Source of the DNA: Nakamurella sp. | GTDB lineage: Bacteria; Actinomycetota; Actinomycetes; Mycobacteriales; Nakamurellaceae | DNA: 49,748 bases | NCBI GenBank assembly: GCA_017882715.1 | Contig: JADGOY010000008.1 | Span: 1 to 49,748, forward strand | Reading direction: 5' to 3' | Shown: in pieces, positions 1 to 49,748 of the stretch | Layout of the letters: the number at the start of each line of letters is the position of its first letter | Position numbering within the stretch: the first letter of the stretch is position 1 | Notes under the pieces: model-generated | Databases searched by the model: none | What the model was told of the DNA's origin: nothing | Seen by the model: the letters and a program-made list of their open reading frames with translations, nothing else | Position numbers and translations under genes: made by a program

Positions 1-211
1 ACACTGGTCCTGCTCCACCGGTAAACGGCTGGACCGCCGACGTCACCGGACATGACGAGCCCCACGCAGGCCGACGAAGCGGAACGTAACGTCGCAAACC
101 GGCCAGCGGTATCGAGGTGACCCGCCAGCAAGCAGGACGTGAGCGACCAGGATGGGTAGGCGGCCCGGACCATCGTGACCCGGACCCGGTTTCCCTGCGA
201 GGAGGAACCTC

Positions 212-724
212 ATGCCCAATCCTGTCCGGCGCCGTCTAGGCGTGCTGCTGTGCTCATCGGTGTTGATCGGCGGCGGTGCGGTCGCCGGGCTCACCGCAGT
301 ACAGGCCACCGCAGCCACCCCCGCGCCGACGGTGGCTGCCGGTAGCGGGACTGTCGTGCTGGTCGACCCGACCCGAATCGCCGACTCCCGCTCCTCCTCG
401 GCGTTGACCACCTTCGCGCCGTACGCCACCGAGGATTTGCACTTCGACGTGGCGCCGTCGAATCGTGTCACCGGCATTGTCGTGAGTCTCACCGTCGCTC
501 CTGTCCAGAACGGCCTGTACTCACCAGGCGGATACCTGGAGGTGTGGCCGACGCGCCTGACCAGGCCGGAAGTATCACAGGTCAGTTTCCCCGGCGGGCA
601 GAACGTGTCGAACGAGGCGATTATCGGCCCGTTGGATTCCACCGGGTCGGTTCATATATTCAACGGGTCACCGGGCGATGTGGACGTTCTGGTTGACCTC
701 GTCGGGTACGTCGTCGCCGCTTGA
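212..724 (+). CDS. Secreted single-domain protein of unknown function
   Basis: This 170-residue protein has a Sec signal peptide: RRR at residues 6-8, a hydrophobic core to about residue 28, and an Ala-rich cleavage region near residues 30-36. The mature part is one small beta-rich domain. It has the pattern often repeated in actinobacterial secreted proteins: a 'VDPTRIADSR' opening, a 'GGYLEVWPT' middle and a closing 'VDVLVDLVGYVV'. No catalytic motif is visible, so an extracellular or wall-associated role is inferred only. The start is supported by GAGGAGG eight nt upstream of the ATG. The gene stands alone. A 9-bp hairpin lies about 70 bp after the stop. Confidence 0.75.
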   Translation: MPNPVRRRLGVLLCSSVLIGGGAVAGLTAVQATAATPAPTVAAGSGTVVLVDPTRIADSRSSSALTTFAPYATEDLHFDVAPSNRVTGIVVSLTVAPVQNGLYSPGGYLEVWPTRLTRPEVSQVSFPGGQNVSNEAIIGPLDSTGSVHIFNGSPGDVDVLVDLVGYVVAA

Positions 725-791
725 CGTTTCCGTCCACTGTCCCCCTGCTGTGCTTCAGATCTTGACGGGCCTGGCGGAGCGCCCACGGGTG

Positions 792-813
792 GATGAAACT
801 GTCTAGTTTCGTC
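792..813 (+). terminator. Stem-loop downstream of the secreted-protein gene
   Basis: Nine nucleotides, 792-800, pair with 805-813 around the tetraloop GTCT. Eight pairs are Watson-Crick and one is G-U. It lies 68 bp after the stop of the secreted-protein gene and directly abuts the 91-bp repeats. There is no clear T tract, so termination is inferred from position and fold. Confidence 0.4.
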
Positions 814-995
814 TCAGTTATCCAGGGCGCTGCGCGCCGCCGTGGGGGCGGGAAAATGCGGTGCCCGGCCGGCGGTGGGAGGGGTGCCGGGGCGAATTTT
901 CGTGTCAGTTGTCCGGGGCGCTGCGCGCCGCCGTGGGGGCGGGAAAATGCGCTGCCCGGGCCGGCGGTGGGAGGGGTGCCGGGGCGAATTTCACG
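811..995. repeat. Two tandem copies of a 91/92-bp GC-rich repeat
   Basis: The unit starting at 811 repeats at 902 and a third copy is begun near 993. The copies differ by a few substitutions and one extra G in the second. Each contains a small hairpin (GGCGC TGC GCGCC) and a G-rich stretch (GTGGGGGCGGG). Open frames through it are artefacts of base composition. The repeat ends exactly where the broken ModA-like gene loses its 3' end. Confidence 0.8.
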
Positions 996-1347
996 TCAGT
1001 CGACGGAGCGCGCGTCGAGCAGGGTCTTGACGAGGGTGTTCACGGTGCTGATATCGGGCTCGACCTCGCCCCGCGCCACCGCGATCCCCACCGATCTTGG
1101 CGATGGGGGTGCGCGACGGGCCGTCGATGACCCGAATGACACCAGGTCGTCGAAGGACTCGGATACGCCGATCATCACATCGGGTCTGGCGCCCTGCCCG
1201 ATGCTGTTCAGCAGCACCGTAGTGGGGTCGAATGTGTCTTGACCCCGGTCGCCTTCTCGTAAGCGGGAAGGATGACGTCGTCGAGCGCGCCCTTCACCGC
1301 CAGCGTGCTGAACAGGGAATGGTCGCCGCCTGCGCGTCGGTGCTCAT
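996..1347 (-). pseudogene. Broken ModA-like periplasmic-binding-type protein
   Basis: Different frames encode successive pieces of one ModA-like substrate-binding protein. An N-terminal piece reads FSTLAVKGALDDVILPAYEK. Next comes FDPTTVLLNSIGQGARPDV, then a short VIDGPSRTPIAKIG in another frame, then GIAVARGEVEPDISTVNTL, and a stop at LLDARSVD. At least four 1-nt shifts are needed to join them: near the start, around 1235, and a compensating pair at about 1115-1165. The start ATG would be at 1347. The family normally continues for another hundred or so residues. Here it stops at the edge of the 91-bp repeats, so the 3' half is lost as well. It is the last member of the decayed tetronate operon. 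The family is recognised from sequence; the original ligand is unknown. Confidence 0.72.
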
Positions 1348-1393
1348 GCTGCTCCTATCGTTGCAGTGCTGTGGTTTTCGGGTCGTGAGGTGG

Positions 1394-2030
1394 TCACGGC
1401 GCGATCGCGTCCCGCTGCGCGTCGGTCAGTGGGCGGGTGTAGACGCCGCGGAGCAACAGGAACGGCTTCGCGGTCTCCTCCAGTTCCTCGAGCGCGTCCA
1501 GGGCCGCGCCGGTGCTCGTGCCCGCCACGATCGGTCGTGGTTGCTGAGCAGCAGAGCGCCGTTCGTGCGGGCGATGCGTTCCGCGGTTTCTTCCGGTCTG
1601 TCGTCGCCGGGCGCGTAGTACGGAAGGAGCGGGAGCCGTCCGACTCGCATCGCGAAGTTGGCGGTCAGCGGCGGGAGCGCATCGTCGGGGTCGAGGCCGG
1701 CAAGACACGATACGGCCGCCGAGTAGGTCGAGTGGGTGTGCACGACGGCGTTCGCGTGTGGTCGAGCGCGCAGGATTGCGGCGTGCAGGAAGGCCTCCTT
1801 CGACGGCTTCGCCCCGGCCACGTGTCGACCGGACTCACAACAAAGGACAGGTCGTCGGGTCCCACGGTGCCCAGGCTGCTGCCGTTCGGGGTCACCAGGA
1901 TGTTCTCGCCGGCGCGGATCGAGATGTTCCCTGTGGAGCCATGTGTCAACGACTGGGTGACGATCGAGCGTGCGGCGGTGACGATGCCGGCGCGTTCGTT
2001 GTCGTACCCGGTCGTGTCGACGCCGTTTCG
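1394..2030 (-). pseudogene. otnC: OtnC-like 3-oxo-tetronate 4-phosphate decarboxylase, frameshifted
   Basis: Three frames together spell a class II aldolase/adducin-type decarboxylase of the OtnC family. The first covers about 2030-1815 and contains HGSTGNISIRAGENILVTP. The second covers about 1830-1535 and contains GAKPSKEAFLHAAIL and the metal-site HTHS. The third covers about 1535-1394 and contains LDALEELEETAKPFLLLRG. The junctions are single-base losses near 1826 and near 1536, where the text needs NHGP but reads NHDR. No ATG or GTG start is left in the first frame. In intact pathways OtnC decarboxylates the phosphorylated 3-oxo acid made by OtnK, giving a triose phosphate. The gene follows otnK directly. 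Activity from this copy is unlikely. Confidence 0.82.
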
Positions 2031-3310
2031 TGCAGCGGACGGGTGGAGGCCTCCGCCAGCAGGTCGGGCGCACCGAAGTTTCCGGATTTCAGCAGCAGCG
2101 CGATGCGTTCCCCCTCGGTAGTGAAGATCCACGGCACGCCCGGCGCCGGTTCCGGTCCGATCATGCCGCCGCTGACCCCGAGCGCTGTGACGACTGCCCC
2201 GGACGTCTCGCCGCCGGCGGCGATGACCCGGGTGACCCCACGGTCCACCAGCCCGACAGCGATCCGGCCGGTAGCGTCTTCGAGGACGCCGGCAGATTCC
2301 CCGACGCCCAGGATCTCCTGCACGTGTTTGAGCTCCACCGAGTCGAGGGATGAGTAAATCAGCGGCGCCCGCCCCTTGGGCAGCCGGTCGAACCAGGCCA
2401 GCGCATCCGCAGCGAGCGCGGCAGAGTCCCTGCCGGCCAACGCGTCCAGGCGGAACGAGGGGTGACCGCGTTCTTTCAGGACGGCGATCTGCTCGAGCGT
2501 CCGCTTGGAGCAACTGCCGGCCAGTACTGCCGCCGGACCACCACCGGCGATCTTGGTGTCGCCGAGGTCGAACGATTCACCCACCAGAGACGAGGAAGCA
2601 CCGGCAACTGCGGCCGCCAGACCGCCGCCCAGTCCCGCCGCGCCCGCGACCAGCGGCGCGCCGAGCGCGGCGCGTCCAATCGCCCGCAAATCGTCCTCGT
2701 CGACGGCATCGGCGAGAAGGTAGCGATCGCAACGACTTTCCGCTTCCGACACAGCTGCGCGGATGGCATGGGCACCGGAGCGAACGGTCTGGTGAGTGAT
2801 GACCGCGACCCGCTCCTTCGTCTGAGCGCGCAGCACCCGAGGCAGCGACGAGTCGGTCATCGGTGTGAGCGGATGGTTCCGCATGTGCGACTCGGACAGC
2901 AGCAGATCGTTGACGAAGAGGTAACCCTGGTACTGCGTGCGCAGATGCTCGGGCGAGCTGGGCGTCTGGATCACCGTTCGAGCGCCGAGCGAATCTGCCA
3001 AGGCATCCAGCACCGGACCGATGTTGCCGCGGGGCGTCGAATCGAACGTCGAACAGTACTTGAAATAGATCTGTTGGGCCCCATGAGCGCGTAACCAGTC
3101 GCTCGCTTCCAGGGACTGCGACACCGCATCGTCGGCCGGGAGCATCCGGCTCTTCAGGGCGATGACCACCGCGTCGCAGGCGGGCAGCACCGTGGAGGCG
3201 GGTGGCAGCCCGAAGAACAGGATCGTGCGCAGGCCCTCTCGTCGAATGAACACGGCGACATCCGTCCCGCCGGTGAAATCGTCCGCGATCGCTCCAATCA
3301 CAGCCTTCAC
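1946..3310 (-). CDS. otnK: OtnK-like 3-oxo-tetronate kinase (DUF1537 family)
   Basis: This is a four-carbon acid-sugar kinase that would phosphorylate a 3-oxo-tetronate at C4. The N-terminal domain begins IGAIADDFTGGTDVA (residues 5-19) and contains KYCSTFDSTPRGNIGPV, typical of the substrate-binding half. The C-terminal nucleotide-binding half contains LAGSCSKRTLEQ, VIAAGGETSGAV and GPEPAPGVPW, and approaches its natural end at LKSGNFGAPDLL (about residue 418). The GTG start overlaps the racemase stop as GTGA. The frame then runs about 36 extra residues into otnC, ending in an Arg/Pro/Ser-rich tail, so the natural stop seems lost. The catalytic body looks complete. Whether it is still used is doubtful because otnC and the transporter are broken. 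Confidence 0.85.
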   Translation of the reverse strand: MKAVIGAIADDFTGGTDVAVFIRREGLRTILFFGLPPASTVLPACDAVVIALKSRMLPADDAVSQSLEASDWLRAHGAQQIYFKYCSTFDSTPRGNIGPVLDALADSLGARTVIQTPSSPEHLRTQYQGYLFVNDLLLSESHMRNHPLTPMTDSSLPRVLRAQTKERVAVITHQTVRSGAHAIRAAVSEAESRCDRYLLADAVDEDDLRAIGRAALGAPLVAGAAGLGGGLAAAVAGASSSLVGESFDLGDTKIAGGGPAAVLAGSCSKRTLEQIAVLKERGHPSFRLDALAGRDSAALAADALAWFDRLPKGRAPLIYSSLDSVELKHVQEILGVGESAGVLEDATGRIAVGLVDRGVTRVIAAGGETSGAVVTALGVSGGMIGPEPAPGVPWIFTTEGERIALLLKSGNFGAPDLLAEASTRPLHETASTRPGTTTNAPASSPPHARSSPSR

Positions 3311-4032
3311 CCCTCGCTCTGAATGCGGGACCCGAGCAGCTTCGCGGCGGCGTCGGGTCCGGAGATGACCGGGATCCCCAGCCGCTCGGAGAGTTCCGTG
3401 GCTACCGGGGCGAGCGAGTATTGCGCGAGCAGAACCGCATCGACCCGCCCGAGAAACGGCCGGCAGGCTTCATCGAGGGCCCTGAGCAGGGCTGCATCGT
3501 CACCGGCCTGGGTCGCCTCGAACGCCGCCGGGGAAAAGGTCCCCTCGAACTCGGCCTCCGCCCCCGCCTGAACCACGGCCTGACCGAAGCGGGCTTCCGC
3601 GTCCCGTAACGCCGCCTCGAACGTGGCCACCAGCAGGATGCAACCGAACCCACCGCCGATCGCGGTGCCGGACGCGGCGTCGTCCGGAGCGAGGATCGGC
3701 ACATCCGCCGTCGGGAAGGTATGCGCCGTCGGGAAGGTGTGGGCCGTCGGGCCGTACATCGAACAGGTCAACAGCACGCCGTCAGCACCCTCGGTGAGGG
3801 TGTGATTGATCAGCCTCGTCATCCGCCGAGCGAGCGGCACGGTGACCCCACCGCTGTCGTTCGCGTCCTTGCGCAGCCGGTCGTCCAGAATGTTCCACGG
3901 CATCGCCCCGGGAAACTCCCGGGACAGACCGCTGACCACCGGCCCGATTGCCGCGGGTGTAGCACTGATCAGGGCGACGAGCGGACTCTTGGGTTTCGTA
4001 GCAGTTTCGTCTCCTTCTTCAGGCACGGTCAC
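3307..4032 (-). CDS. Asp/Glu/hydantoin racemase-family protein
   Basis: This 241-residue protein belongs to the aspartate/glutamate racemase superfamily. It opens with PLVALISATPAAIGPV and has a first catalytic-type cysteine in LLTCSMYGP. The region LLVATFEAALRDAE and the late motif VLLAQYSLAPVATELSE are typical of the C-terminal lobe. In that motif a serine/glutamine context stands where many relatives carry the second cysteine, so true racemase activity is uncertain. The GTG start overlaps the otnI stop (GTGA) and its own stop overlaps the otnK start, so translation is coupled. An 18-bp tandem duplication (3707-3750) repeats PTAHTF inside the protein just after CSMYGP. It could disturb the active-site loop. 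Confidence 0.75.
   Translation of the reverse strand: MTVPEEGDETATKPKSPLVALISATPAAIGPVVSGLSREFPGAMPWNILDDRLRKDANDSGGVTVPLARRMTRLINHTLTEGADGVLLTCSMYGPTAHTFPTAHTFPTADVPILAPDDAASGTAIGGGFGCILLVATFEAALRDAEARFGQAVVQAGAEAEFEGTFSPAAFEATQAGDDAALLRALDEACRPFLGRVDAVLLAQYSLAPVATELSERLGIPVISGPDAAAKLLGSRIQSEG
3707..3750. repeat. 18-bp tandem duplication inside the racemase-like gene
   Basis: The 18-bp unit at 3707-3724 is repeated at 3725-3742 with two changes and begun a third time at 3743. It keeps frame and duplicates six residues (PTAHTF). Confidence 0.85.
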
Positions 4033-4850
4033 GTCGTCGCCTTTGTTGTTGGAACGGAGTATTTGTCGCACCACGAGAGGCCTTCGAGTGTCCCGTTGGC
4101 CGGCCGGTACTCGCAGCCGATCCAACCGTCGTAACCGAGCGAGGTGATCTGCTCGAAGACGAAGTCGTAGTTGATTTCGCCGGTGCCGGGCTCGGTGCGG
4201 CTGGGTACGTCAGCGACCTGGACGTGCGCGATGAGCGGGAAGAGTTCCCGCAGTCGCGTCGTGACGTCGCCCTCGGTCACCTGGCAGTGGTACACGTCGA
4301 ACATCACGCCCAGGTGGTCGCCGCCGACCGCTCGCACCACGGACGCGGCCTCGCCGAGAGAATCGAGGATGAAACCGGGGGCGTCCCGGTGGTTGATCGC
4401 CTCGAGCGCGAGCGTCACGTTCGTCGAGGAGGCCTGCTCGGTCGCCCAGCCGATATTGGTCACGTACGTCGCGAAGGCCCGGGCCTTCGACACCTCGGGC
4501 GGACGAATGCCCCCGAGCACATGGATCACGTCGCAGTCCAGCGCCACCGCATACTCGAGCGCGCTCGAGAACCCGTCACGGAACTCCTTGACGCGATCGG
4601 GAACGCACGCCCAGCCGTTTCTTCCGGGACCGTCGGCGGCACCGGCCGGGCTGTTGATCAGGATCTGCTCGAGATCGGCATCCGCGAGCCACTTCTTGAG
4701 TTGATCCGGGGAGTACGGGTATGGATCGGCGTACTCCACGGCCCGGAACCCGGCCTTGGCCGCGGCGTCGAAACGCTGTTCGAAAGGAAGTTCGGTGAAC
4801 AACCACTTGAGGTTGGGATCGAAACGAAGCGGGGTGGATGCGGTGGTCAT
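4029..4850 (-). CDS. otnI: OtnI-like 2-oxo-tetronate isomerase (hydroxypyruvate isomerase family)
   Basis: This 273-residue TIM-barrel sugar isomerase belongs to the Hyi/OtnI group. Such enzymes interconvert 2-oxo- and 3-oxo-tetronates before the OtnK and OtnC steps. It shows FTELPFEQRFDAAAKAGFRAVEY near the N-terminus and the metal ligands expected for the fold: E in LALEAINHRDAPG, D/H in MFDVYHCQ, H in IAHVQVADVPSR and E in WIGCEYRP. The ATG at 4850 (MTTAST) is preferred over an upstream ATG at 4901, because family similarity begins with it. Its stop overlaps the next gene as GTGA. It appears fully intact. Confidence 0.87.
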   Translation of the reverse strand: MTTASTPLRFDPNLKWLFTELPFEQRFDAAAKAGFRAVEYADPYPYSPDQLKKWLADADLEQILINSPAGAADGPGRNGWACVPDRVKEFRDGFSSALEYAVALDCDVIHVLGGIRPPEVSKARAFATYVTNIGWATEQASSTNVTLALEAINHRDAPGFILDSLGEAASVVRAVGGDHLGVMFDVYHCQVTEGDVTTRLRELFPLIAHVQVADVPSRTEPGTGEINYDFVFEQITSLGYDGWIGCEYRPANGTLEGLSWCDKYSVPTTKATT

Positions 4851-4949
4851 CGGGTCTGCGCCTGCCGATTCACAATGTCTACGATGATGGATGGGTGGCA
4901 CCGAACGGTGTTCCGGTGCGTCTGTGGCGGTGTCATCATATGAACACTT

Positions 4950-5455
4950 TCACCCCCAGGACTCCCCCAGGACCAATGCGATGCCGAGCACGGACACCGT
5001 CGTTTCGATGACGGCGAACGTTCGGAACATTTGTTTCAGGGACATTCCGAAGCTTTCCTTGACGTACCAGGAACCGGCGTTGTTGGCGTGCGGGAAGATG
5101 ATCGATCCGGCGCCGACCGCCAGGACCACGAGCCAGGCATTGACGCTCGGGTTGTCCGCGACAATCGGCGCGACGATGCCCGCTGCGGTGATGACGGCAA
5201 CCGTGCGTGCATGGAGGCAACCGTGCCCAGCGCGGGAACTCCGACCAGCAGGTAGGGGGAGATCGATCTTGCGTCCCTGGCATCGCGTCCTTCTTCGCCG
5301 AGCAGCGTTTCCTTGACCTGCTTGGCGGTGCTGAACAGCAGCGGGAGCAAAACGGCCAAGGCGACGTCGAAGAACGGCGGAAGACCGACCACGAAGGCCA
5401 GAATGGCGACCACCCAAGGAATGCTGCGAGACGGCTCAGGCTCTCCCCGCGCGGG
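4950..5455 (-). pseudogene. GntP-family gluconate/acid-sugar permease remnant
   Basis: Two frames encode fragments of a GntP permease. The upstream piece (about 5455-5205) has VAILAFVVGLPPFFDVALAV and LLVGVPALGTVASMHA. The downstream piece (about 5210-4950) has TVAVITAAGIVAPIVAD, AGSIIFPHANNAGSWYVKE and a normal C-terminus. The first hundred or so residues are missing: the fragment begins about 4 nt from the dehydrogenase stop. A central block of roughly 200 residues between the two pieces is also missing. The internal join falls at a direct repeat of GGCAACCGTGC (5209 and 5217 region), which fits slippage or recombination. Few transmembrane segments remain, so it cannot transport. It was presumably the importer for the operon's substrate. 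Confidence 0.82.
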
Positions 5456-5458
5456 GCA

Positions 5459-8317
5459 CTACACCGAACTCGTGATGTGGTCGGCGAGCAACTGAGCCAG
5501 CGTGATGCTTGGTAGCCCGGCGAGGTGGTCGACTTGGGTTCGGCAGGAGAATCCGTCGGCCAGCACGATGCTGTTCGCGGGTTTGGCGCGCAGCGCCGGG
5601 AGCAGGGAGTTCTCGGCGACGGCCACTGACATCTCGTAGTGGCCCTTTTCCATGCCGAAGTTGCCGGCCAGGCCGCAACATCCGGAGACGACCTTCAGGG
5701 TGGCGCCCGTGCTGGTGAGCAGTTCTTGGTCGGTGGAAAAGCCCATGACGGAGTGGTGGTGGCAGTGCGGTTGGACGATCAGTTCCACGCCGGTCAGGTC
5801 GGGTGGGCGCCACGCCGTCGGGGTCCCGGCCCGGCTGCTGAGCAACTCCGCCAGGGTGTTGGTCGCGCTCGCGACCTTCGCTGCGCGCGGATCGTCCGGA
5901 AGCAGGTCGCCCAGGTCCGAGCGCAGCACCGCGGTGCACGACGGCTCCAGGCCGACGATCGGAATGCCTTGCGCCGCATACGGTCCGAGAATGTCGAGCA
6001 GCCGCAGGAGTCGTTTCTTCGCGCCGTCCAGTTGGCCCGTGGTGATCCAGGTCAGTCCGCAGCACGCCACCTCATCCGGGACGATGACGCTATACCCGGC
6101 GTCGGTCAGCACCCGGGCCGCTGCCTGCGCCACCTCGGGGTTCATCCCGTCGGTGAAGGAATCGGTCCACAACACCACCGGCTCGCGCTTCTGGAACGGA
6201 CGTGTGATCCCATTCTTTTTCCACCACCGGTGGAAGGTCGTCGTCGCGAACTTGGGCGCGGTGCGGCGCGGGTCGATGCCGCCGGTGCTGAGCATCAGCC
6301 GGGCGATCGGCTTGACGGCCAACGTCCTGTTGATCACCGCCGGACCGATGCGCGGCACCCGGTCGATGACGGAGATCCAGCGGGGCAGCCAGCCGATGCT
6401 GTAGTGACTGATCGGCCGCCGTTTGCCCTTGTAGGTGCGGTGCAGCACCTCGGACTTGTACTGGGCCATGTCCACGCCGGCCGGGCAGTCGCTGGAACAT
6501 GCCTTGCAGGACAGGCACATATCCAGCGATTCGTGCACCTCCCTGGACGACCAGTCCGTGATCACCGAGCCGTTGGTCAGCTCCTGCAGGACGCGCGCCC
6601 TGCCGCGGGTGACGTCCTTCTCGTCCTTGGACGCCAGGTACGAGGGGCACATGAACCCACCCGATGCCCGATTGTCGGCACGGCACTTCCCGACGCCCAC
6701 GCAGCGGTGCACGGCCTTGGTGAAGTCGCCGTCGTCGTGGGCGAAACTGAATCCACCGGATGCCAGCAGCGGCCTGGCCTTCGGGCGGCGCAAATCGGTG
6801 TCGATCGCCTCGGGTCGCACCAGCACACCCGGGTTGAGCAGGTCTTTGGGGTCGAACAACGCCTTGACCCCGGCGAAGAGTTCCAGGGTGCGCGGCGAGT
6901 ACATGATCGGCAGCAGTTCGCTGCGTGCCCGGCCGTCACCGTGCTCGCCGGAGCAGGATCCACCGTGTTTGACCACCAGCCGGGCCGCGTCGAAGATGAA
7001 TTCCCGGAAGACATCACCGGACTTTTCCATCGGCAGGTCGATACGGACGTGGATGCAGCCGTCACCAAAGTGCCCGTACGGGAGCCCGGTCACCTTGTAG
7101 GACTCCATGAGCGTTTCGAATTCCCGCAGATAGGCACCCAGGTTCGCCGGTGGGACCGCTGCGTCCTCCCAGCCGGGCCATGCCTGCCGACCGTCGGGGG
7201 TGCGGCCGGCCAGGCCCGCCCCGTCGGCGCGGATCTGCCACATGGCGGTGGCGACCGGGCCGGTCGGAAAGACCACAGAATCCAGCCCGCCGGCGTCCCG
7301 GAGCAGCCCTTCGGTCGAAGCCTTTGCCTCGTCGAGGGTTTCGCCGCCGACCTCGATCATCAGCCAGCCGGCGCCGCGGGGCAGGTCGGGCACCGATCCC
7401 GGGCCCCTGGCCTTGCGGACCACCTCGACCAGGCGGGCGTCGAGACCCTCGATGGCGTGCGGGGAATGCGCGAGCAGCGCCGGGACTGCATCGGCCGCTG
7501 AAGCCATGTCCGGGTACCCGAGGACCACCAACATGCGCGCCGGGCTGATCCGGACCAGCTTCACCGTCGCATCGAGAATCACGCCGAGGGTGCCCTCGGT
7601 GCCTACCAGCGCCTTGGCGAGGTCACGGCCGTTCTCGGGCAGCAGGTGCTCCAGCGAGTACCCGGAAACCTGCCTGGGAAAGGTGCCCAGCTCGGTCCTG
7701 ATCACCTCCAGGTTCGACTGGACAAGTGCGTCCAGGCCCGGCACCTGATCCACGCCATCGCCGGTGCGGATCCGTCGGCCACGGCCGTCGAGGATCGTCA
7801 ACGCCTGGACGTTGTCCGCGGTACGACCATAGGCGAGGGCGTGCGGCCCGCACGCGTTGTTGCCGATCATCCCGCCGAGCGTTGCCCGGTTCTGGGTCGA
7901 GGGGTCCGGGCCGAATCGCAGGCCGAGCGGCAGCACCTCCTTCTGCAGACTGGACACGATGACGCCGGGCTCGACGAGCGCAGTGCCGCTCGCGCCGTCG
8001 ATCTGCACTACCTTGTTCAGGTGTCGGGCGAAGTCGATGACGATGCCGGTACCGATCGCGTTGCCCGCGACCGATGTCCCGCCGCCGCGGCTGGTGATCG
8101 GCACCCCACTCTCCCGGCTCACCGCGAGAGTGGTCAGCACATCATCGATGTCCAGCGGCTCGACGACAACCGTTGGCAGGACCCGATAGTTTCCCGCGTC
8201 GGACGAGTATTCGGCGCGCCGCCGCAAACCGTCGGAGACCGTTCCGCGGACCGTACGCCGCAGCTGAGCGGCGACACCGACCACGGCGTCGGCTCCGGTG
8301 GTCAATTGGGCAGTCAC
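5459..8317 (-). CDS. FAD-binding and Fe-S-binding dehydrogenase (GlcD-GlcF fusion type)
   Basis: This intact 952-residue D-2-hydroxyacid dehydrogenase would oxidise a 2-hydroxy acid and pass electrons through FAD and Fe-S clusters, probably to the quinone pool. The FAD-binding PCMH domain is at about 45-225 (ITSRGGGTSVAGNAIG, GNNACGPHALAYGRT). The FAD-oxidase C domain is at about 250-520 (YGHFGDGCIHVRID, GGSCSGEHGDGRAR). A ferredoxin-like segment follows at about 555-650 (CVGVGKCR and CLSCKACSSDCPAG). Two cysteine-rich CCG blocks of the GlcF/HdrB type end it (CCGLTW and CCGLAGNFGMEKGHYE). The GTG start at 8317 overlaps the stop of the broken alcohol dehydrogenase as GTGA. It is the largest undamaged gene in a decaying operon. 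The substrate may be a tetronate-related hydroxy acid, but D-lactate or 2-hydroxyglutarate cannot be excluded. Confidence 0.88.
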   Translation of the reverse strand: MTAQLTTGADAVVGVAAQLRRTVRGTVSDGLRRRAEYSSDAGNYRVLPTVVVEPLDIDDVLTTLAVSRESGVPITSRGGGTSVAGNAIGTGIVIDFARHLNKVVQIDGASGTALVEPGVIVSSLQKEVLPLGLRFGPDPSTQNRATLGGMIGNNACGPHALAYGRTADNVQALTILDGRGRRIRTGDGVDQVPGLDALVQSNLEVIRTELGTFPRQVSGYSLEHLLPENGRDLAKALVGTEGTLGVILDATVKLVRISPARMLVVLGYPDMASAADAVPALLAHSPHAIEGLDARLVEVVRKARGPGSVPDLPRGAGWLMIEVGGETLDEAKASTEGLLRDAGGLDSVVFPTGPVATAMWQIRADGAGLAGRTPDGRQAWPGWEDAAVPPANLGAYLREFETLMESYKVTGLPYGHFGDGCIHVRIDLPMEKSGDVFREFIFDAARLVVKHGGSCSGEHGDGRARSELLPIMYSPRTLELFAGVKALFDPKDLLNPGVLVRPEAIDTDLRRPKARPLLASGGFSFAHDDGDFTKAVHRCVGVGKCRADNRASGGFMCPSYLASKDEKDVTRGRARVLQELTNGSVITDWSSREVHESLDMCLSCKACSSDCPAGVDMAQYKSEVLHRTYKGKRRPISHYSIGWLPRWISVIDRVPRIGPAVINRTLAVKPIARLMLSTGGIDPRRTAPKFATTTFHRWWKKNGITRPFQKREPVVLWTDSFTDGMNPEVAQAAARVLTDAGYSVIVPDEVACCGLTWITTGQLDGAKKRLLRLLDILGPYAAQGIPIVGLEPSCTAVLRSDLGDLLPDDPRAAKVASATNTLAELLSSRAGTPTAWRPPDLTGVELIVQPHCHHHSVMGFSTDQELLTSTGATLKVVSGCCGLAGNFGMEKGHYEMSVAVAENSLLPALRAKPANSIVLADGFSCRTQVDHLAGLPSITLAQLLADHITSSV

Positions 8318-9128
8318 TCGCCGGCCCCCGGTAGGTTGATGCCGATCTTGACCTTGCCGTGGCCCTGCTGGCGCGCCGCCTCGAAAGCGGCTGGCGCATC
8401 CCTGACTTGGTACTGGGCTTCCAGACGGTAGTCGACCTCGATCGACCCGTTCTTGATGGCTTCGACGGCGGCCCGGAAGGACTTCAACCCCTCTTCGGCC
8501 TGGGTGCCGTTGATCCACTCCATGGTGAGCGACTTACGGAAAGGGCGTTCCACCGGGAACGGCGCGAGGCCCTTCAACTGCGGGTAACCGAAAAACCCGA
8601 CCGTGCCACGGATCCGCACGGCCTCCGCAGCGGCCGCGCAAGTGACATCGAAACCGGCCGCCTCGATCACCAGATCAAGACCGACGCGGTCCGTCGCTTC
8701 GAGCGCGGCATCCACAATCGACGCGTTCGGCTCGTGCACGATTCGTGATGCGCCGAGTTTCTCCGGCACCGCCAGTCGTTCCTCGTTGAGGTCGGAGATC
8801 ATCACGTCGATGCCCCTGGCAAGGAGGTGCTGCAGGTAGAAGAGCTCGGCCGAGCCCGCCCCGATGATGGCCGCATTATTCGGCTTGCCCTCCTTTGTCT
8901 CGGCGATCGGCACAATTCCGATGCCCTCGTGACCGGGGTACTCGGGTTTGCCGAGATAAACCGGGTTGTGGAAGCCGTCATAGATGACGTGGACATCGGA
9001 TCCGCAGATGGACGCGTAGTGCGTCTTTGACCAGGATTTGATCGTCATTCGGGATCGGGATCGGGATCGGGATCGGGAAGTCCTGGACTTCCACCACGCC
9101 GGTGGGTCAGACACGCTGCTCGCATCAT
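8314..9128 (-). pseudogene. Zinc-type alcohol dehydrogenase with frameshifts and internal deletion
   Basis: The pieces match a medium-chain zinc alcohol/sugar-alcohol dehydrogenase. They are a start MMRAACLT at 9128, then VVEVQDFPIP in a second frame, then THYASICGSDVHVIYDG and PEYPGHEGIGIV in a third. The last frame carries the NAD domain from NNAAIIGAGSAELFYLQHL to the C-terminus. The text jumps from GHEGIGIV to the NAD domain. The segment that normally holds the structural-zinc cysteines and the rest of the catalytic domain, roughly 60-80 residues, is gone. The glycine motif is also altered (GAGSAE). A GGGATC microsatellite at 9051-9078 encodes an expanded Pro-Ile run. It was the promoter-proximal gene of the operon and its stop overlaps the dehydrogenase start. 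Confidence 0.82.
9051..9078. repeat. GGGATC hexanucleotide microsatellite (4.7 copies)
   Basis: Four perfect copies of GGGATC and a partial fifth lie within the 5' part of the broken alcohol dehydrogenase. In the ancestral frame they encode alternating Ile-Pro. Confidence 0.9.
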
Positions 9129-9207
9129 CGCCTGCCTCGCTCGTCGGTCGTCGACGGGTCATGAACGTGGGGATCGCGGGAGTGGAGTTTCTCCAGGCCT
9201 GAGCAAA

Positions 9208-9237
9208 CCTATAGTATAGGATATGCCGCTTCGTCAA
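9208..9237 (-). promoter_or_regulatory. Operon promoter with a palindromic GntR-type operator
   Basis: CCTATAGTATAGG (9208-9220) is a perfect inverted repeat with a one-base centre. On the minus strand TTGACG (9237-9232) lies upstream, and TATACT or overlapping TA-rich hexamers fall inside the palindrome. A repressor bound here would cover the -10 element. The nearest regulator is the broken GntR gene at 10.6 kb, and AT-rich short palindromes of this kind are usual for GntR/FCD repressors. The link to that regulator is inference. Confidence 0.6.
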
Positions 9238-9766
9238 CGGGTCAACCGGACGAAGTTCACCGCGGTCGTCCAGGGAACCGGCCAGCAAGCTGGAGACACC
9301 ATGGCCGTGGCACGTCGCGGCCTGACCGGTGACGGGAGGTCGGTTCATCGGGCGGGTCCGGCCGGTCACATGCTCGAGCCTCAATCTGGGCGGCGAATGT
9401 GTCGGACGGTGTGGCGGCCTTCGCGGCGGCGCACACCGGCCCCAGGCCGGCTGTATTCTCCATTCTCCGCAACCGGGAACCTACTCGCAGCGGCAACAGG
9501 ACGCCGGAGTTGACCCGCGGCAGCGTACCGCGACGATTCCATCCACCAGTCCCCCGGGCCGGTGTCGTCTCGACGTGGCTGCGCACGGTTGGCGAGGCCG
9601 GCAATGGTCGGATGCGCCCGATACCCCTACCCCGCAACGTGTTTGCCGAACCGGCGTGGGCATGGCGCGGTCTGCGATGCTCCTTGGGCAGTCAGGTGGC
9701 GACAACGAGTCTGGACCGTCACGATTTTCCCGCTATCAACCGTCCGCTGACTGGGAGCATGGCCTG
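9238..9766. other. 529-bp gap with no supportable gene
   Basis: Several frames are open but none has recognisable similarity, a good ribosome site or a convincing start. Given the decay on both sides, this may be an eroded gene beyond recognition. The last part carries the ribosome site of the TauE gene (GGGAG at 9753-9757). Confidence 0.5.
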
Positions 9767-10531
9767 ATGTCCCCCGTGCAGTTCGGTTTCCTGATTGTGG
9801 CCGGCATCGCCGGCGGCTTCACGGGGAGCATCGCCGGGTTGGCCTCGGTGGCCACCTATCCGGCGCTGCTCGCCATCGGGTTGCCGCCCGTGACGGCCAA
9901 CGTGACCAACACCGTCGCGCTCGTCTTCAGCAGCGTCGGAGCGGTACTGGGGTCCCGGCCAGAGCTCAAGGGACAGGGACCCCGGCTGAAGGCGTTGATT
10001 CCCGTCGCCCTGTTGGGCGGAGCGGCGGGCGCCGCGTTGCTGCTGTCCACTCCGGCCGACGGATTCGAGAAATTGGTGCCGATCCTGCTGGGGTTTGCGT
10101 CGTTGACGATCCTGATCCCGCGGCGGCGCGCCAAGGCCGGACAGACGGTGGACGCCGCACTCGGTCGTGGTGGGTTGATCGGTCAGGGTGTGGCGATATT
10201 CGTCATCGCCGTCTACGGCGGTTACTTCGGCGCGGCAGCCGGGGTGTTGATGCTCGCGCTGCTGTTGCACACCACCAGGGCGAGCCTGCCGCGCGCCAAC
10301 GCGGCCAAGAACGTGCTGTTGGGTACGGCCAACTGCGTCGCCGCGGTCGCCTTTGCCTTTCTGGCGCCCGTCGACTGGTCCGCGGTGATCCCGCTGGGCA
10401 TCGGGTGCCTCGTCGGCTCGCGCATCGGGCCGATCATCGTCAGACGGGCACCCGCGCTGATCCTGCGACTCCTGATCGGTGCAGCCGGCCTGACATTGGC
10501 AATCCGGCTCGGAGCCCAGGCCTATGGCTGA
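9767..10531 (+). CDS. TauE/SafE-family membrane exporter
   Basis: This 254-residue multi-pass inner-membrane protein of the TauE/SafE family exports sulfite, sulfoacetate or other small organic anions in studied cases. It shows the duplicated signature: GFTGSIAGLASVATYPALL near the N-terminus with NVTNTVALVFSSVGAV, and a second half starting GGYFGAAAGVLMLALL with NAAKNVLLGTANCVAA. About eight hydrophobic segments are visible. The start at 9767 follows GGGAG by nine nt and gives the usual family length; an overlapping longer reading upstream has no support. It lies between the decayed operon and its decayed regulator and is intact. A role in exporting or importing the operon's substrate is possible but unproven. 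Confidence 0.85.
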   Translation: MSPVQFGFLIVAGIAGGFTGSIAGLASVATYPALLAIGLPPVTANVTNTVALVFSSVGAVLGSRPELKGQGPRLKALIPVALLGGAAGAALLLSTPADGFEKLVPILLGFASLTILIPRRRAKAGQTVDAALGRGGLIGQGVAIFVIAVYGGYFGAAAGVLMLALLLHTTRASLPRANAAKNVLLGTANCVAAVAFAFLAPVDWSAVIPLGIGCLVGSRIGPIIVRRAPALILRLLIGAAGLTLAIRLGAQAYG

Positions 10532-10605
10532 CCTCACCCGGCCGGGTTCCCGCACTGGTCGGCTCCTGCGCGCCGGGCCAGCGACGATTGACGAGTCGAG
10601 CGACG

Positions 10606-11075
10606 ATGACATCGACGCCCAGTGAAGGACACATGTCCCGGAAACGTGCAGGTCGCTTGCCGTTGGCAGACAGCGTGCACGCCATACTCCTGAATCAGTT
10701 CATGGACCGGACCCGGGTGAATCAGTTCATGGACCGGACCCGGGCGGCGGGTGAACCGCTGAACATCTCGGTTGTCGACTGAACTGGCAGTCAGCCAGAC
10801 TCCCGTCCGCGAAGCGCCCGCGCGCCTGGAACACACCGGACTGATGCAGCGTCAAGCGCTCAAGGGATATCGCGTCGCACCTCTGTTCCGCGAACTTCGC
10901 AGAACTCGGCTCCTCCGACGCATTATTCGCATCGGCCGAGCACCGGGCGATCTATGACGCCTTGTGCGGCGAGGATCCGGAACTGGCCGCCGAGCGCATG
11001 CGCCAGCATGTCACCAATGCGCGGGCCCGGACGCTCGATGACCGTCGCATGGTGGTTGTTCCGGCGACGGACACG
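10606..11075 (+). pseudogene. GntR/FCD-family transcriptional regulator, disrupted
   Basis: The first frame, from the ATG at 10606, gives the start of a GntR winged helix (LPLADSVHAILLNQFMDRT) and stops at SVVD. A shifted frame continues with ELAVSQTPVREAPARLEHTG and QALKGYRVAPLFRE, the recognition-helix end of the domain. After another break, only the last helix of an FCD effector domain remains (AEHRAIYDALCGEDPELAA, ERMRQHVTNARAR, about 10936-11030). Most of the FCD domain, well over 100 residues, is deleted. A perfect 27-bp tandem duplication at 10691-10744 repeats nine residues in the first helix. This was probably the repressor acting at the palindrome near 9214. Confidence 0.82.
10691..10744. 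repeat. Perfect 27-bp tandem duplication in the gntR pseudogene
   Basis: The 27 bases at 10691-10717 are repeated exactly at 10718-10744. Frame is kept, so NQFMDRTRV is followed by NQFMDRTRA. The lack of divergence suggests a recent event. Confidence 0.95.
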
Positions 11076-11129
11076 CTTGAACCCGGGGCCGTCCGGTCCA
11101 GTTCTCTTGGTCACGCTCGAGGTGAACGG

Positions 11130-11383
11130 TCAGGCGTCGAGGTTCACACCCCGCTTGTCGCGGGCGAAAGAGATGGAGATGGCAATCAGCGAAACGACCG
11201 CGGTGATCATGGTGAAGATCAGAACAGCGGACCGAAGATGGTGCCCGCAATGTTCCCAGAGAGGGAGCAGTCGTACCACTCGACGACACCGCCGATTGCG
11301 CTGGAAAACAGTGCCCGCAATCTCGTCGATCTGGGAACGTCATCCGCCGTCAGGACGGAAGTGACCTGCGGTTCGCTCGTCAT
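11130..11383 (-). pseudogene. MFS (MHS-type) transporter reduced to its two ends
   Basis: A good ribosome site (AAAGGG, 7 nt) precedes the ATG at 11383. The reading starts MTSEPQVTSVLTADD and reaches ALFSSAIGGVVEWYD, the typical first-helix entry of metabolite:H+ symporter family MFS proteins. After a frameshift and a deletion of several hundred residues, the text resumes with FTMITAVVSLIAISISFARD and ends KRGVNLDA. This is the usual last transmembrane helix and C-terminus of the same family. About 85 codons remain of an expected 430 or so. It is non-functional. It may have been a second carrier for the same substrates. Confidence 0.78.
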
Positions 11384-11953
11384 GGTGTTTCCCTTTCAGA
11401 ACCAAGCCGCTGCCGGATAGCGCAAGCGTTTCACCCGCCGACCGCGTCGTGCTCGGGTCAGCGATGAGACCCCGGCTGACCGGAGCGGGCACGGCGACCG
11501 CAGGAAATCCTGGTCTCCTCGTTCGCCGCCAACATATTTCGCGCTCGGCCGTCCCACTGCAGGCCAGGAGTCACCACGATGAGCGCGCATTTCTTCCGCT
11601 CAGCGGTCGACACAACGGATCGCCCGAGGCCCCCCGGGTCATGAGGAGATTCCAACGCCGCGGACGTTTTCTCTGCTCGCCGGTGTCGCGGAGCGATTCG
11701 ACCATGGGGACGGAGCGATCGCGTAGACGAGATCGTCACGCAAGTGCGGCTCCCCATCTTGCGGGGTGCGCCATTCGCACGGTTGCCGTGAAGGGACCGG
11801 TTCGGCGATATGTCAGGCGGTGCCAGACCAGAAGTCCGGCCGAAGCGCGACAAGAACGACTGCGCCAGCTCGACCCGTCGGCACCGGACGTTGCCGGTGG
11901 CGTCCGGTCCCCAACGAGAATTCGTCCGCAACGATGTCCTTCTCAGGCGACGG
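11384..11953. other. 570-bp gap with no supportable gene
   Basis: Overlapping open frames on both strands have no recognisable domain, and none has a good ribosome site. It separates the decayed block from malic enzyme and may contain further eroded coding sequence. Confidence 0.5.
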
Positions 11954-13429
11954 TCAGCAAGGCCATGTCTCGAGCCCGGCCACACCCTCCGCGCGGGCGG
12001 CGTTGATCACCGCGTCCGCGACCATCCGGGTCAGTCCGGGCGTGAACGGGTCCGGCACGATCCGGTCCGCGCTCGCCCGTCCCGGGACCGCGGCGCAGAT
12101 CGCTCCAGCGGCGGCGACCTTCATGCCCTCGGTGATGAGCCGCGCACCACAATCCAGGGCACCGAGGAAGATGCCGGGAAAGGCCAGCACGTTGTTGATC
12201 TGGTTCGGGTAGTCGCTGCGGCCGGTCGCCACCACAGCGGCACCCCGCCGCGCGGCATCCCGCGGGTCGATCTCCGGAGTCGGGTTCGCCAGCGCGAAGG
12301 TGATCGGCTTCGGTCCCATGGTATCGACCAGGGCCGGGTCGACCGAACCGCCGGAGACGCCGATGAACACGTCCGCCCCGGCCATCGCGTCGGCCAGCAC
12401 TCCGCTGACGCCGCGCGGATTGGTGATCTCGGCCATCTCGGCCTTCACCGGGTGCAGATTCTCCCGGCTCGCGTGCAGCACGCCCTTCGAGTCCACCAGG
12501 ATCAGGTCGCGCACACCGGCGGCGTGCAGGATCTTGGCGCAGGCGATGCCGGCCGCGCCGGCGCCGGCGATCACCACCCGCAGGTCGATCATCACCCGCT
12601 GGATCACCGAGGCGGCGTTCATCAGCGCCGCGAGCACCACCACGGCCGTGCCGTGCTGATCGTCGTGCATGACCGGGATGTCCAACGCCTGGGTCAGCCG
12701 CTGCTCGACCTCGAAACAGCGGGGCGCGGAGATGTCCTCCAGGTTGATCGCGCCGAAGGATGGGGCGATGGCCTTGACCGCGGCGACGATCCCGTCCGGG
12801 TCCGTGGTGTCCAGCACGATCGGCACCGAGTCGAGTCCGGCGAACGCCTTCATGAGCGCGGACTTGCCCTCCATGACGGGCAGCGCGGCCTTCGGCCCGA
12901 TGTCGCCCAGGCCGAGCACGGCGGTCCCGTCGGAGATGACGGCGACCACCCGCGACGCCCAGGTGTAGGCGCGAGCGGCGGCGGGTTCGCGGGCGATCAG
13001 GCGGGACACCCCGGCCACGCCGGGTGTGTAGAGCATCGACAAGTCGCGCCGGTCTGCGATGGGGGCCCGCAGCTGGATGCTGAGCTTCCCGCCCAGGTGT
13101 GCGGTGAGCACGTCGGCGTCGGTGAACGCGGGCGGCGGGCTGGGCGCGGCTGACGGCGTGGGCGTGTGGTTCGCCCCGTGGGTCGTCGCAACTTGGTAAC
13201 TCGCGGCGCGGTTCGTCGTGGGGCGGTTCGTCGCGGGGTTATTCGTCGCGGGGTTATTCGTGGCGGCATGGTTGTTCGTCGCGGCATGGTTATTCATGGC
13301 GGCACGGTTCGCGGTGCGGGCGCCGGGCGAGAGGCTTGTCACGCCGTCCATCATCTCCGGTGCAATCGTCAAGGAAGCGCAGGTCGTCAGAGTGTCGGCG
13401 GGCGCGGGGAAGTGCTGAGGCTGAGGCAT
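11954..13429 (-). CDS. NAD(P)-dependent malic enzyme with a repeat-built N-terminal extension
   Basis: Malic enzyme decarboxylates L-malate to pyruvate and CO2, making NAD(P)H. Residues about 105-491 form a complete bacterial enzyme: LSMLYTPGVAGVSR, the substrate/metal region AVISDGTAVLGLGDIG and EGKSALMKAFAG, INLEDISAPRCF, the metal site MHDDQHGTAVV, the dinucleotide fold VVIAGAGAAGIACAKIL, and ANPTPEIDP near the end. Many bacterial homologues begin just before the motif here read as AHLGGKLSIQL. This one has about 100 extra N-terminal residues, including an Asn/Ala/Thr run (MNNHAATNNHAATNNPATNN) encoded by 15-bp repeats. The ATG at 13429 follows GGAG. A start nearer residue 95 is possible if the extension is not translated. 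Confidence 0.87.
   Translation of the reverse strand: MPQPQHFPAPADTLTTCASLTIAPEMMDGVTSLSPGARTANRAAMNNHAATNNHAATNNPATNNPATNRPTTNRAASYQVATTHGANHTPTPSAAPSPPPAFTDADVLTAHLGGKLSIQLRAPIADRRDLSMLYTPGVAGVSRLIAREPAAARAYTWASRVVAVISDGTAVLGLGDIGPKAALPVMEGKSALMKAFAGLDSVPIVLDTTDPDGIVAAVKAIAPSFGAINLEDISAPRCFEVEQRLTQALDIPVMHDDQHGTAVVVLAALMNAASVIQRVMIDLRVVIAGAGAAGIACAKILHAAGVRDLILVDSKGVLHASRENLHPVKAEMAEITNPRGVSGVLADAMAGADVFIGVSGGSVDPALVDTMGPKPITFALANPTPEIDPRDAARRGAAVVATGRSDYPNQINNVLAFPGIFLGALDCGARLITEGMKVAAAGAICAAVPGRASADRIVPDPFTPGLTRMVADAVINAARAEGVAGLETWPC
13211..13307. repeat. Degenerate 15-bp tandem repeats in the malic enzyme 5' region
   Basis: About six imperfect copies of a 15-bp unit (like ATTCGTCGCGGGGTT) run in frame and encode NNPAT/NNHAA-type pentapeptides on the minus strand. 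Confidence 0.8.
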
Positions 13430-14032
13430 GGTCGGCTCCGAGGTTCGTTCCCGGGGTGAAATTCCAGGAGGGGGCACTGTGCGTTCGCGACGGCAGACAG
13501 CCGTGCGTTACCAGAGCCGGGATGCGGGCGACGTGTGCGCGCTCCGCATCCGAGCCGTGGTCGACCCTGCGGGGTTCCGTCGCGGTGGGACGTTCGCCTG
13601 CTGGTCGGCGCCCTGATCGGTCCATCGGGCTGGTCGGGTGAATCGCGGGTGATGCGGGGACCTGGAGTGATCATGCACGATCTTTGGGCCGCGGTGGACC
13701 ACTGAATCGATCGAGATCCGGGATGTGTGCCCGAATGCCGACGGACGGGTGTCTGTTACAGGCGCGGGGCTCGTTGTCTGCGCCCGCCCTTTGGGTTGGT
13801 GCGCCCCTTGCGCTCGCGGCCCGTGGGCGTCGCTCTGGGCGCCGCCGGGGACGATGCTCCCACCGCCATGACGCACCTGCGGCTCGAACATCGTCGTTCC
13901 CGGCGCGCGGTGCCCCCGCCGCGCGAACAATGCGCTCGACGGCAGGCGCGGCCGCTGGCGACATGCGCTCGGCCGAGGCCTCGGAGGAGTCCTGCCAAGG
14001 CAGCCCCCAAAGGCCGCCCAGGAGCGCTCCGG
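13430..14032. other. 603-bp gap without a recognised gene
   Basis: Several GC-rich frames are open on both strands, but their Arg/Ala/Pro-rich translations look like composition artefacts. I see no RNA gene, and no repeat other than short GC palindromes. Confidence 0.5.
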
Positions 14033-14338
14033 CTAGCTGGTGGTTGCGCCCAGTTCGGCGGCCTGACCGCTGATGACCGTCGCCAACGCGACATCCTTGC
14101 TGGTCACGCCTCCGGCGGAGTGGGTCGACAGCACGAACAGCACGTCGCGCCAGCGGATGTCGATGTCGGGGTGGTGATCCGCCGCCTCCGCGGCGATGGC
14201 GACGGCGTCGACGAGGCTGATCGCAGTCGGGAAGTCGGGCGCGGTGAACCTGGCGCGGATGGTCTCGCCGTCACGTTCCCATCCGGACAGCCCGACCAGC
14301 GCCTTGTCGATGTCGGAGGGTTCCAGCAGCTGCGTCAT
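14033..14338 (-). CDS. phhB: 4a-hydroxytetrahydrobiopterin dehydratase (pterin-4a-carbinolamine dehydratase)
   Basis: This 101-residue PCD/DCoH-family protein dehydrates the 4a-hydroxy pterin formed by aromatic amino-acid hydroxylases. The family signature is complete: AAEAADHHPDIDIRWRDV followed by LSTHSAGGVTSKDVALA, with the catalytic HH pair and the later H. The start is taken as the ATG at 14338; a GTG three codons upstream is possible. No pterin-dependent hydroxylase lies nearby, so its partner is unknown. Confidence 0.88.
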   Translation of the reverse strand: MTQLLEPSDIDKALVGLSGWERDGETIRARFTAPDFPTAISLVDAVAIAAEAADHHPDIDIRWRDVLFVLSTHSAGGVTSKDVALATVISGQAAELGATTS

Positions 14339-14597
14339 GCCACCCACGCTGCCCGGTGCTGTCGCCGACAGTCAAGGGTCCGCGTCCTACGGCCACCAGC
14401 CAGGTACAGAAAAGGTCGGGCAAACCAGCACCACCCATTCCTTCACGCAGCCGTGCACCGCCTGAGTCAGCTTGCACCCCCACCGGGCTACAACACGCCA
14501 GCGTCCGTCCGCTCCGTCACGCGTCCCCGCCGAGCACCGCCCAGTTTGGACGCGTCCACCGGGTGACGACCCGCGGGCCCCGATAGGATCCGCGATC

Positions 14598-15194
14598 ATG
14601 CAGGTTCGCGAACTGATCGTCCCCGGCGCCTTCGAATTCACGCCCACCCAGCACGGCGACGATCGGGGGTTGTTCCTGGAGTGGTTCAAGGTCGAGAAAC
14701 TGCAAGAGGCGATCGGCCACCCGCTGACGTTGGCGCAGGCCAATCTGTCGGTCTCCAAGGCTGCCTCGCTGCGGGGGGTGCATTTCGCGGACGTCCCGCC
14801 CGGCCAGGCGAAATACGTCACATGCCCGCGCGGCGCCGTGCTCGACTACATCGTCGACGTCAGGGTCGGTTCGCCCACCTTCGGTGAGGTGGACGTCGTC
14901 CGGCTGGATTCCGAGCGCCGTCGCGCCGTCTACCTGCCCGAGGGTCTCGGCCACGCCTTCCTCGCGTTGGAGGACCATTCGACCCTGACCTATCTGTGCT
15001 CCACCGGGTACGCGCCGGGTCGCGAGCACGGCATCAACCCGGTCGATCCCGAGCTCGGCCTCCCGCTGCCGGGCGAAGTCGACTTCATCCTGTCCGACAA
15101 GGACATGGCGGCCCCGACGCTCGCCCAGGCCGCCGAGTCGGGACTGCTGCCGAGCTGGGCCGTGTGCCGGAAGTACGTGGCCGAACTGAACTGA
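14598..15194 (+). CDS. rmlC: dTDP-4-dehydrorhamnose 3,5-epimerase
   Basis: This 198-residue cupin epimerase carries out the third step of dTDP-L-rhamnose synthesis, which supplies rhamnose for cell-wall polymers. The family motifs are present: ELIVPGAFEFTPTQHGDDRG, QANLSVSKAASLRGVHF with the catalytic histidine, YIVDVRVGSPTFGEV, LPEGLGHAFLALED, and SDKDMAAPTL in the C-terminal part. There is no Shine-Dalgarno sequence. TAGGAT at 14584-14589 lies eight nt before the ATG, suggesting a leaderless mRNA. No other rml gene is in the window, so the pathway genes must be elsewhere. Confidence 0.93.
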   Translation: MQVRELIVPGAFEFTPTQHGDDRGLFLEWFKVEKLQEAIGHPLTLAQANLSVSKAASLRGVHFADVPPGQAKYVTCPRGAVLDYIVDVRVGSPTFGEVDVVRLDSERRRAVYLPEGLGHAFLALEDHSTLTYLCSTGYAPGREHGINPVDPELGLPLPGEVDFILSDKDMAAPTLAQAAESGLLPSWAVCRKYVAELN

Positions 15195-15286
15195 GTGCCG
15201 GTTCGCCCGACTGATCCAGCGGTTCACGCCGATCGACCCAGCTACCGAACGATCGCCGCCCCGAACACTGCAGAGGTGGAAACCCG

Positions 15287-15958
15287 ATGTACCAGCACAG
15301 GATCGCCTTGATCAGGCATGGGCAGACGGAGTGGAGCGCCTCGGGCCAGCACACGTCGACGACCGACATCGACCTGACCGACGAGGGCGTCGACCAGGCC
15401 ATGACGATCCCCAGCCTGCTGTTCGGGCTGGGTCTGGTGCCGACGACCGTGTGGAGCAGCCCGCGGCTACGTGCGCAGCGCACCGCGGCCCTGGCTGGTC
15501 TGCGGGTCGACGAGATCGTGGACGACCTGGCCGAGTGGGCATACGGCGAGTACGAGGGGATCACCAGCAAGCAGATCCGGGTCGGCAACCCGAGTTGGTC
15601 GGTGTTCACCCAGGGCGCCCCCGGCGGCGAGACCCCGGAGGAAGTTGCCGGGCGAGCTGATCGGGTGCTCGGTCGGGCCCGGGCCGCGTTGGAGCACGGC
15701 GATGTCGCGCTGGTCTGTCACGGTCACATGTCTCGGGTGCTGGCCGTGCGGTGGGTGGGCCTGCCCATCGCCGCCGGCGGATTGATCCTGATGAACCCGG
15801 CCGCGATCACCGTGCTGGGCACCTACCACGAAGCGCCGTGCATCGAGCACGCGAACGTGGTTCCATTCAAGGCTCCGCACCTCGAGCCGGCCGCGTCGGC
15901 CGCGCTCGAGGCAGGCACGTCCGGCACCGGCGAGGACTCCGAGTTGGGGCATGCCTGA
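15287..15958 (+). CDS. Histidine phosphatase (Rv3214-like, phosphoglycerate-mutase superfamily)
   Basis: This 223-residue protein has the catalytic RHGQTEW motif (Arg10-His11), the second Arg in SSPRLRAQRTA, the acid in EWAYGEYEG and the second histidine in LVCHGHMSRVLA. The M. tuberculosis orthologue by position and sequence type, Rv3214, is described as an acid phosphatase and not a mutase, so broad phosphatase activity is the best guess. GAGGTGG precedes the ATG by nine nt. The last eight bases overlap the GNAT gene, suggesting co-translation. The C-terminal 25 residues are Ala/Gly/Ser-rich and probably disordered. Confidence 0.88.
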   Translation: MYQHRIALIRHGQTEWSASGQHTSTTDIDLTDEGVDQAMTIPSLLFGLGLVPTTVWSSPRLRAQRTAALAGLRVDEIVDDLAEWAYGEYEGITSKQIRVGNPSWSVFTQGAPGGETPEEVAGRADRVLGRARAALEHGDVALVCHGHMSRVLAVRWVGLPIAAGGLILMNPAAITVLGTYHEAPCIEHANVVPFKAPHLEPAASAALEAGTSGTGEDSELGHA

Positions 15959-16493
15959 CCCGCGGATCAGGCCGATCGCGCCGGCAGACGTACCGGCCGT
16001 CACGCAGATGGTCTACGACCTGGCCGAGTACGAGAGGCTCCGAGAGCAATGCCACCTGACGGTCGACCAGCTGCGCGCTGCGCTGTTCGGTCCGCAGCCG
16101 GCGCTGTTCGGCCTCGTCGCCACGCAAGGAGCGGGAGACATGGTCAGAGTTGGGATTGTCGACGAACCCGCCGAAGCCGCACTGCCCGCAATCGTCGGAT
16201 ACGCGCTGTACTTCCTCAACTTCTCGACCTGGGAAGGTGCGCACGGCATCTACCTGGAAGACGTCTACGTCCGACCCGACCATCGGGGCTCAGGGCTGGG
16301 AAAGGCGCTGCTGGTCGCGCTGGCCGAGATCGCCGCCGACGGTGGGTTCGCCCGCGTCGAATGGTCCGTGCTCGACTGGAACACGCCTTCGATCGAGTTC
16401 TACCGCTTGCTGGGTGCGGTAGCCATGGACGGCTGGACGGTCTTTCGGCTCAGCGGTCCGGCTCTGGAGCGAACGGCGCGGGGAACCGGTTGA
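15951..16493 (+). CDS. GNAT-family N-acetyltransferase (Rv3216-like)
   Basis: This 180-residue acetyl-CoA-dependent acyltransferase resembles the diamine acetyltransferase branch. It has IRPIAPADVPAVTQMVYDLA at the N-terminus, YALYFLNFSTWEG in the central strand, YLEDVYVRPDHRGSGLGKAL with the acetyl-CoA pyrophosphate loop, and VEWSVLDWNTPSIEFYRLLG. The start overlaps the phosphatase stop by eight bases (ATGCCTGA). Its 3' end overlaps the convergent membrane-protein gene by 44 bp. The acceptor could be a small amine, but cannot be told from sequence. Confidence 0.9.
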   Translation: MPDPRIRPIAPADVPAVTQMVYDLAEYERLREQCHLTVDQLRAALFGPQPALFGLVATQGAGDMVRVGIVDEPAEAALPAIVGYALYFLNFSTWEGAHGIYLEDVYVRPDHRGSGLGKALLVALAEIAADGGFARVEWSVLDWNTPSIEFYRLLGAVAMDGWTVFRLSGPALERTARGTG

Positions 16494-16887
16494 TCCACTC
16501 GTTGGCGGGCCGGCTGACCAGCAGACCACCGGTGACGGCCCCGACGAGCATCAGGATGATTCCCCACGCCACCTGGCCGCTGGGGGTGATGAGCCAGATC
16601 CCGATCGCGATGAGGACGATCTGGGTGAGCAGGCTCGGGGTGCGCCCCCAGCGCCGGCCGCGCAGCACCGCCGTGCCGCACGCCGCCAGCAGCACGGAGA
16701 TCACCAGGTAGTACATCCCCTGCGCCGCAACCTGACCGAACGGAGCGCCGGCAACCAGCCCGGAGAAGACGGTGACCCCGGCCAGCACGAGCACCCCGAC
16801 CGCTTCCACGAGCACCAGCAGCGCGGCAACCGCGACCGGTCGCGGTGGCGGGATGGTGATCGGGGGTGGGTCGACGGGGACGGTCAC
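16450..16887 (-). CDS. Four-helix membrane protein (Rv3217c-like)
   Basis: This 145-residue integral membrane protein has a short Pro-rich N-terminus (PPPITIPPPRP), then hydrophobic segments at about 21-45, 55-78, 88-105 and 110-130. The C-terminus is polar. The gene sits where M. tuberculosis has the conserved membrane gene Rv3217c, and length agrees with a GTG start at 16887. TAACCT lies seven nt before that GTG and no ribosome site is present, so the transcript is probably leaderless. Its last 44 bases are antisense to the end of the GNAT gene. Function unknown. Confidence 0.78.
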   Translation of the reverse strand: MTVPVDPPPITIPPPRPVAVAALLVLVEAVGVLVLAGVTVFSGLVAGAPFGQVAAQGMYYLVISVLLAACGTAVLRGRRWGRTPSLLTQIVLIAIGIWLITPSGQVAWGIILMLVGAVTGGLLVSRPANEWINRFPAPFAPEPDR

Positions 16888-17086
16888 CCGCGCCAGGTTA
16901 CCGACTGTTCGCAATCGACTCGCCAGTTCAGGACCTCACACGGCCTTGGAACGTCCGAAAGTGGCCAATCGGCCCAAGGTGAATGCACCGCAACCGGGGG
17001 GAGCGCCCGTCACCGAGTCGAACTCGCGGCCGCGCGAGCGCCGGATTCACCCGGCCGACCACCGACGCGACGTAGGCTGCCCGACG

Positions 17087-18010
17087 ATGCGTGCTTTGCT
17101 GATCGTCAACCCCCACGCGACGTCGACCAACGAACGGCGGCGCGATCTGCTCGCGCACGCACTGGCCGGCGAGCTCTCTCTGCGGGTGGCTCACACCGAG
17201 AACCGCGGGCACGCGGCACACCTGGCGGCCGCGGCGGCGGACAGCGGAGTGGACCTGATCGTCGTGCACGGCGGTGACGGCACGGTCAACGAGGTCGTCA
17301 ACGGCTTGATGTACCGCGGGGTGCGCCCCGATTCCCCGCTGCTGGCCGTCGTGCCGGGCGGGTCGACCAACGTCTTCGCCCGTGCATTGGGGATCGACGC
17401 CGATCCAACCCTGGCTACCGAGCAGATCCTCGAGGCGCTCACCGCCCACCGGATCCGGGTGGTTTCGCTCGGCCGGGCCGACGACCGCTACTTCACCTTC
17501 AACGCAGGCCTCGGGCTGGACGCCGAGGCTGTCCACAACGTGGAGAAACGCCGGCGCGGCGGCAGCCCGATCTCCAACTTCTTGCACTTCCGGATGACGG
17601 TGAGCGGGTACTTCCGATCCGACCGCAAGCATCCGCGGATGACCGTGGAGCTGCCCGGCCGGGATCCGATCGAGGGCGCCTACCTGGCCTTCGTCTCCAA
17701 CGTCGATCCCTGGACGTACTTCGGGAAGCGCCCGGTGCGGACGAACCCCGGCACCGCACCTTGGGGCGGACTCGGGGTCTTCACGATGACCAAATTGGGC
17801 GTGCCGACAGCGCTGCGCGCGTCGGCCGAGATCCTGCGCGGACATCCCCCGTCCAACAGCTCCAAGTCGATCATCCGGGCGCAGGACGAGGCGTGGGTGA
17901 CGGTCCGCTGCAAGGAGCCCGTAGACCTGCAGGTCGACGGTGACTACCTCGGCACCCGCTCGGAAGTCGAGTTCGTCTCTGTCCCGAATGCGCTGCGATT
18001 AGTACTCTGA
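17087..18010 (+). CDS. Diacylglycerol/sphingosine kinase-family lipid kinase
   Basis: This 307-residue protein has a DAGK catalytic domain: MRALLIVNPHATSTNERRR, the nucleotide-binding loop VVHGGDGTVNEVVNGLM (about 61-77), and VVPGGSTNVFARALG. The C-terminal beta domain has FTFNAGLGLDAEAVH and ends with LQVDGDYLG. It would phosphorylate a lipid such as diacylglycerol at the inner membrane face. The ATG at 17087 is chosen because similarity begins there; longer upstream frames have no support. TAGGCT (17073-17078) eight nt upstream suggests a leaderless mRNA. Position matches Rv3218, just before whiB1. Confidence 0.88.
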   Translation: MRALLIVNPHATSTNERRRDLLAHALAGELSLRVAHTENRGHAAHLAAAAADSGVDLIVVHGGDGTVNEVVNGLMYRGVRPDSPLLAVVPGGSTNVFARALGIDADPTLATEQILEALTAHRIRVVSLGRADDRYFTFNAGLGLDAEAVHNVEKRRRGGSPISNFLHFRMTVSGYFRSDRKHPRMTVELPGRDPIEGAYLAFVSNVDPWTYFGKRPVRTNPGTAPWGGLGVFTMTKLGVPTALRASAEILRGHPPSNSSKSIIRAQDEAWVTVRCKEPVDLQVDGDYLGTRSEVEFVSVPNALRLVL

Positions 18011-18140
18011 GTACGAAATGCCTTACCCGACCGGGGGTATTTGCCGGAGGGTCTGGTCTGAATCGTGGTGACCAGGCATCATTGGTCGGGGAAGCCAGCG
18101 AGCCACGACGTGACGTTTGTAACCCCGGCGTGACGAGACC

Positions 18141-18173
18141 TTGACAGTACTGTCTCATGTGAAACCATTCACA
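18141..18173 (+). promoter_or_regulatory. whiB1 upstream region: -35-like box, 12-bp palindrome and CRP-type site
   Basis: TTGACA (18141-18146) overlaps the perfect palindrome GACAGTACTGTC (18143-18154). Immediately downstream, TGTGAAACCATTCACA (18158-18173) matches the CRP consensus TGTGA-N6-TCACA at every fixed position. The ATG of whiB1 is 96 bp further on. In M. tuberculosis, whiB1 is known to be controlled by the cAMP receptor protein Rv3676, so the CRP assignment is well supported by analogy. The palindrome's binder is unknown. Confidence 0.75.
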
Positions 18174-18268
18174 AGGTCGTTCGGTCAACGAGAGCGCCCG
18201 GACCCCCTTCAGGACAACCATACCCAGCCGGATCATGCCTCCGGCACCGCACCAAGGAGTGCATACCC

Positions 18269-18520
18269 ATGGACTGGCGTCACCGCGCGATCTGCCGCGA
18301 CGAAGACCCGGAACTCTTCTTTCCCGTCGGCAACTCCGGCCCTGCCCTGCTGCAGATCGCCGAGGCCAAGGCCGTGTGCCAGCGGTGCCCGGTCACCAGT
18401 GAATGCCTGGCCTGGGCGTTGGAGACCGGACAGGATGCCGGCGTCTGGGGCGCGATGAGCGAGGACGAGCGCCGGTCCCTCAAGCGGCGTCGGGCCCGCG
18501 CCCGGGCTCGCAGCCTGTAA
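18269..18520 (+). CDS. whiB1: WhiB1 iron-sulfur transcription factor
   Basis: This 83-residue Wbl protein has the four cluster cysteines at positions 9, 37, 40 and 46, spaced as in WhiB1. The turn motif GVWGA (58-62) and a basic C-terminal tail (RRSLKRRRARARARSL) bind DNA. In mycobacteria, WhiB1 is an essential NO-responsive regulator that partners the principal sigma factor. AAGGAG precedes the ATG by nine nt. A CRP-type site and a second palindrome lie upstream. It is followed convergently by pdtaS, as in M. tuberculosis. Confidence 0.96.
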   Translation: MDWRHRAICRDEDPELFFPVGNSGPALLQIAEAKAVCQRCPVTSECLAWALETGQDAGVWGAMSEDERRSLKRRRARARARSL

Positions 18521-18653
18521 CCGCCGGTCACCGAGGAGCGCTTCAGGGCTAGGACTGCACCAGGCCAGATCACCACAGGTCGGTACCGGACCCGTTGGTG
18601 GGCGCCAGCAATCGCAGCAGGAGCCGGCCGGCTCGCTGTGCCGGTTCACCTGC

Positions 18654-18690
18654 GGCGATTCACGTGTGGCGATTCACGTGTGGCGATTCA
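18654..18690. repeat. 14-bp tandem repeat between whiB1 and pdtaS
   Basis: GGCGATTCACGTGT occurs twice in tandem (18654-18681), with a nine-base third copy. It lies in the 287-bp convergent intergenic region, where I see no gene. Confidence 0.9.
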
Positions 18691-18807
18691 TCGAGCCGGT
18701 TCCTGCCCGGTTCGACGGGCCGATCAATCTCGACGGGCCCGTCCGAGCCGGGCCAGTTCAGCGCCGGGATCCGCCCCCGCGGAACCTGGACCCGGCCAAC
18801 GGTCTCC

Positions 18808-20289
18808 TCAGCTGCGGCCTCGCAGCGGCACCACGATCCGGACCGCGGTGCCGAGCTCGCCCTCCCGATCGCACATCTCGATGGATCCGAGCAGCTCGGA
18901 GTCCACCAGGGTCCGCACGATCTGCAGGCCGAGCCCGGACGCCTTTTCGACGCTGAACCCCTCGGGCAGTCCCTGGCCGTCGTCGGACACCATCACGTCG
19001 AGCTCCTTCGCGGAGCGATCGACCGCGATGGTGACCTGACCCTCCCCCGTCTCCGGGCCGAACGCATGTTGCAGGGCGTTCTGCACGATCTCGGCGAGCA
19101 CCATCACCAGCGGCGTGGCCAGCTCGGCGCCGAGGATGCCGAAGGTGCCCACCCGCCGAACCCTGGCAGACGTTTCGGCGGCCGCGACATCGGAGATCAT
19201 CGGCACCAACCGGTCGACGATCTGGTCGAGATCCACCCGGTCGTCCGGTGACGTGGACAACGTCTCGTGCACCAGCGCGATCGACGCGACGCGTCGCATC
19301 GACTCGCTGAGGGCCTGCCGGACGGACGGATCGGCCGACCGCCTCCCCTGCATGCGCAGCAGCGCCGCGACGGTCTGCAGATTGTTCTTCACCCGGTGGT
19401 GGATCTCGCGGATGGTGGCGTCCTTGGACAGCAACGCCCGATCCCGCCTGCGGACCTCGGTGACGTCCCGGACCAACACCAACGCGCCTGACGGCCGGCC
19501 GTGCGGCCGCAGCGGGAGCGCCCGGAAGAGCACCGTCGCAGCCCGTGCCTCCACCTCCATGCGCAGGCCCGGCCGCCCTTCGACCGCACCGTTGATGCGA
19601 GCGGCCAATTCCGCGGCGTCGAACGGGTCGTCGATGAGCGGTCGGGTCAGCGCCGCCAGATCCTGGCCGAGGACCTCGCCGTTGTAGGTCAGCCGGTGGT
19701 ACGCCGAAAGGGCGTTCGGGCTGACGTAGACAACCTTGCCATCTGCATCGAGTCTGAGCAGTCCGTCACCGGCGCGCGGCCCGGTGTGCATCTCACCGGG
19801 ATGCTCGCTCGGCGGAAAGGTGCCGTCCGCGACCATCTGGAACAGGTCGCATGCCGCATCGACGTACGCCGTTTCCAGCAGGCTGGCCTCACGGCCGACC
19901 ATGCTGCTGGTGTCCCGCTCGATCAGCGCGATGATGCCGTCCAGATGCCGGACCGGGATCACCTCCCGCCGGATCCACGCTCTCGGTGCGTCCAGCGGCG
20001 GTGGTTCGGACATCACCCGCTCCTCTTCCCAGGCATGACGAAGCAGCGGGAAGTCGGACGGCTCGATGGTGCCGGACACCCGGTCGTCGACGAAGGCGGT
20101 CACGCCGGTCGTGGGCCTGGCCTGCGCCGCGCAGATCATCGCCCCGGATCCGGTCGACACCCAGAGCAGCAGGTCGGAGAAGGACAGGTCGGCCAGCAGC
20201 TGCCATTCGGAGACCAGCGCCTGCAGACGGGCCACCGCCGACCCGGACAGGTCGCTGTGCTCGGCGAGCAGGTCGGACAGGGTCGACAT
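18808..20289 (-). CDS. pdtaS: PdtaS two-component sensor histidine kinase
   Basis: This soluble 493-residue kinase has an N-terminal GAF-like domain (about 1-150), a PAS domain (about 170-285), a HisKA_2 dimerisation domain with EIHHRVKNNLQTVAALLRMQ (phosphohistidine at 297/298), and an HATPase domain (EIVQNALQHAF, DDGQGLPEGF, GLGLQIVRTL). In mycobacteria PdtaS phosphorylates the RNA-binding antiterminator PdtaR, linking redox or copper/NO signals to translation. The pdtaR gene is not in this window. The gene order whiB1-pdtaS-biotinyl protein is that of Rv3219-Rv3221c. The kinase should be functional. Confidence 0.95.
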   Translation of the reverse strand: MSTLSDLLAEHSDLSGSAVARLQALVSEWQLLADLSFSDLLLWVSTGSGAMICAAQARPTTGVTAFVDDRVSGTIEPSDFPLLRHAWEEERVMSEPPPLDAPRAWIRREVIPVRHLDGIIALIERDTSSMVGREASLLETAYVDAACDLFQMVADGTFPPSEHPGEMHTGPRAGDGLLRLDADGKVVYVSPNALSAYHRLTYNGEVLGQDLAALTRPLIDDPFDAAELAARINGAVEGRPGLRMEVEARAATVLFRALPLRPHGRPSGALVLVRDVTEVRRRDRALLSKDATIREIHHRVKNNLQTVAALLRMQGRRSADPSVRQALSESMRRVASIALVHETLSTSPDDRVDLDQIVDRLVPMISDVAAAETSARVRRVGTFGILGAELATPLVMVLAEIVQNALQHAFGPETGEGQVTIAVDRSAKELDVMVSDDGQGLPEGFSVEKASGLGLQIVRTLVDSELLGSIEMCDREGELGTAVRIVVPLRGRS

Positions 20290-20432
20290 CTGGCTGGTTC
20301 CCCGATCTGGGAGTGGCGGACCGGGGCGAACGGTCTCGGCCCGTCACGGCCCCGGAGAGGCGCCGGTCGGCGAGACGAGACGCAGGTGTTGGTCTGTCCG
20401 GTCAGCGAGGGTGCTGGACTACGGTTCGATCG

Positions 20433-20648
20433 TCAGGAGATCTCGGCGATCAGGTCACCTTCCTGCACGACGGCGCCTTCCTCGACGGCGAGCTTGGAGA
20501 CCCTGCCGTCCACCTCGACGATCACCGGGATCTCCATCTTCATCGACTCCAGGATCACCAGCGTGTCGCCGTCTTCGACGGTGTCACCCTCGGCCACCAG
20601 CACCTTCCAGACGTTGGCCACCATCTCCGCCCGTACTTCTTCGGCCAT
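20433..20648 (-). CDS. Biotinyl/lipoyl-attachment protein (TB7.3-like)
   Basis: This 71-residue protein consists only of a biotinyl carrier domain. The attachment motif ESMKMEIP carries the target Lys37. Short Gly turns (AEGDTVEDGD, EEGAVVQEGD) mark the two hairpins of the hammerhead fold. It corresponds to Rv3221c/TB7.3, a biotinylated protein without a fused carboxylase. The carboxylase partner, if any, is unknown. It lies 143 bp upstream of pdtaS on the same strand and may share a transcript. Confidence 0.93.
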   Translation of the reverse strand: MAEEVRAEMVANVWKVLVAEGDTVEDGDTLVILESMKMEIPVIVEVDGRVSKLAVEEGAVVQEGDLIAEIS

Positions 20649-20681
20649 CGCCGTTCCTTTCGTCAGATCCGTCAGTCCCCC

Positions 20682-20708
20682 GAGATCACTGAGATCACTG
20701 AGGTCACG
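20682..20708. repeat. Three tandem 9-bp repeats upstream of the biotinyl-protein gene
   Basis: GAGATCACT, GAGATCACT and GAGGTCACG follow one another 34 bp before the start codon of the biotinyl protein. They could be a regulator's direct-repeat site. No consensus is known to me. Confidence 0.6.
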
Positions 20709-20984
20709 CAGGCGTGTCGAGCATCGCCGGCCGCCCCGGATCCGCCGGCGTCTGCCTGATCATCCCATCACGGCGGCAGGCTGCGTGACCGCGCGTGGCC
20801 TCCGCCGATCGTCACGCACGGCCGGACCTGCAGTGCCGGGAGCCGCGGAGGGTGGCTCGGCGCGACGGACGTGACACGATGAACCTCGCGCCGACCGGTC
20901 CGGGTGACGGTCCGGCGGAGATTGCGATCCGACCGATCGGCGGGCGGAAAACTCGATCCCGATGAACGATGAACGGAGAGCGAC

Positions 20985-21059
20985 ATGGGCAAGCGCGCGC
21001 GCAAGAAGAAGGCACGCAAGAAGGGCTCGGCGAATCACGGCAAGCGACCCAATTCCTGA
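20985..21059 (+). CDS. 50S ribosomal protein bL37 (24 residues)
   Basis: This very short gene, below normal gene-finder limits, encodes 24 residues. They begin MGKRARKKKARKK and end ANHGKRPNS. The mycobacterial bL37 found in 50S structures has the same length, the same basic opening and the same ANHGKRPN ending, and also lies between the biotinyl-protein and rshA genes. GGAGAG sits five to ten nt before the ATG. It is expected to bind 23S rRNA. A strong GC hairpin follows. Confidence 0.9.
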   Translation: MGKRARKKKARKKGSANHGKRPNS

Positions 21060-21085
21060 CCGGGCGCGCAGCTGACCGGCCTCGG

Positions 21086-21121
21086 CCCCGCCGGGAACAC
21101 CCAGGCGGGGTGGGTCGTTTT
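21086..21121 (+). terminator. Intrinsic terminator after bL37
   Basis: CCCCGCC (21086-21092) pairs with GGCGGGG (21104-21110) around an 11-nt loop. GTTTT begins at 21117. It lies 27 bp after the bL37 stop. The same bases contain a GGAAC-N18-GTT match to a SigH promoter. Confidence 0.6.
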
Positions 21122-21189
21122 CCGCGCGCAGACCACGGCTGTCCCTTGGGGCTGACCGTCGGGTCGAGTGGAGCCCGGCGCACGGCAGA

Positions 21190-21570
21190 TCAGTCGGCCA
21201 ATGCCGCCGAGCCGCCACGCCCGGTCTCCGACTCCGCGGGGCGCTCGGCGGTGACCGTCACGATGCTGGTGCTCACCTGGATCGATCCGGCATCGTCGTC
21301 GCGCAGCGCCGCCGAGATGGTTGCCAGCCGCGCGACCAGGCGTACCCGAAGCCGTTCCGGGGCTCGATCGCCACCACACTTGCTGTGTAGCAGGTGCTTG
21401 AGCTTCTGATCGATGCCCGCCTCGACCAGGCACGGCGAGCAATCGTCGAGATGTCGTTGCACGGCCGCCCGGTTCTCCGGATCCATCTCGTCGTCGAGGA
21501 ACAGCCAGACGTCTCGCAAGACTTCGTCGCAGCGACCGCCGCTGGACTTCTCCGGATCAGCGCCCGCCAT
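21190..21570 (-). CDS. rsrA: RsrA/RshA-type zinc anti-sigma factor for SigH
   Basis: This 126-residue ZAS-family redox-sensing anti-sigma factor has Cys14 plus the H-x3-C-x2-C motif at His40, Cys44 and Cys47 (HLDDCSPC), the zinc/disulfide switch of RsrA. In relatives, disulfide stress releases SigH. The start at 21570 overlaps the 3' end of sigH by 14 bp, so synthesis is coupled. The protein is longer than most (about 85-105 residues). The extra C-terminal segment is Thr/Ser/Val-rich and without known function. Confidence 0.92.
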
Positions 21571-22552
21571 TGCCACGACCCACCTTCCGCTCATCCCCGA
21601 CGGACAGTTGCGTCGACTCCCGCGCGCCGACCGGCGCGGGTTCCGTTTCCTCGCTCGGGGCGGCAGTATCCGCCGCAGCGGCCGTTGCGTCAGTGACCGG
21701 GGTCCTAGCCGGACGCAGGAATCCCCGTTCGGTGGCGTAGCCGGTGAGCAGTTCCCGCAGCTGACGCCGCCCACGGTGCAGCCGGGACATCACGGTGCCC
21801 AGCGGCGTTCCCATGATCTCGGCGATCTCCTTGTAGGCAAAACCCTCGACGTCGGCCAGATACACGGCCAGCCGGAAGTCCTCGGGCAACTCCTGCAGCG
21901 CCTCTTTGACGTCCGAGTCCGGCAACCGGTCCAGCGCCTCCATCTCGGCCGATCGCAATCCGGTCGAGGTGTGCGACTCCGCGGCCGCGAGTTGCCAGTC
22001 CGTGATCTCATCGGTCGCCGTCACCACCGGCTGCCGCTGCTTCTTCCGGTAGCCGTTGATGTAGGTGTTGGTGAGGATGCGGTACAGCCAGGCACGCAGG
22101 TTGGTGCCCTGGGTGAAGCTGCCGAAGGCGGCGAAAGCCTTGAGGAACGTCTCCTGGACCAGGTCCTCGGCGTCCGCAGGGTTGCGGGTCATCCGCAGGG
22201 CGGCCGCGTAGAGCTGATCGAGCAACGGCATGGCCTGATCGGTGAACCGATGCGCCAGGTCCTCCTCGGAGGCCGTTGTTGCCATCCGCGTCACCCCCCT
22301 CGCGCTCCCGGTCGCCAGCTGGGCGCCGCGATCAGCCGCATCAGCGAACACAGCGGTCGCACTGTGCCGAGCGCGCCGACCTGCCGGGCGCCGCTGTGAG
22401 GGTACCTGGCGGGCTTGGGCAGGCGGTCGGCGACGACCCAGCGTGTTCGGTGTCGTTTCGGAGTGAGTTCCCGGCCGCATCAGCCCGGGTGAGTGGCGCA
22501 CCGTCAGCGGGGACGGCCCTGCCGGCAGCGTCCCGGCCTGGAGCAATGGCAT
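21557..22552 (-). CDS. sigH: SigH/SigR-type ECF sigma factor, long form with N-terminal extension
   Basis: The core protein (242 residues) starts at the ATG at 22285 ([10 protein letters not shown]) behind GAGGGGGG. It has sigma region 2 ([20 protein letters not shown]) and region 4 ([38 protein letters not shown]), diagnostic of the RsrA-controlled SigH/SigR group. The same frame stays open upstream to an ATG at 22552, which has its own AGGGAGA eight nt before it and an SigH-type promoter about 20 nt further up. The long form is 331 residues with an 89-residue Pro/Arg/Ala-rich extension. In Streptomyces coelicolor a comparable longer, unstable SigR' is made from the stress-induced promoter, so both forms are probably real here. 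The tail after region 4 is Thr/Glu-rich. Confidence 0.9.
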
Positions 22553-22580
22553 CTGTCAGGTCTCCCTTCCTGTTCGTGGC

Positions 22581-22606
22581 AACGCCGGTCGAAAGGGAGG
22601 TATTCC
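22581..22606 (-). promoter_or_regulatory. SigH-dependent promoter of sigH
   Basis: On the minus strand GGAAT (22606-22602) is followed by exactly 18 nt and GTT (22583-22581). This is the SigR/SigH consensus and gives positive autoregulation. Predicted transcription begins near 22573, only about 20 nt before the long-form ATG. Confidence 0.75.
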
Positions 22607-22633
22607 GGCAGATCGGGTCAGCGACGGTGCGCG

Positions 22634-23080
22634 TCAGTCCTTGTCCGGCAATGGTTCGAGGACGACGACCGGGATCTCGCGGTCCGTTCTGGTCTGGTAC
22701 GTCGCGTAGTCCGGCCAGACGTCGACAGCCCGTGCCCACCACTCCTCGCGCTCCCGGCCGGTCGCGGTGTGCGCGTGGTAGCGCCGCTTGACCGCCTTGT
22801 CCTGCAGCCCGACCTCGGGATCGGCCTGCAGGTTCAGGTACCAGGCGGGATGTCGAGGCGCGCCGCCCATCGACGCGATGACGGCGTAGCGCTGGCCGTC
22901 GGTCACCCGCATCAGCGGCATCTTGCGGATGGCGCCGCTGTGCCGCCCGCGGGTGGACAGGATCACCACGGGCACTCCGCGCAGGTCCCGGCGCTCGGCC
23001 CCGTCGGTGGCCTCGTAGACGCGGACCTGTTCGTTGGCGCGCTCACTGGCGCCAGGCAGGTAGGACGGATCGGCGGTCAT
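22634..23080 (-). CDS. Deazaflavin (F420)-dependent nitroreductase-family protein
   Basis: This 148-residue protein has the split-barrel fold of the Ddn family. It has VVILSTRGRHSGAIRKMPLM (the phosphate/F420-binding loop), YAVIASMGGAPRHPAWYLNL and REEWWARAVDVWPDYATYQ near the end. Family members use reduced F420 to reduce nitro compounds, quinones or enones. The ATG at 23080 follows GGGAG. It lies 82 bp before the sigH long-form start on the same strand, so it could be read into sigH, but a separate SigH promoter intervenes. Confidence 0.9.
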   Translation of the reverse strand: MTADPSYLPGASERANEQVRVYEATDGAERRDLRGVPVVILSTRGRHSGAIRKMPLMRVTDGQRYAVIASMGGAPRHPAWYLNLQADPEVGLQDKAVKRRYHAHTATGREREEWWARAVDVWPDYATYQTRTDREIPVVVLEPLPDKD

Positions 23081-23185
23081 CAAGGTCTCCCAAGGCGGAC
23101 GGGCGGACGGGACTGCTCCAGGTCGAGTCTGCGCGGGCCGGGCAAATTTCCAATGACCGGGGCCCGCCCAGGCGCACCATCCGGA

Positions 23186-23248
23186 TGATCAAAGCCGCTG
23201 GCCATTCAACGTCGTCACGCAACCTGAAAGGGCCAGAACCTTTGATCA
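23186..23248. other. 63-nt near-palindromic structured element
   Basis: TGATCAAAG (23186-23194) pairs perfectly with CTTTGATCA (23240-23248). After a 3x3 internal loop, CTGGCC (23198-23203) pairs with GGCCAG (23231-23236), leaving a 27-nt loop. It lies between the P450 stop and the F420 oxidoreductase start. It has no T tract, so it may be a processing signal, an attenuator, a small RNA fold or a mobile repeat. Confidence 0.6.
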
Positions 23249-23297
23249 GCAACGGGTTTCGTGGCCGTGCACCGGTCGGCGGCCAACCGCTCCCCTG

Positions 23298-24479
23298 TCA
23301 CCAAGCCACCGGCAGGGTCTGCACGCTGTAGACGATCGAGGAGTTGCGGAAGGTCAGGTCCGTCGTCGGGACGGCGAGCCGCAACGTCGGGAACCGCCTG
23401 GCCAGCGCGGGGAACGCCGCGCGCAGCTCCATCCGGGCCAGCTCGGCGCCGACGCAGCGGTGGATCCCGTACCCGAAGGCCAGGTGGGAGCCGGCCGGCC
23501 TGGTCGGGTCGAACGCGTCCATCACCGGATGGCCCTCCGCCGCCAGGATGGCGTCCCGGTCCGCCGCGGACAGCGACACCAACACCATCTGACCGGCCGG
23601 GATCTGCACCCCGCCGATCTCGATGTCCGTGCGGGCGAACCGCGGAAAAGCCACCTGGACCACCGTCAGGTACCGCAACAATTCCTCGACCGCCCGGTGC
23701 ACGGCGTCAGCGTCGGCGCTGGCCAGCTGGGCGAAGTAGTCCGGACTCTGCAGCAGCGCGAGGACCCCCAGCGACAGCGTGCTGGCGGTGGTCTCGTGGC
23801 CGCCCGTGAGGATGCCGTCGGCGATCCCCGCCAGCTCCCGATCGCTGAGCTCGTCGCCGTGCTCCCGGATCAGCATGCCCAACAGGCCCTCCCCGGGCCG
23901 GGCACGCTCCCGCTGCACGAGGGTCTGCAGATAGTCCAGCGAGGTGCCGATGGTGTCCAGCGGGGACGCCTCGCCGGCCAGGTCGAATCGCGCCGTGGAC
24001 AGGGCCTGAAAGTCGTCCCGGTCCGAGTACGGCACGCCCAGCAGCTCGCAGATCACCAGCGACGGGATCGGCAGCGCGAACAGGTGCACCAGATCGGCGG
24101 GCGCCCCGGCCGATTCGATTGCGTCGAGTTGCTCGGTGACGATCGCGTCGATCCGCGACTGCAGGCGCAGCAGCCGGCGCATGGTGAACTCCGGCGTCAA
24201 CAGCCGGCGCAGCTTGGTGTGGTAGGGCGGGTCCGTCATGCCCAGGCCGCCGGGGTCCTGCTCGTCAGCCTCCCCCAGGTTGCCGAAGGCGTTGCTGAAC
24301 GTCGTGGCATCGCCCAGCACTTCCTTCGCCGCGTCGTAGCCGGTGACCAGCCACGCCTTGATCCCGAAGGGCAGTTCGAGCACGCTGACCGGCTCGTTGT
24401 CGCGCCGGGCGCCGAGCTCGGGGATCGGGTCGAGCACGTCACGGGTGAACAGCAGGGGCATGAACAGCGCATCGGTCAT
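23298..24479 (-). CDS. Cytochrome P450
   Basis: This soluble 393-residue class I bacterial P450 mono-oxygenase has the I-helix GGHETT (226-231), K-helix E266-x-x-R269, and the heme-binding loop FGYGIHRCVGAEL with Cys342 as thiolate ligand. MTDPPYHTKLRRLLTPEFT is the usual C-helix region. AAGGA precedes the ATG at 24479. It stands alone, with no ferredoxin or reductase beside it, so redox partners must come from elsewhere. The Streptomyces-type subfamily features suggest hydroxylation of a secondary metabolite, steroid or terpenoid; the substrate is unknown. Confidence 0.93.
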   Translation of the reverse strand: MTDALFMPLLFTRDVLDPIPELGARRDNEPVSVLELPFGIKAWLVTGYDAAKEVLGDATTFSNAFGNLGEADEQDPGGLGMTDPPYHTKLRRLLTPEFTMRRLLRLQSRIDAIVTEQLDAIESAGAPADLVHLFALPIPSLVICELLGVPYSDRDDFQALSTARFDLAGEASPLDTIGTSLDYLQTLVQRERARPGEGLLGMLIREHGDELSDRELAGIADGILTGGHETTASTLSLGVLALLQSPDYFAQLASADADAVHRAVEELLRYLTVVQVAFPRFARTDIEIGGVQIPAGQMVLVSLSAADRDAILAAEGHPVMDAFDPTRPAGSHLAFGYGIHRCVGAELARMELRAAFPALARRFPTLRLAVPTTDLTFRNSSIVYSVQTLPVAW

Positions 24480-24736
24480 CGGTGTCCTTCTGCAGGCTGG
24501 TCTGGACGCTCTCCATCGTCGCCTGTCCGGGTCGCGAACGGGCCGACCGCTCATGGCGATCCGTGCCGGGATCTGGTTGCACTCGAATCAGCAACAGGCT
24601 GCGTCAGGCGGCGGCGCTGTCGGTGGATCGGGGTACTGTCGCTCAACGAACCCGCCCCGGTCATCCGGACGCTTTCGGTTTCCAGCCATCGCCACTCCAC
24701 GACCGCCAATGAAAATCGGCCCGGAGGGAGACGAGC

Positions 24737-25945
24737 GTGATCAACTTCGACAACGTGTCGAAGACCTTCGGCGAGGGCGACCACCGGACGGCGGCCGTGG
24801 ATGATCTGACCATCGAGATCCCCACCGGCAAGATCACCGTGTTCGTCGGGCCGTCCGGCTGCGGCAAGACCACCTCGCTGCGGATGATCAACCGTATGAT
24901 CGAGCCGACGTCGGGCACGGTGCTGATCGACGGGGTCGACACCCGCAGCATCGATGCGCCGACGCTGCGTCGCGGGATCGGGTATGTCATCCAGAACGCG
25001 GGCCTGTTCCCGCACCGCACAGTGCTGGACAACATCGCCACCGTTCCGGTCCTTCAGGGACAGAGCCGGAGGTCGGCCAGGGCGACCGCAGCCGAGCTCC
25101 TGGAGCGGGTCGGGCTGCCGGAGTCGATGGGTCAGCGATACCCGGCGCAGCTGTCCGGTGGGCAGCAGCAGCGGGTCGGCGTCGCCAGGGCGCTGGCCGC
25201 GGACCCGCCGGTGATGCTGATGGACGAGCCGTTCTCAGCGGTGGACCCGGTGGTCAGGGCGCAGTTGCAGGACGAGTTCACCCGGCTGCAGGCGGAACTG
25301 GGCAAGACCATTGTGTTCGTCACGCACGACATCGACGAGGCGGTCAAGCTCGGCGACGGTATCGCGGTCCTCGCCATCGGCGGCCGGCTCGCCCAGTACG
25401 CCACGCCGGCGGAGGTGCTCAGTCACCCCGCCGACGATTTCGTGGCTGATTTCGTCGGTCGCGACCGTGGGTACCGGGCGCTGTCGTTCACCGCTGCGGG
25501 CCAGCTTCCGGTGCACGAGGAGCCGACGCTGCGGCTGGGCTCCTCACCTGCGCGGGGGCCGGCGCCGTCGAGTGCTCCGGTCGGCGAGCCGTACTGGGTG
25601 CTCGTGGTGGACGACGCGCGGCAGCCGCGAGGCTGGGTGGACGCCCGCCGGCTGACCAGCGGGCGCGGGGTCGAGCTCGGTGATCTCGTGCTCGGTGGGT
25701 CGCTGGCCGACCCACACGCGTCGCTACGGACCGCTTTGGACGCCGCTTTGTCCTCACCGTCCGGCCGCGGCGTCGCGATCGATGCCGACGGCCGGGTGAT
25801 CGGCACGGTCGCCGCCCGTGACGTGCTGCGCGCCATCGAGGCGGCCAGGGTCAACGCTCCCCACTCGCCCGGGCAAGGTACCTCCCCGGGCGCCGGAGCG
25901 CGGGAAGGCGAAGCTGATCCAGCGGCCGCGGCGGTCCCGTCGTGA
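24737..25945 (+). CDS. Osmolyte ABC transporter ATP-binding subunit (OpuCA/ProV type)
   Basis: This 402-residue ATPase of a glycine betaine/choline/proline-type importer has Walker A GPSGCGKTT (38-46), Q-loop IQNAGLFPH, signature LSGGQQQRVGVARAL, Walker B PVMLMDEPFSAVDP and switch THD. The C-terminal 130 residues look like a weak CBS pair, the ionic-strength sensor in OpuA-type ATPases; the last part (GRVIGTVAARDVLRAIEA) is clearly CBS-like. The start is GTG behind GGAGGG. Its end overlaps the first permease (GTGA). First gene of a four-gene operon. Confidence 0.92.
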   Translation: MINFDNVSKTFGEGDHRTAAVDDLTIEIPTGKITVFVGPSGCGKTTSLRMINRMIEPTSGTVLIDGVDTRSIDAPTLRRGIGYVIQNAGLFPHRTVLDNIATVPVLQGQSRRSARATAAELLERVGLPESMGQRYPAQLSGGQQQRVGVARALAADPPVMLMDEPFSAVDPVVRAQLQDEFTRLQAELGKTIVFVTHDIDEAVKLGDGIAVLAIGGRLAQYATPAEVLSHPADDFVADFVGRDRGYRALSFTAAGQLPVHEEPTLRLGSSPARGPAPSSAPVGEPYWVLVVDDARQPRGWVDARRLTSGRGVELGDLVLGGSLADPHASLRTALDAALSSPSGRGVAIDADGRVIGTVAARDVLRAIEAARVNAPHSPGQGTSPGAGAREGEADPAAAAVPS

Positions 25946-26592
25946 ACTGGAACTGGCTGAACCGCAACACCGACCAGATCCTGTCCTGGTTGCTGGCGCA
26001 CCTCTGGTTGGCCGCGCTGCCGACCCTGCTCGGGCTGCTCCTTGCGCTCCCACTGGGGGCGATTGCCTTCCGGTACCGGTGGTCGTACGCCGCCCTGATC
26101 ACTGTGGCCGGACTGCTGTACACCATCCCGTCAATCGCGCTGTTCGTCGTGCTGCCTGGGATCCTGGGCACCCGGATCCTGAACCCGCTGAACGTCGTGG
26201 TGGCGCTGACCCTGTTCACCTTGGCGCTGCTGGTCCGGGTGGTAGCGGACGCACTCGATTCGGTGCCCCCGCCGGTCCGGCAGAGCGCCACCGCGATGGG
26301 CTATCGGCCGATCCGCTCGCTGCTCACTGTGCAGCTACCTCTCGCGATCCCCGTCATCGGCGCCGGTCTGCGGGTCGCCGCCGTGTCGAATGTCAGCCTC
26401 GTCTCGGTCGCGGCGTTGCTGGGGGTGCCGCAGCTCGGGCAGCTGTTCCTGGTCGGTTTCCAGCTCGACTTCTACACCCCGATCATCGCCGGCATCGTGC
26501 TGTGTCTGCTGGTGGCCGCGGTGTTCGACACGATCATCCTGGTTGCGGTGAGGCTGGCCACACCGTGGACCCGGGCGGTGAGTCACCGATGA
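25942..26592 (+). CDS. Osmolyte ABC transporter permease (OpuCB type)
   Basis: This 216-residue BPD-type permease has five or six membrane helices. The coupling-helix EAA region reads ATAMGYRPIRSLLTVQLPLAIP, near residues 117-140. It forms a channel half with the next gene. The GTG start overlaps the ATPase stop by four bases, and its stop overlaps the next permease start (ATGA), so the three are translationally coupled. Confidence 0.9.
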   Translation: MNWNWLNRNTDQILSWLLAHLWLAALPTLLGLLLALPLGAIAFRYRWSYAALITVAGLLYTIPSIALFVVLPGILGTRILNPLNVVVALTLFTLALLVRVVADALDSVPPPVRQSATAMGYRPIRSLLTVQLPLAIPVIGAGLRVAAVSNVSLVSVAALLGVPQLGQLFLVGFQLDFYTPIIAGIVLCLLVAAVFDTIILVAVRLATPWTRAVSHR

Positions 26593-27368
26593 CCGGTGCG
26601 TGGGACTGGCTGACGACCGGCGCGAACTGGTCGGGCGCGAGCGGTGTCTGGGCGCGACTGCTCGAGCACCTCTGGTACACCATGCTCGCGCTGGCGGTCG
26701 CGATCGTCATCGCGATGCCGATCGGCGCCGCGATCGGACACACCGGCAGAGCCACCGGGCTGGTGTCCGGCCTGGCCAATGCGCTGCGCGCGCTGCCGAC
26801 GCTGGGGCTGCTGATTCTGCTGGCCTTGTGGGGTCTGAGCACCTTCAAGGGTGACATCGCGCTGCTAGGACCGGCGATCACGGTGCTGGTGATCCTCGCG
26901 ATCCCGCCGATCCTGTCCAACACCTACGCGGGCATCGCGGCCGTCGACCCGGCCGCGCGGGATGCTGCGATAGGGATGGGCATGACCGGCCGCGAGGTGC
27001 TGGCCAAGGTCGAGCTGCCGGTCGCCATGCCGCTCATCATGTCCGGCATCCGGTCGGCGTTCCTGCAGGTGGTGGCGACCGCGACGATCGCCGCCGTGGT
27101 CTCACTCGGCGGTCTCGGGCGCTACGTGATCGACGGGTACAACCAGCAGGACTATTCGAAGATGGTCGCCGGAGCACTGCTGGTGGCGGTGCTGGCGATC
27201 GTCGGCGACCGGATATTGGCGTTGATCGGCTATTTCATGATCTCCCCAGGGCTCACCGGACGCAAGGTCAGGGCTCGCGCCACCACCGCCGACATGGTCG
27301 TGGCCATCCGACAGGAAGGCGGATCAACCGTGCTGGAGCCCGCGAACCAGGCCGGGGCACGTTCATGA
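26589..27368 (+). CDS. Osmolyte ABC transporter permease (OpuCD type)
   Basis: This 259-residue permease subunit has the EAA loop DAAIGMGMTGREVLAKVELPVAMPL, in the form typical of the OpuC/YehW group, and helices rich in Ala/Leu/Ile. The C-terminal 40 residues are polar and extend past the last helix (LALIGYFMISPGLTG). The ATG overlaps the previous stop. It is followed by a 203-bp gap before the binding protein. In that gap a minus-strand frame ends VTLLKGNNIDVGADSGS, but I cannot assign it. Confidence 0.9.
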   Translation: MTGAWDWLTTGANWSGASGVWARLLEHLWYTMLALAVAIVIAMPIGAAIGHTGRATGLVSGLANALRALPTLGLLILLALWGLSTFKGDIALLGPAITVLVILAIPPILSNTYAGIAAVDPAARDAAIGMGMTGREVLAKVELPVAMPLIMSGIRSAFLQVVATATIAAVVSLGGLGRYVIDGYNQQDYSKMVAGALLVAVLAIVGDRILALIGYFMISPGLTGRKVRARATTADMVVAIRQEGGSTVLEPANQAGARS

Positions 27369-27571
27369 CCCGCTATCAGCACCGACGTCGATGTTGTTGC
27401 CCTTCAGCAGGGTGACAGTTCCGCCGCTGCGAACCGGCCAGTCCGCCCAGTCAACCGGCGCCACCCGCCGGGACCCGGCCGCCTCCAGCCCGCTGACCTG
27501 ACCATCCCGAACCCGACGTCGGCTCGATTCGACCACAGCCCGCCAGACCCCGACCCGCCAAGGAGTAACCC

Positions 27572-28540
27572 GTGTCCGTCCGTTCCACCCTGACCCGCGC
27601 GAGCGTAATGATCGCCGCCGGACTCGCCGCAGCGCTGACCTTGTCCGCCTGCGGGTCGTCTGATCCGCTGGCCTCGTCCAGCTCGTCGGCGGCATCAGCC
27701 GCCGCCTCGTCCGGTGCATCCGGTTCCGGCTCGTCCGGGGGCACCCCGATCGTCATCGGCTCCGCCAACTTCCCGGAGAGCGCGGTGATCGCGAACATCT
27801 ACGCCGAAGCGCTGAAGGCCAAGGGCGTCGACGTGTCGACCAACCTGAACATCGGCAGCCGGGAGATCTACCTCAAGGCCTTGCAGGACGGCTCGATCGA
27901 CCTGATCCCGGAATACAGCGGCGTGCTGCTGCAGTACTTCGACCCGACAGCCACCGCGGTGTCCTCCGACGACGTCTACGCCGCCCTGGTCGCCAAGACC
28001 CCCAGCGGGCTCAAGGTGCTGGCCAAGTCGTCCGCCGAGGACAAGGACGCCGTCGTGGTCACCAAGGCGACGGCTGACGCCAACAACCTCAAATCCATCG
28101 CCGACCTGGCACCGGTGGCCTCCACCTTCATCCTGGGCGGGCCGTCGGAATGGGAAACCCGGCCGACCGGCGTGCCCGGGCTGAAGGAGAAATACGGCCT
28201 GACGTTCAAGGAGTTCAAGGCACTCGACGCAGGCGGCCCGCTCACCCTCGGCGCGCTGACCAGCGATCAGATCCAGGCGGGCAACCTGTTCACCACCGAT
28301 CCGTCGATCCCGGCCAACAATCTGGTCGTGCTGGAGGATCCGAAGAACCTGTTCGCCGCGCAGAACGTGTTGCCGCTGATCAACGCGGCCAAGGCCGCCC
28401 CTGAGGTGCAGGCGGCGCTGGACGCGGTGTCGGCCAAGCTCGACACCGCGACGCTCACCGAATTGCTGACCAAGGTGCAGGTCGACAAGGAGGACTCCGC
28501 ACAGGTCGCCCAGGAGTGGGTCGCGGCCAACCTGCAGTAG
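27572..28540 (+). CDS. Glycine betaine/choline-type substrate-binding lipoprotein (OpuCC/ProX family)
   Basis: This 322-residue extracytoplasmic binding protein has a signal peptide with lipobox LSAC (lipid-modified Cys27), then a Ser/Ala-rich linker to about residue 57. The ligand-binding domain reads IVIGSANFPESAVIANIYAEAL and GSIDLIPEYSGVLLQYF. The mid domain has GGPSEWETRPTGVPGLKEKY, a typical OpuAC/OsmF signature. It delivers a quaternary amine or proline-like osmolyte to the upstream transporter. The start is GTG behind AAGGAG. Separation from the permeases by 203 bp may allow separate regulation. Confidence 0.92.
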   Translation: MSVRSTLTRASVMIAAGLAAALTLSACGSSDPLASSSSSAASAAASSGASGSGSSGGTPIVIGSANFPESAVIANIYAEALKAKGVDVSTNLNIGSREIYLKALQDGSIDLIPEYSGVLLQYFDPTATAVSSDDVYAALVAKTPSGLKVLAKSSAEDKDAVVVTKATADANNLKSIADLAPVASTFILGGPSEWETRPTGVPGLKEKYGLTFKEFKALDAGGPLTLGALTSDQIQAGNLFTTDPSIPANNLVVLEDPKNLFAAQNVLPLINAAKAAPEVQAALDAVSAKLDTATLTELLTKVQVDKEDSAQVAQEWVAANLQ

Positions 28541-28650
28541 TCGATGGCACGCGGCGCGGCTGCTGTTGCCCGGGCGCCCTCACACCCAGGACGTTCCACC
28601 ATCGGAGGCTGGGCACCAGAAGGATCTGGGCTCGGCGCTACCGTCTGCGC

Positions 28651-29130
28651 ATGTCCGCCGCCGCGACCCCGGCGATCGCCGCGCTGATCCGCGCGAAGGT
28701 CGACCACACCCTGCACCCCTATCACCACGACCCGGCCACCACCGCGTTCGGTGACGAGGTGGTCACCGCCTTGGGGTGGGACCCGGACCGGGTGTTCAAG
28801 ACCCTGGTGGCCTCCGTCGACGGTGCGCTGACGGTGGGCATCGTCCCGGTCGCGGCCCAGCTGGACATGAAGGCGCTGGCCGCCGCGGCGGGCGGGAAGA
28901 AGGCTCAGCTGGCCAGGGTGGCTGACGCCGAACGGTCTTCCGGGTACGTCGCCGGCGGTATCTCGCCGCTGGGGCAGCGCAAACCATTGCCGACCGTGAT
29001 CGACTCCAGTGCCCGCGCCTTTCCGACCATTCTGGTCAGCGCCGGCAAACGGGGTCTGCAGGTCGAGGTGGCGCCCGGAGATCTCGTGACGTTGACCCGC
29101 GCCACCGAGGCGGACATCGCCGCCGGCTGA
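28651..29130 (+). CDS. ybaK: YbaK/EbsC-type aminoacyl-tRNA deacylase
   Basis: This 159-residue editing-domain protein hydrolyses mischarged tRNA, typically Cys-tRNA(Pro). It shows YHHDPATTAFGDEVVTALG, VFKTLVASVDG with the catalytic lysine, KAQLARVADAERSSGYVAGG and the closing ISPLGQRKPLPTVIDSS. There is no ribosome site. TACCGT (28639-28644) six nt before the ATG suggests a leaderless message. It is convergent with the SRAP gene. Confidence 0.93.
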   Translation: MSAAATPAIAALIRAKVDHTLHPYHHDPATTAFGDEVVTALGWDPDRVFKTLVASVDGALTVGIVPVAAQLDMKALAAAAGGKKAQLARVADAERSSGYVAGGISPLGQRKPLPTVIDSSARAFPTILVSAGKRGLQVEVAPGDLVTLTRATEADIAAG

Positions 29131-29243
29131 ATCGGGTGACGGGCCGGGACCGAGGGGTCTCGCCTGGCTGAGCCCCCGCGCCCCGATCGGCGGCCGGCCG
29201 AACCTGCAGCCGGAAGCGTCTGAGCCGGGGGGCGGTCAGCGGA

Positions 29244-30029
29244 TCACAGCAAGAACGCCGCAGAGGCAATCGGCTCCACGGGGCGCAGGAGCTCGGGGTC
29301 GTCGTTGGCGACGGCGCCGACCCTGGGACCGACCGGGCGCAGTTCGAGCGCGGCGACCAATTCCTCCGACGGCGGGGTCAGCATCGGTTCGGGGTCGACA
29401 GCCGGGTCCAGCCATTCGCTCCATTCGCTGGCCGGCAGGATCAGCGGCATCCGGTCGTGGATGTCGCGCATCGGCCCGACCGCGTCGCTGGTGATGATCG
29501 TCATCGACACCAACGGTTCGCCCTCGGACGACCGCCAGTACTCCCACAGTCCGGCGAACGCCATGACCGAACCGTCGGCCGGAGTCATGTAGTACGGCTG
29601 CTTGACGACCGAGCGGCGGCCCCGCCCCGACCCCCCCGAGGCCACCTCCTGCGCCAACTTCTTCCATTCGTAGTAGCCGCTGGCCGGGATCAGGCAGCGG
29701 CGCCGGGCCAGGGCGGTGCGGAACGCGGCCTTCGTCGACAGGGATTCCGCCCTGGCGTTGAACATCCGGTTGCCCACCGAGATGTCCTTGGCCCAGGAGG
29801 GCACCAGCCCCCACCGCATCGGCTCGATCTGCCGGCGGGCCTGCTCGGGCGCCACTCGTGGATCGACCCGGACGACAGGAACGGTGACGGTCGGCGCGAT
29901 GTTGTACCGCGGCCGGATCGGGTCGCCGCCGTACAACCCCGGCTCACCCCCGGCGTCGGGGTCGGGTTCGGCGTCGAATGCGCCGTACAGGGACTCGGGT
30001 TCCATCGTCAACGTGTAGCGACCGCACAT
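29244..30029 (-). CDS. SRAP-domain protein (YedK/HMCES type, Rv3226c-like)
   Basis: This 261-residue SOS-response-associated peptidase family protein forms a thiazolidine crosslink with abasic sites in single-stranded DNA. The catalytic Cys2 follows the start Met (MCGRYTLT). The other conserved residues are in RYNIAPT, RWGLVPSWAK, FNARAES, CLIPASGYYEW and the histidine of IHDRMPLIL. A Gly/Ser/Arg-rich insert (QEVASGGSGRGRRS) after GYYEWKK is unusual but lies in a surface loop. No LexA box was seen. Confidence 0.94.
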   Translation of the reverse strand: MCGRYTLTMEPESLYGAFDAEPDPDAGGEPGLYGGDPIRPRYNIAPTVTVPVVRVDPRVAPEQARRQIEPMRWGLVPSWAKDISVGNRMFNARAESLSTKAAFRTALARRRCLIPASGYYEWKKLAQEVASGGSGRGRRSVVKQPYYMTPADGSVMAFAGLWEYWRSSEGEPLVSMTIITSDAVGPMRDIHDRMPLILPASEWSEWLDPAVDPEPMLTPPSEELVAALELRPVGPRVGAVANDDPELLRPVEPIASAAFLL

Positions 30030-30173
30030 GCCTGCATGGTGCCATCGGCCCCCGACAACGACGGGTCGGGTGTCAGCCGCAGCCGATCCTCGGCCCTGCC
30101 GCCCCACCCACCGAACCGGGCGGTCGGTTTTGCTGCGGTCGCCGGCCGGCACCGCGGGGGTTACCGTGAGTAA

Positions 30174-30614
30174 ACGCCACTACCAGGCGTTGTCGAATCA
30201 CTGGATCGCATCACCTTGGGGGACCAGACCGTGCACAGCGTCGTGTGGAAAGAAGAGCCGGACGAGCACGACTACCCGGCCGCCGGCTCGTACCTGTCCC
30301 TGGTCGCCACGCCCGACCTGGTGAAGGCCACGGTGTCCGCCCTGCAGGCCGCACAACTCGAGCACTTCAAGGCCAAGGACATCCTGCGGGCTTCCAGCCT
30401 GGAGTTGCTGCCCGCGGACAACCAGCACGTCGCGAAGGACCTCGGCACCGTCAAGGCCGGCCATCACCTCTCGCCGGTGCTGCTGGTCCGTGGCGCGCTG
30501 TCCCGCGGCTTCCCACTGCAGATTGCCGACGGCTACCACCGCGTATGCGCCAGCTACCACCTGGGCGAGAACAACGACATCCCCTGCCGGATCGCCGAAC
30601 TGCCGACCGAGTGA
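30174..30614 (+). other. Small upstream hairpin and leader of the conserved 127-residue gene
   Basis: AACGCC (30173-30178) pairs with GGCGTT (30186-30191) around seven nt. It is 40 bp before the predicted GTG start. It could be an operator or a leader fold. Evidence is structural only. Confidence 0.3.
30231..30614 (+). CDS. Conserved small protein with a ParB-like DGYHR motif
   Basis: This 127-residue soluble protein has no assigned function. It has [20 protein letters not shown], a helix ending in [19 protein letters not shown], and a closing segment [20 protein letters not shown]. The DGYHR part resembles the nucleotide-binding DGxHR of ParB/sulfiredoxin-fold proteins. Such a fold is inferred, and a catalytic role unproven. 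The start is GTG at 30231 behind GGGGGA; a TTG at 30216 would add five residues. Confidence 0.75.
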
Positions 30615-30666
30615 CGTGACCGCGGGTCACCCCACCCCGACAACCAGTGCTCCGAGATTCGCGGTC

Positions 30667-32013
30667 ATGCGCGATCATGGGCGGGTGACCGCAGCCCACG
30701 CCGGCATTTCCGCTCCCGACGACCCAGTCCGTCCGGGCTGGTCCGCACCCATTGCCGACCATCCCGTGACGGCCACCGTCACCGTTCCGGGCTCCAAGTC
30801 GCTGACCAACCGCGCGCTGATCCTCGCCGCCCAGGCGACCGCGCCATCGCACCTCATCGGCGCGTTGTGCAGTCGCGACACCGACCTGATGGCCGCAGCG
30901 CTACGGACGCTCGGCACATCGATCACGCAGGACGGCAGCGACTGGCTGGTCGAACCCCGGCCGCTCTCCGGACCGGCCGTGATCGACTGCGGACTGGCCG
31001 GCACGGTCATGCGGTTCCTGCCCCCGCTGGCCGCCACGGCCGGCGGCGCGATCACCTTCGACGGTGACCCGGCCGCGCGACGCCGCCCGATGTCCACGGT
31101 CCTCGACGCCCTGCGATCGCTGGGTGCGTCCATCGATGGCACGACCTTGCCGTTCACGCTGCACGGGGCGGGCGCGCTCGCGGGCGGGACGGTCCGGATC
31201 GACGCGAGCGCCTCCTCCCAGTTCGTCTCGGGGCTGCTGCTGTCGGGCGCCTCGTTCACCGACGGCGTGCTGGTCGAGCATCGCGGCGAACCGCTGCCGT
31301 CCCTGCCGCACATCGAGATGACGGTCGCCGCTCTGCGCGCGGTCGGCGTGCGGGTGCACGCGGAAGGGCAGGACACCTGGCGGGTCGAACCCGGGCCGGT
31401 GCAACCCTGGACAGCGGCCATCGAGCCCGACCTGTCCAATGCCACGCCCTTCCTCGCGGCGGCCGCGGTGACCGAGGGGGTCGTCAGCATCCCGGGCTGG
31501 CCGTCGACGACCACTCAGGCCGGTGACGCCATCCGCGGGATCCTGACGCAGATGGGCGCGGTCGTCGACACGGACGCCGAGGGTCTCACCGTGCACGGCC
31601 CGGCGAGCCTGCTGCCCATCGACGTCGACCTGCACGACGTCGGGGAGTTGACCCCGACGGTCGCCGCCCTGGCCGTGTTCGCCGCCGGAGTCAGCCGGCT
31701 GCGCGGTATCGGTCATCTGCGGGGTCACGAGACCGACCGGCTGGCCGCCCTGGCCGCCGACATCGCAGCGCTGGGCGGGGATGTCGTGGAGGACCACGAC
31801 TCGCTGACGATCCGGCCGCGGCCCCTGCACGGCGGAGCCTGGCGCTCGTACGCGGACCACCGGATCGCCACCGCCGGAGCCATCGTGGGTCTGCGGGTGC
31901 CTGGTGTCGTGGTCGACGACATCGACACGACCGCCAAGACGCTGCCCGGATTCGACCGGATCTGGGCATCGATGGTGGGTCGCAATGACGAAGCACCGGC
32001 GGTGACTCGCTGA
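30667..32013 (+). CDS. aroA: 5-enolpyruvylshikimate-3-phosphate synthase
   Basis: AroA joins shikimate-3-phosphate and PEP in chorismate synthesis. The motifs are complete: [85 protein letters not shown] and the closing [16 protein letters not shown]. The start is uncertain: the ATG at 30667 gives 448 residues. The GTG at 30685 has GATCAT six nt before it and could be a leaderless start. The stop overlaps the predicted rsgA start. Confidence 0.94.
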
Positions 32014-33167
32014 GCAGGCTTGCCGAGGGCTGGGACAACGACGACGTCAGGATTCGTCCGGGACGTGGCACCCGCCCGCGCACCAAGACGCGGCCGACGC
32101 ACGCCGACTCGGTCGTCGGGTTCGTCACCACCGTGGACCGTGGCCGCTACACCTGCCTGGTCGAGGAGGGCACCGGGCGGGCCAGGGTGGTGACCGCCAT
32201 GCGGGCCCGTGAGCTGGGTCGGCGCGCGGTGGCCGTGGGCGATCTCGTCGACATCGTCGGCGATACCGACGGCGCGCCGGACACGCTGGCCCGGATCGTG
32301 CGCATCGCCGAGCGGCGCAGCGTGCTCCGGCGGTCCTCTGATGACGTCGGCGACGCTTCCGGTGCCGGTGCCGGTGCCGGTGCCGGTGCCGGCTCCGGTC
32401 CCGGCTCCGGTCCCGGCCCCGGCCCCGGCCCCGGCTCCGGTCCCAGCTCCCCTGCGGCCGGCGAGCGCGTGTTGGTCGCCAACGCCGACCAGCTGTTGAT
32501 CGTCTGTGCGGTCGCGGACCCGTTGCCGCGCACGGGTTTCATCGACCGTTGCCTGGTCGCGGCGTACACCGGGAACCTCGATCCGGTGCTGCTGCTGACC
32601 AAGGCGGATCTGGCCGATCCCGAACCCTTGGAACTGATCTACGCGGACCTGGATCTTCCGGTGCTCGTGACCCGCCGCGGCGACGGCCGCGCACTGTCGC
32701 GGGAGGGGCTGCAGGCGGTCCGCGAGCAGTTGACCGGGAACGTCTCGGTGATGGTCGGGCACTCGGGGGTCGGCAAATCCACGCTGGTGAACGCGCTGGT
32801 TCCGGACGCCGACCGGGCCACCGGCACGGTGAGCGGGGTGGGCAAGGGCCGGCACACCTCGACGTCGGCCATCGCATTGCCGCTGTCGGGCGGCGGCTGG
32901 GTGATCGATACTCCAGGGGTGCGCTCGTTCGGGCTGGCCCATGTGACGGCCGACGACCTGCTCGAGACGTTCGACGATCTGCTGCCTGGCACGGTGAACT
33001 GCCCGCCCGGCTGCGATCACACCGGTGGTGACGTGGACTCGCCGGCGGGGACGACCGGCGTGGGCTGTGCGTTGGACGACTTCGTCGCGGCGGGTGGTGC
33101 CAGTGCCGGACGGCTGGCATCGTTCCGCCGACTGCTGGCCTCCAGGTCCGGCACCGACCCAGACTGA
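32010..33167 (+). CDS. rsgA: Ribosome small-subunit GTPase RsgA with a low-complexity insertion
   Basis: This circularly permuted GTPase assists late 30S maturation. It has an N-terminal OB fold (residues about 32-105), G4 TKADL (197-201), P-loop GHSGVGKST (250-258), [10 protein letters not shown]3 DTPGVRSF, and a zinc-binding tail (CPPGCDH, later GCAL). Conserved N-terminal residues ([19 protein letters not shown]) precede any ATG or GTG in the frame. The only possible start near the right place is CTG at 32010, overlapping the aroA stop as CTGA. A GTG at 32133 would remove the conserved N-terminus. Residues about 116-148 are a Gly/Ala then Gly/Ser/Pro run encoded by hexamer repeats, placed between the OB and GTPase domains. 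Confidence 0.9.
32358..32452. repeat. Hexanucleotide repeat tract within rsgA
   Basis: GGTGCC repeats about five times and then becomes GGCTCC/GGTCCC and GGCCCC. It encodes (GA)n followed by (GSGP)n/(GP)n. Confidence 0.9.
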
Positions 33168-33224
33168 TCACCTCAGTTCGGGCGATCACCTATCCGCAGG
33201 AAGCGCGGTCCGAAAAGGAGTGTC

Positions 33225-34457
33225 ATGGCGTTCGTCACCCCCGATGTCGTGGTCACCGGATTGGGCGCGACCACCCCCCTCGGCGGCACGGCCGACGAGT
33301 TCTGGGACGGGCTGCTGGCCGGCAGATCCGGCATCGTCACACTCGACACCGACTGGGCCGCGGCACTTCCCGCCAGGCTGGCGGCCCCGATGTCCGTTGA
33401 TCCGGCCACCGAGCTCGATCGGGTGGAGGCTCGCAAGCTCGACCGTGTGATGCAGGCCGCGCTGGTGGCCGCCCGGCAGGCATGGGCCGATGCGCGCCTG
33501 GCCCGGGAAAACCTCGATCCCCATCGGGTGGCTGTCGTGATCGGGACCGGGATCGGCGGCGCCACGACATTGCTGAACAACCACGATGCGTTGCGCACCA
33601 GGGGATACCGCCACGTCTCGCCACGCATGATCCAGATGAACATGCCGAACGGCTCGGCCGCAGTGGTCAGCATCGATCTGGACGCCAGGGCCGGCGCCTA
33701 TACGCCGATCTCAGCCTGCGCCTCCGGCTCCGAGGCGATAGCCCACGCGCTGGACCTGCTGCGTCTGGACCGGGCGGACGTCGTCGTTGCCGGCGGCGCC
33801 GAGGCCTGCATCCACGCTGTCATGATGGCCGGCTTCGCTCAGGCCAGGGCGATGAGCTCCCGCAACGATGACCCTGCGCACGCCTCTCGCCCCTTCGACG
33901 TCGGTCGCGACGGCTTCGTGCTGGGCGAGGGCGCCGGAATCGTCGTGTTGGAAAGGGCGGCCGACGCCGCCGCTCGCGGACACCGCGCATATGCCCGGCT
34001 CGCGGGGGCCGGAATCAGCTCGGACGCGCACGACATGGTCTCTCCCCACCCCGGCGCCGAGGGTCAGATCAGGGCGATCCGAGCGGCACTTCGTGACGCC
34101 GGTCTCGTGCCCGCCGACATCGATCACGTCAATGCGCACGCCACCTCCACCCCGGTCGGAGACGAGATCGAGGCTCGAGCGCTGCGGGAGGTGTTCGGCA
34201 CCGACATCGTCGTGTCGGCGACCAAGTCGATGACCGGGCACCTGCTGGGCGCGGCCGGCGCGATCGAGGCGATCGCGACCATCCTCGCTGTCAGGCATGA
34301 CATCGCCCCGCCGACACCGACCTTGCAGGTGCCCGACGCCGGTCTCGAACTGGACATCACCCGCGCGGAGCCGGTCAGCATGCCCATCCGCGGAGCGCTG
34401 TCCGACTCGTTCGGGTTCGGTGGCCACAACGCGGCGCTGATCATCACCGAACTCTGA
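33225..34457 (+). CDS. fabF: Beta-ketoacyl-ACP synthase II (FabF/KasA type)
   Basis: This 410-residue condensing enzyme of type II fatty-acid elongation has the active-site Cys165 in PISACASGSE, His305 in NAHATSTPVGD, Lys334 and His339 in TKSMTGHLLGAAGA, and the C-terminal FGFGGHNAALI. AAGGAG precedes the ATG. It is not beside acpP or fabD, unlike the main fab operon of actinobacteria. It may be a second KAS for specialised lipids. A small 6-bp hairpin (34509-34523) follows. Confidence 0.92.
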   Translation: MAFVTPDVVVTGLGATTPLGGTADEFWDGLLAGRSGIVTLDTDWAAALPARLAAPMSVDPATELDRVEARKLDRVMQAALVAARQAWADARLARENLDPHRVAVVIGTGIGGATTLLNNHDALRTRGYRHVSPRMIQMNMPNGSAAVVSIDLDARAGAYTPISACASGSEAIAHALDLLRLDRADVVVAGGAEACIHAVMMAGFAQARAMSSRNDDPAHASRPFDVGRDGFVLGEGAGIVVLERAADAAARGHRAYARLAGAGISSDAHDMVSPHPGAEGQIRAIRAALRDAGLVPADIDHVNAHATSTPVGDEIEARALREVFGTDIVVSATKSMTGHLLGAAGAIEAIATILAVRHDIAPPTPTLQVPDAGLELDITRAEPVSMPIRGALSDSFGFGGHNAALIITEL

Positions 34458-34592
34458 CGGTTCGGGGTCGGCGGCCAGGTCAGACGCCGTATCCCTGCAC
34501 CGTCGTCTCCCCATTCGATGGGGCCGGTGGGCCGAGCATGGATCGCGCGGCGGGCGACCAAGCTCCAGCGACGCTCACGCTGCGTAACCAAA

Positions 34593-34685
34593 GGTGTGGC
34601 GGACGTCACACCCGTCCCCCCCATTTGATAGATGACGCGTCCACATTCAAGGAATAAGCTCACTCGTAGATTGTTGAAGCTTCAT
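34593..34685 (+). promoter_or_regulatory. yceI upstream inverted repeats
   Basis: GGTGTG (34593-34598) and CACACC (34607-34612) form an inverted repeat with an 8-nt spacer. The perfect 10-bp palindrome TGAAGCTTCA lies at 34675-34684, just before the ribosome site (GGAAGGA). The second is placed like a repressor operator, perhaps of the MarR type. The binder is unknown. Confidence 0.5.
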
Positions 34686-34709
34686 GTAGCCCCCCTCGGA
34701 AGGAACATC

Positions 34710-35288
34710 ATGACCTCCACCGTCTCCACCACCACCCTCGCGTCCCCGACCCTGACCAAGGGCACCTGGACCGCCGACACCGTGCACTCGGACGTCTCCT
34801 TCAAGGTTCGCCACATGGCCGTCGGCAAGGCCAAGGGCACGTTCGCTCTGCAGTCCGCCACGCTCGTGGTAGGCGACAACGGACTCACTGACGCCGTCGT
34901 CACCGCCGTGATCGACGCCGCGAGCGTCGAAACCAAGCAGGATCAGCGCAACGAGCACATCAAGTCCCCGGACTTCCTGGATGTCGAGAACCACCCGACC
35001 CTGACGTTCGTCTCCACCTCCGTACGCGACTTCGACGGCGAGGAGTTCGTCCTCGTCGGTGACCTCACCATTCGCGCGACCACTCAGCAGGTCGAGCTGG
35101 CCGTCGAGTACCTCGGCGAGACCGTGGACGCCTACGGTGGGACGCGCGCCGGCTTCTCCGCCACCACCTCGATCAGCCGCAAGGCCTACGGCGTGAGCTT
35201 TGAAGCCGCATTCGGCGCCGGCAATGCCGTTGTCTCCGACAAGGTCGAGATCGCCCTCGAGCTGGAGTTCGTCAAGGACGCCGGCTGA
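34710..35288 (+). CDS. YceI-family lipid-binding protein
   Basis: This 192-residue protein has the YceI lipocalin-like fold, which binds isoprenoid or other apolar ligands in a barrel. Motifs include WTADTVHSDVSFKVRHMAVG, IDAASVETKQDQRNEHIKSP, FLDVENHPTLTFVST and GDLTIRATTQQVELAVEYLG. No signal peptide is present, so it is cytoplasmic, as is common in actinobacteria. GGAAGGA precedes the ATG. It is single, flanked by upstream palindromes and a strong downstream hairpin. Confidence 0.93.
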   Translation: MTSTVSTTTLASPTLTKGTWTADTVHSDVSFKVRHMAVGKAKGTFALQSATLVVGDNGLTDAVVTAVIDAASVETKQDQRNEHIKSPDFLDVENHPTLTFVSTSVRDFDGEEFVLVGDLTIRATTQQVELAVEYLGETVDAYGGTRAGFSATTSISRKAYGVSFEAAFGAGNAVVSDKVEIALELEFVKDAG

Positions 35289-35297
35289 GCAACCCCT

Positions 35298-35332
35298 GAT
35301 CGCGCCGGCCCGCAATGCGGCCCGGCGCGATC
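35298..35332. terminator. Strong 35-nt hairpin after yceI
   Basis: GATCGCGCCGG (35298-35308) pairs with CCGGCGCGATC (35322-35332). After one C-C mismatch, CCGC pairs with GCGG around an AAT loop. It starts nine bases after the yceI stop. There is no T tract, so it is of the U-less type frequent in actinobacteria. It may act in both directions between yceI and the DUF6912 gene. Confidence 0.75.
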
Positions 35333-35450
35333 TGATGTTCACCCGACACCCGGCTGACCTCGGTCGGCCGGGTGTCGACGGCTGTGCGGTCGGGCTGGGC
35401 GGTGCGCCCCGGCGGTCCGGCCGGTACTGGCGGGCCGGCACGGTCCGGCC

Positions 35451-36044
35451 TCAGCCGGTCGCGTCCAATTCCTCCACCAGGTACACGACCTCACCAGGGG
35501 TGTACCACGCGAGGTCGAAATCCTCGACCGAGCCGAGCACGAACTCCGCGTCGTCGTCACCCAGGTCCGCCGCGTCGATCACCGCCACCGCTTGGCGCAC
35601 CGCCGGCCCGGCGTCCGCTCCGTCGATGTGCACGGCCGCGACCTGCGACCATTCGACGGTTCCGGCCACCGCCACCACCGCACGGTCGAGCTCGGGTCGG
35701 GGCGTCAAGGACCAGTCGTCCACATCGACCGCGACCACCACTCGCAGCGGTGGCTCGCCGCCCGGGGCGTCGCTGACCTCAGCATCGCCGGGCGCCGCCG
35801 CCGTCGGCGCATCGACAGCCGCCCTGTCGCCGGGGGCGCCGGTGCCGGTGGCCGCGAGCAGCCGCAACGATGCCCTCGATGCGTCCTGCATCGCGACGTA
35901 TTCCAGGTCCTCTTCCGACCAGTCCGGATACTCCAGCCGCAGCGGCGGGGTGACCGCGAAGCCGAGGCCGCCGACGACCGGGACCGCGCGGGTCGCCAGC
36001 GACCGGCGGATGCCATTCATGGTCGACGGCAGGTAGATCCTCAC
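35451..36044 (-). CDS. DUF6912-family conserved actinobacterial protein (Rv3231c-like)
   Basis: This 197-residue protein of unknown function opens MRIYLPSTMNGIRRSL and contains SEEDLEYVAMQDASRASLRL, VVVAVDVDDWSL and the closing DLAWYTPGEVVYLVEEL, as in Rv3231c relatives. A middle Ala/Pro-rich insertion (about 65-95) looks disordered. The GTG start at 36044 lies within 14-15-bp direct repeats that also copy GTGAGGATCT upstream, so the ribosome has several similar-looking start contexts; only the last leads into the conserved frame. Confidence 0.83.
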   Translation of the reverse strand: MRIYLPSTMNGIRRSLATRAVPVVGGLGFAVTPPLRLEYPDWSEEDLEYVAMQDASRASLRLLAATGTGAPGDRAAVDAPTAAAPGDAEVSDAPGGEPPLRVVVAVDVDDWSLTPRPELDRAVVAVAGTVEWSQVAAVHIDGADAGPAVRQAVAVIDAADLGDDDAEFVLGSVEDFDLAWYTPGEVVYLVEELDATG

Positions 36045-36092
36045 GGCCAGATCCTCACAACCAGATCCTCACGGCCCAGGTCCTCACAGCCG
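36037..36092. repeat. Four tandem 14/15-bp repeats covering the DUF6912 start codon
   Basis: Units like AGATCCTCACGGCC recur with spacing 14, 14 and 15 bp. Each contains CCTCAC, the reverse complement of GTGAGG that begins the gene. The spacing puts successive GTGs in different frames. Confidence 0.8.
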
Positions 36093-36128
36093 GGTTCCCA
36101 CGTCGGACAGACCAATGACCGGGGCCGG

Positions 36129-37580
36129 TCACGACGACCGTGACCTGCCGCGCCGACGTGGATGGTTCGCCGGCGAACCCTTCTCGTGCGGAATCGTCGA
36201 GAGGAGCTCGTCCACCGCCTCGTGGATCTGCACGGCGAACTCGGCGACGTCCGGGATCGCCTCCCGGTCGGCGGTCACGCCGAAGTACACCCCGCCGTCG
36301 TAGGACGTGCAGGACACAGCCAGCGCCTGCCCGAGCGCCAACGGCGCGACCGGGAACATCGCCTCGACGGGGAAGCCGGCCGCGTAGAGCGGGACCTGCG
36401 GGCCCGGCACGTTGGTGATCAGCACGTTGTACATCCGGCGCGACAGCTGACCGGCCACCCGTGCCCCGAGAGCGTGCAGGGTCGGCGGGGCGAACCGGCC
36501 GAGCTCCACCAGGGAATCCGCCGCCACCTGCCGGCCCGATTCCAGATGCCCGCCCATCGCGAACGACACCTGGTGCAACCGCATCGCCGGGTTGGGCTCC
36601 GCGACCGGCAGGTCGATCAGATAGGACGCGACCGCACTCCCGTCCTCCGCTGCCCCCGGCCTTACGGACACCGGCACCATGGCCCGGACCACCGTGTGCG
36701 CCGTGACGACCTCGGCCCGCGACAGCAGCCATGATCGCAGCGCGCCGGTGATCACGGTCAGGATGACGTCATTGACCGAACCACCGTGCGCACGCCGAAT
36801 CGCCTTGAAGTCCTGCAGGTCCGCGCGCACCGTGGCGAACCGGCGCTGCCCGCTCTTGGCGTCATTCAGCAGCGATCGAGGCGCGCGATTGACCGTGCGC
36901 CACAGCACGCGCAGCACGTTGCTCGCCGTGCTGACCACCTTGGTCAGCGTCTCGCGCACGTCCAACGCGGCGAAACGCAGAACGTCCACCACCTCGGTGG
37001 GCCTGGTGGTCAGGTCGGCGACCGCATCCACCACCAGGTCGATGTCGCTGGGTTCGGGGTTGGGGATCCATGGTTGATCCGGCAAGTCCCGCGGCCGCCG
37101 GTTGACGTCCAGGATGGCCGCCGCGACATCCACCGCACCGATCCGGTCGACCATCGCGTGGTGGGTCTTGTTGACCAGGGCGATCCGGCCCCCGGTCAGC
37201 CCCTCGATGACGTAGACCTCCCAGAGCGGCCGGGTCCGGTCCAGCGGGCGGGAGATCAACCGCCCGACCAGCTCGTCGAGCTCGGCGTCGGTGCCGGGCT
37301 TGGGCACCGCCGACCGTCGCACGTGGTAAGTCAGATCGAAGTCCTCGTCGTCGACCCACACCGGACGCGCCAGTCGTCCGGGGACGAACCGCACCTTCTG
37401 CCGGTACCGCGGCACCAGCGACAGGCGGGATTCGATCAGATCCACGATGTCCGAGTACTGGAATTCGGCGCCGTCCGGACCGTCGGGCCCGAGAATCACC
37501 ACACCGCCGACATGCATGGGGCTGCCGGCGTCCTCGGCGTACAGGAACGCGGCGTCCGTCGCAGAAAGCCGGTCGGTCAT
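36129..37580 (-). CDS. Wax ester synthase/diacylglycerol acyltransferase (WS/DGAT)
   Basis: This 483-residue bifunctional acyltransferase family protein makes triacylglycerol or wax esters at the membrane. N-terminal motif LSATDAAFLYAEDAGSPMHV and the C-terminal NVPGPQVPLYAAG are typical, as is SVNDVILTVITGALR. The catalytic motif is HHAMVDR at residues 140-146, where the family consensus is HHxxxDG; the catalytic His141 and Asp145 remain. The last dozen residues are Arg/Ser/Pro-rich. M. tuberculosis carries WS/DGAT genes (Rv3233c-Rv3234c) at this place. The ATG at 37580 is chosen over an upstream start. Confidence 0.92.
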   Translation of the reverse strand: MTDRLSATDAAFLYAEDAGSPMHVGGVVILGPDGPDGAEFQYSDIVDLIESRLSLVPRYRQKVRFVPGRLARPVWVDDEDFDLTYHVRRSAVPKPGTDAELDELVGRLISRPLDRTRPLWEVYVIEGLTGGRIALVNKTHHAMVDRIGAVDVAAAILDVNRRPRDLPDQPWIPNPEPSDIDLVVDAVADLTTRPTEVVDVLRFAALDVRETLTKVVSTASNVLRVLWRTVNRAPRSLLNDAKSGQRRFATVRADLQDFKAIRRAHGGSVNDVILTVITGALRSWLLSRAEVVTAHTVVRAMVPVSVRPGAAEDGSAVASYLIDLPVAEPNPAMRLHQVSFAMGGHLESGRQVAADSLVELGRFAPPTLHALGARVAGQLSRRMYNVLITNVPGPQVPLYAAGFPVEAMFPVAPLALGQALAVSCTSYDGGVYFGVTADREAIPDVAEFAVQIHEAVDELLSTIPHEKGSPANHPRRRGRSRSS

Positions 37581-37658
37581 TCCGCCATCGTGGCACAGCT
37601 GGACGACTCGCACCCTTGCTGCGGTGACAGGGGCCCGATCGCTGCGACCGGTCCTTCG

Positions 37659-38627
37659 TCACGGGCCCGCCGGCGATCCCGTTGCCTGCCCGGCGCTCAC
37701 CGTGCCGGAAGACTCCGCTGGACTCTCCGGACGTTCGAAAAGCTGGACGACACCGGCCACGCTGAAGCAGAACGCGCCCAACGCGGTCCCCCAGTTCATC
37801 ACGTTGGTGTTGATCACCGAGTCGGTGACCGGACGGATGTAGGCGGCCAGCCCGGACAGGAAGAACAGGATGGATCCCAGCTGGTTGACCGACACCACCC
37901 ACCAGCCCAGGGACCGGGGGATCAGCCGGAAACGGCCGTGGCAGATCTCCTGGATCGCAACGTGACCGGACACCAGGAACAGCACGCAGCCGATCATCTC
38001 CGGCGCCCAGATGAGGTGGTTCTCCTGCTTGGGGTCCAGATTCGTCAGGAACACATCGACCAGGCTGATCGCGAACGCCAGGGTGCCGACAAACAGCACA
38101 AAGGCCGACACCCACCCCGGGCGCATCGGCTCGTACGCCCACCATCGCCATCGGGTCTGGGCCAGCGAACCGTCCGGCCCGACACTGCGCGGCGAGTTCG
38201 CCTCCTGGACGATCGAGGCGTAGCCGCCGGTGGAGAAGAACACGCCGCCGCACAGGAAGACCAGGTCGATGGTGGTGGTCGAGGCCGCGGACAGCTGGGC
38301 CAGCACGGCGCCGAGGGTGAACAGCGCTCCACCGATGGTGAAGGACAACCCGGCCACCGCGTTGACCCGGATGAGCCGGATCGCGACTGCGGGCCGGGCG
38401 CGGATCCGGTGCACCACACCGTCGACGAGCACCTCGATGTAGCCGCGTTTGCGGGCCTGCCGAGAATCCCAGGTCGCGGTCGCTCCGTCCGGCCGCTGCC
38501 ACTCGATCTGGCTGACGAACGGGCCCCGGCCGCGGACCTCCCGCAGTTCGCCCTTCTCCGGCACCTCGAACGCCGTCTTCCTCGTCACGAGGTCGGGCCG
38601 CCGATCGGGCAGATCGGTAGTCGTCAC
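37659..38627 (-). CDS. Polytopic membrane protein of unknown function
   Basis: This 322-residue protein has a soluble N-terminal part of about 80 residues (TAFEVPEKGELREVRGRGPF). Six or so hydrophobic segments follow, at about 88-112, 118-137, 175-198, 210-228, 240-262 and 272-295. Charged loops contain WRWWAYEPMRPGW, and the C-terminal tail is Ser/Pro-rich. I do not recognise a named family beyond resemblance to actinobacterial YrhK-like membrane proteins. The start is GTG. It is 78 bp before the WS/DGAT on the same strand and might share its transcript. Confidence 0.72.
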   Translation of the reverse strand: MTTTDLPDRRPDLVTRKTAFEVPEKGELREVRGRGPFVSQIEWQRPDGATATWDSRQARKRGYIEVLVDGVVHRIRARPAVAIRLIRVNAVAGLSFTIGGALFTLGAVLAQLSAASTTTIDLVFLCGGVFFSTGGYASIVQEANSPRSVGPDGSLAQTRWRWWAYEPMRPGWVSAFVLFVGTLAFAISLVDVFLTNLDPKQENHLIWAPEMIGCVLFLVSGHVAIQEICHGRFRLIPRSLGWWVVSVNQLGSILFFLSGLAAYIRPVTDSVINTNVMNWGTALGAFCFSVAGVVQLFERPESPAESSGTVSAGQATGSPAGP

Positions 38628-38743
38628 CGCCGATGCCTTTCCCGTGATCTGAATAGGACCTCTCGCACGACCCGTGCGGTCGTCGTTGACGTTTGAGTGT
38701 CGCCGTCAGTGTGACAGCAGGGCCGCCGCCACGGATCGACCGA

Positions 38744-40021
38744 TCAGGACGAGGCCGACCGCGCGAGGGTAGGCGCCACCGAGCGAGCAAGCTCGCGCAA
38801 CGCCTTGGTCAACGGCGAGTCCGGCGCCACCTCGTCGAGCGAAAGACCGCGTCGCCATGCCCTGTCCGTGGCGCCGCGGTCCTCGGGCAGCTGTGCTGTC
38901 ACCTCACCACCGGCGAACCTCTTGACGGCGTCGACGGCCTCGTCACCGGACGCGGCCGCCGAGCGGCACCTGTTCAGCACGATCCGGGCAGTGACGCCTG
39001 GGAGCGACTCGCCGAGCTCGGTCAGGCCGCGAATGAGGCGTTCCATGCCCGGCGGATCACAGGATCCGACGGCGAGCACCAGATCCGCCTCGGCGAGCAG
39101 GGCCAGCGTGGCGCCGTTGCGCCGGGGCGCCATCGTGTCGAAGGTGATCTCCTCGTCGGCCTCGAGGCAGAACCCGCAGTCGACGACCGTCAACGGAGCC
39201 ATCTCGCGGGCGACGTCGAGCAACGACGGGATCGCCGACGGCCGTACCTCGGGCCACCGGTCGGCTCGGGAGATGCCGGTCAGCAACCGCAGGTTGTCGT
39301 CCAGAGACCAGCAGAGCGCGGTCAAAGCGACGAGGTCGAGCCGGCCGTTGGCGGCCGACCGGCAGGCCCCGGCCAGCCCGGGCGACTCGTCCAGCAGGCC
39401 GAACGCGCTGGCCACCACACCGCCGTAGACATCTGCGTCGATCAGCAGGGTCGGCACCCCGATGCGGGCAGACTCCGAGGCGATCCCGGCCGCGACGGTG
39501 GTTCGACCGGGCGCACCGGTGGGTCCCCAGACCGCGACCACCCGACCCTTGGGCGGTGGCGCGAACGCGTCGTCGACGCCGGTGTCGTTCACCCTCGGGG
39601 GCAGCGCCCGGCGGGGGTCGGACAGGTCGCGCGCCGGGGTCGGCGGGGGCCGGCCGTCGAGATCGGCCACCGCCACCCGGGCCGCTTCCAGCACGGCAGC
39701 CGAGCCCGCGTCATCGGCGACCAGCGCAGTGATCCCGATGCGCTCCAGCCTGGTGCGTGCCCGCTCGTCGGCGGCCGGGTGCACGCCCACCACGGCGACC
39801 CCCGCCGCGCGCAGAGTGACGACCGCCTCGGTGTCCAACCGGCGGAGGTCGGCCGAGACAACCGCCACAGACGCCTGCCCGGTGGCGGCGATGGCCAGCA
39901 CGTCACCGATGTCCACGCAGCGCCGCAACACCGTCATCGGCGATCCCGGCCGATCGAGCGCGGCGACGAGTTCGTTTTCCCAGCTCTGGCCGCTGCCCGC
40001 GGTCAGCAGTCCGGTACTCAT
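38744..40021 (-). CDS. CpaE/MinD-like protein with a receiver-like N-terminus and degenerate P-loop
   Basis: This 425-residue protein has a receiver-like domain (about 25-122; SVAVVSADLRRLDTEAVVTL and GVHPAADERARTRLERIGI). A Pro-rich linker follows, then a SIMIBI-type domain from 160 on. The P-loop reads WGPTGAPGRTTVAAGIA (165-181). Neither the signature lysine nor the Walker lysine of MinD/ParA proteins is there; Arg173 replaces the latter. LLIDADVYGGVVA and TVVDCGFCLEADEEITFDT correspond to switch I and II. The ATG overlaps the stop of the SAF gene (ATGA), so the two are coupled. CpaE proteins act with Flp pili, but no pilus gene is visible here. Confidence 0.83.
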   Translation of the reverse strand: MSTGLLTAGSGQSWENELVAALDRPGSPMTVLRRCVDIGDVLAIAATGQASVAVVSADLRRLDTEAVVTLRAAGVAVVGVHPAADERARTRLERIGITALVADDAGSAAVLEAARVAVADLDGRPPPTPARDLSDPRRALPPRVNDTGVDDAFAPPPKGRVVAVWGPTGAPGRTTVAAGIASESARIGVPTLLIDADVYGGVVASAFGLLDESPGLAGACRSAANGRLDLVALTALCWSLDDNLRLLTGISRADRWPEVRPSAIPSLLDVAREMAPLTVVDCGFCLEADEEITFDTMAPRRNGATLALLAEADLVLAVGSCDPPGMERLIRGLTELGESLPGVTARIVLNRCRSAAASGDEAVDAVKRFAGGEVTAQLPEDRGATDRAWRRGLSLDEVAPDSPLTKALRELARSVAPTLARSASS

Positions 40022-40668
40022 CCGCCCTCGCCGCTGACCAGCACCACGATCGGTTCCCCGTTCGGCAACGTCCGCACCAGCTTGTCCGCGTCGGCGGCCG
40101 GCAACAGGACCGACACCTGATAGCGGTTCGAGGTGGCGCCCGACAGCCCGCCCGTGGCCGGAGCACTGACGGACTGCACGGTGATGTCCTTGGCGATCCG
40201 CTCGGTCGACGGGGTGTTGCCGGTGCCGGCCGCTCCGCCGGTGGTCAGATACAGATCGATGATCGATCCATGTCCAATCCCCGGGGGCATGTTGTTCGGT
40301 GCGACCCCCACCGCCACCACCCGGCCGGACCCGGACCCTTCGACGGCGGAGGCGGCGAGCAATTCGCCCACACGCAGTGGAGTGACCACAGTGAGCCCGA
40401 TGGGCGATGCCGCGCCCGGCGCCAGGTACAGGCCGGCGTTGTCGCCGAGGTTGACTTCGGCCGCCGTCAGGTCTCCCGCCGACAGCACCGTTCCGGCGGC
40501 CAGATCGCGGTCGGCCGCCCACACACCGACCGTCCGGGCGCTCGCTCCGACTACCCGCGCGCCCACCACAACGGCGGCCACCACGAGAACGATCCCGCCG
40601 ATCACCCGGACGTTGAGCCACCGCGGCCGCGACAGGCGTCGAGGCGTGGGCGCCGACGGCACCGCCAT
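40018..40668 (-). CDS. SAF-domain membrane-anchored protein (CpaB/RcpC-like)
   Basis: This 216-residue protein has an N-terminal cytoplasmic tail, one transmembrane helix (about 24-42; GGIVLVVAAVVVGARVVG) and an extracytoplasmic SAF domain. The domain contains VWAADRDLAAGTVLSAGDL and VGVAPNNMPPGIGHGSIIDL. SAF domains bind carbohydrate or peptidoglycan in pilus (CpaB) and antifreeze proteins. GGAAGG precedes the ATG at 40668. It overlaps the CpaE-like gene, suggesting a shared envelope complex. Divergent to the HTH gene across 323 bp. Confidence 0.83.
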   Translation of the reverse strand: MAVPSAPTPRRLSRPRWLNVRVIGGIVLVVAAVVVGARVVGASARTVGVWAADRDLAAGTVLSAGDLTAAEVNLGDNAGLYLAPGAASPIGLTVVTPLRVGELLAASAVEGSGSGRVVAVGVAPNNMPPGIGHGSIIDLYLTTGGAAGTGNTPSTERIAKDITVQSVSAPATGGLSGATSNRYQVSVLLPAADADKLVRTLPNGEPIVVLVSGEGG

Positions 40669-40991
40669 GGGCTTCCCTCCTTCCTGACCCACTATGGGGA
40701 CCGATGGTGGACAACTGCGTTCGGTGCGCGCCGTCCGGTGTCACAATGCCTCGTGGCAAACTACATCATCGTGGTGCAAGCTCAGTCAAAACGATCAATA
40801 CCGGCCTCGGTGACGGACCGGACCGACGACTCGCTCGCTCCCGCTCGAGAAAGGACTCCTTCACCGATGACGACGGACCGACGGCGCGCCGACGTCGCCG
40901 ACATGGTGTCCAGCGACGCGGGCCCCGGGCGCGACGATCTGCAGGTGCGCGATGCGGACATGTCCTCGACGAAGACCCAAGGGGCACTGTG
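40669..40991. other. 323-bp divergent intergenic region
   Basis: This holds the promoters of the SAF and HTH genes. A CATAGT hexamer suits the -10 of the SAF gene. No gene or strong repeat is seen. An upstream in-frame extension of the HTH gene has no similarity. Confidence 0.5.
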
Positions 40992-41222
40992 ATGACGACC
41001 GAACGATTCCTCACCCTTGGGGACGTCGCCGAAATCTTGAACATTTCGGCCTCCCAGACGTATGCCTTGGTGCGCAGCGGGGACCTGCAGGGCATCCAGA
41101 TCGGCGGCCGGAACCAGTGGCGGGTCGAGCGGTCCAAGCTCGAGGAATACATCGAGCGGGCCTATCGGCGGACCGCCTCGAATCTGTCGGAGATGCCATC
41201 CACGATGCCGAGCGATGCCTGA
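40992..41222 (+). CDS. Excisionase-type helix-turn-helix DNA-binding protein
   Basis: This 76-residue winged-helix protein of the MerR/excisionase superfamily reads FLTLGDVAEILNISASQTYA, then LVRSGDLQGIQIGGRNQWRV, then KLEEYIERAYRR. It probably binds DNA as a small transcription factor; there is no integrase or phage gene nearby. The ATG at 40992 follows a possible GTG one codon earlier. Genes like it often neighbour SAF/CpaE-like genes in actinobacteria. A 14-bp palindrome (GATTCGACCGAATC) lies 55 bp downstream. Confidence 0.88.
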   Translation: MTTERFLTLGDVAEILNISASQTYALVRSGDLQGIQIGGRNQWRVERSKLEEYIERAYRRTASNLSEMPSTMPSDA

Positions 41223-41638
41223 CCGATCGGTGTTTGGTCCGGCGAGGTCGCTGTTTCACCAAGTCACGACGTCCCTGGATTCGACCGAATCTCATCCGGT
41301 GTAGGTGTCGACGAGCAATGTCCAGGAAATCTCGTGCAACACCATCAGATCGGGGCCGACGCCGATTCCGTCTCGGCCTTCACGCGGCGTCCAGTTCGGG
41401 ATCAGGACCGTGCCATCGCACTGTGTGGAAACACGGGCAAGCTGCTGTCCGCTGGTGAGCAACTGAGCTGCGTCACGCGAGGAAGTAGGTCGCGCAGTCG
41501 CACCTCGGGCCTATCAACTCTACTCAACTCTGCGACGCAACACGGGGCGTTGGCAACGGGGTCACCTGTCCAGGCAACCCCGCGAGGACATCACACACTG
41601 AGGACGGGCGAGCTCTCTGGCTGATGCATCGACCAAGG
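41223..41638. other. 416-bp gap after the HTH gene
   Basis: A palindrome GATTCGACCGAATC lies at 41278-41291 and could be an operator or a short terminator stem. Otherwise I see no gene with support. A 96-codon open frame at 41334-41624 looks non-coding. Confidence 0.5.
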
Positions 41639-42247
41639 TCAGCCGAGCGGCAGAGCGCGGATGACCATGACGGCGGACAACGGCACCAGCACCACTGATC
41701 GCACGCTCGCGGCGCGGCGCGGCTCCCACGCGGCATGTACCGCGATCTCGGTGAAGTCGGCACCGACTCGATCAATGGTGCCGGTGATCTCGGCGCCGTG
41801 CGGGTTCGACCCCGGTTCAGCGGCGCCGTTGGCCCCAGTGACGGTACCGCCGGCCACCAACACGGCAACCGGAGATCGATCCCTGGCCAGACCGCGCACC
41901 GCGTGACGCAGATCCAGCCGGAGCGCCACTCCGCTCATGGGCAACGCGGTCGCCGCGGTGAGCCCCTCGACAATTGCGACCGCACACATCGCGACGAGCA
42001 CGTCGCGCCCCTGGCCCTCGGAGAGCAACAGCCAATCCGGCCCTACGCCGCGGAGCACTCCGCCGACCGCGGATCCGCCGGCGACCCGGATCCTGATCGG
42101 CTGACCGAGCGAACCGGCCAGACGTTGCGCGAACCCCACCGCGCCCGCCTCGACCCGCTGCCGGTCGGCCATCTCGGCGATCGCCTCGGAGTCCGCGATC
42201 TCGTCGAAGCGAGCCTCGAGGTCACTGAACAAGCGGTCCCAGCGCAT
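41639..42247 (-). CDS. Conserved actinobacterial protein of unknown function
   Basis: This 202-residue soluble protein starts MRWDRLFSDLEARFDEIADS, a helix typical of a family found near LysM genes in actinobacteria. It continues with LAGSLGQPIRIRVAGGSAVG, GVGPDWLLLSEGQGRDVLV and MSGVALRLDLRHAVRGLARD. The beta-strand pattern resembles an Sm/OB-like barrel, an inference from sequence pattern alone. The gene is divergent from the LysM gene with 95 bp between. Confidence 0.7.
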   Translation of the reverse strand: MRWDRLFSDLEARFDEIADSEAIAEMADRQRVEAGAVGFAQRLAGSLGQPIRIRVAGGSAVGGVLRGVGPDWLLLSEGQGRDVLVAMCAVAIVEGLTAATALPMSGVALRLDLRHAVRGLARDRSPVAVLVAGGTVTGANGAAEPGSNPHGAEITGTIDRVGADFTEIAVHAAWEPRRAASVRSVVLVPLSAVMVIRALPLG

Positions 42248-42342
42248 GACGCAACCCTGACAAACCTTGTCGGACCGGTCAACGACCGACAGGTGCGAAC
42301 TGGCCTTGACAAAGCTCTACCACATCGTTTTGACTCCATCTC

Positions 42343-43602
42343 ATGGCAAACGGTGTCAAACGCAACGTTCGGCCTCCTACTCGGCGCCAACGCGCCTCGG
42401 AGTCGGGTTCGTGGCAGGTGACTGCCACCTGGCACGAGCAGATGGCCGGCGACCGCACCCAACTGGACGGCGAAGCCCGGTCCGCCTGGCGGCAGCTCCT
42501 GGGGTGTCTGGTCGCACTGGGTGTGCTGGCGGCCGCGCTGCCCCGGCCTGGCGCCCTCATTACCACCGTGCTGACCGGCAGTACCAGCGGTGCCGCCGGG
42601 GCCGGGGCCGGGGAGATCGCGCCGCCCGACGTCGCCGCGGGAGGCACTCGTCCCGCGTTCGGCGACACCGCGCAGAGCGCAGTGCTGCTGACCGCCGGGC
42701 TCATCGTGTGGGTGCTGTTGATCTGGGGACTTGCCATCGTGGTGATCGCTGCGGCGGGTCGCCTGCCGGGCGCCAGCGGGCGCACCGCCCGAAGACTCTT
42801 GCGGCGCATCGCTCCCGCCGCGGCCAGTCGCCTCGTGATTGCCGCGGTCGGCGTCACGGCCATCGCAGGGGCAGGTGGCTGCGCGGTACCCGACAGTACC
42901 GGTGCCGCGAACGTCAGCAGTGTCAATGGCGCATCGACTGCCGACCCGACCGCAAGTGCCGACCCTACGGCGCCGTTGTTCGACATAGATTGGCCGGATC
43001 CGCTCGGCGGCACGCCCTCCACCGCCACGCCCTCCACCGCCGCGCCCTCCACCGCCGCGCCCTCCACCGCCGCGCCCACCCCCGCCGCTGCGGTGCAGGG
43101 CCCGCCATCCTCCAGCACCGCGCCGACCAGCGCCCCGACAACCGACACGACGGCAGCGAACCCGGCGACAGCAGAGATTGCGGGTCCCGCGACACCCGGT
43201 GAGCCGACGCCGGCAGCAGGGCCGGCCGACACCGCAGCGCCAGACACCCCCGCGACCCAAACCCCAGTATCAGACACCTCCGCGGCCGACACGTCATCGA
43301 CCGCCGACCCCGCTGGCCCGCGCGACCAACCTGCGACGTCAGCACCACCGGCAGCGGACGCCACCACCGGTGCACAGCCGGGTGCGTCGACAACCGCATC
43401 GGACGGGTCCGTGATCGTGCAGCCCGGCGACACCTTGTGGGGCATCGCCGCCCGTCACCTACCCGCACAGGCGACTGCTGCGGAGATCGATACCGCCTGG
43501 CGCGCTTGGTATTCAGCGAACACCGAGCTGATCGGCGCCGATCCCGACCTGATCATCCCAGGGCAGCGGCTGCTGCCCGGCGACACCGAGACGAGGCGAT
43601 GA
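42343..43602 (+). CDS. LysM-domain envelope protein with a Thr/Pro/Ala-rich stalk
   Basis: This 419-residue protein has hydrophobic segments at about 50-68, 107-132 and 158-177. A Thr/Pro/Ser/Ala-rich stalk from about 180 to 355 leads to a C-terminal LysM domain (VIVQPGDTLWGIAARHLPAQ ... DLIIPGQRLLPG). The LysM binds peptidoglycan, while the stalk crosses the wall. Five 15-bp repeats (43012-43077) encode TPSTA units in the stalk. TTGACA (42306-42311) lies 31 nt upstream of the ATG. The start could be a later Met (MAGDRTQ). Its stop overlaps the next gene (ATGA). Confidence 0.8.
   Translation: MANGVKRNVRPPTRRQRASESGSWQVTATWHEQMAGDRTQLDGEARSAWRQLLGCLVALGVLAAALPRPGALITTVLTGSTSGAAGAGAGEIAPPDVAAGGTRPAFGDTAQSAVLLTAGLIVWVLLIWGLAIVVIAAAGRLPGASGRTARRLLRRIAPAAASRLVIAAVGVTAIAGAGGCAVPDSTGAANVSSVNGASTADPTASADPTAPLFDIDWPDPLGGTPSTATPSTAAPSTAAPSTAAPTPAAAVQGPPSSSTAPTSAPTTDTTAANPATAEIAGPATPGEPTPAAGPADTAAPDTPATQTPVSDTSAADTSSTADPAGPRDQPATSAPPAADATTGAQPGASTTASDGSVIVQPGDTLWGIAARHLPAQATAAEIDTAWRAWYSANTELIGADPDLIIPGQRLLPGDTETRR
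43012..43077. repeat. 15-bp tandem repeat in the LysM-protein stalk
   Basis: The unit ACGCCCTCCACCGCC occurs more than four times with A/G changes at one site, encoding (TPSTA)/(APSTA). Confidence 0.9.
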
Positions 43603-44447
43603 CAATGACCGCGGCCGTGGCTGTGGTGGCACCGGCACCGGATCCCCGGCGCGACCATCCCCTTCGGAACCACCCCGCTCGCGACCACCCCGATGTCGAC
43701 CACCCCGATGTCGACCACCCCGATGTCGACCACCCCGATGTCGACCACCATTCGCCTGGGCTTCCCTACCTCACACCGGTGCCCGACTGCGAACCGCCGT
43801 TCGACGACGAACGCGGCGGTTCGACCCGGCCCCTAGACGAACCGGAAGCCGTCACCGCGGAACTCGCCGCCTCGATCACCGGTTCGTGGCGCCGGGCAGA
43901 CAGCGGTTGGGCAGGCACCGCGCACGTACCGGAACGACTGCCGTCCGCGTCGCCGTCAACGACCCGTGGGTCGATTCCTCCGGTGAGGGTCACCGGCAGT
44001 GCCCGGGCTGCCCGCACCCCCGCGCGAGGCGCAACGAGCCGAGGCGCGACGGCCGCCGTTTCGACACTGGTTCAGGCGCCTGACGTGCCGCCGTGGTCGC
44101 AGGAGGCCGACATCGGAGTGCGGAAGACCACCACGGCAGACCTGCCGGCGGCGGAGCGCAGCGCGTCGGTACTCGCCCGCGCGGTCATCGAGGTGCTCTC
44201 CGGCCGCCGACCGCTCGGTCAGCTGCGCGTGCATTGCGCGCCGGAGGTCTTTGCCGGGCTGGCCGACCGGCCCACGGTTGCGTCGGCCGCGCTCCCGCAC
44301 CTGGTGTCCGTCCGGGTGTGCGAGCCCGCCGACGGGGTCGCCGAGGTGAGTGTCGCGTACCGGCGTGCGGCACGCGTGCGCGCCTTGGCATTTCGCATCC
44401 AGGGGGTGGATGGCCGGTGGCGGATGACCGCCTTGCAGCTCGGATGA
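43599..44447 (+). CDS. Rv3235-like Ala/Arg/Pro-rich protein
   Basis: This 282-residue protein has a disordered N-terminal region and a conserved C-terminal domain of about 100 residues (SASVLARAVIEVLSGRRPLG, LRVHCAPEVFAGLADR, VAYRRAARVRALAFRIQG). That domain is the actinobacterial family seen in Rv3235 and is of unknown function. A perfect 15-bp tandem repeat encodes DHPDV four times near residue 30. The ATG at 43599 overlaps the LysM-gene stop (ATGA), so the two are coupled and may work together in the envelope. Confidence 0.78.
   Translation: MTMTAAVAVVAPAPDPRRDHPLRNHPARDHPDVDHPDVDHPDVDHPDVDHHSPGLPYLTPVPDCEPPFDDERGGSTRPLDEPEAVTAELAASITGSWRRADSGWAGTAHVPERLPSASPSTTRGSIPPVRVTGSARAARTPARGATSRGATAAVSTLVQAPDVPPWSQEADIGVRKTTTADLPAAERSASVLARAVIEVLSGRRPLGQLRVHCAPEVFAGLADRPTVASAALPHLVSVRVCEPADGVAEVSVAYRRAARVRALAFRIQGVDGRWRMTALQLG
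43683..43749. repeat. Perfect 15-bp tandem repeat (4.5 copies)
   Basis: GACCACCCCGATGTC repeats four times exactly with a half copy after. It encodes DHPDV in the Rv3235-like protein. Perfect identity points to recent expansion. Confidence 0.95.
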
Positions 44448-44545
44448 GCGAACCCGCACCCCGACGCGACCGGATCCAACGCGCCCGGCCGGTCGGCAAG
44501 CGGCAGACACCCGACAAGTTGGCGCGCTCCCGCCTGCCGAACTGA
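44444..44545 (+). CDS. Possible 33-residue basic peptide coupled to the Rv3235-like gene
   Basis: An ATG overlaps the preceding stop as ATGA and opens a frame of 33 codons. The peptide is Arg/Pro-rich (MSEPAPRRDRIQ ... LARSRLPN) with no known domain. Coupling is suggestive, but a chance frame is possible. Confidence 0.35.
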   Translation: MSEPAPRRDRIQRARPVGKRQTPDKLARSRLPN

Positions 44546-44566
44546 CCGGACCGCCGGGCCCGGGGG

Positions 44567-44896
44567 TCAGCCGCCGAGCAGCTTCGACTTCGCCGCGGCG
44601 AATTCATCGGGCGAGAGCACACCAGCGTCTCGGAGTTCGCCGAGCTGGGTCAGCTGACCGACCAGATCGTCGGTCGAGGTGTCATCCGGGGTCGGGGCGG
44701 AGGGCGGCGGTGGTGCCGGAGGCGGAGGGGCGGCGGGCGGCGGGCCCGCCTGCTGCTGCGCGGCCGCTTGCTGGTCGGCCGCCTTCTGCTGCGAGTGGTG
44801 ACTGACGGCGTTGGCGGTCGCCGATGCGGTTCCGGCAACCACCGCTGTGCGCGCGACAGTCCCGAGCAGTCCGGGACGACCTCTTCGACGAAGCAT
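44567..44896 (-). CDS. SHOCT-domain protein with a Pro-rich linker
   Basis: This 109-residue protein has an N-terminal hydrophobic stretch (about 8-30; LLGTVARTAVVAGTASATAN), then a Gln/Ala and Pro-rich middle. It ends in a SHOCT motif (QLTQLGELRDAGVLSPDEFA, AAKSKLLGG). SHOCT domains are short oligomerisation modules of actinobacterial membrane-associated proteins. GGAAGGA precedes the ATG. Function unknown. Confidence 0.85.
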   Translation of the reverse strand: MLRRRGRPGLLGTVARTAVVAGTASATANAVSHHSQQKAADQQAAAQQQAGPPPAAPPPPAPPPPSAPTPDDTSTDDLVGQLTQLGELRDAGVLSPDEFAAAKSKLLGG

Positions 44897-45028
44897 GGGT
44901 TTCCTTCCGTGGAACTGATGGTTCCGAGCAGTGCGGCATGTGCCGCCCTGGCCCCGGAAACGATGATCGGTGGTGAGTCAGTTGCTCGCGCGGATTCTCG
45001 GCCGTGAAGCCGTGGGGCGTCCGCTCCG

Positions 45029-45448
45029 TCACTCAGCAAAGGCATCCTCGAGCGCCGCCTCCACGACGTCACGCGGGATCCGGACGTGCAGGGTGAGCTC
45101 GCCTCCCGCGTCGGCGACCGCTCCGGAAACCCGCCGAGCCCAGCTGTTCTCGTACACGATCACCACCGCCGACGTGCCCGGCTCGAGCCCGTCTGTGGCC
45201 AACTCGAGATCGTCGTCGCTGATGAGGGCCTGACCCTGCACCTCCAGCACCGCCAACCCATGCTCGTCCAGGCCCTCGGACACATCCACCACCCGCAGCT
45301 CCCCGTCCACCGACTTGGACAGGAACACCAGGTCCAGCACCGTGACGAAGCCGCTGGCCACCACTTCCCGCACCGAGGCGATCACCGCCGGATCGGCACG
45401 CTCATTCGGAAACGACAGCACGATGAGTTCGACGGGTCCAACGGTCAT
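45029..45448 (-). CDS. DUF6325-family protein
   Basis: This 139-residue soluble protein opens MTVGPVELIVLSFPNERADP. It contains FVTVLDLVFLSKSVDGELRV, DDDLELATDGLEPGTSAVVI and VYENSWARRVSGAVADAGGE, the usual pattern of actinobacterial DUF1269/DUF6325 proteins, often found beside SHOCT genes. Role unknown. AGGAGG lies seven nt before the ATG at 45448. It and the SHOCT gene lie on the same strand 132 bp apart and may form one unit; the two are often partners in other genomes (from memory). Confidence 0.85.
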   Translation of the reverse strand: MTVGPVELIVLSFPNERADPAVIASVREVVASGFVTVLDLVFLSKSVDGELRVVDVSEGLDEHGLAVLEVQGQALISDDDLELATDGLEPGTSAVVIVYENSWARRVSGAVADAGGELTLHVRIPRDVVEAALEDAFAE

Positions 45449-45702
45449 ACGAAACCTCCTGAATGGCACTGACGATGGACCCGACCGACGGACGGGCGCC
45501 GCACCAATCCTGTCCGAAGCACCCGGAGCGCGCAGGTCGGGCATTCACGGGGGAACCGCAGCCTAGCCTGCGATAGCCCGGAGAATCCGCGGCCAAGGGA
45601 ACAGGCCCCACATCAAAGGAGCCGTGCGAGCGCACCGGAGCGCCGCGCGTTCCTGGTGCCGAACTCCCGGAACAAGCATCCGGCCGCTGCGATACTGACG
45701 CC

Positions 45703-46788
45703 ATGCCACAGGACGGGGGGCCGGGCCGGGCACCGTCCGTGCTGGATGATCCCGCATGGTTCGGCGCCGTCATGGGCAGCGCGGCGACGGCCACCGTCGC
45801 GGCCGTACACCCCGGCCGGATCGGGTTCTTGAGCACGTTCGGCGACGTCACCGCCGTGCTCCTGCTGGTGGGGAGCACGGCAGCATTCGTCGCCCTGTGC
45901 ATCCGTGACTTCCTGGTCAAGCGCCTCGGGCGCGGGCTTGCGGAGAGATTGCGCTCTCCGCTCACCGGTCCCGCCCACGCGACGATCCCGGGCGCGATCA
46001 ATGTCCTGGCCGTCGGGGTGATCAATGTGTGGCCGGTGACGACGGCCAGCACTGTCGGTTGGTCCGTAACGGTGGCGCTCGCCGGGCTGGGCACGTCCCT
46101 CGGGCTATGGCTCACGGTGATCTTCTTCGTCAGCACCTTCGAGCACCAACAGGTCCGGGCCGAGGACATCTCCGGGACCTGGTTCATCCCGGAAACCGTC
46201 GTGCTGCTCGGATCCCTGTTGTTCGCCCAACTGGCGCCGCTCGGTCCGCCGGCCGCCCAGCGTGGGCTGGCCGTGCTGGCCGTCGCTTTGCTCGGGGCCG
46301 GAGGCCTGCTGTTCGCCTTTACCGCGGTGATCTTCGTCAACCGACTCGTGCTACATGCGAGTCCGCACCGGATCGGCGCGCCGGCTATGTGGATCATGAT
46401 CAGTCCGTTGGCCGTGACATCCCTTGCGCTGCAATCGGTCGCCGGCGGCGACCAGGCGCTCGGTGGATCGTGGACGTCGGCCGTGCACGAAGTGGCCACC
46501 TTCGTCGCAGCGGTGTTGTGGGGATTCGCGCTGTGGTGGATCGCTGCGGCGTCGGTGATCACCCGTCACGCCGGCCGGGCCGCGCTCACCTACACGGCCG
46601 CCGACTGGGGCTTCGTGTTCCCGTCCGCCGCCATGGTCATCGCGACCCTGACGTTGGCCCGCTGGTGGCAGTCCGGGCTCGTCGAGGTCATCGGTCTGGG
46701 CTTCGGGGTGGTGCTCGCGGTCGTATGGGTCGCGGTGGCCACCGGGGCCTTCCTCAGCGTGCGTCGAAGCCGGCCCGGCAAGGCCTGA
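45703..46788 (+). CDS. TDT-family (TehA/Mae1/SLAC1-like) membrane transporter
   Basis: This 361-residue protein has about ten membrane helices. It opens with PAWFGAVMGSAATATVAAV, matching the first helix of the tellurite-resistance/dicarboxylate transporter family. WFIPETVVLLGSLLFAQLAP is another conserved stretch. Such proteins carry malate, other dicarboxylates, sulfite or anions. GATACT (45691-45696) six nt before the ATG and no ribosome site suggest a leaderless transcript. It is convergent with secA, the two stops being only four bp apart. Confidence 0.83.
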   Translation: MPQDGGPGRAPSVLDDPAWFGAVMGSAATATVAAVHPGRIGFLSTFGDVTAVLLLVGSTAAFVALCIRDFLVKRLGRGLAERLRSPLTGPAHATIPGAINVLAVGVINVWPVTTASTVGWSVTVALAGLGTSLGLWLTVIFFVSTFEHQQVRAEDISGTWFIPETVVLLGSLLFAQLAPLGPPAAQRGLAVLAVALLGAGGLLFAFTAVIFVNRLVLHASPHRIGAPAMWIMISPLAVTSLALQSVAGGDQALGGSWTSAVHEVATFVAAVLWGFALWWIAAASVITRHAGRAALTYTAADWGFVFPSAAMVIATLTLARWWQSGLVEVIGLGFGVVLAVVWVAVATGAFLSVRRSRPGKA

Positions 46789-46792
46789 GCGC

Positions 46793-49748
<2,956 letters not shown>

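Follow-up and report, generated by a model that had tools for sequence, protein, structure and literature searches.

A predicted long isoform of SigH, read through an embedded promoter-like element, in Nakamurella and other Actinomycetes

The sigH locus of Nakamurella and its upstream frame

We analyzed a 49,748-nucleotide stretch of DNA (hereafter the window) from a 4.65 Mb draft genome of Nakamurella sp., in which a sigH gene and an adjoining anti-sigma factor gene lie on the minus strand (Table 1). The sigH product scored 337.4 bits against the SigH_actino model (TIGR02947; cut-off 251.55) over residues 93-280 of the long form described below, which places it in the SigR/SigH group, and its nearest solved chain is 5zx2_F, an M. 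tuberculosis-type SigH (E 1e-86). The adjoining gene scored 90.9 bits against antisig_RsrA (TIGR03988; cut-off 62.5) and belongs with the RsrA-type zinc anti-sigma factors; we refer to it as rshA. It has its own GGAAGG at 21588-21583 on the minus strand, which resembles the dedicated ribosome binding site, GAAAGG or GGAAGG, of Streptomyces rsrA (PMC5472188). Neighboring genes, at window positions 18808-20648 and 22634-25945, encode a PdtaS-type histidine kinase, a small biotin carrier, an F420H2-dependent quinone reductase, a cytochrome P450 and a ProV-like ABC ATPase. The downstream gene order resembles that of the mycobacterial sigH region.

Table 1. Features of the sigH locus, with positions in the window
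Feature	Position	Strand	Basis
p2, SigH/SigR-type autoregulatory promoter GGAAT-N18-GTT (GGAAT 22606-22602, GTT 22583-22581)	22581..22606	-	sequence
AGGGAGA, Shine-Dalgarno (SD)-like, 8 nt upstream of the long start	22561..22567	-	sequence; function predicted
Codons of the 89-residue N-terminal extension, from ATG 22552-22550	22286..22552	-	open frame; internal element phase-locked in relatives
Candidate p1, GTACCCTC, with -10-like TACCCT at 22404-22399 in codons GTA CCC TCA	22398..22405	-	codon phase of TANNNT in relatives; activity predicted
AGGGGGG, SD-like, 8 nt upstream of the short start	22294..22300	-	sequence; function predicted
sigH, short form from ATG 22285	21557..22285	-	TIGR02947 match; nearest solved chain 5zx2_F
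rshA/rsrA-type anti-sigma factor gene, starting 14 nt before the end of sigH (14-nt overlap)	21190..21570	-	TIGR03988 match; sequence

An initial annotation of this DNA had described a GGAAT-N18-GTT promoter, an AGGGAGA, an ATG at 22552 and 89 open codons upstream of sigH, and we recovered all of them at the positions given in Table 1. The frame between the two ATG codons contains no in-frame stop, and an in-frame TGA at 22558-22556 closes it just 5' of the long start. Translated through to the end of sigH, it gives a protein of 331 residues without an internal stop. The extension has a net charge of +11 and a high content of Ala, Arg and Pro. It is left uncovered by the family models in the 25 of 87 family matches listed, all of which start at a residue number of at least 89.

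On the evidence of the window alone, a real extension is indistinguishable from an accidental open frame. A single match to the strict promoter pattern falls in the window, where 0.48 would be expected, and 38 of 100 shuffles contain one or more. The case at this level is weak because 89 codons stay open in about 36% of trials with first-order Markov sequence built from the extension, and because the extension carries no codon-position signal: its GC content is flat across the three codon positions (0.76/0.71/0.74), compared to 0.67/0.50/0.85 in the core. Both of these observations, together with the SD-like sequence that the short start has of its own, would suit a reading in which only the short protein is made: p2 would produce an untranslated leader, translation would begin at ATG 22285, and high GC content would keep the upstream frame open by accident. 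We consider this reading improbable, and the evidence that stands against it comes from relatives.

An embedded element in the frame of sigH in relatives

We assembled several sets of loci for comparison. The genus set comprises 17 genomes. A search of the order matched 120 of 121 genomes, of which 100 were examined and, with 2 extra genomes of the genus, gave 102 loci; two of these (L079 and L083) are cut by contig ends and were left out of the phase counts. A search of the class matched 91 of 98 genomes, and the 60 examined all come from outside the window's order. A third set, consisting of the best 80 loci among the matches listed, shares species with the order and class sets and so is not independent of them. 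Removing 4 identical sequences from the pooled 240 left 236 distinct sigH upstream sequences. At loci without p2, we scanned 300 nt upstream instead. The phase counts below are counts of sequences rather than of independent events and are unweighted by tree; weighting by family (44 families) was confined to the base profile and the per-family majority count. One record (L275), titled as a Bifidobacterium breve MAG, encodes a SigH with 80% identity to the alignment query. Bifidobacteria are not known to carry this system, and the label may reflect an error of binning or naming.

A p2-type promoter is present in all 17 genus genomes (in one as GGAAC), 179 to 527 nt upstream of the aligned core start, and in every one of them it is followed by an in-frame start with no later stop. 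The extensions themselves vary greatly in sequence and length within the genus. Across the pooled loci, p2 was found in 221 of 236. The order set has it in 90 of 102 loci, the 12 without it including L079 and L083, and frame 0 stays open between the estimated p2 start and the core in 71 of these 90, compared to 24 and 4 for the other two frames. Frame 0 is likewise open in 51 of the 56 p2 loci among the 60 of the class set (other frames, 20 and 7) and in 58 of the 79 p2 loci among the best 80 of the matches listed (other frames, 20 and 4). This excess of frame 0 is difficult to reconcile with production of the short protein alone, and once relatives are included the arrangement of promoter and open frame lies well beyond chance. 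Frame-breaking changes in close relatives had been named in advance as grounds for dismissing the long isoform; our check for such changes did not refute it. The Mycobacteroides chelonae locus (L280) lacks a p2-like match and has only an out-of-frame TANNNT upstream of sigH; the layout may have been lost there, or the motif may have changed.

The position of start codons points the same way. An ATG or GTG lies exactly 9 nt past the GTT of p2 in 72 of the 221 p2 loci, and 71 of these 72 starts are in the sigH frame (48/48 in the order and class sets, and 23/24 in the best 80 among the matches listed), a regularity that also stands against an untranslated leader. Judging by the spacing, these lineages probably translate the long form from a leaderless mRNA. 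In the window, the p2 transcript would carry an SD-like sequence in a leader of roughly 20 nt.

The initial annotation had predicted that the short form would need a second, housekeeping promoter inside the extension. We found a conserved, in-frame -10-like element there, which by comparison with relatives is a candidate for such a promoter. Between p2 and the sigma domain of the 236 distinct loci, the hexamer TANNNT occurs 233, 10 and 17 times in the three phases, at 64 different distances. It is in frame in 227 loci, only out of frame in 6 and absent in 3. In the core coding sequences, the corresponding counts are 2/27/28, the phase of the sigH frame being the rarest there. The bias recurs in the separate sets, with 157/7/8 over 160 loci of the order and class sets and 82/3/9 in the best 80 loci among the matches listed, and phase 0 holds the majority in 42 of the 44 families. 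No other XYNNNZ pattern that occurs 40 times or more is as phase-biased as TANNNT. GTANNNT recurs within the genus (16 of 17 loci, at 15 different spacings from the core), always read as GTA NNN T.. in the frame of sigH, and GTACCCT accounts for 10 of the 17 genus element hits; one locus (L011) is without an internal element.

The DNA word is conserved more than the residues that it encodes, which is what a -10 element would lead one to expect. The first codon of the element is GTA in 155 cases, CTA in 50, ATA in 20 and TTA in 2, and GTA is rare in the cores of these genes (18 of 1472 Val codons). The third codon begins with T but encodes Ser (175), Leu (26), Trp (16), Phe (5), Cys (3) or Tyr (2). 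We considered conservation of a V-x-S peptide in place of DNA and disfavored it, because the residues vary while the TA and the T are retained, and retained in rare codons. We also considered whether a leaderless short form made at p1 could mimic the phase lock and rejected this, as start codons show no common distance after the element except in family f16. Members of that family (e.g. L052, L056 and L059) have a GTG 8 or 11 nt past the element in 11 of 12 loci, and their short form may itself be leaderless.

From these comparisons, the predicted housekeeping promoter, p1, probably lies at 22405-22398. In the window, 113 nt separate this element from the short ATG; in most relatives of the genus, the first in-frame start is closer. 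No conserved -35 was found: no base exceeds 0.56 at any position from 45 to 1 nt upstream of the element. The lack of a conserved -35, the predicted status of p1 activity and the frequency of V-x-S at the element would all be in keeping with a gene that makes only the long protein, with ATG 22552 as the true start and the element something other than a promoter. A constraint on the peptide, however, would not keep TA-NNN-T in rare codons while the first residue varies among Val, Leu and Ile and the third among six amino acids. Additionally, p1 of Streptomyces makes the short form (PMC5472188), and a Streptomyces-type locus in our class set (L179), which encodes the published N-terminus TGTDAGTEH, has CTATCCTC 49 nt upstream of its AGGAGGTG ribosome binding site. 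We therefore regard a long-only gene as very unlikely. By the class scan, 4 of the 5 Streptomyces-type loci have the element in frame, as CTATCCTC or CTATTCTC; the fifth (L193) also has the element, which the scan missed owing to a nearer p2-like match.

The phase of the element bears directly on translation of the extension. Because the codon phase is kept, ribosomes would have to pass through the element, and because the element precedes any transcript that it starts, those ribosomes could come only with transcripts from further upstream. The constraint on frame begins between p2 and the element, as the phase of p2 relative to the sigH frame is random in the genus (6/5/6) but 16 of 17 loci keep the element in phase. 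A constraint that sets in there fits translation beginning at a codon like ATG 22552 and is unexpected for an untranslated leader. The persistence of the element's codon phase over 64 distances in 236 distinct loci stands against a gene that makes the short protein alone. By comparison, then, the extension behaves as a translated frame in which a conserved p1-like -10 is embedded, and loci throughout the class very probably encode a long isoform. Relatives thus support the claim in the initial annotation that the stress promoter is positioned for production of a long isoform. Any hint that the layout is special to this genome is not, since it is general in the actinobacteria examined and isoforms of this kind have been published.

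A two-isoform model and known systems

We consider it likely that sigH encodes two isoforms, a short form made constitutively from p1 and a short-lived long form made under stress from p2, much as sigR does in Streptomyces. In this model, RNA polymerase with the housekeeping sigma factor would use p1, whose -10 lies within codons of the extension, in unstressed cells and give the short SigH from ATG 22285, which RshA would keep inactive. Thiol stress would oxidize RshA, and the freed SigH would fire p2. The resulting mRNA would be translated from ATG 22552 into a long form, SigH', with the basic 89-residue tail. By analogy with SigR', this tail would make SigH' a short-lived Clp substrate, so that the burst limits itself. 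The activity of both promoters, thiol induction and the rapid turnover are predictions carried over from the Streptomyces system, and we regard its logic as the best explanation because the anatomy of the locus matches that of S. coelicolor.

The isoform pair is already known from Streptomyces, in which the unstable SigR' has been described (PMC5472188, PMC4921905). In S. coelicolor, SigR' is the product of p2 and has 55 (PMC4921905) or 58 (PMC5472188) extra residues; it is short-lived in a Clp-dependent manner, while the p1 product is stable (PMC5472188, PMC4921905). The sigRp1-sigRp2 system of these papers has an orthologous sigma factor with an RsrA-type partner, a SigR-type p2, an in-frame upstream start, a tail missing from the p1 product and p1 inside that tail; the Nakamurella locus has the same layout, with a candidate p1. 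The comparison with SigR' drawn in the initial annotation is apt, including the greater length and the Ala, Arg and Pro content that it gave for the Nakamurella tail, at 89 residues instead of 55 or 58. We recognized no similarity between the two tails by eye. The short form also starts differently, at ATG in Nakamurella and at GTC in S. coelicolor. No WblC/WhiB7-type AT-rich stretch was seen by eye in the 30 nt upstream of 22405.

Mycobacterial SigH is an orthologue and provides the nearest solved structure. Kim et al. reportedly found an unstable longer SigH in M. smegmatis in 2009, and are said to have suggested that the isoform pair extends to other actinomycetes. Family f7, which by peptide and contig similarity includes the mycobacterial lineage, is less regular in frame and element, with an open frame from p2 in 3 of 7 p2 loci and the best element out of frame in 3 of 9. 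Two promoters have been reported for M. tuberculosis sigH (PMC4921905). The SigH/RshA pair of Corynebacterium glutamicum is likewise orthologous to that of Nakamurella, and SigA-type promoters there have a TANANT -10 and a weak -35 (PMC3489674). It differs in that housekeeping promoters serve sigH, while a SigH-controlled promoter serves rshA alone, according to the same source.

Extending the model beyond the genus, we propose with moderate confidence that sigR/sigH is dual-coded across the Actinomycetes, with the -10 of p1 held in rare codons of the tail in one phase, indels between p1 and the sigma domain coming in threes, and about a third of p2 loci producing a leaderless long form. In the open-licence literature that we searched, we found no description of a frame-locked embedded promoter or of class-wide leaderless long forms. 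If the proposal is true, the isoform pair would be an ancestral part of the thiol-stress circuit and not a Streptomyces speciality. Where the annotated start of sigR/sigH is the short one, the gene may conceal another protein made under stress. The comparison turns what was a guess about a single genome into a testable rule for actinobacteria. The codon phase of an embedded -10 also offers a cheap sequence test for promoters that overlap coding sequences, usable on other autoregulated genes with internal promoters.

Across the genome, GGGAAT-N18/19-GTTG sites number 13, compared to 4 for the reversed pattern; these 13 do not include p2 of the window, in which GGAAT follows a C. At two loci, L293 (G000:C268) and L297 (G000:C349), GGGAAT-N18-GTTG precedes open reading frames that by eye resemble a thioredoxin reductase and a PAC2-type protein, and we list both as candidate SigH targets in this genome. 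Thioredoxin reductase is a classic SigR target (PMC5472188).

Selection on the tail and its composition

We compared the part of the extension upstream of p1 in 29 close, overlapping pairs of sequences aligned as proteins. Pooled pN/pS over these pairs is 0.58 in frame, compared to 1.10 and 1.53 in the wrong frames, and stops number 0 in frame versus 31 and 13. The core has a pN/pS of 0.04. In 5 of the 29 pairs, including L008/L009 of the window's genus, pN exceeds pS. A second genus pair, L019/L020, has a pN of 0.10 and a pS of 0.15, and over these two pairs amino acid selection on the tail within the genus was not demonstrated. Charge differs along the extension: distal peptides have a mean net charge of +2.2, with positive values in 96 of 150 loci, while between p1 and the core the mean is -3.5, with negative values in 120 of 150.

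Extensions from several lineages (L058, L067, L162, L170, L174, L196, L198 and family f15) contain a Trp-centered motif, P-[ED]-W-P or W-P-x-W-P. The P-[ED]-W-P-like pattern, designed post hoc, occurs in 25 of 148 non-redundant peptides, compared to a mean of 1.4 and a maximum of 6 in shuffles, and nine P[ED]WP instances use eight DNA spellings. A protease or partner protein may recognize this motif. We set aside an N-terminal [DE]RP motif, also designed post hoc, as weak (6/148; shuffles mean 1.2, maximum 5). The window's extension contains neither a P-[ED]-W-P-like nor a [DE]RP motif.

The fast evolution of the tail relative to the core and the missing Trp motif in the window leave room for a variant in which the two isoforms exist but the long one is not destabilized by its tail, which instead alters binding to RshA or RNA polymerase, for example, or is a tolerated by-product of nesting p1 within the transcript. 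We hold this variant to be unlikely. The tail of S. coelicolor SigR' destabilizes the protein, which still transcribes the regulon (PMC4921905, PMC5472188), and the anatomy here is the same; the Nakamurella genome also has two ClpP genes. A loose search for a p2-like site before clpP gave no match in the two stretches scanned. The model of a stable short form and a short-lived long form remains the one that we prefer.

The region downstream of the likely short start is also diverse in the genus. Long, variable and often acidic linkers lie between this start and the sigma domain in Nakamurella aerolata (L018 and L245) and in two further loci (L012 and L010). Because these linkers vary, the N-terminus of the short isoform would also differ considerably among some relatives in the genus.
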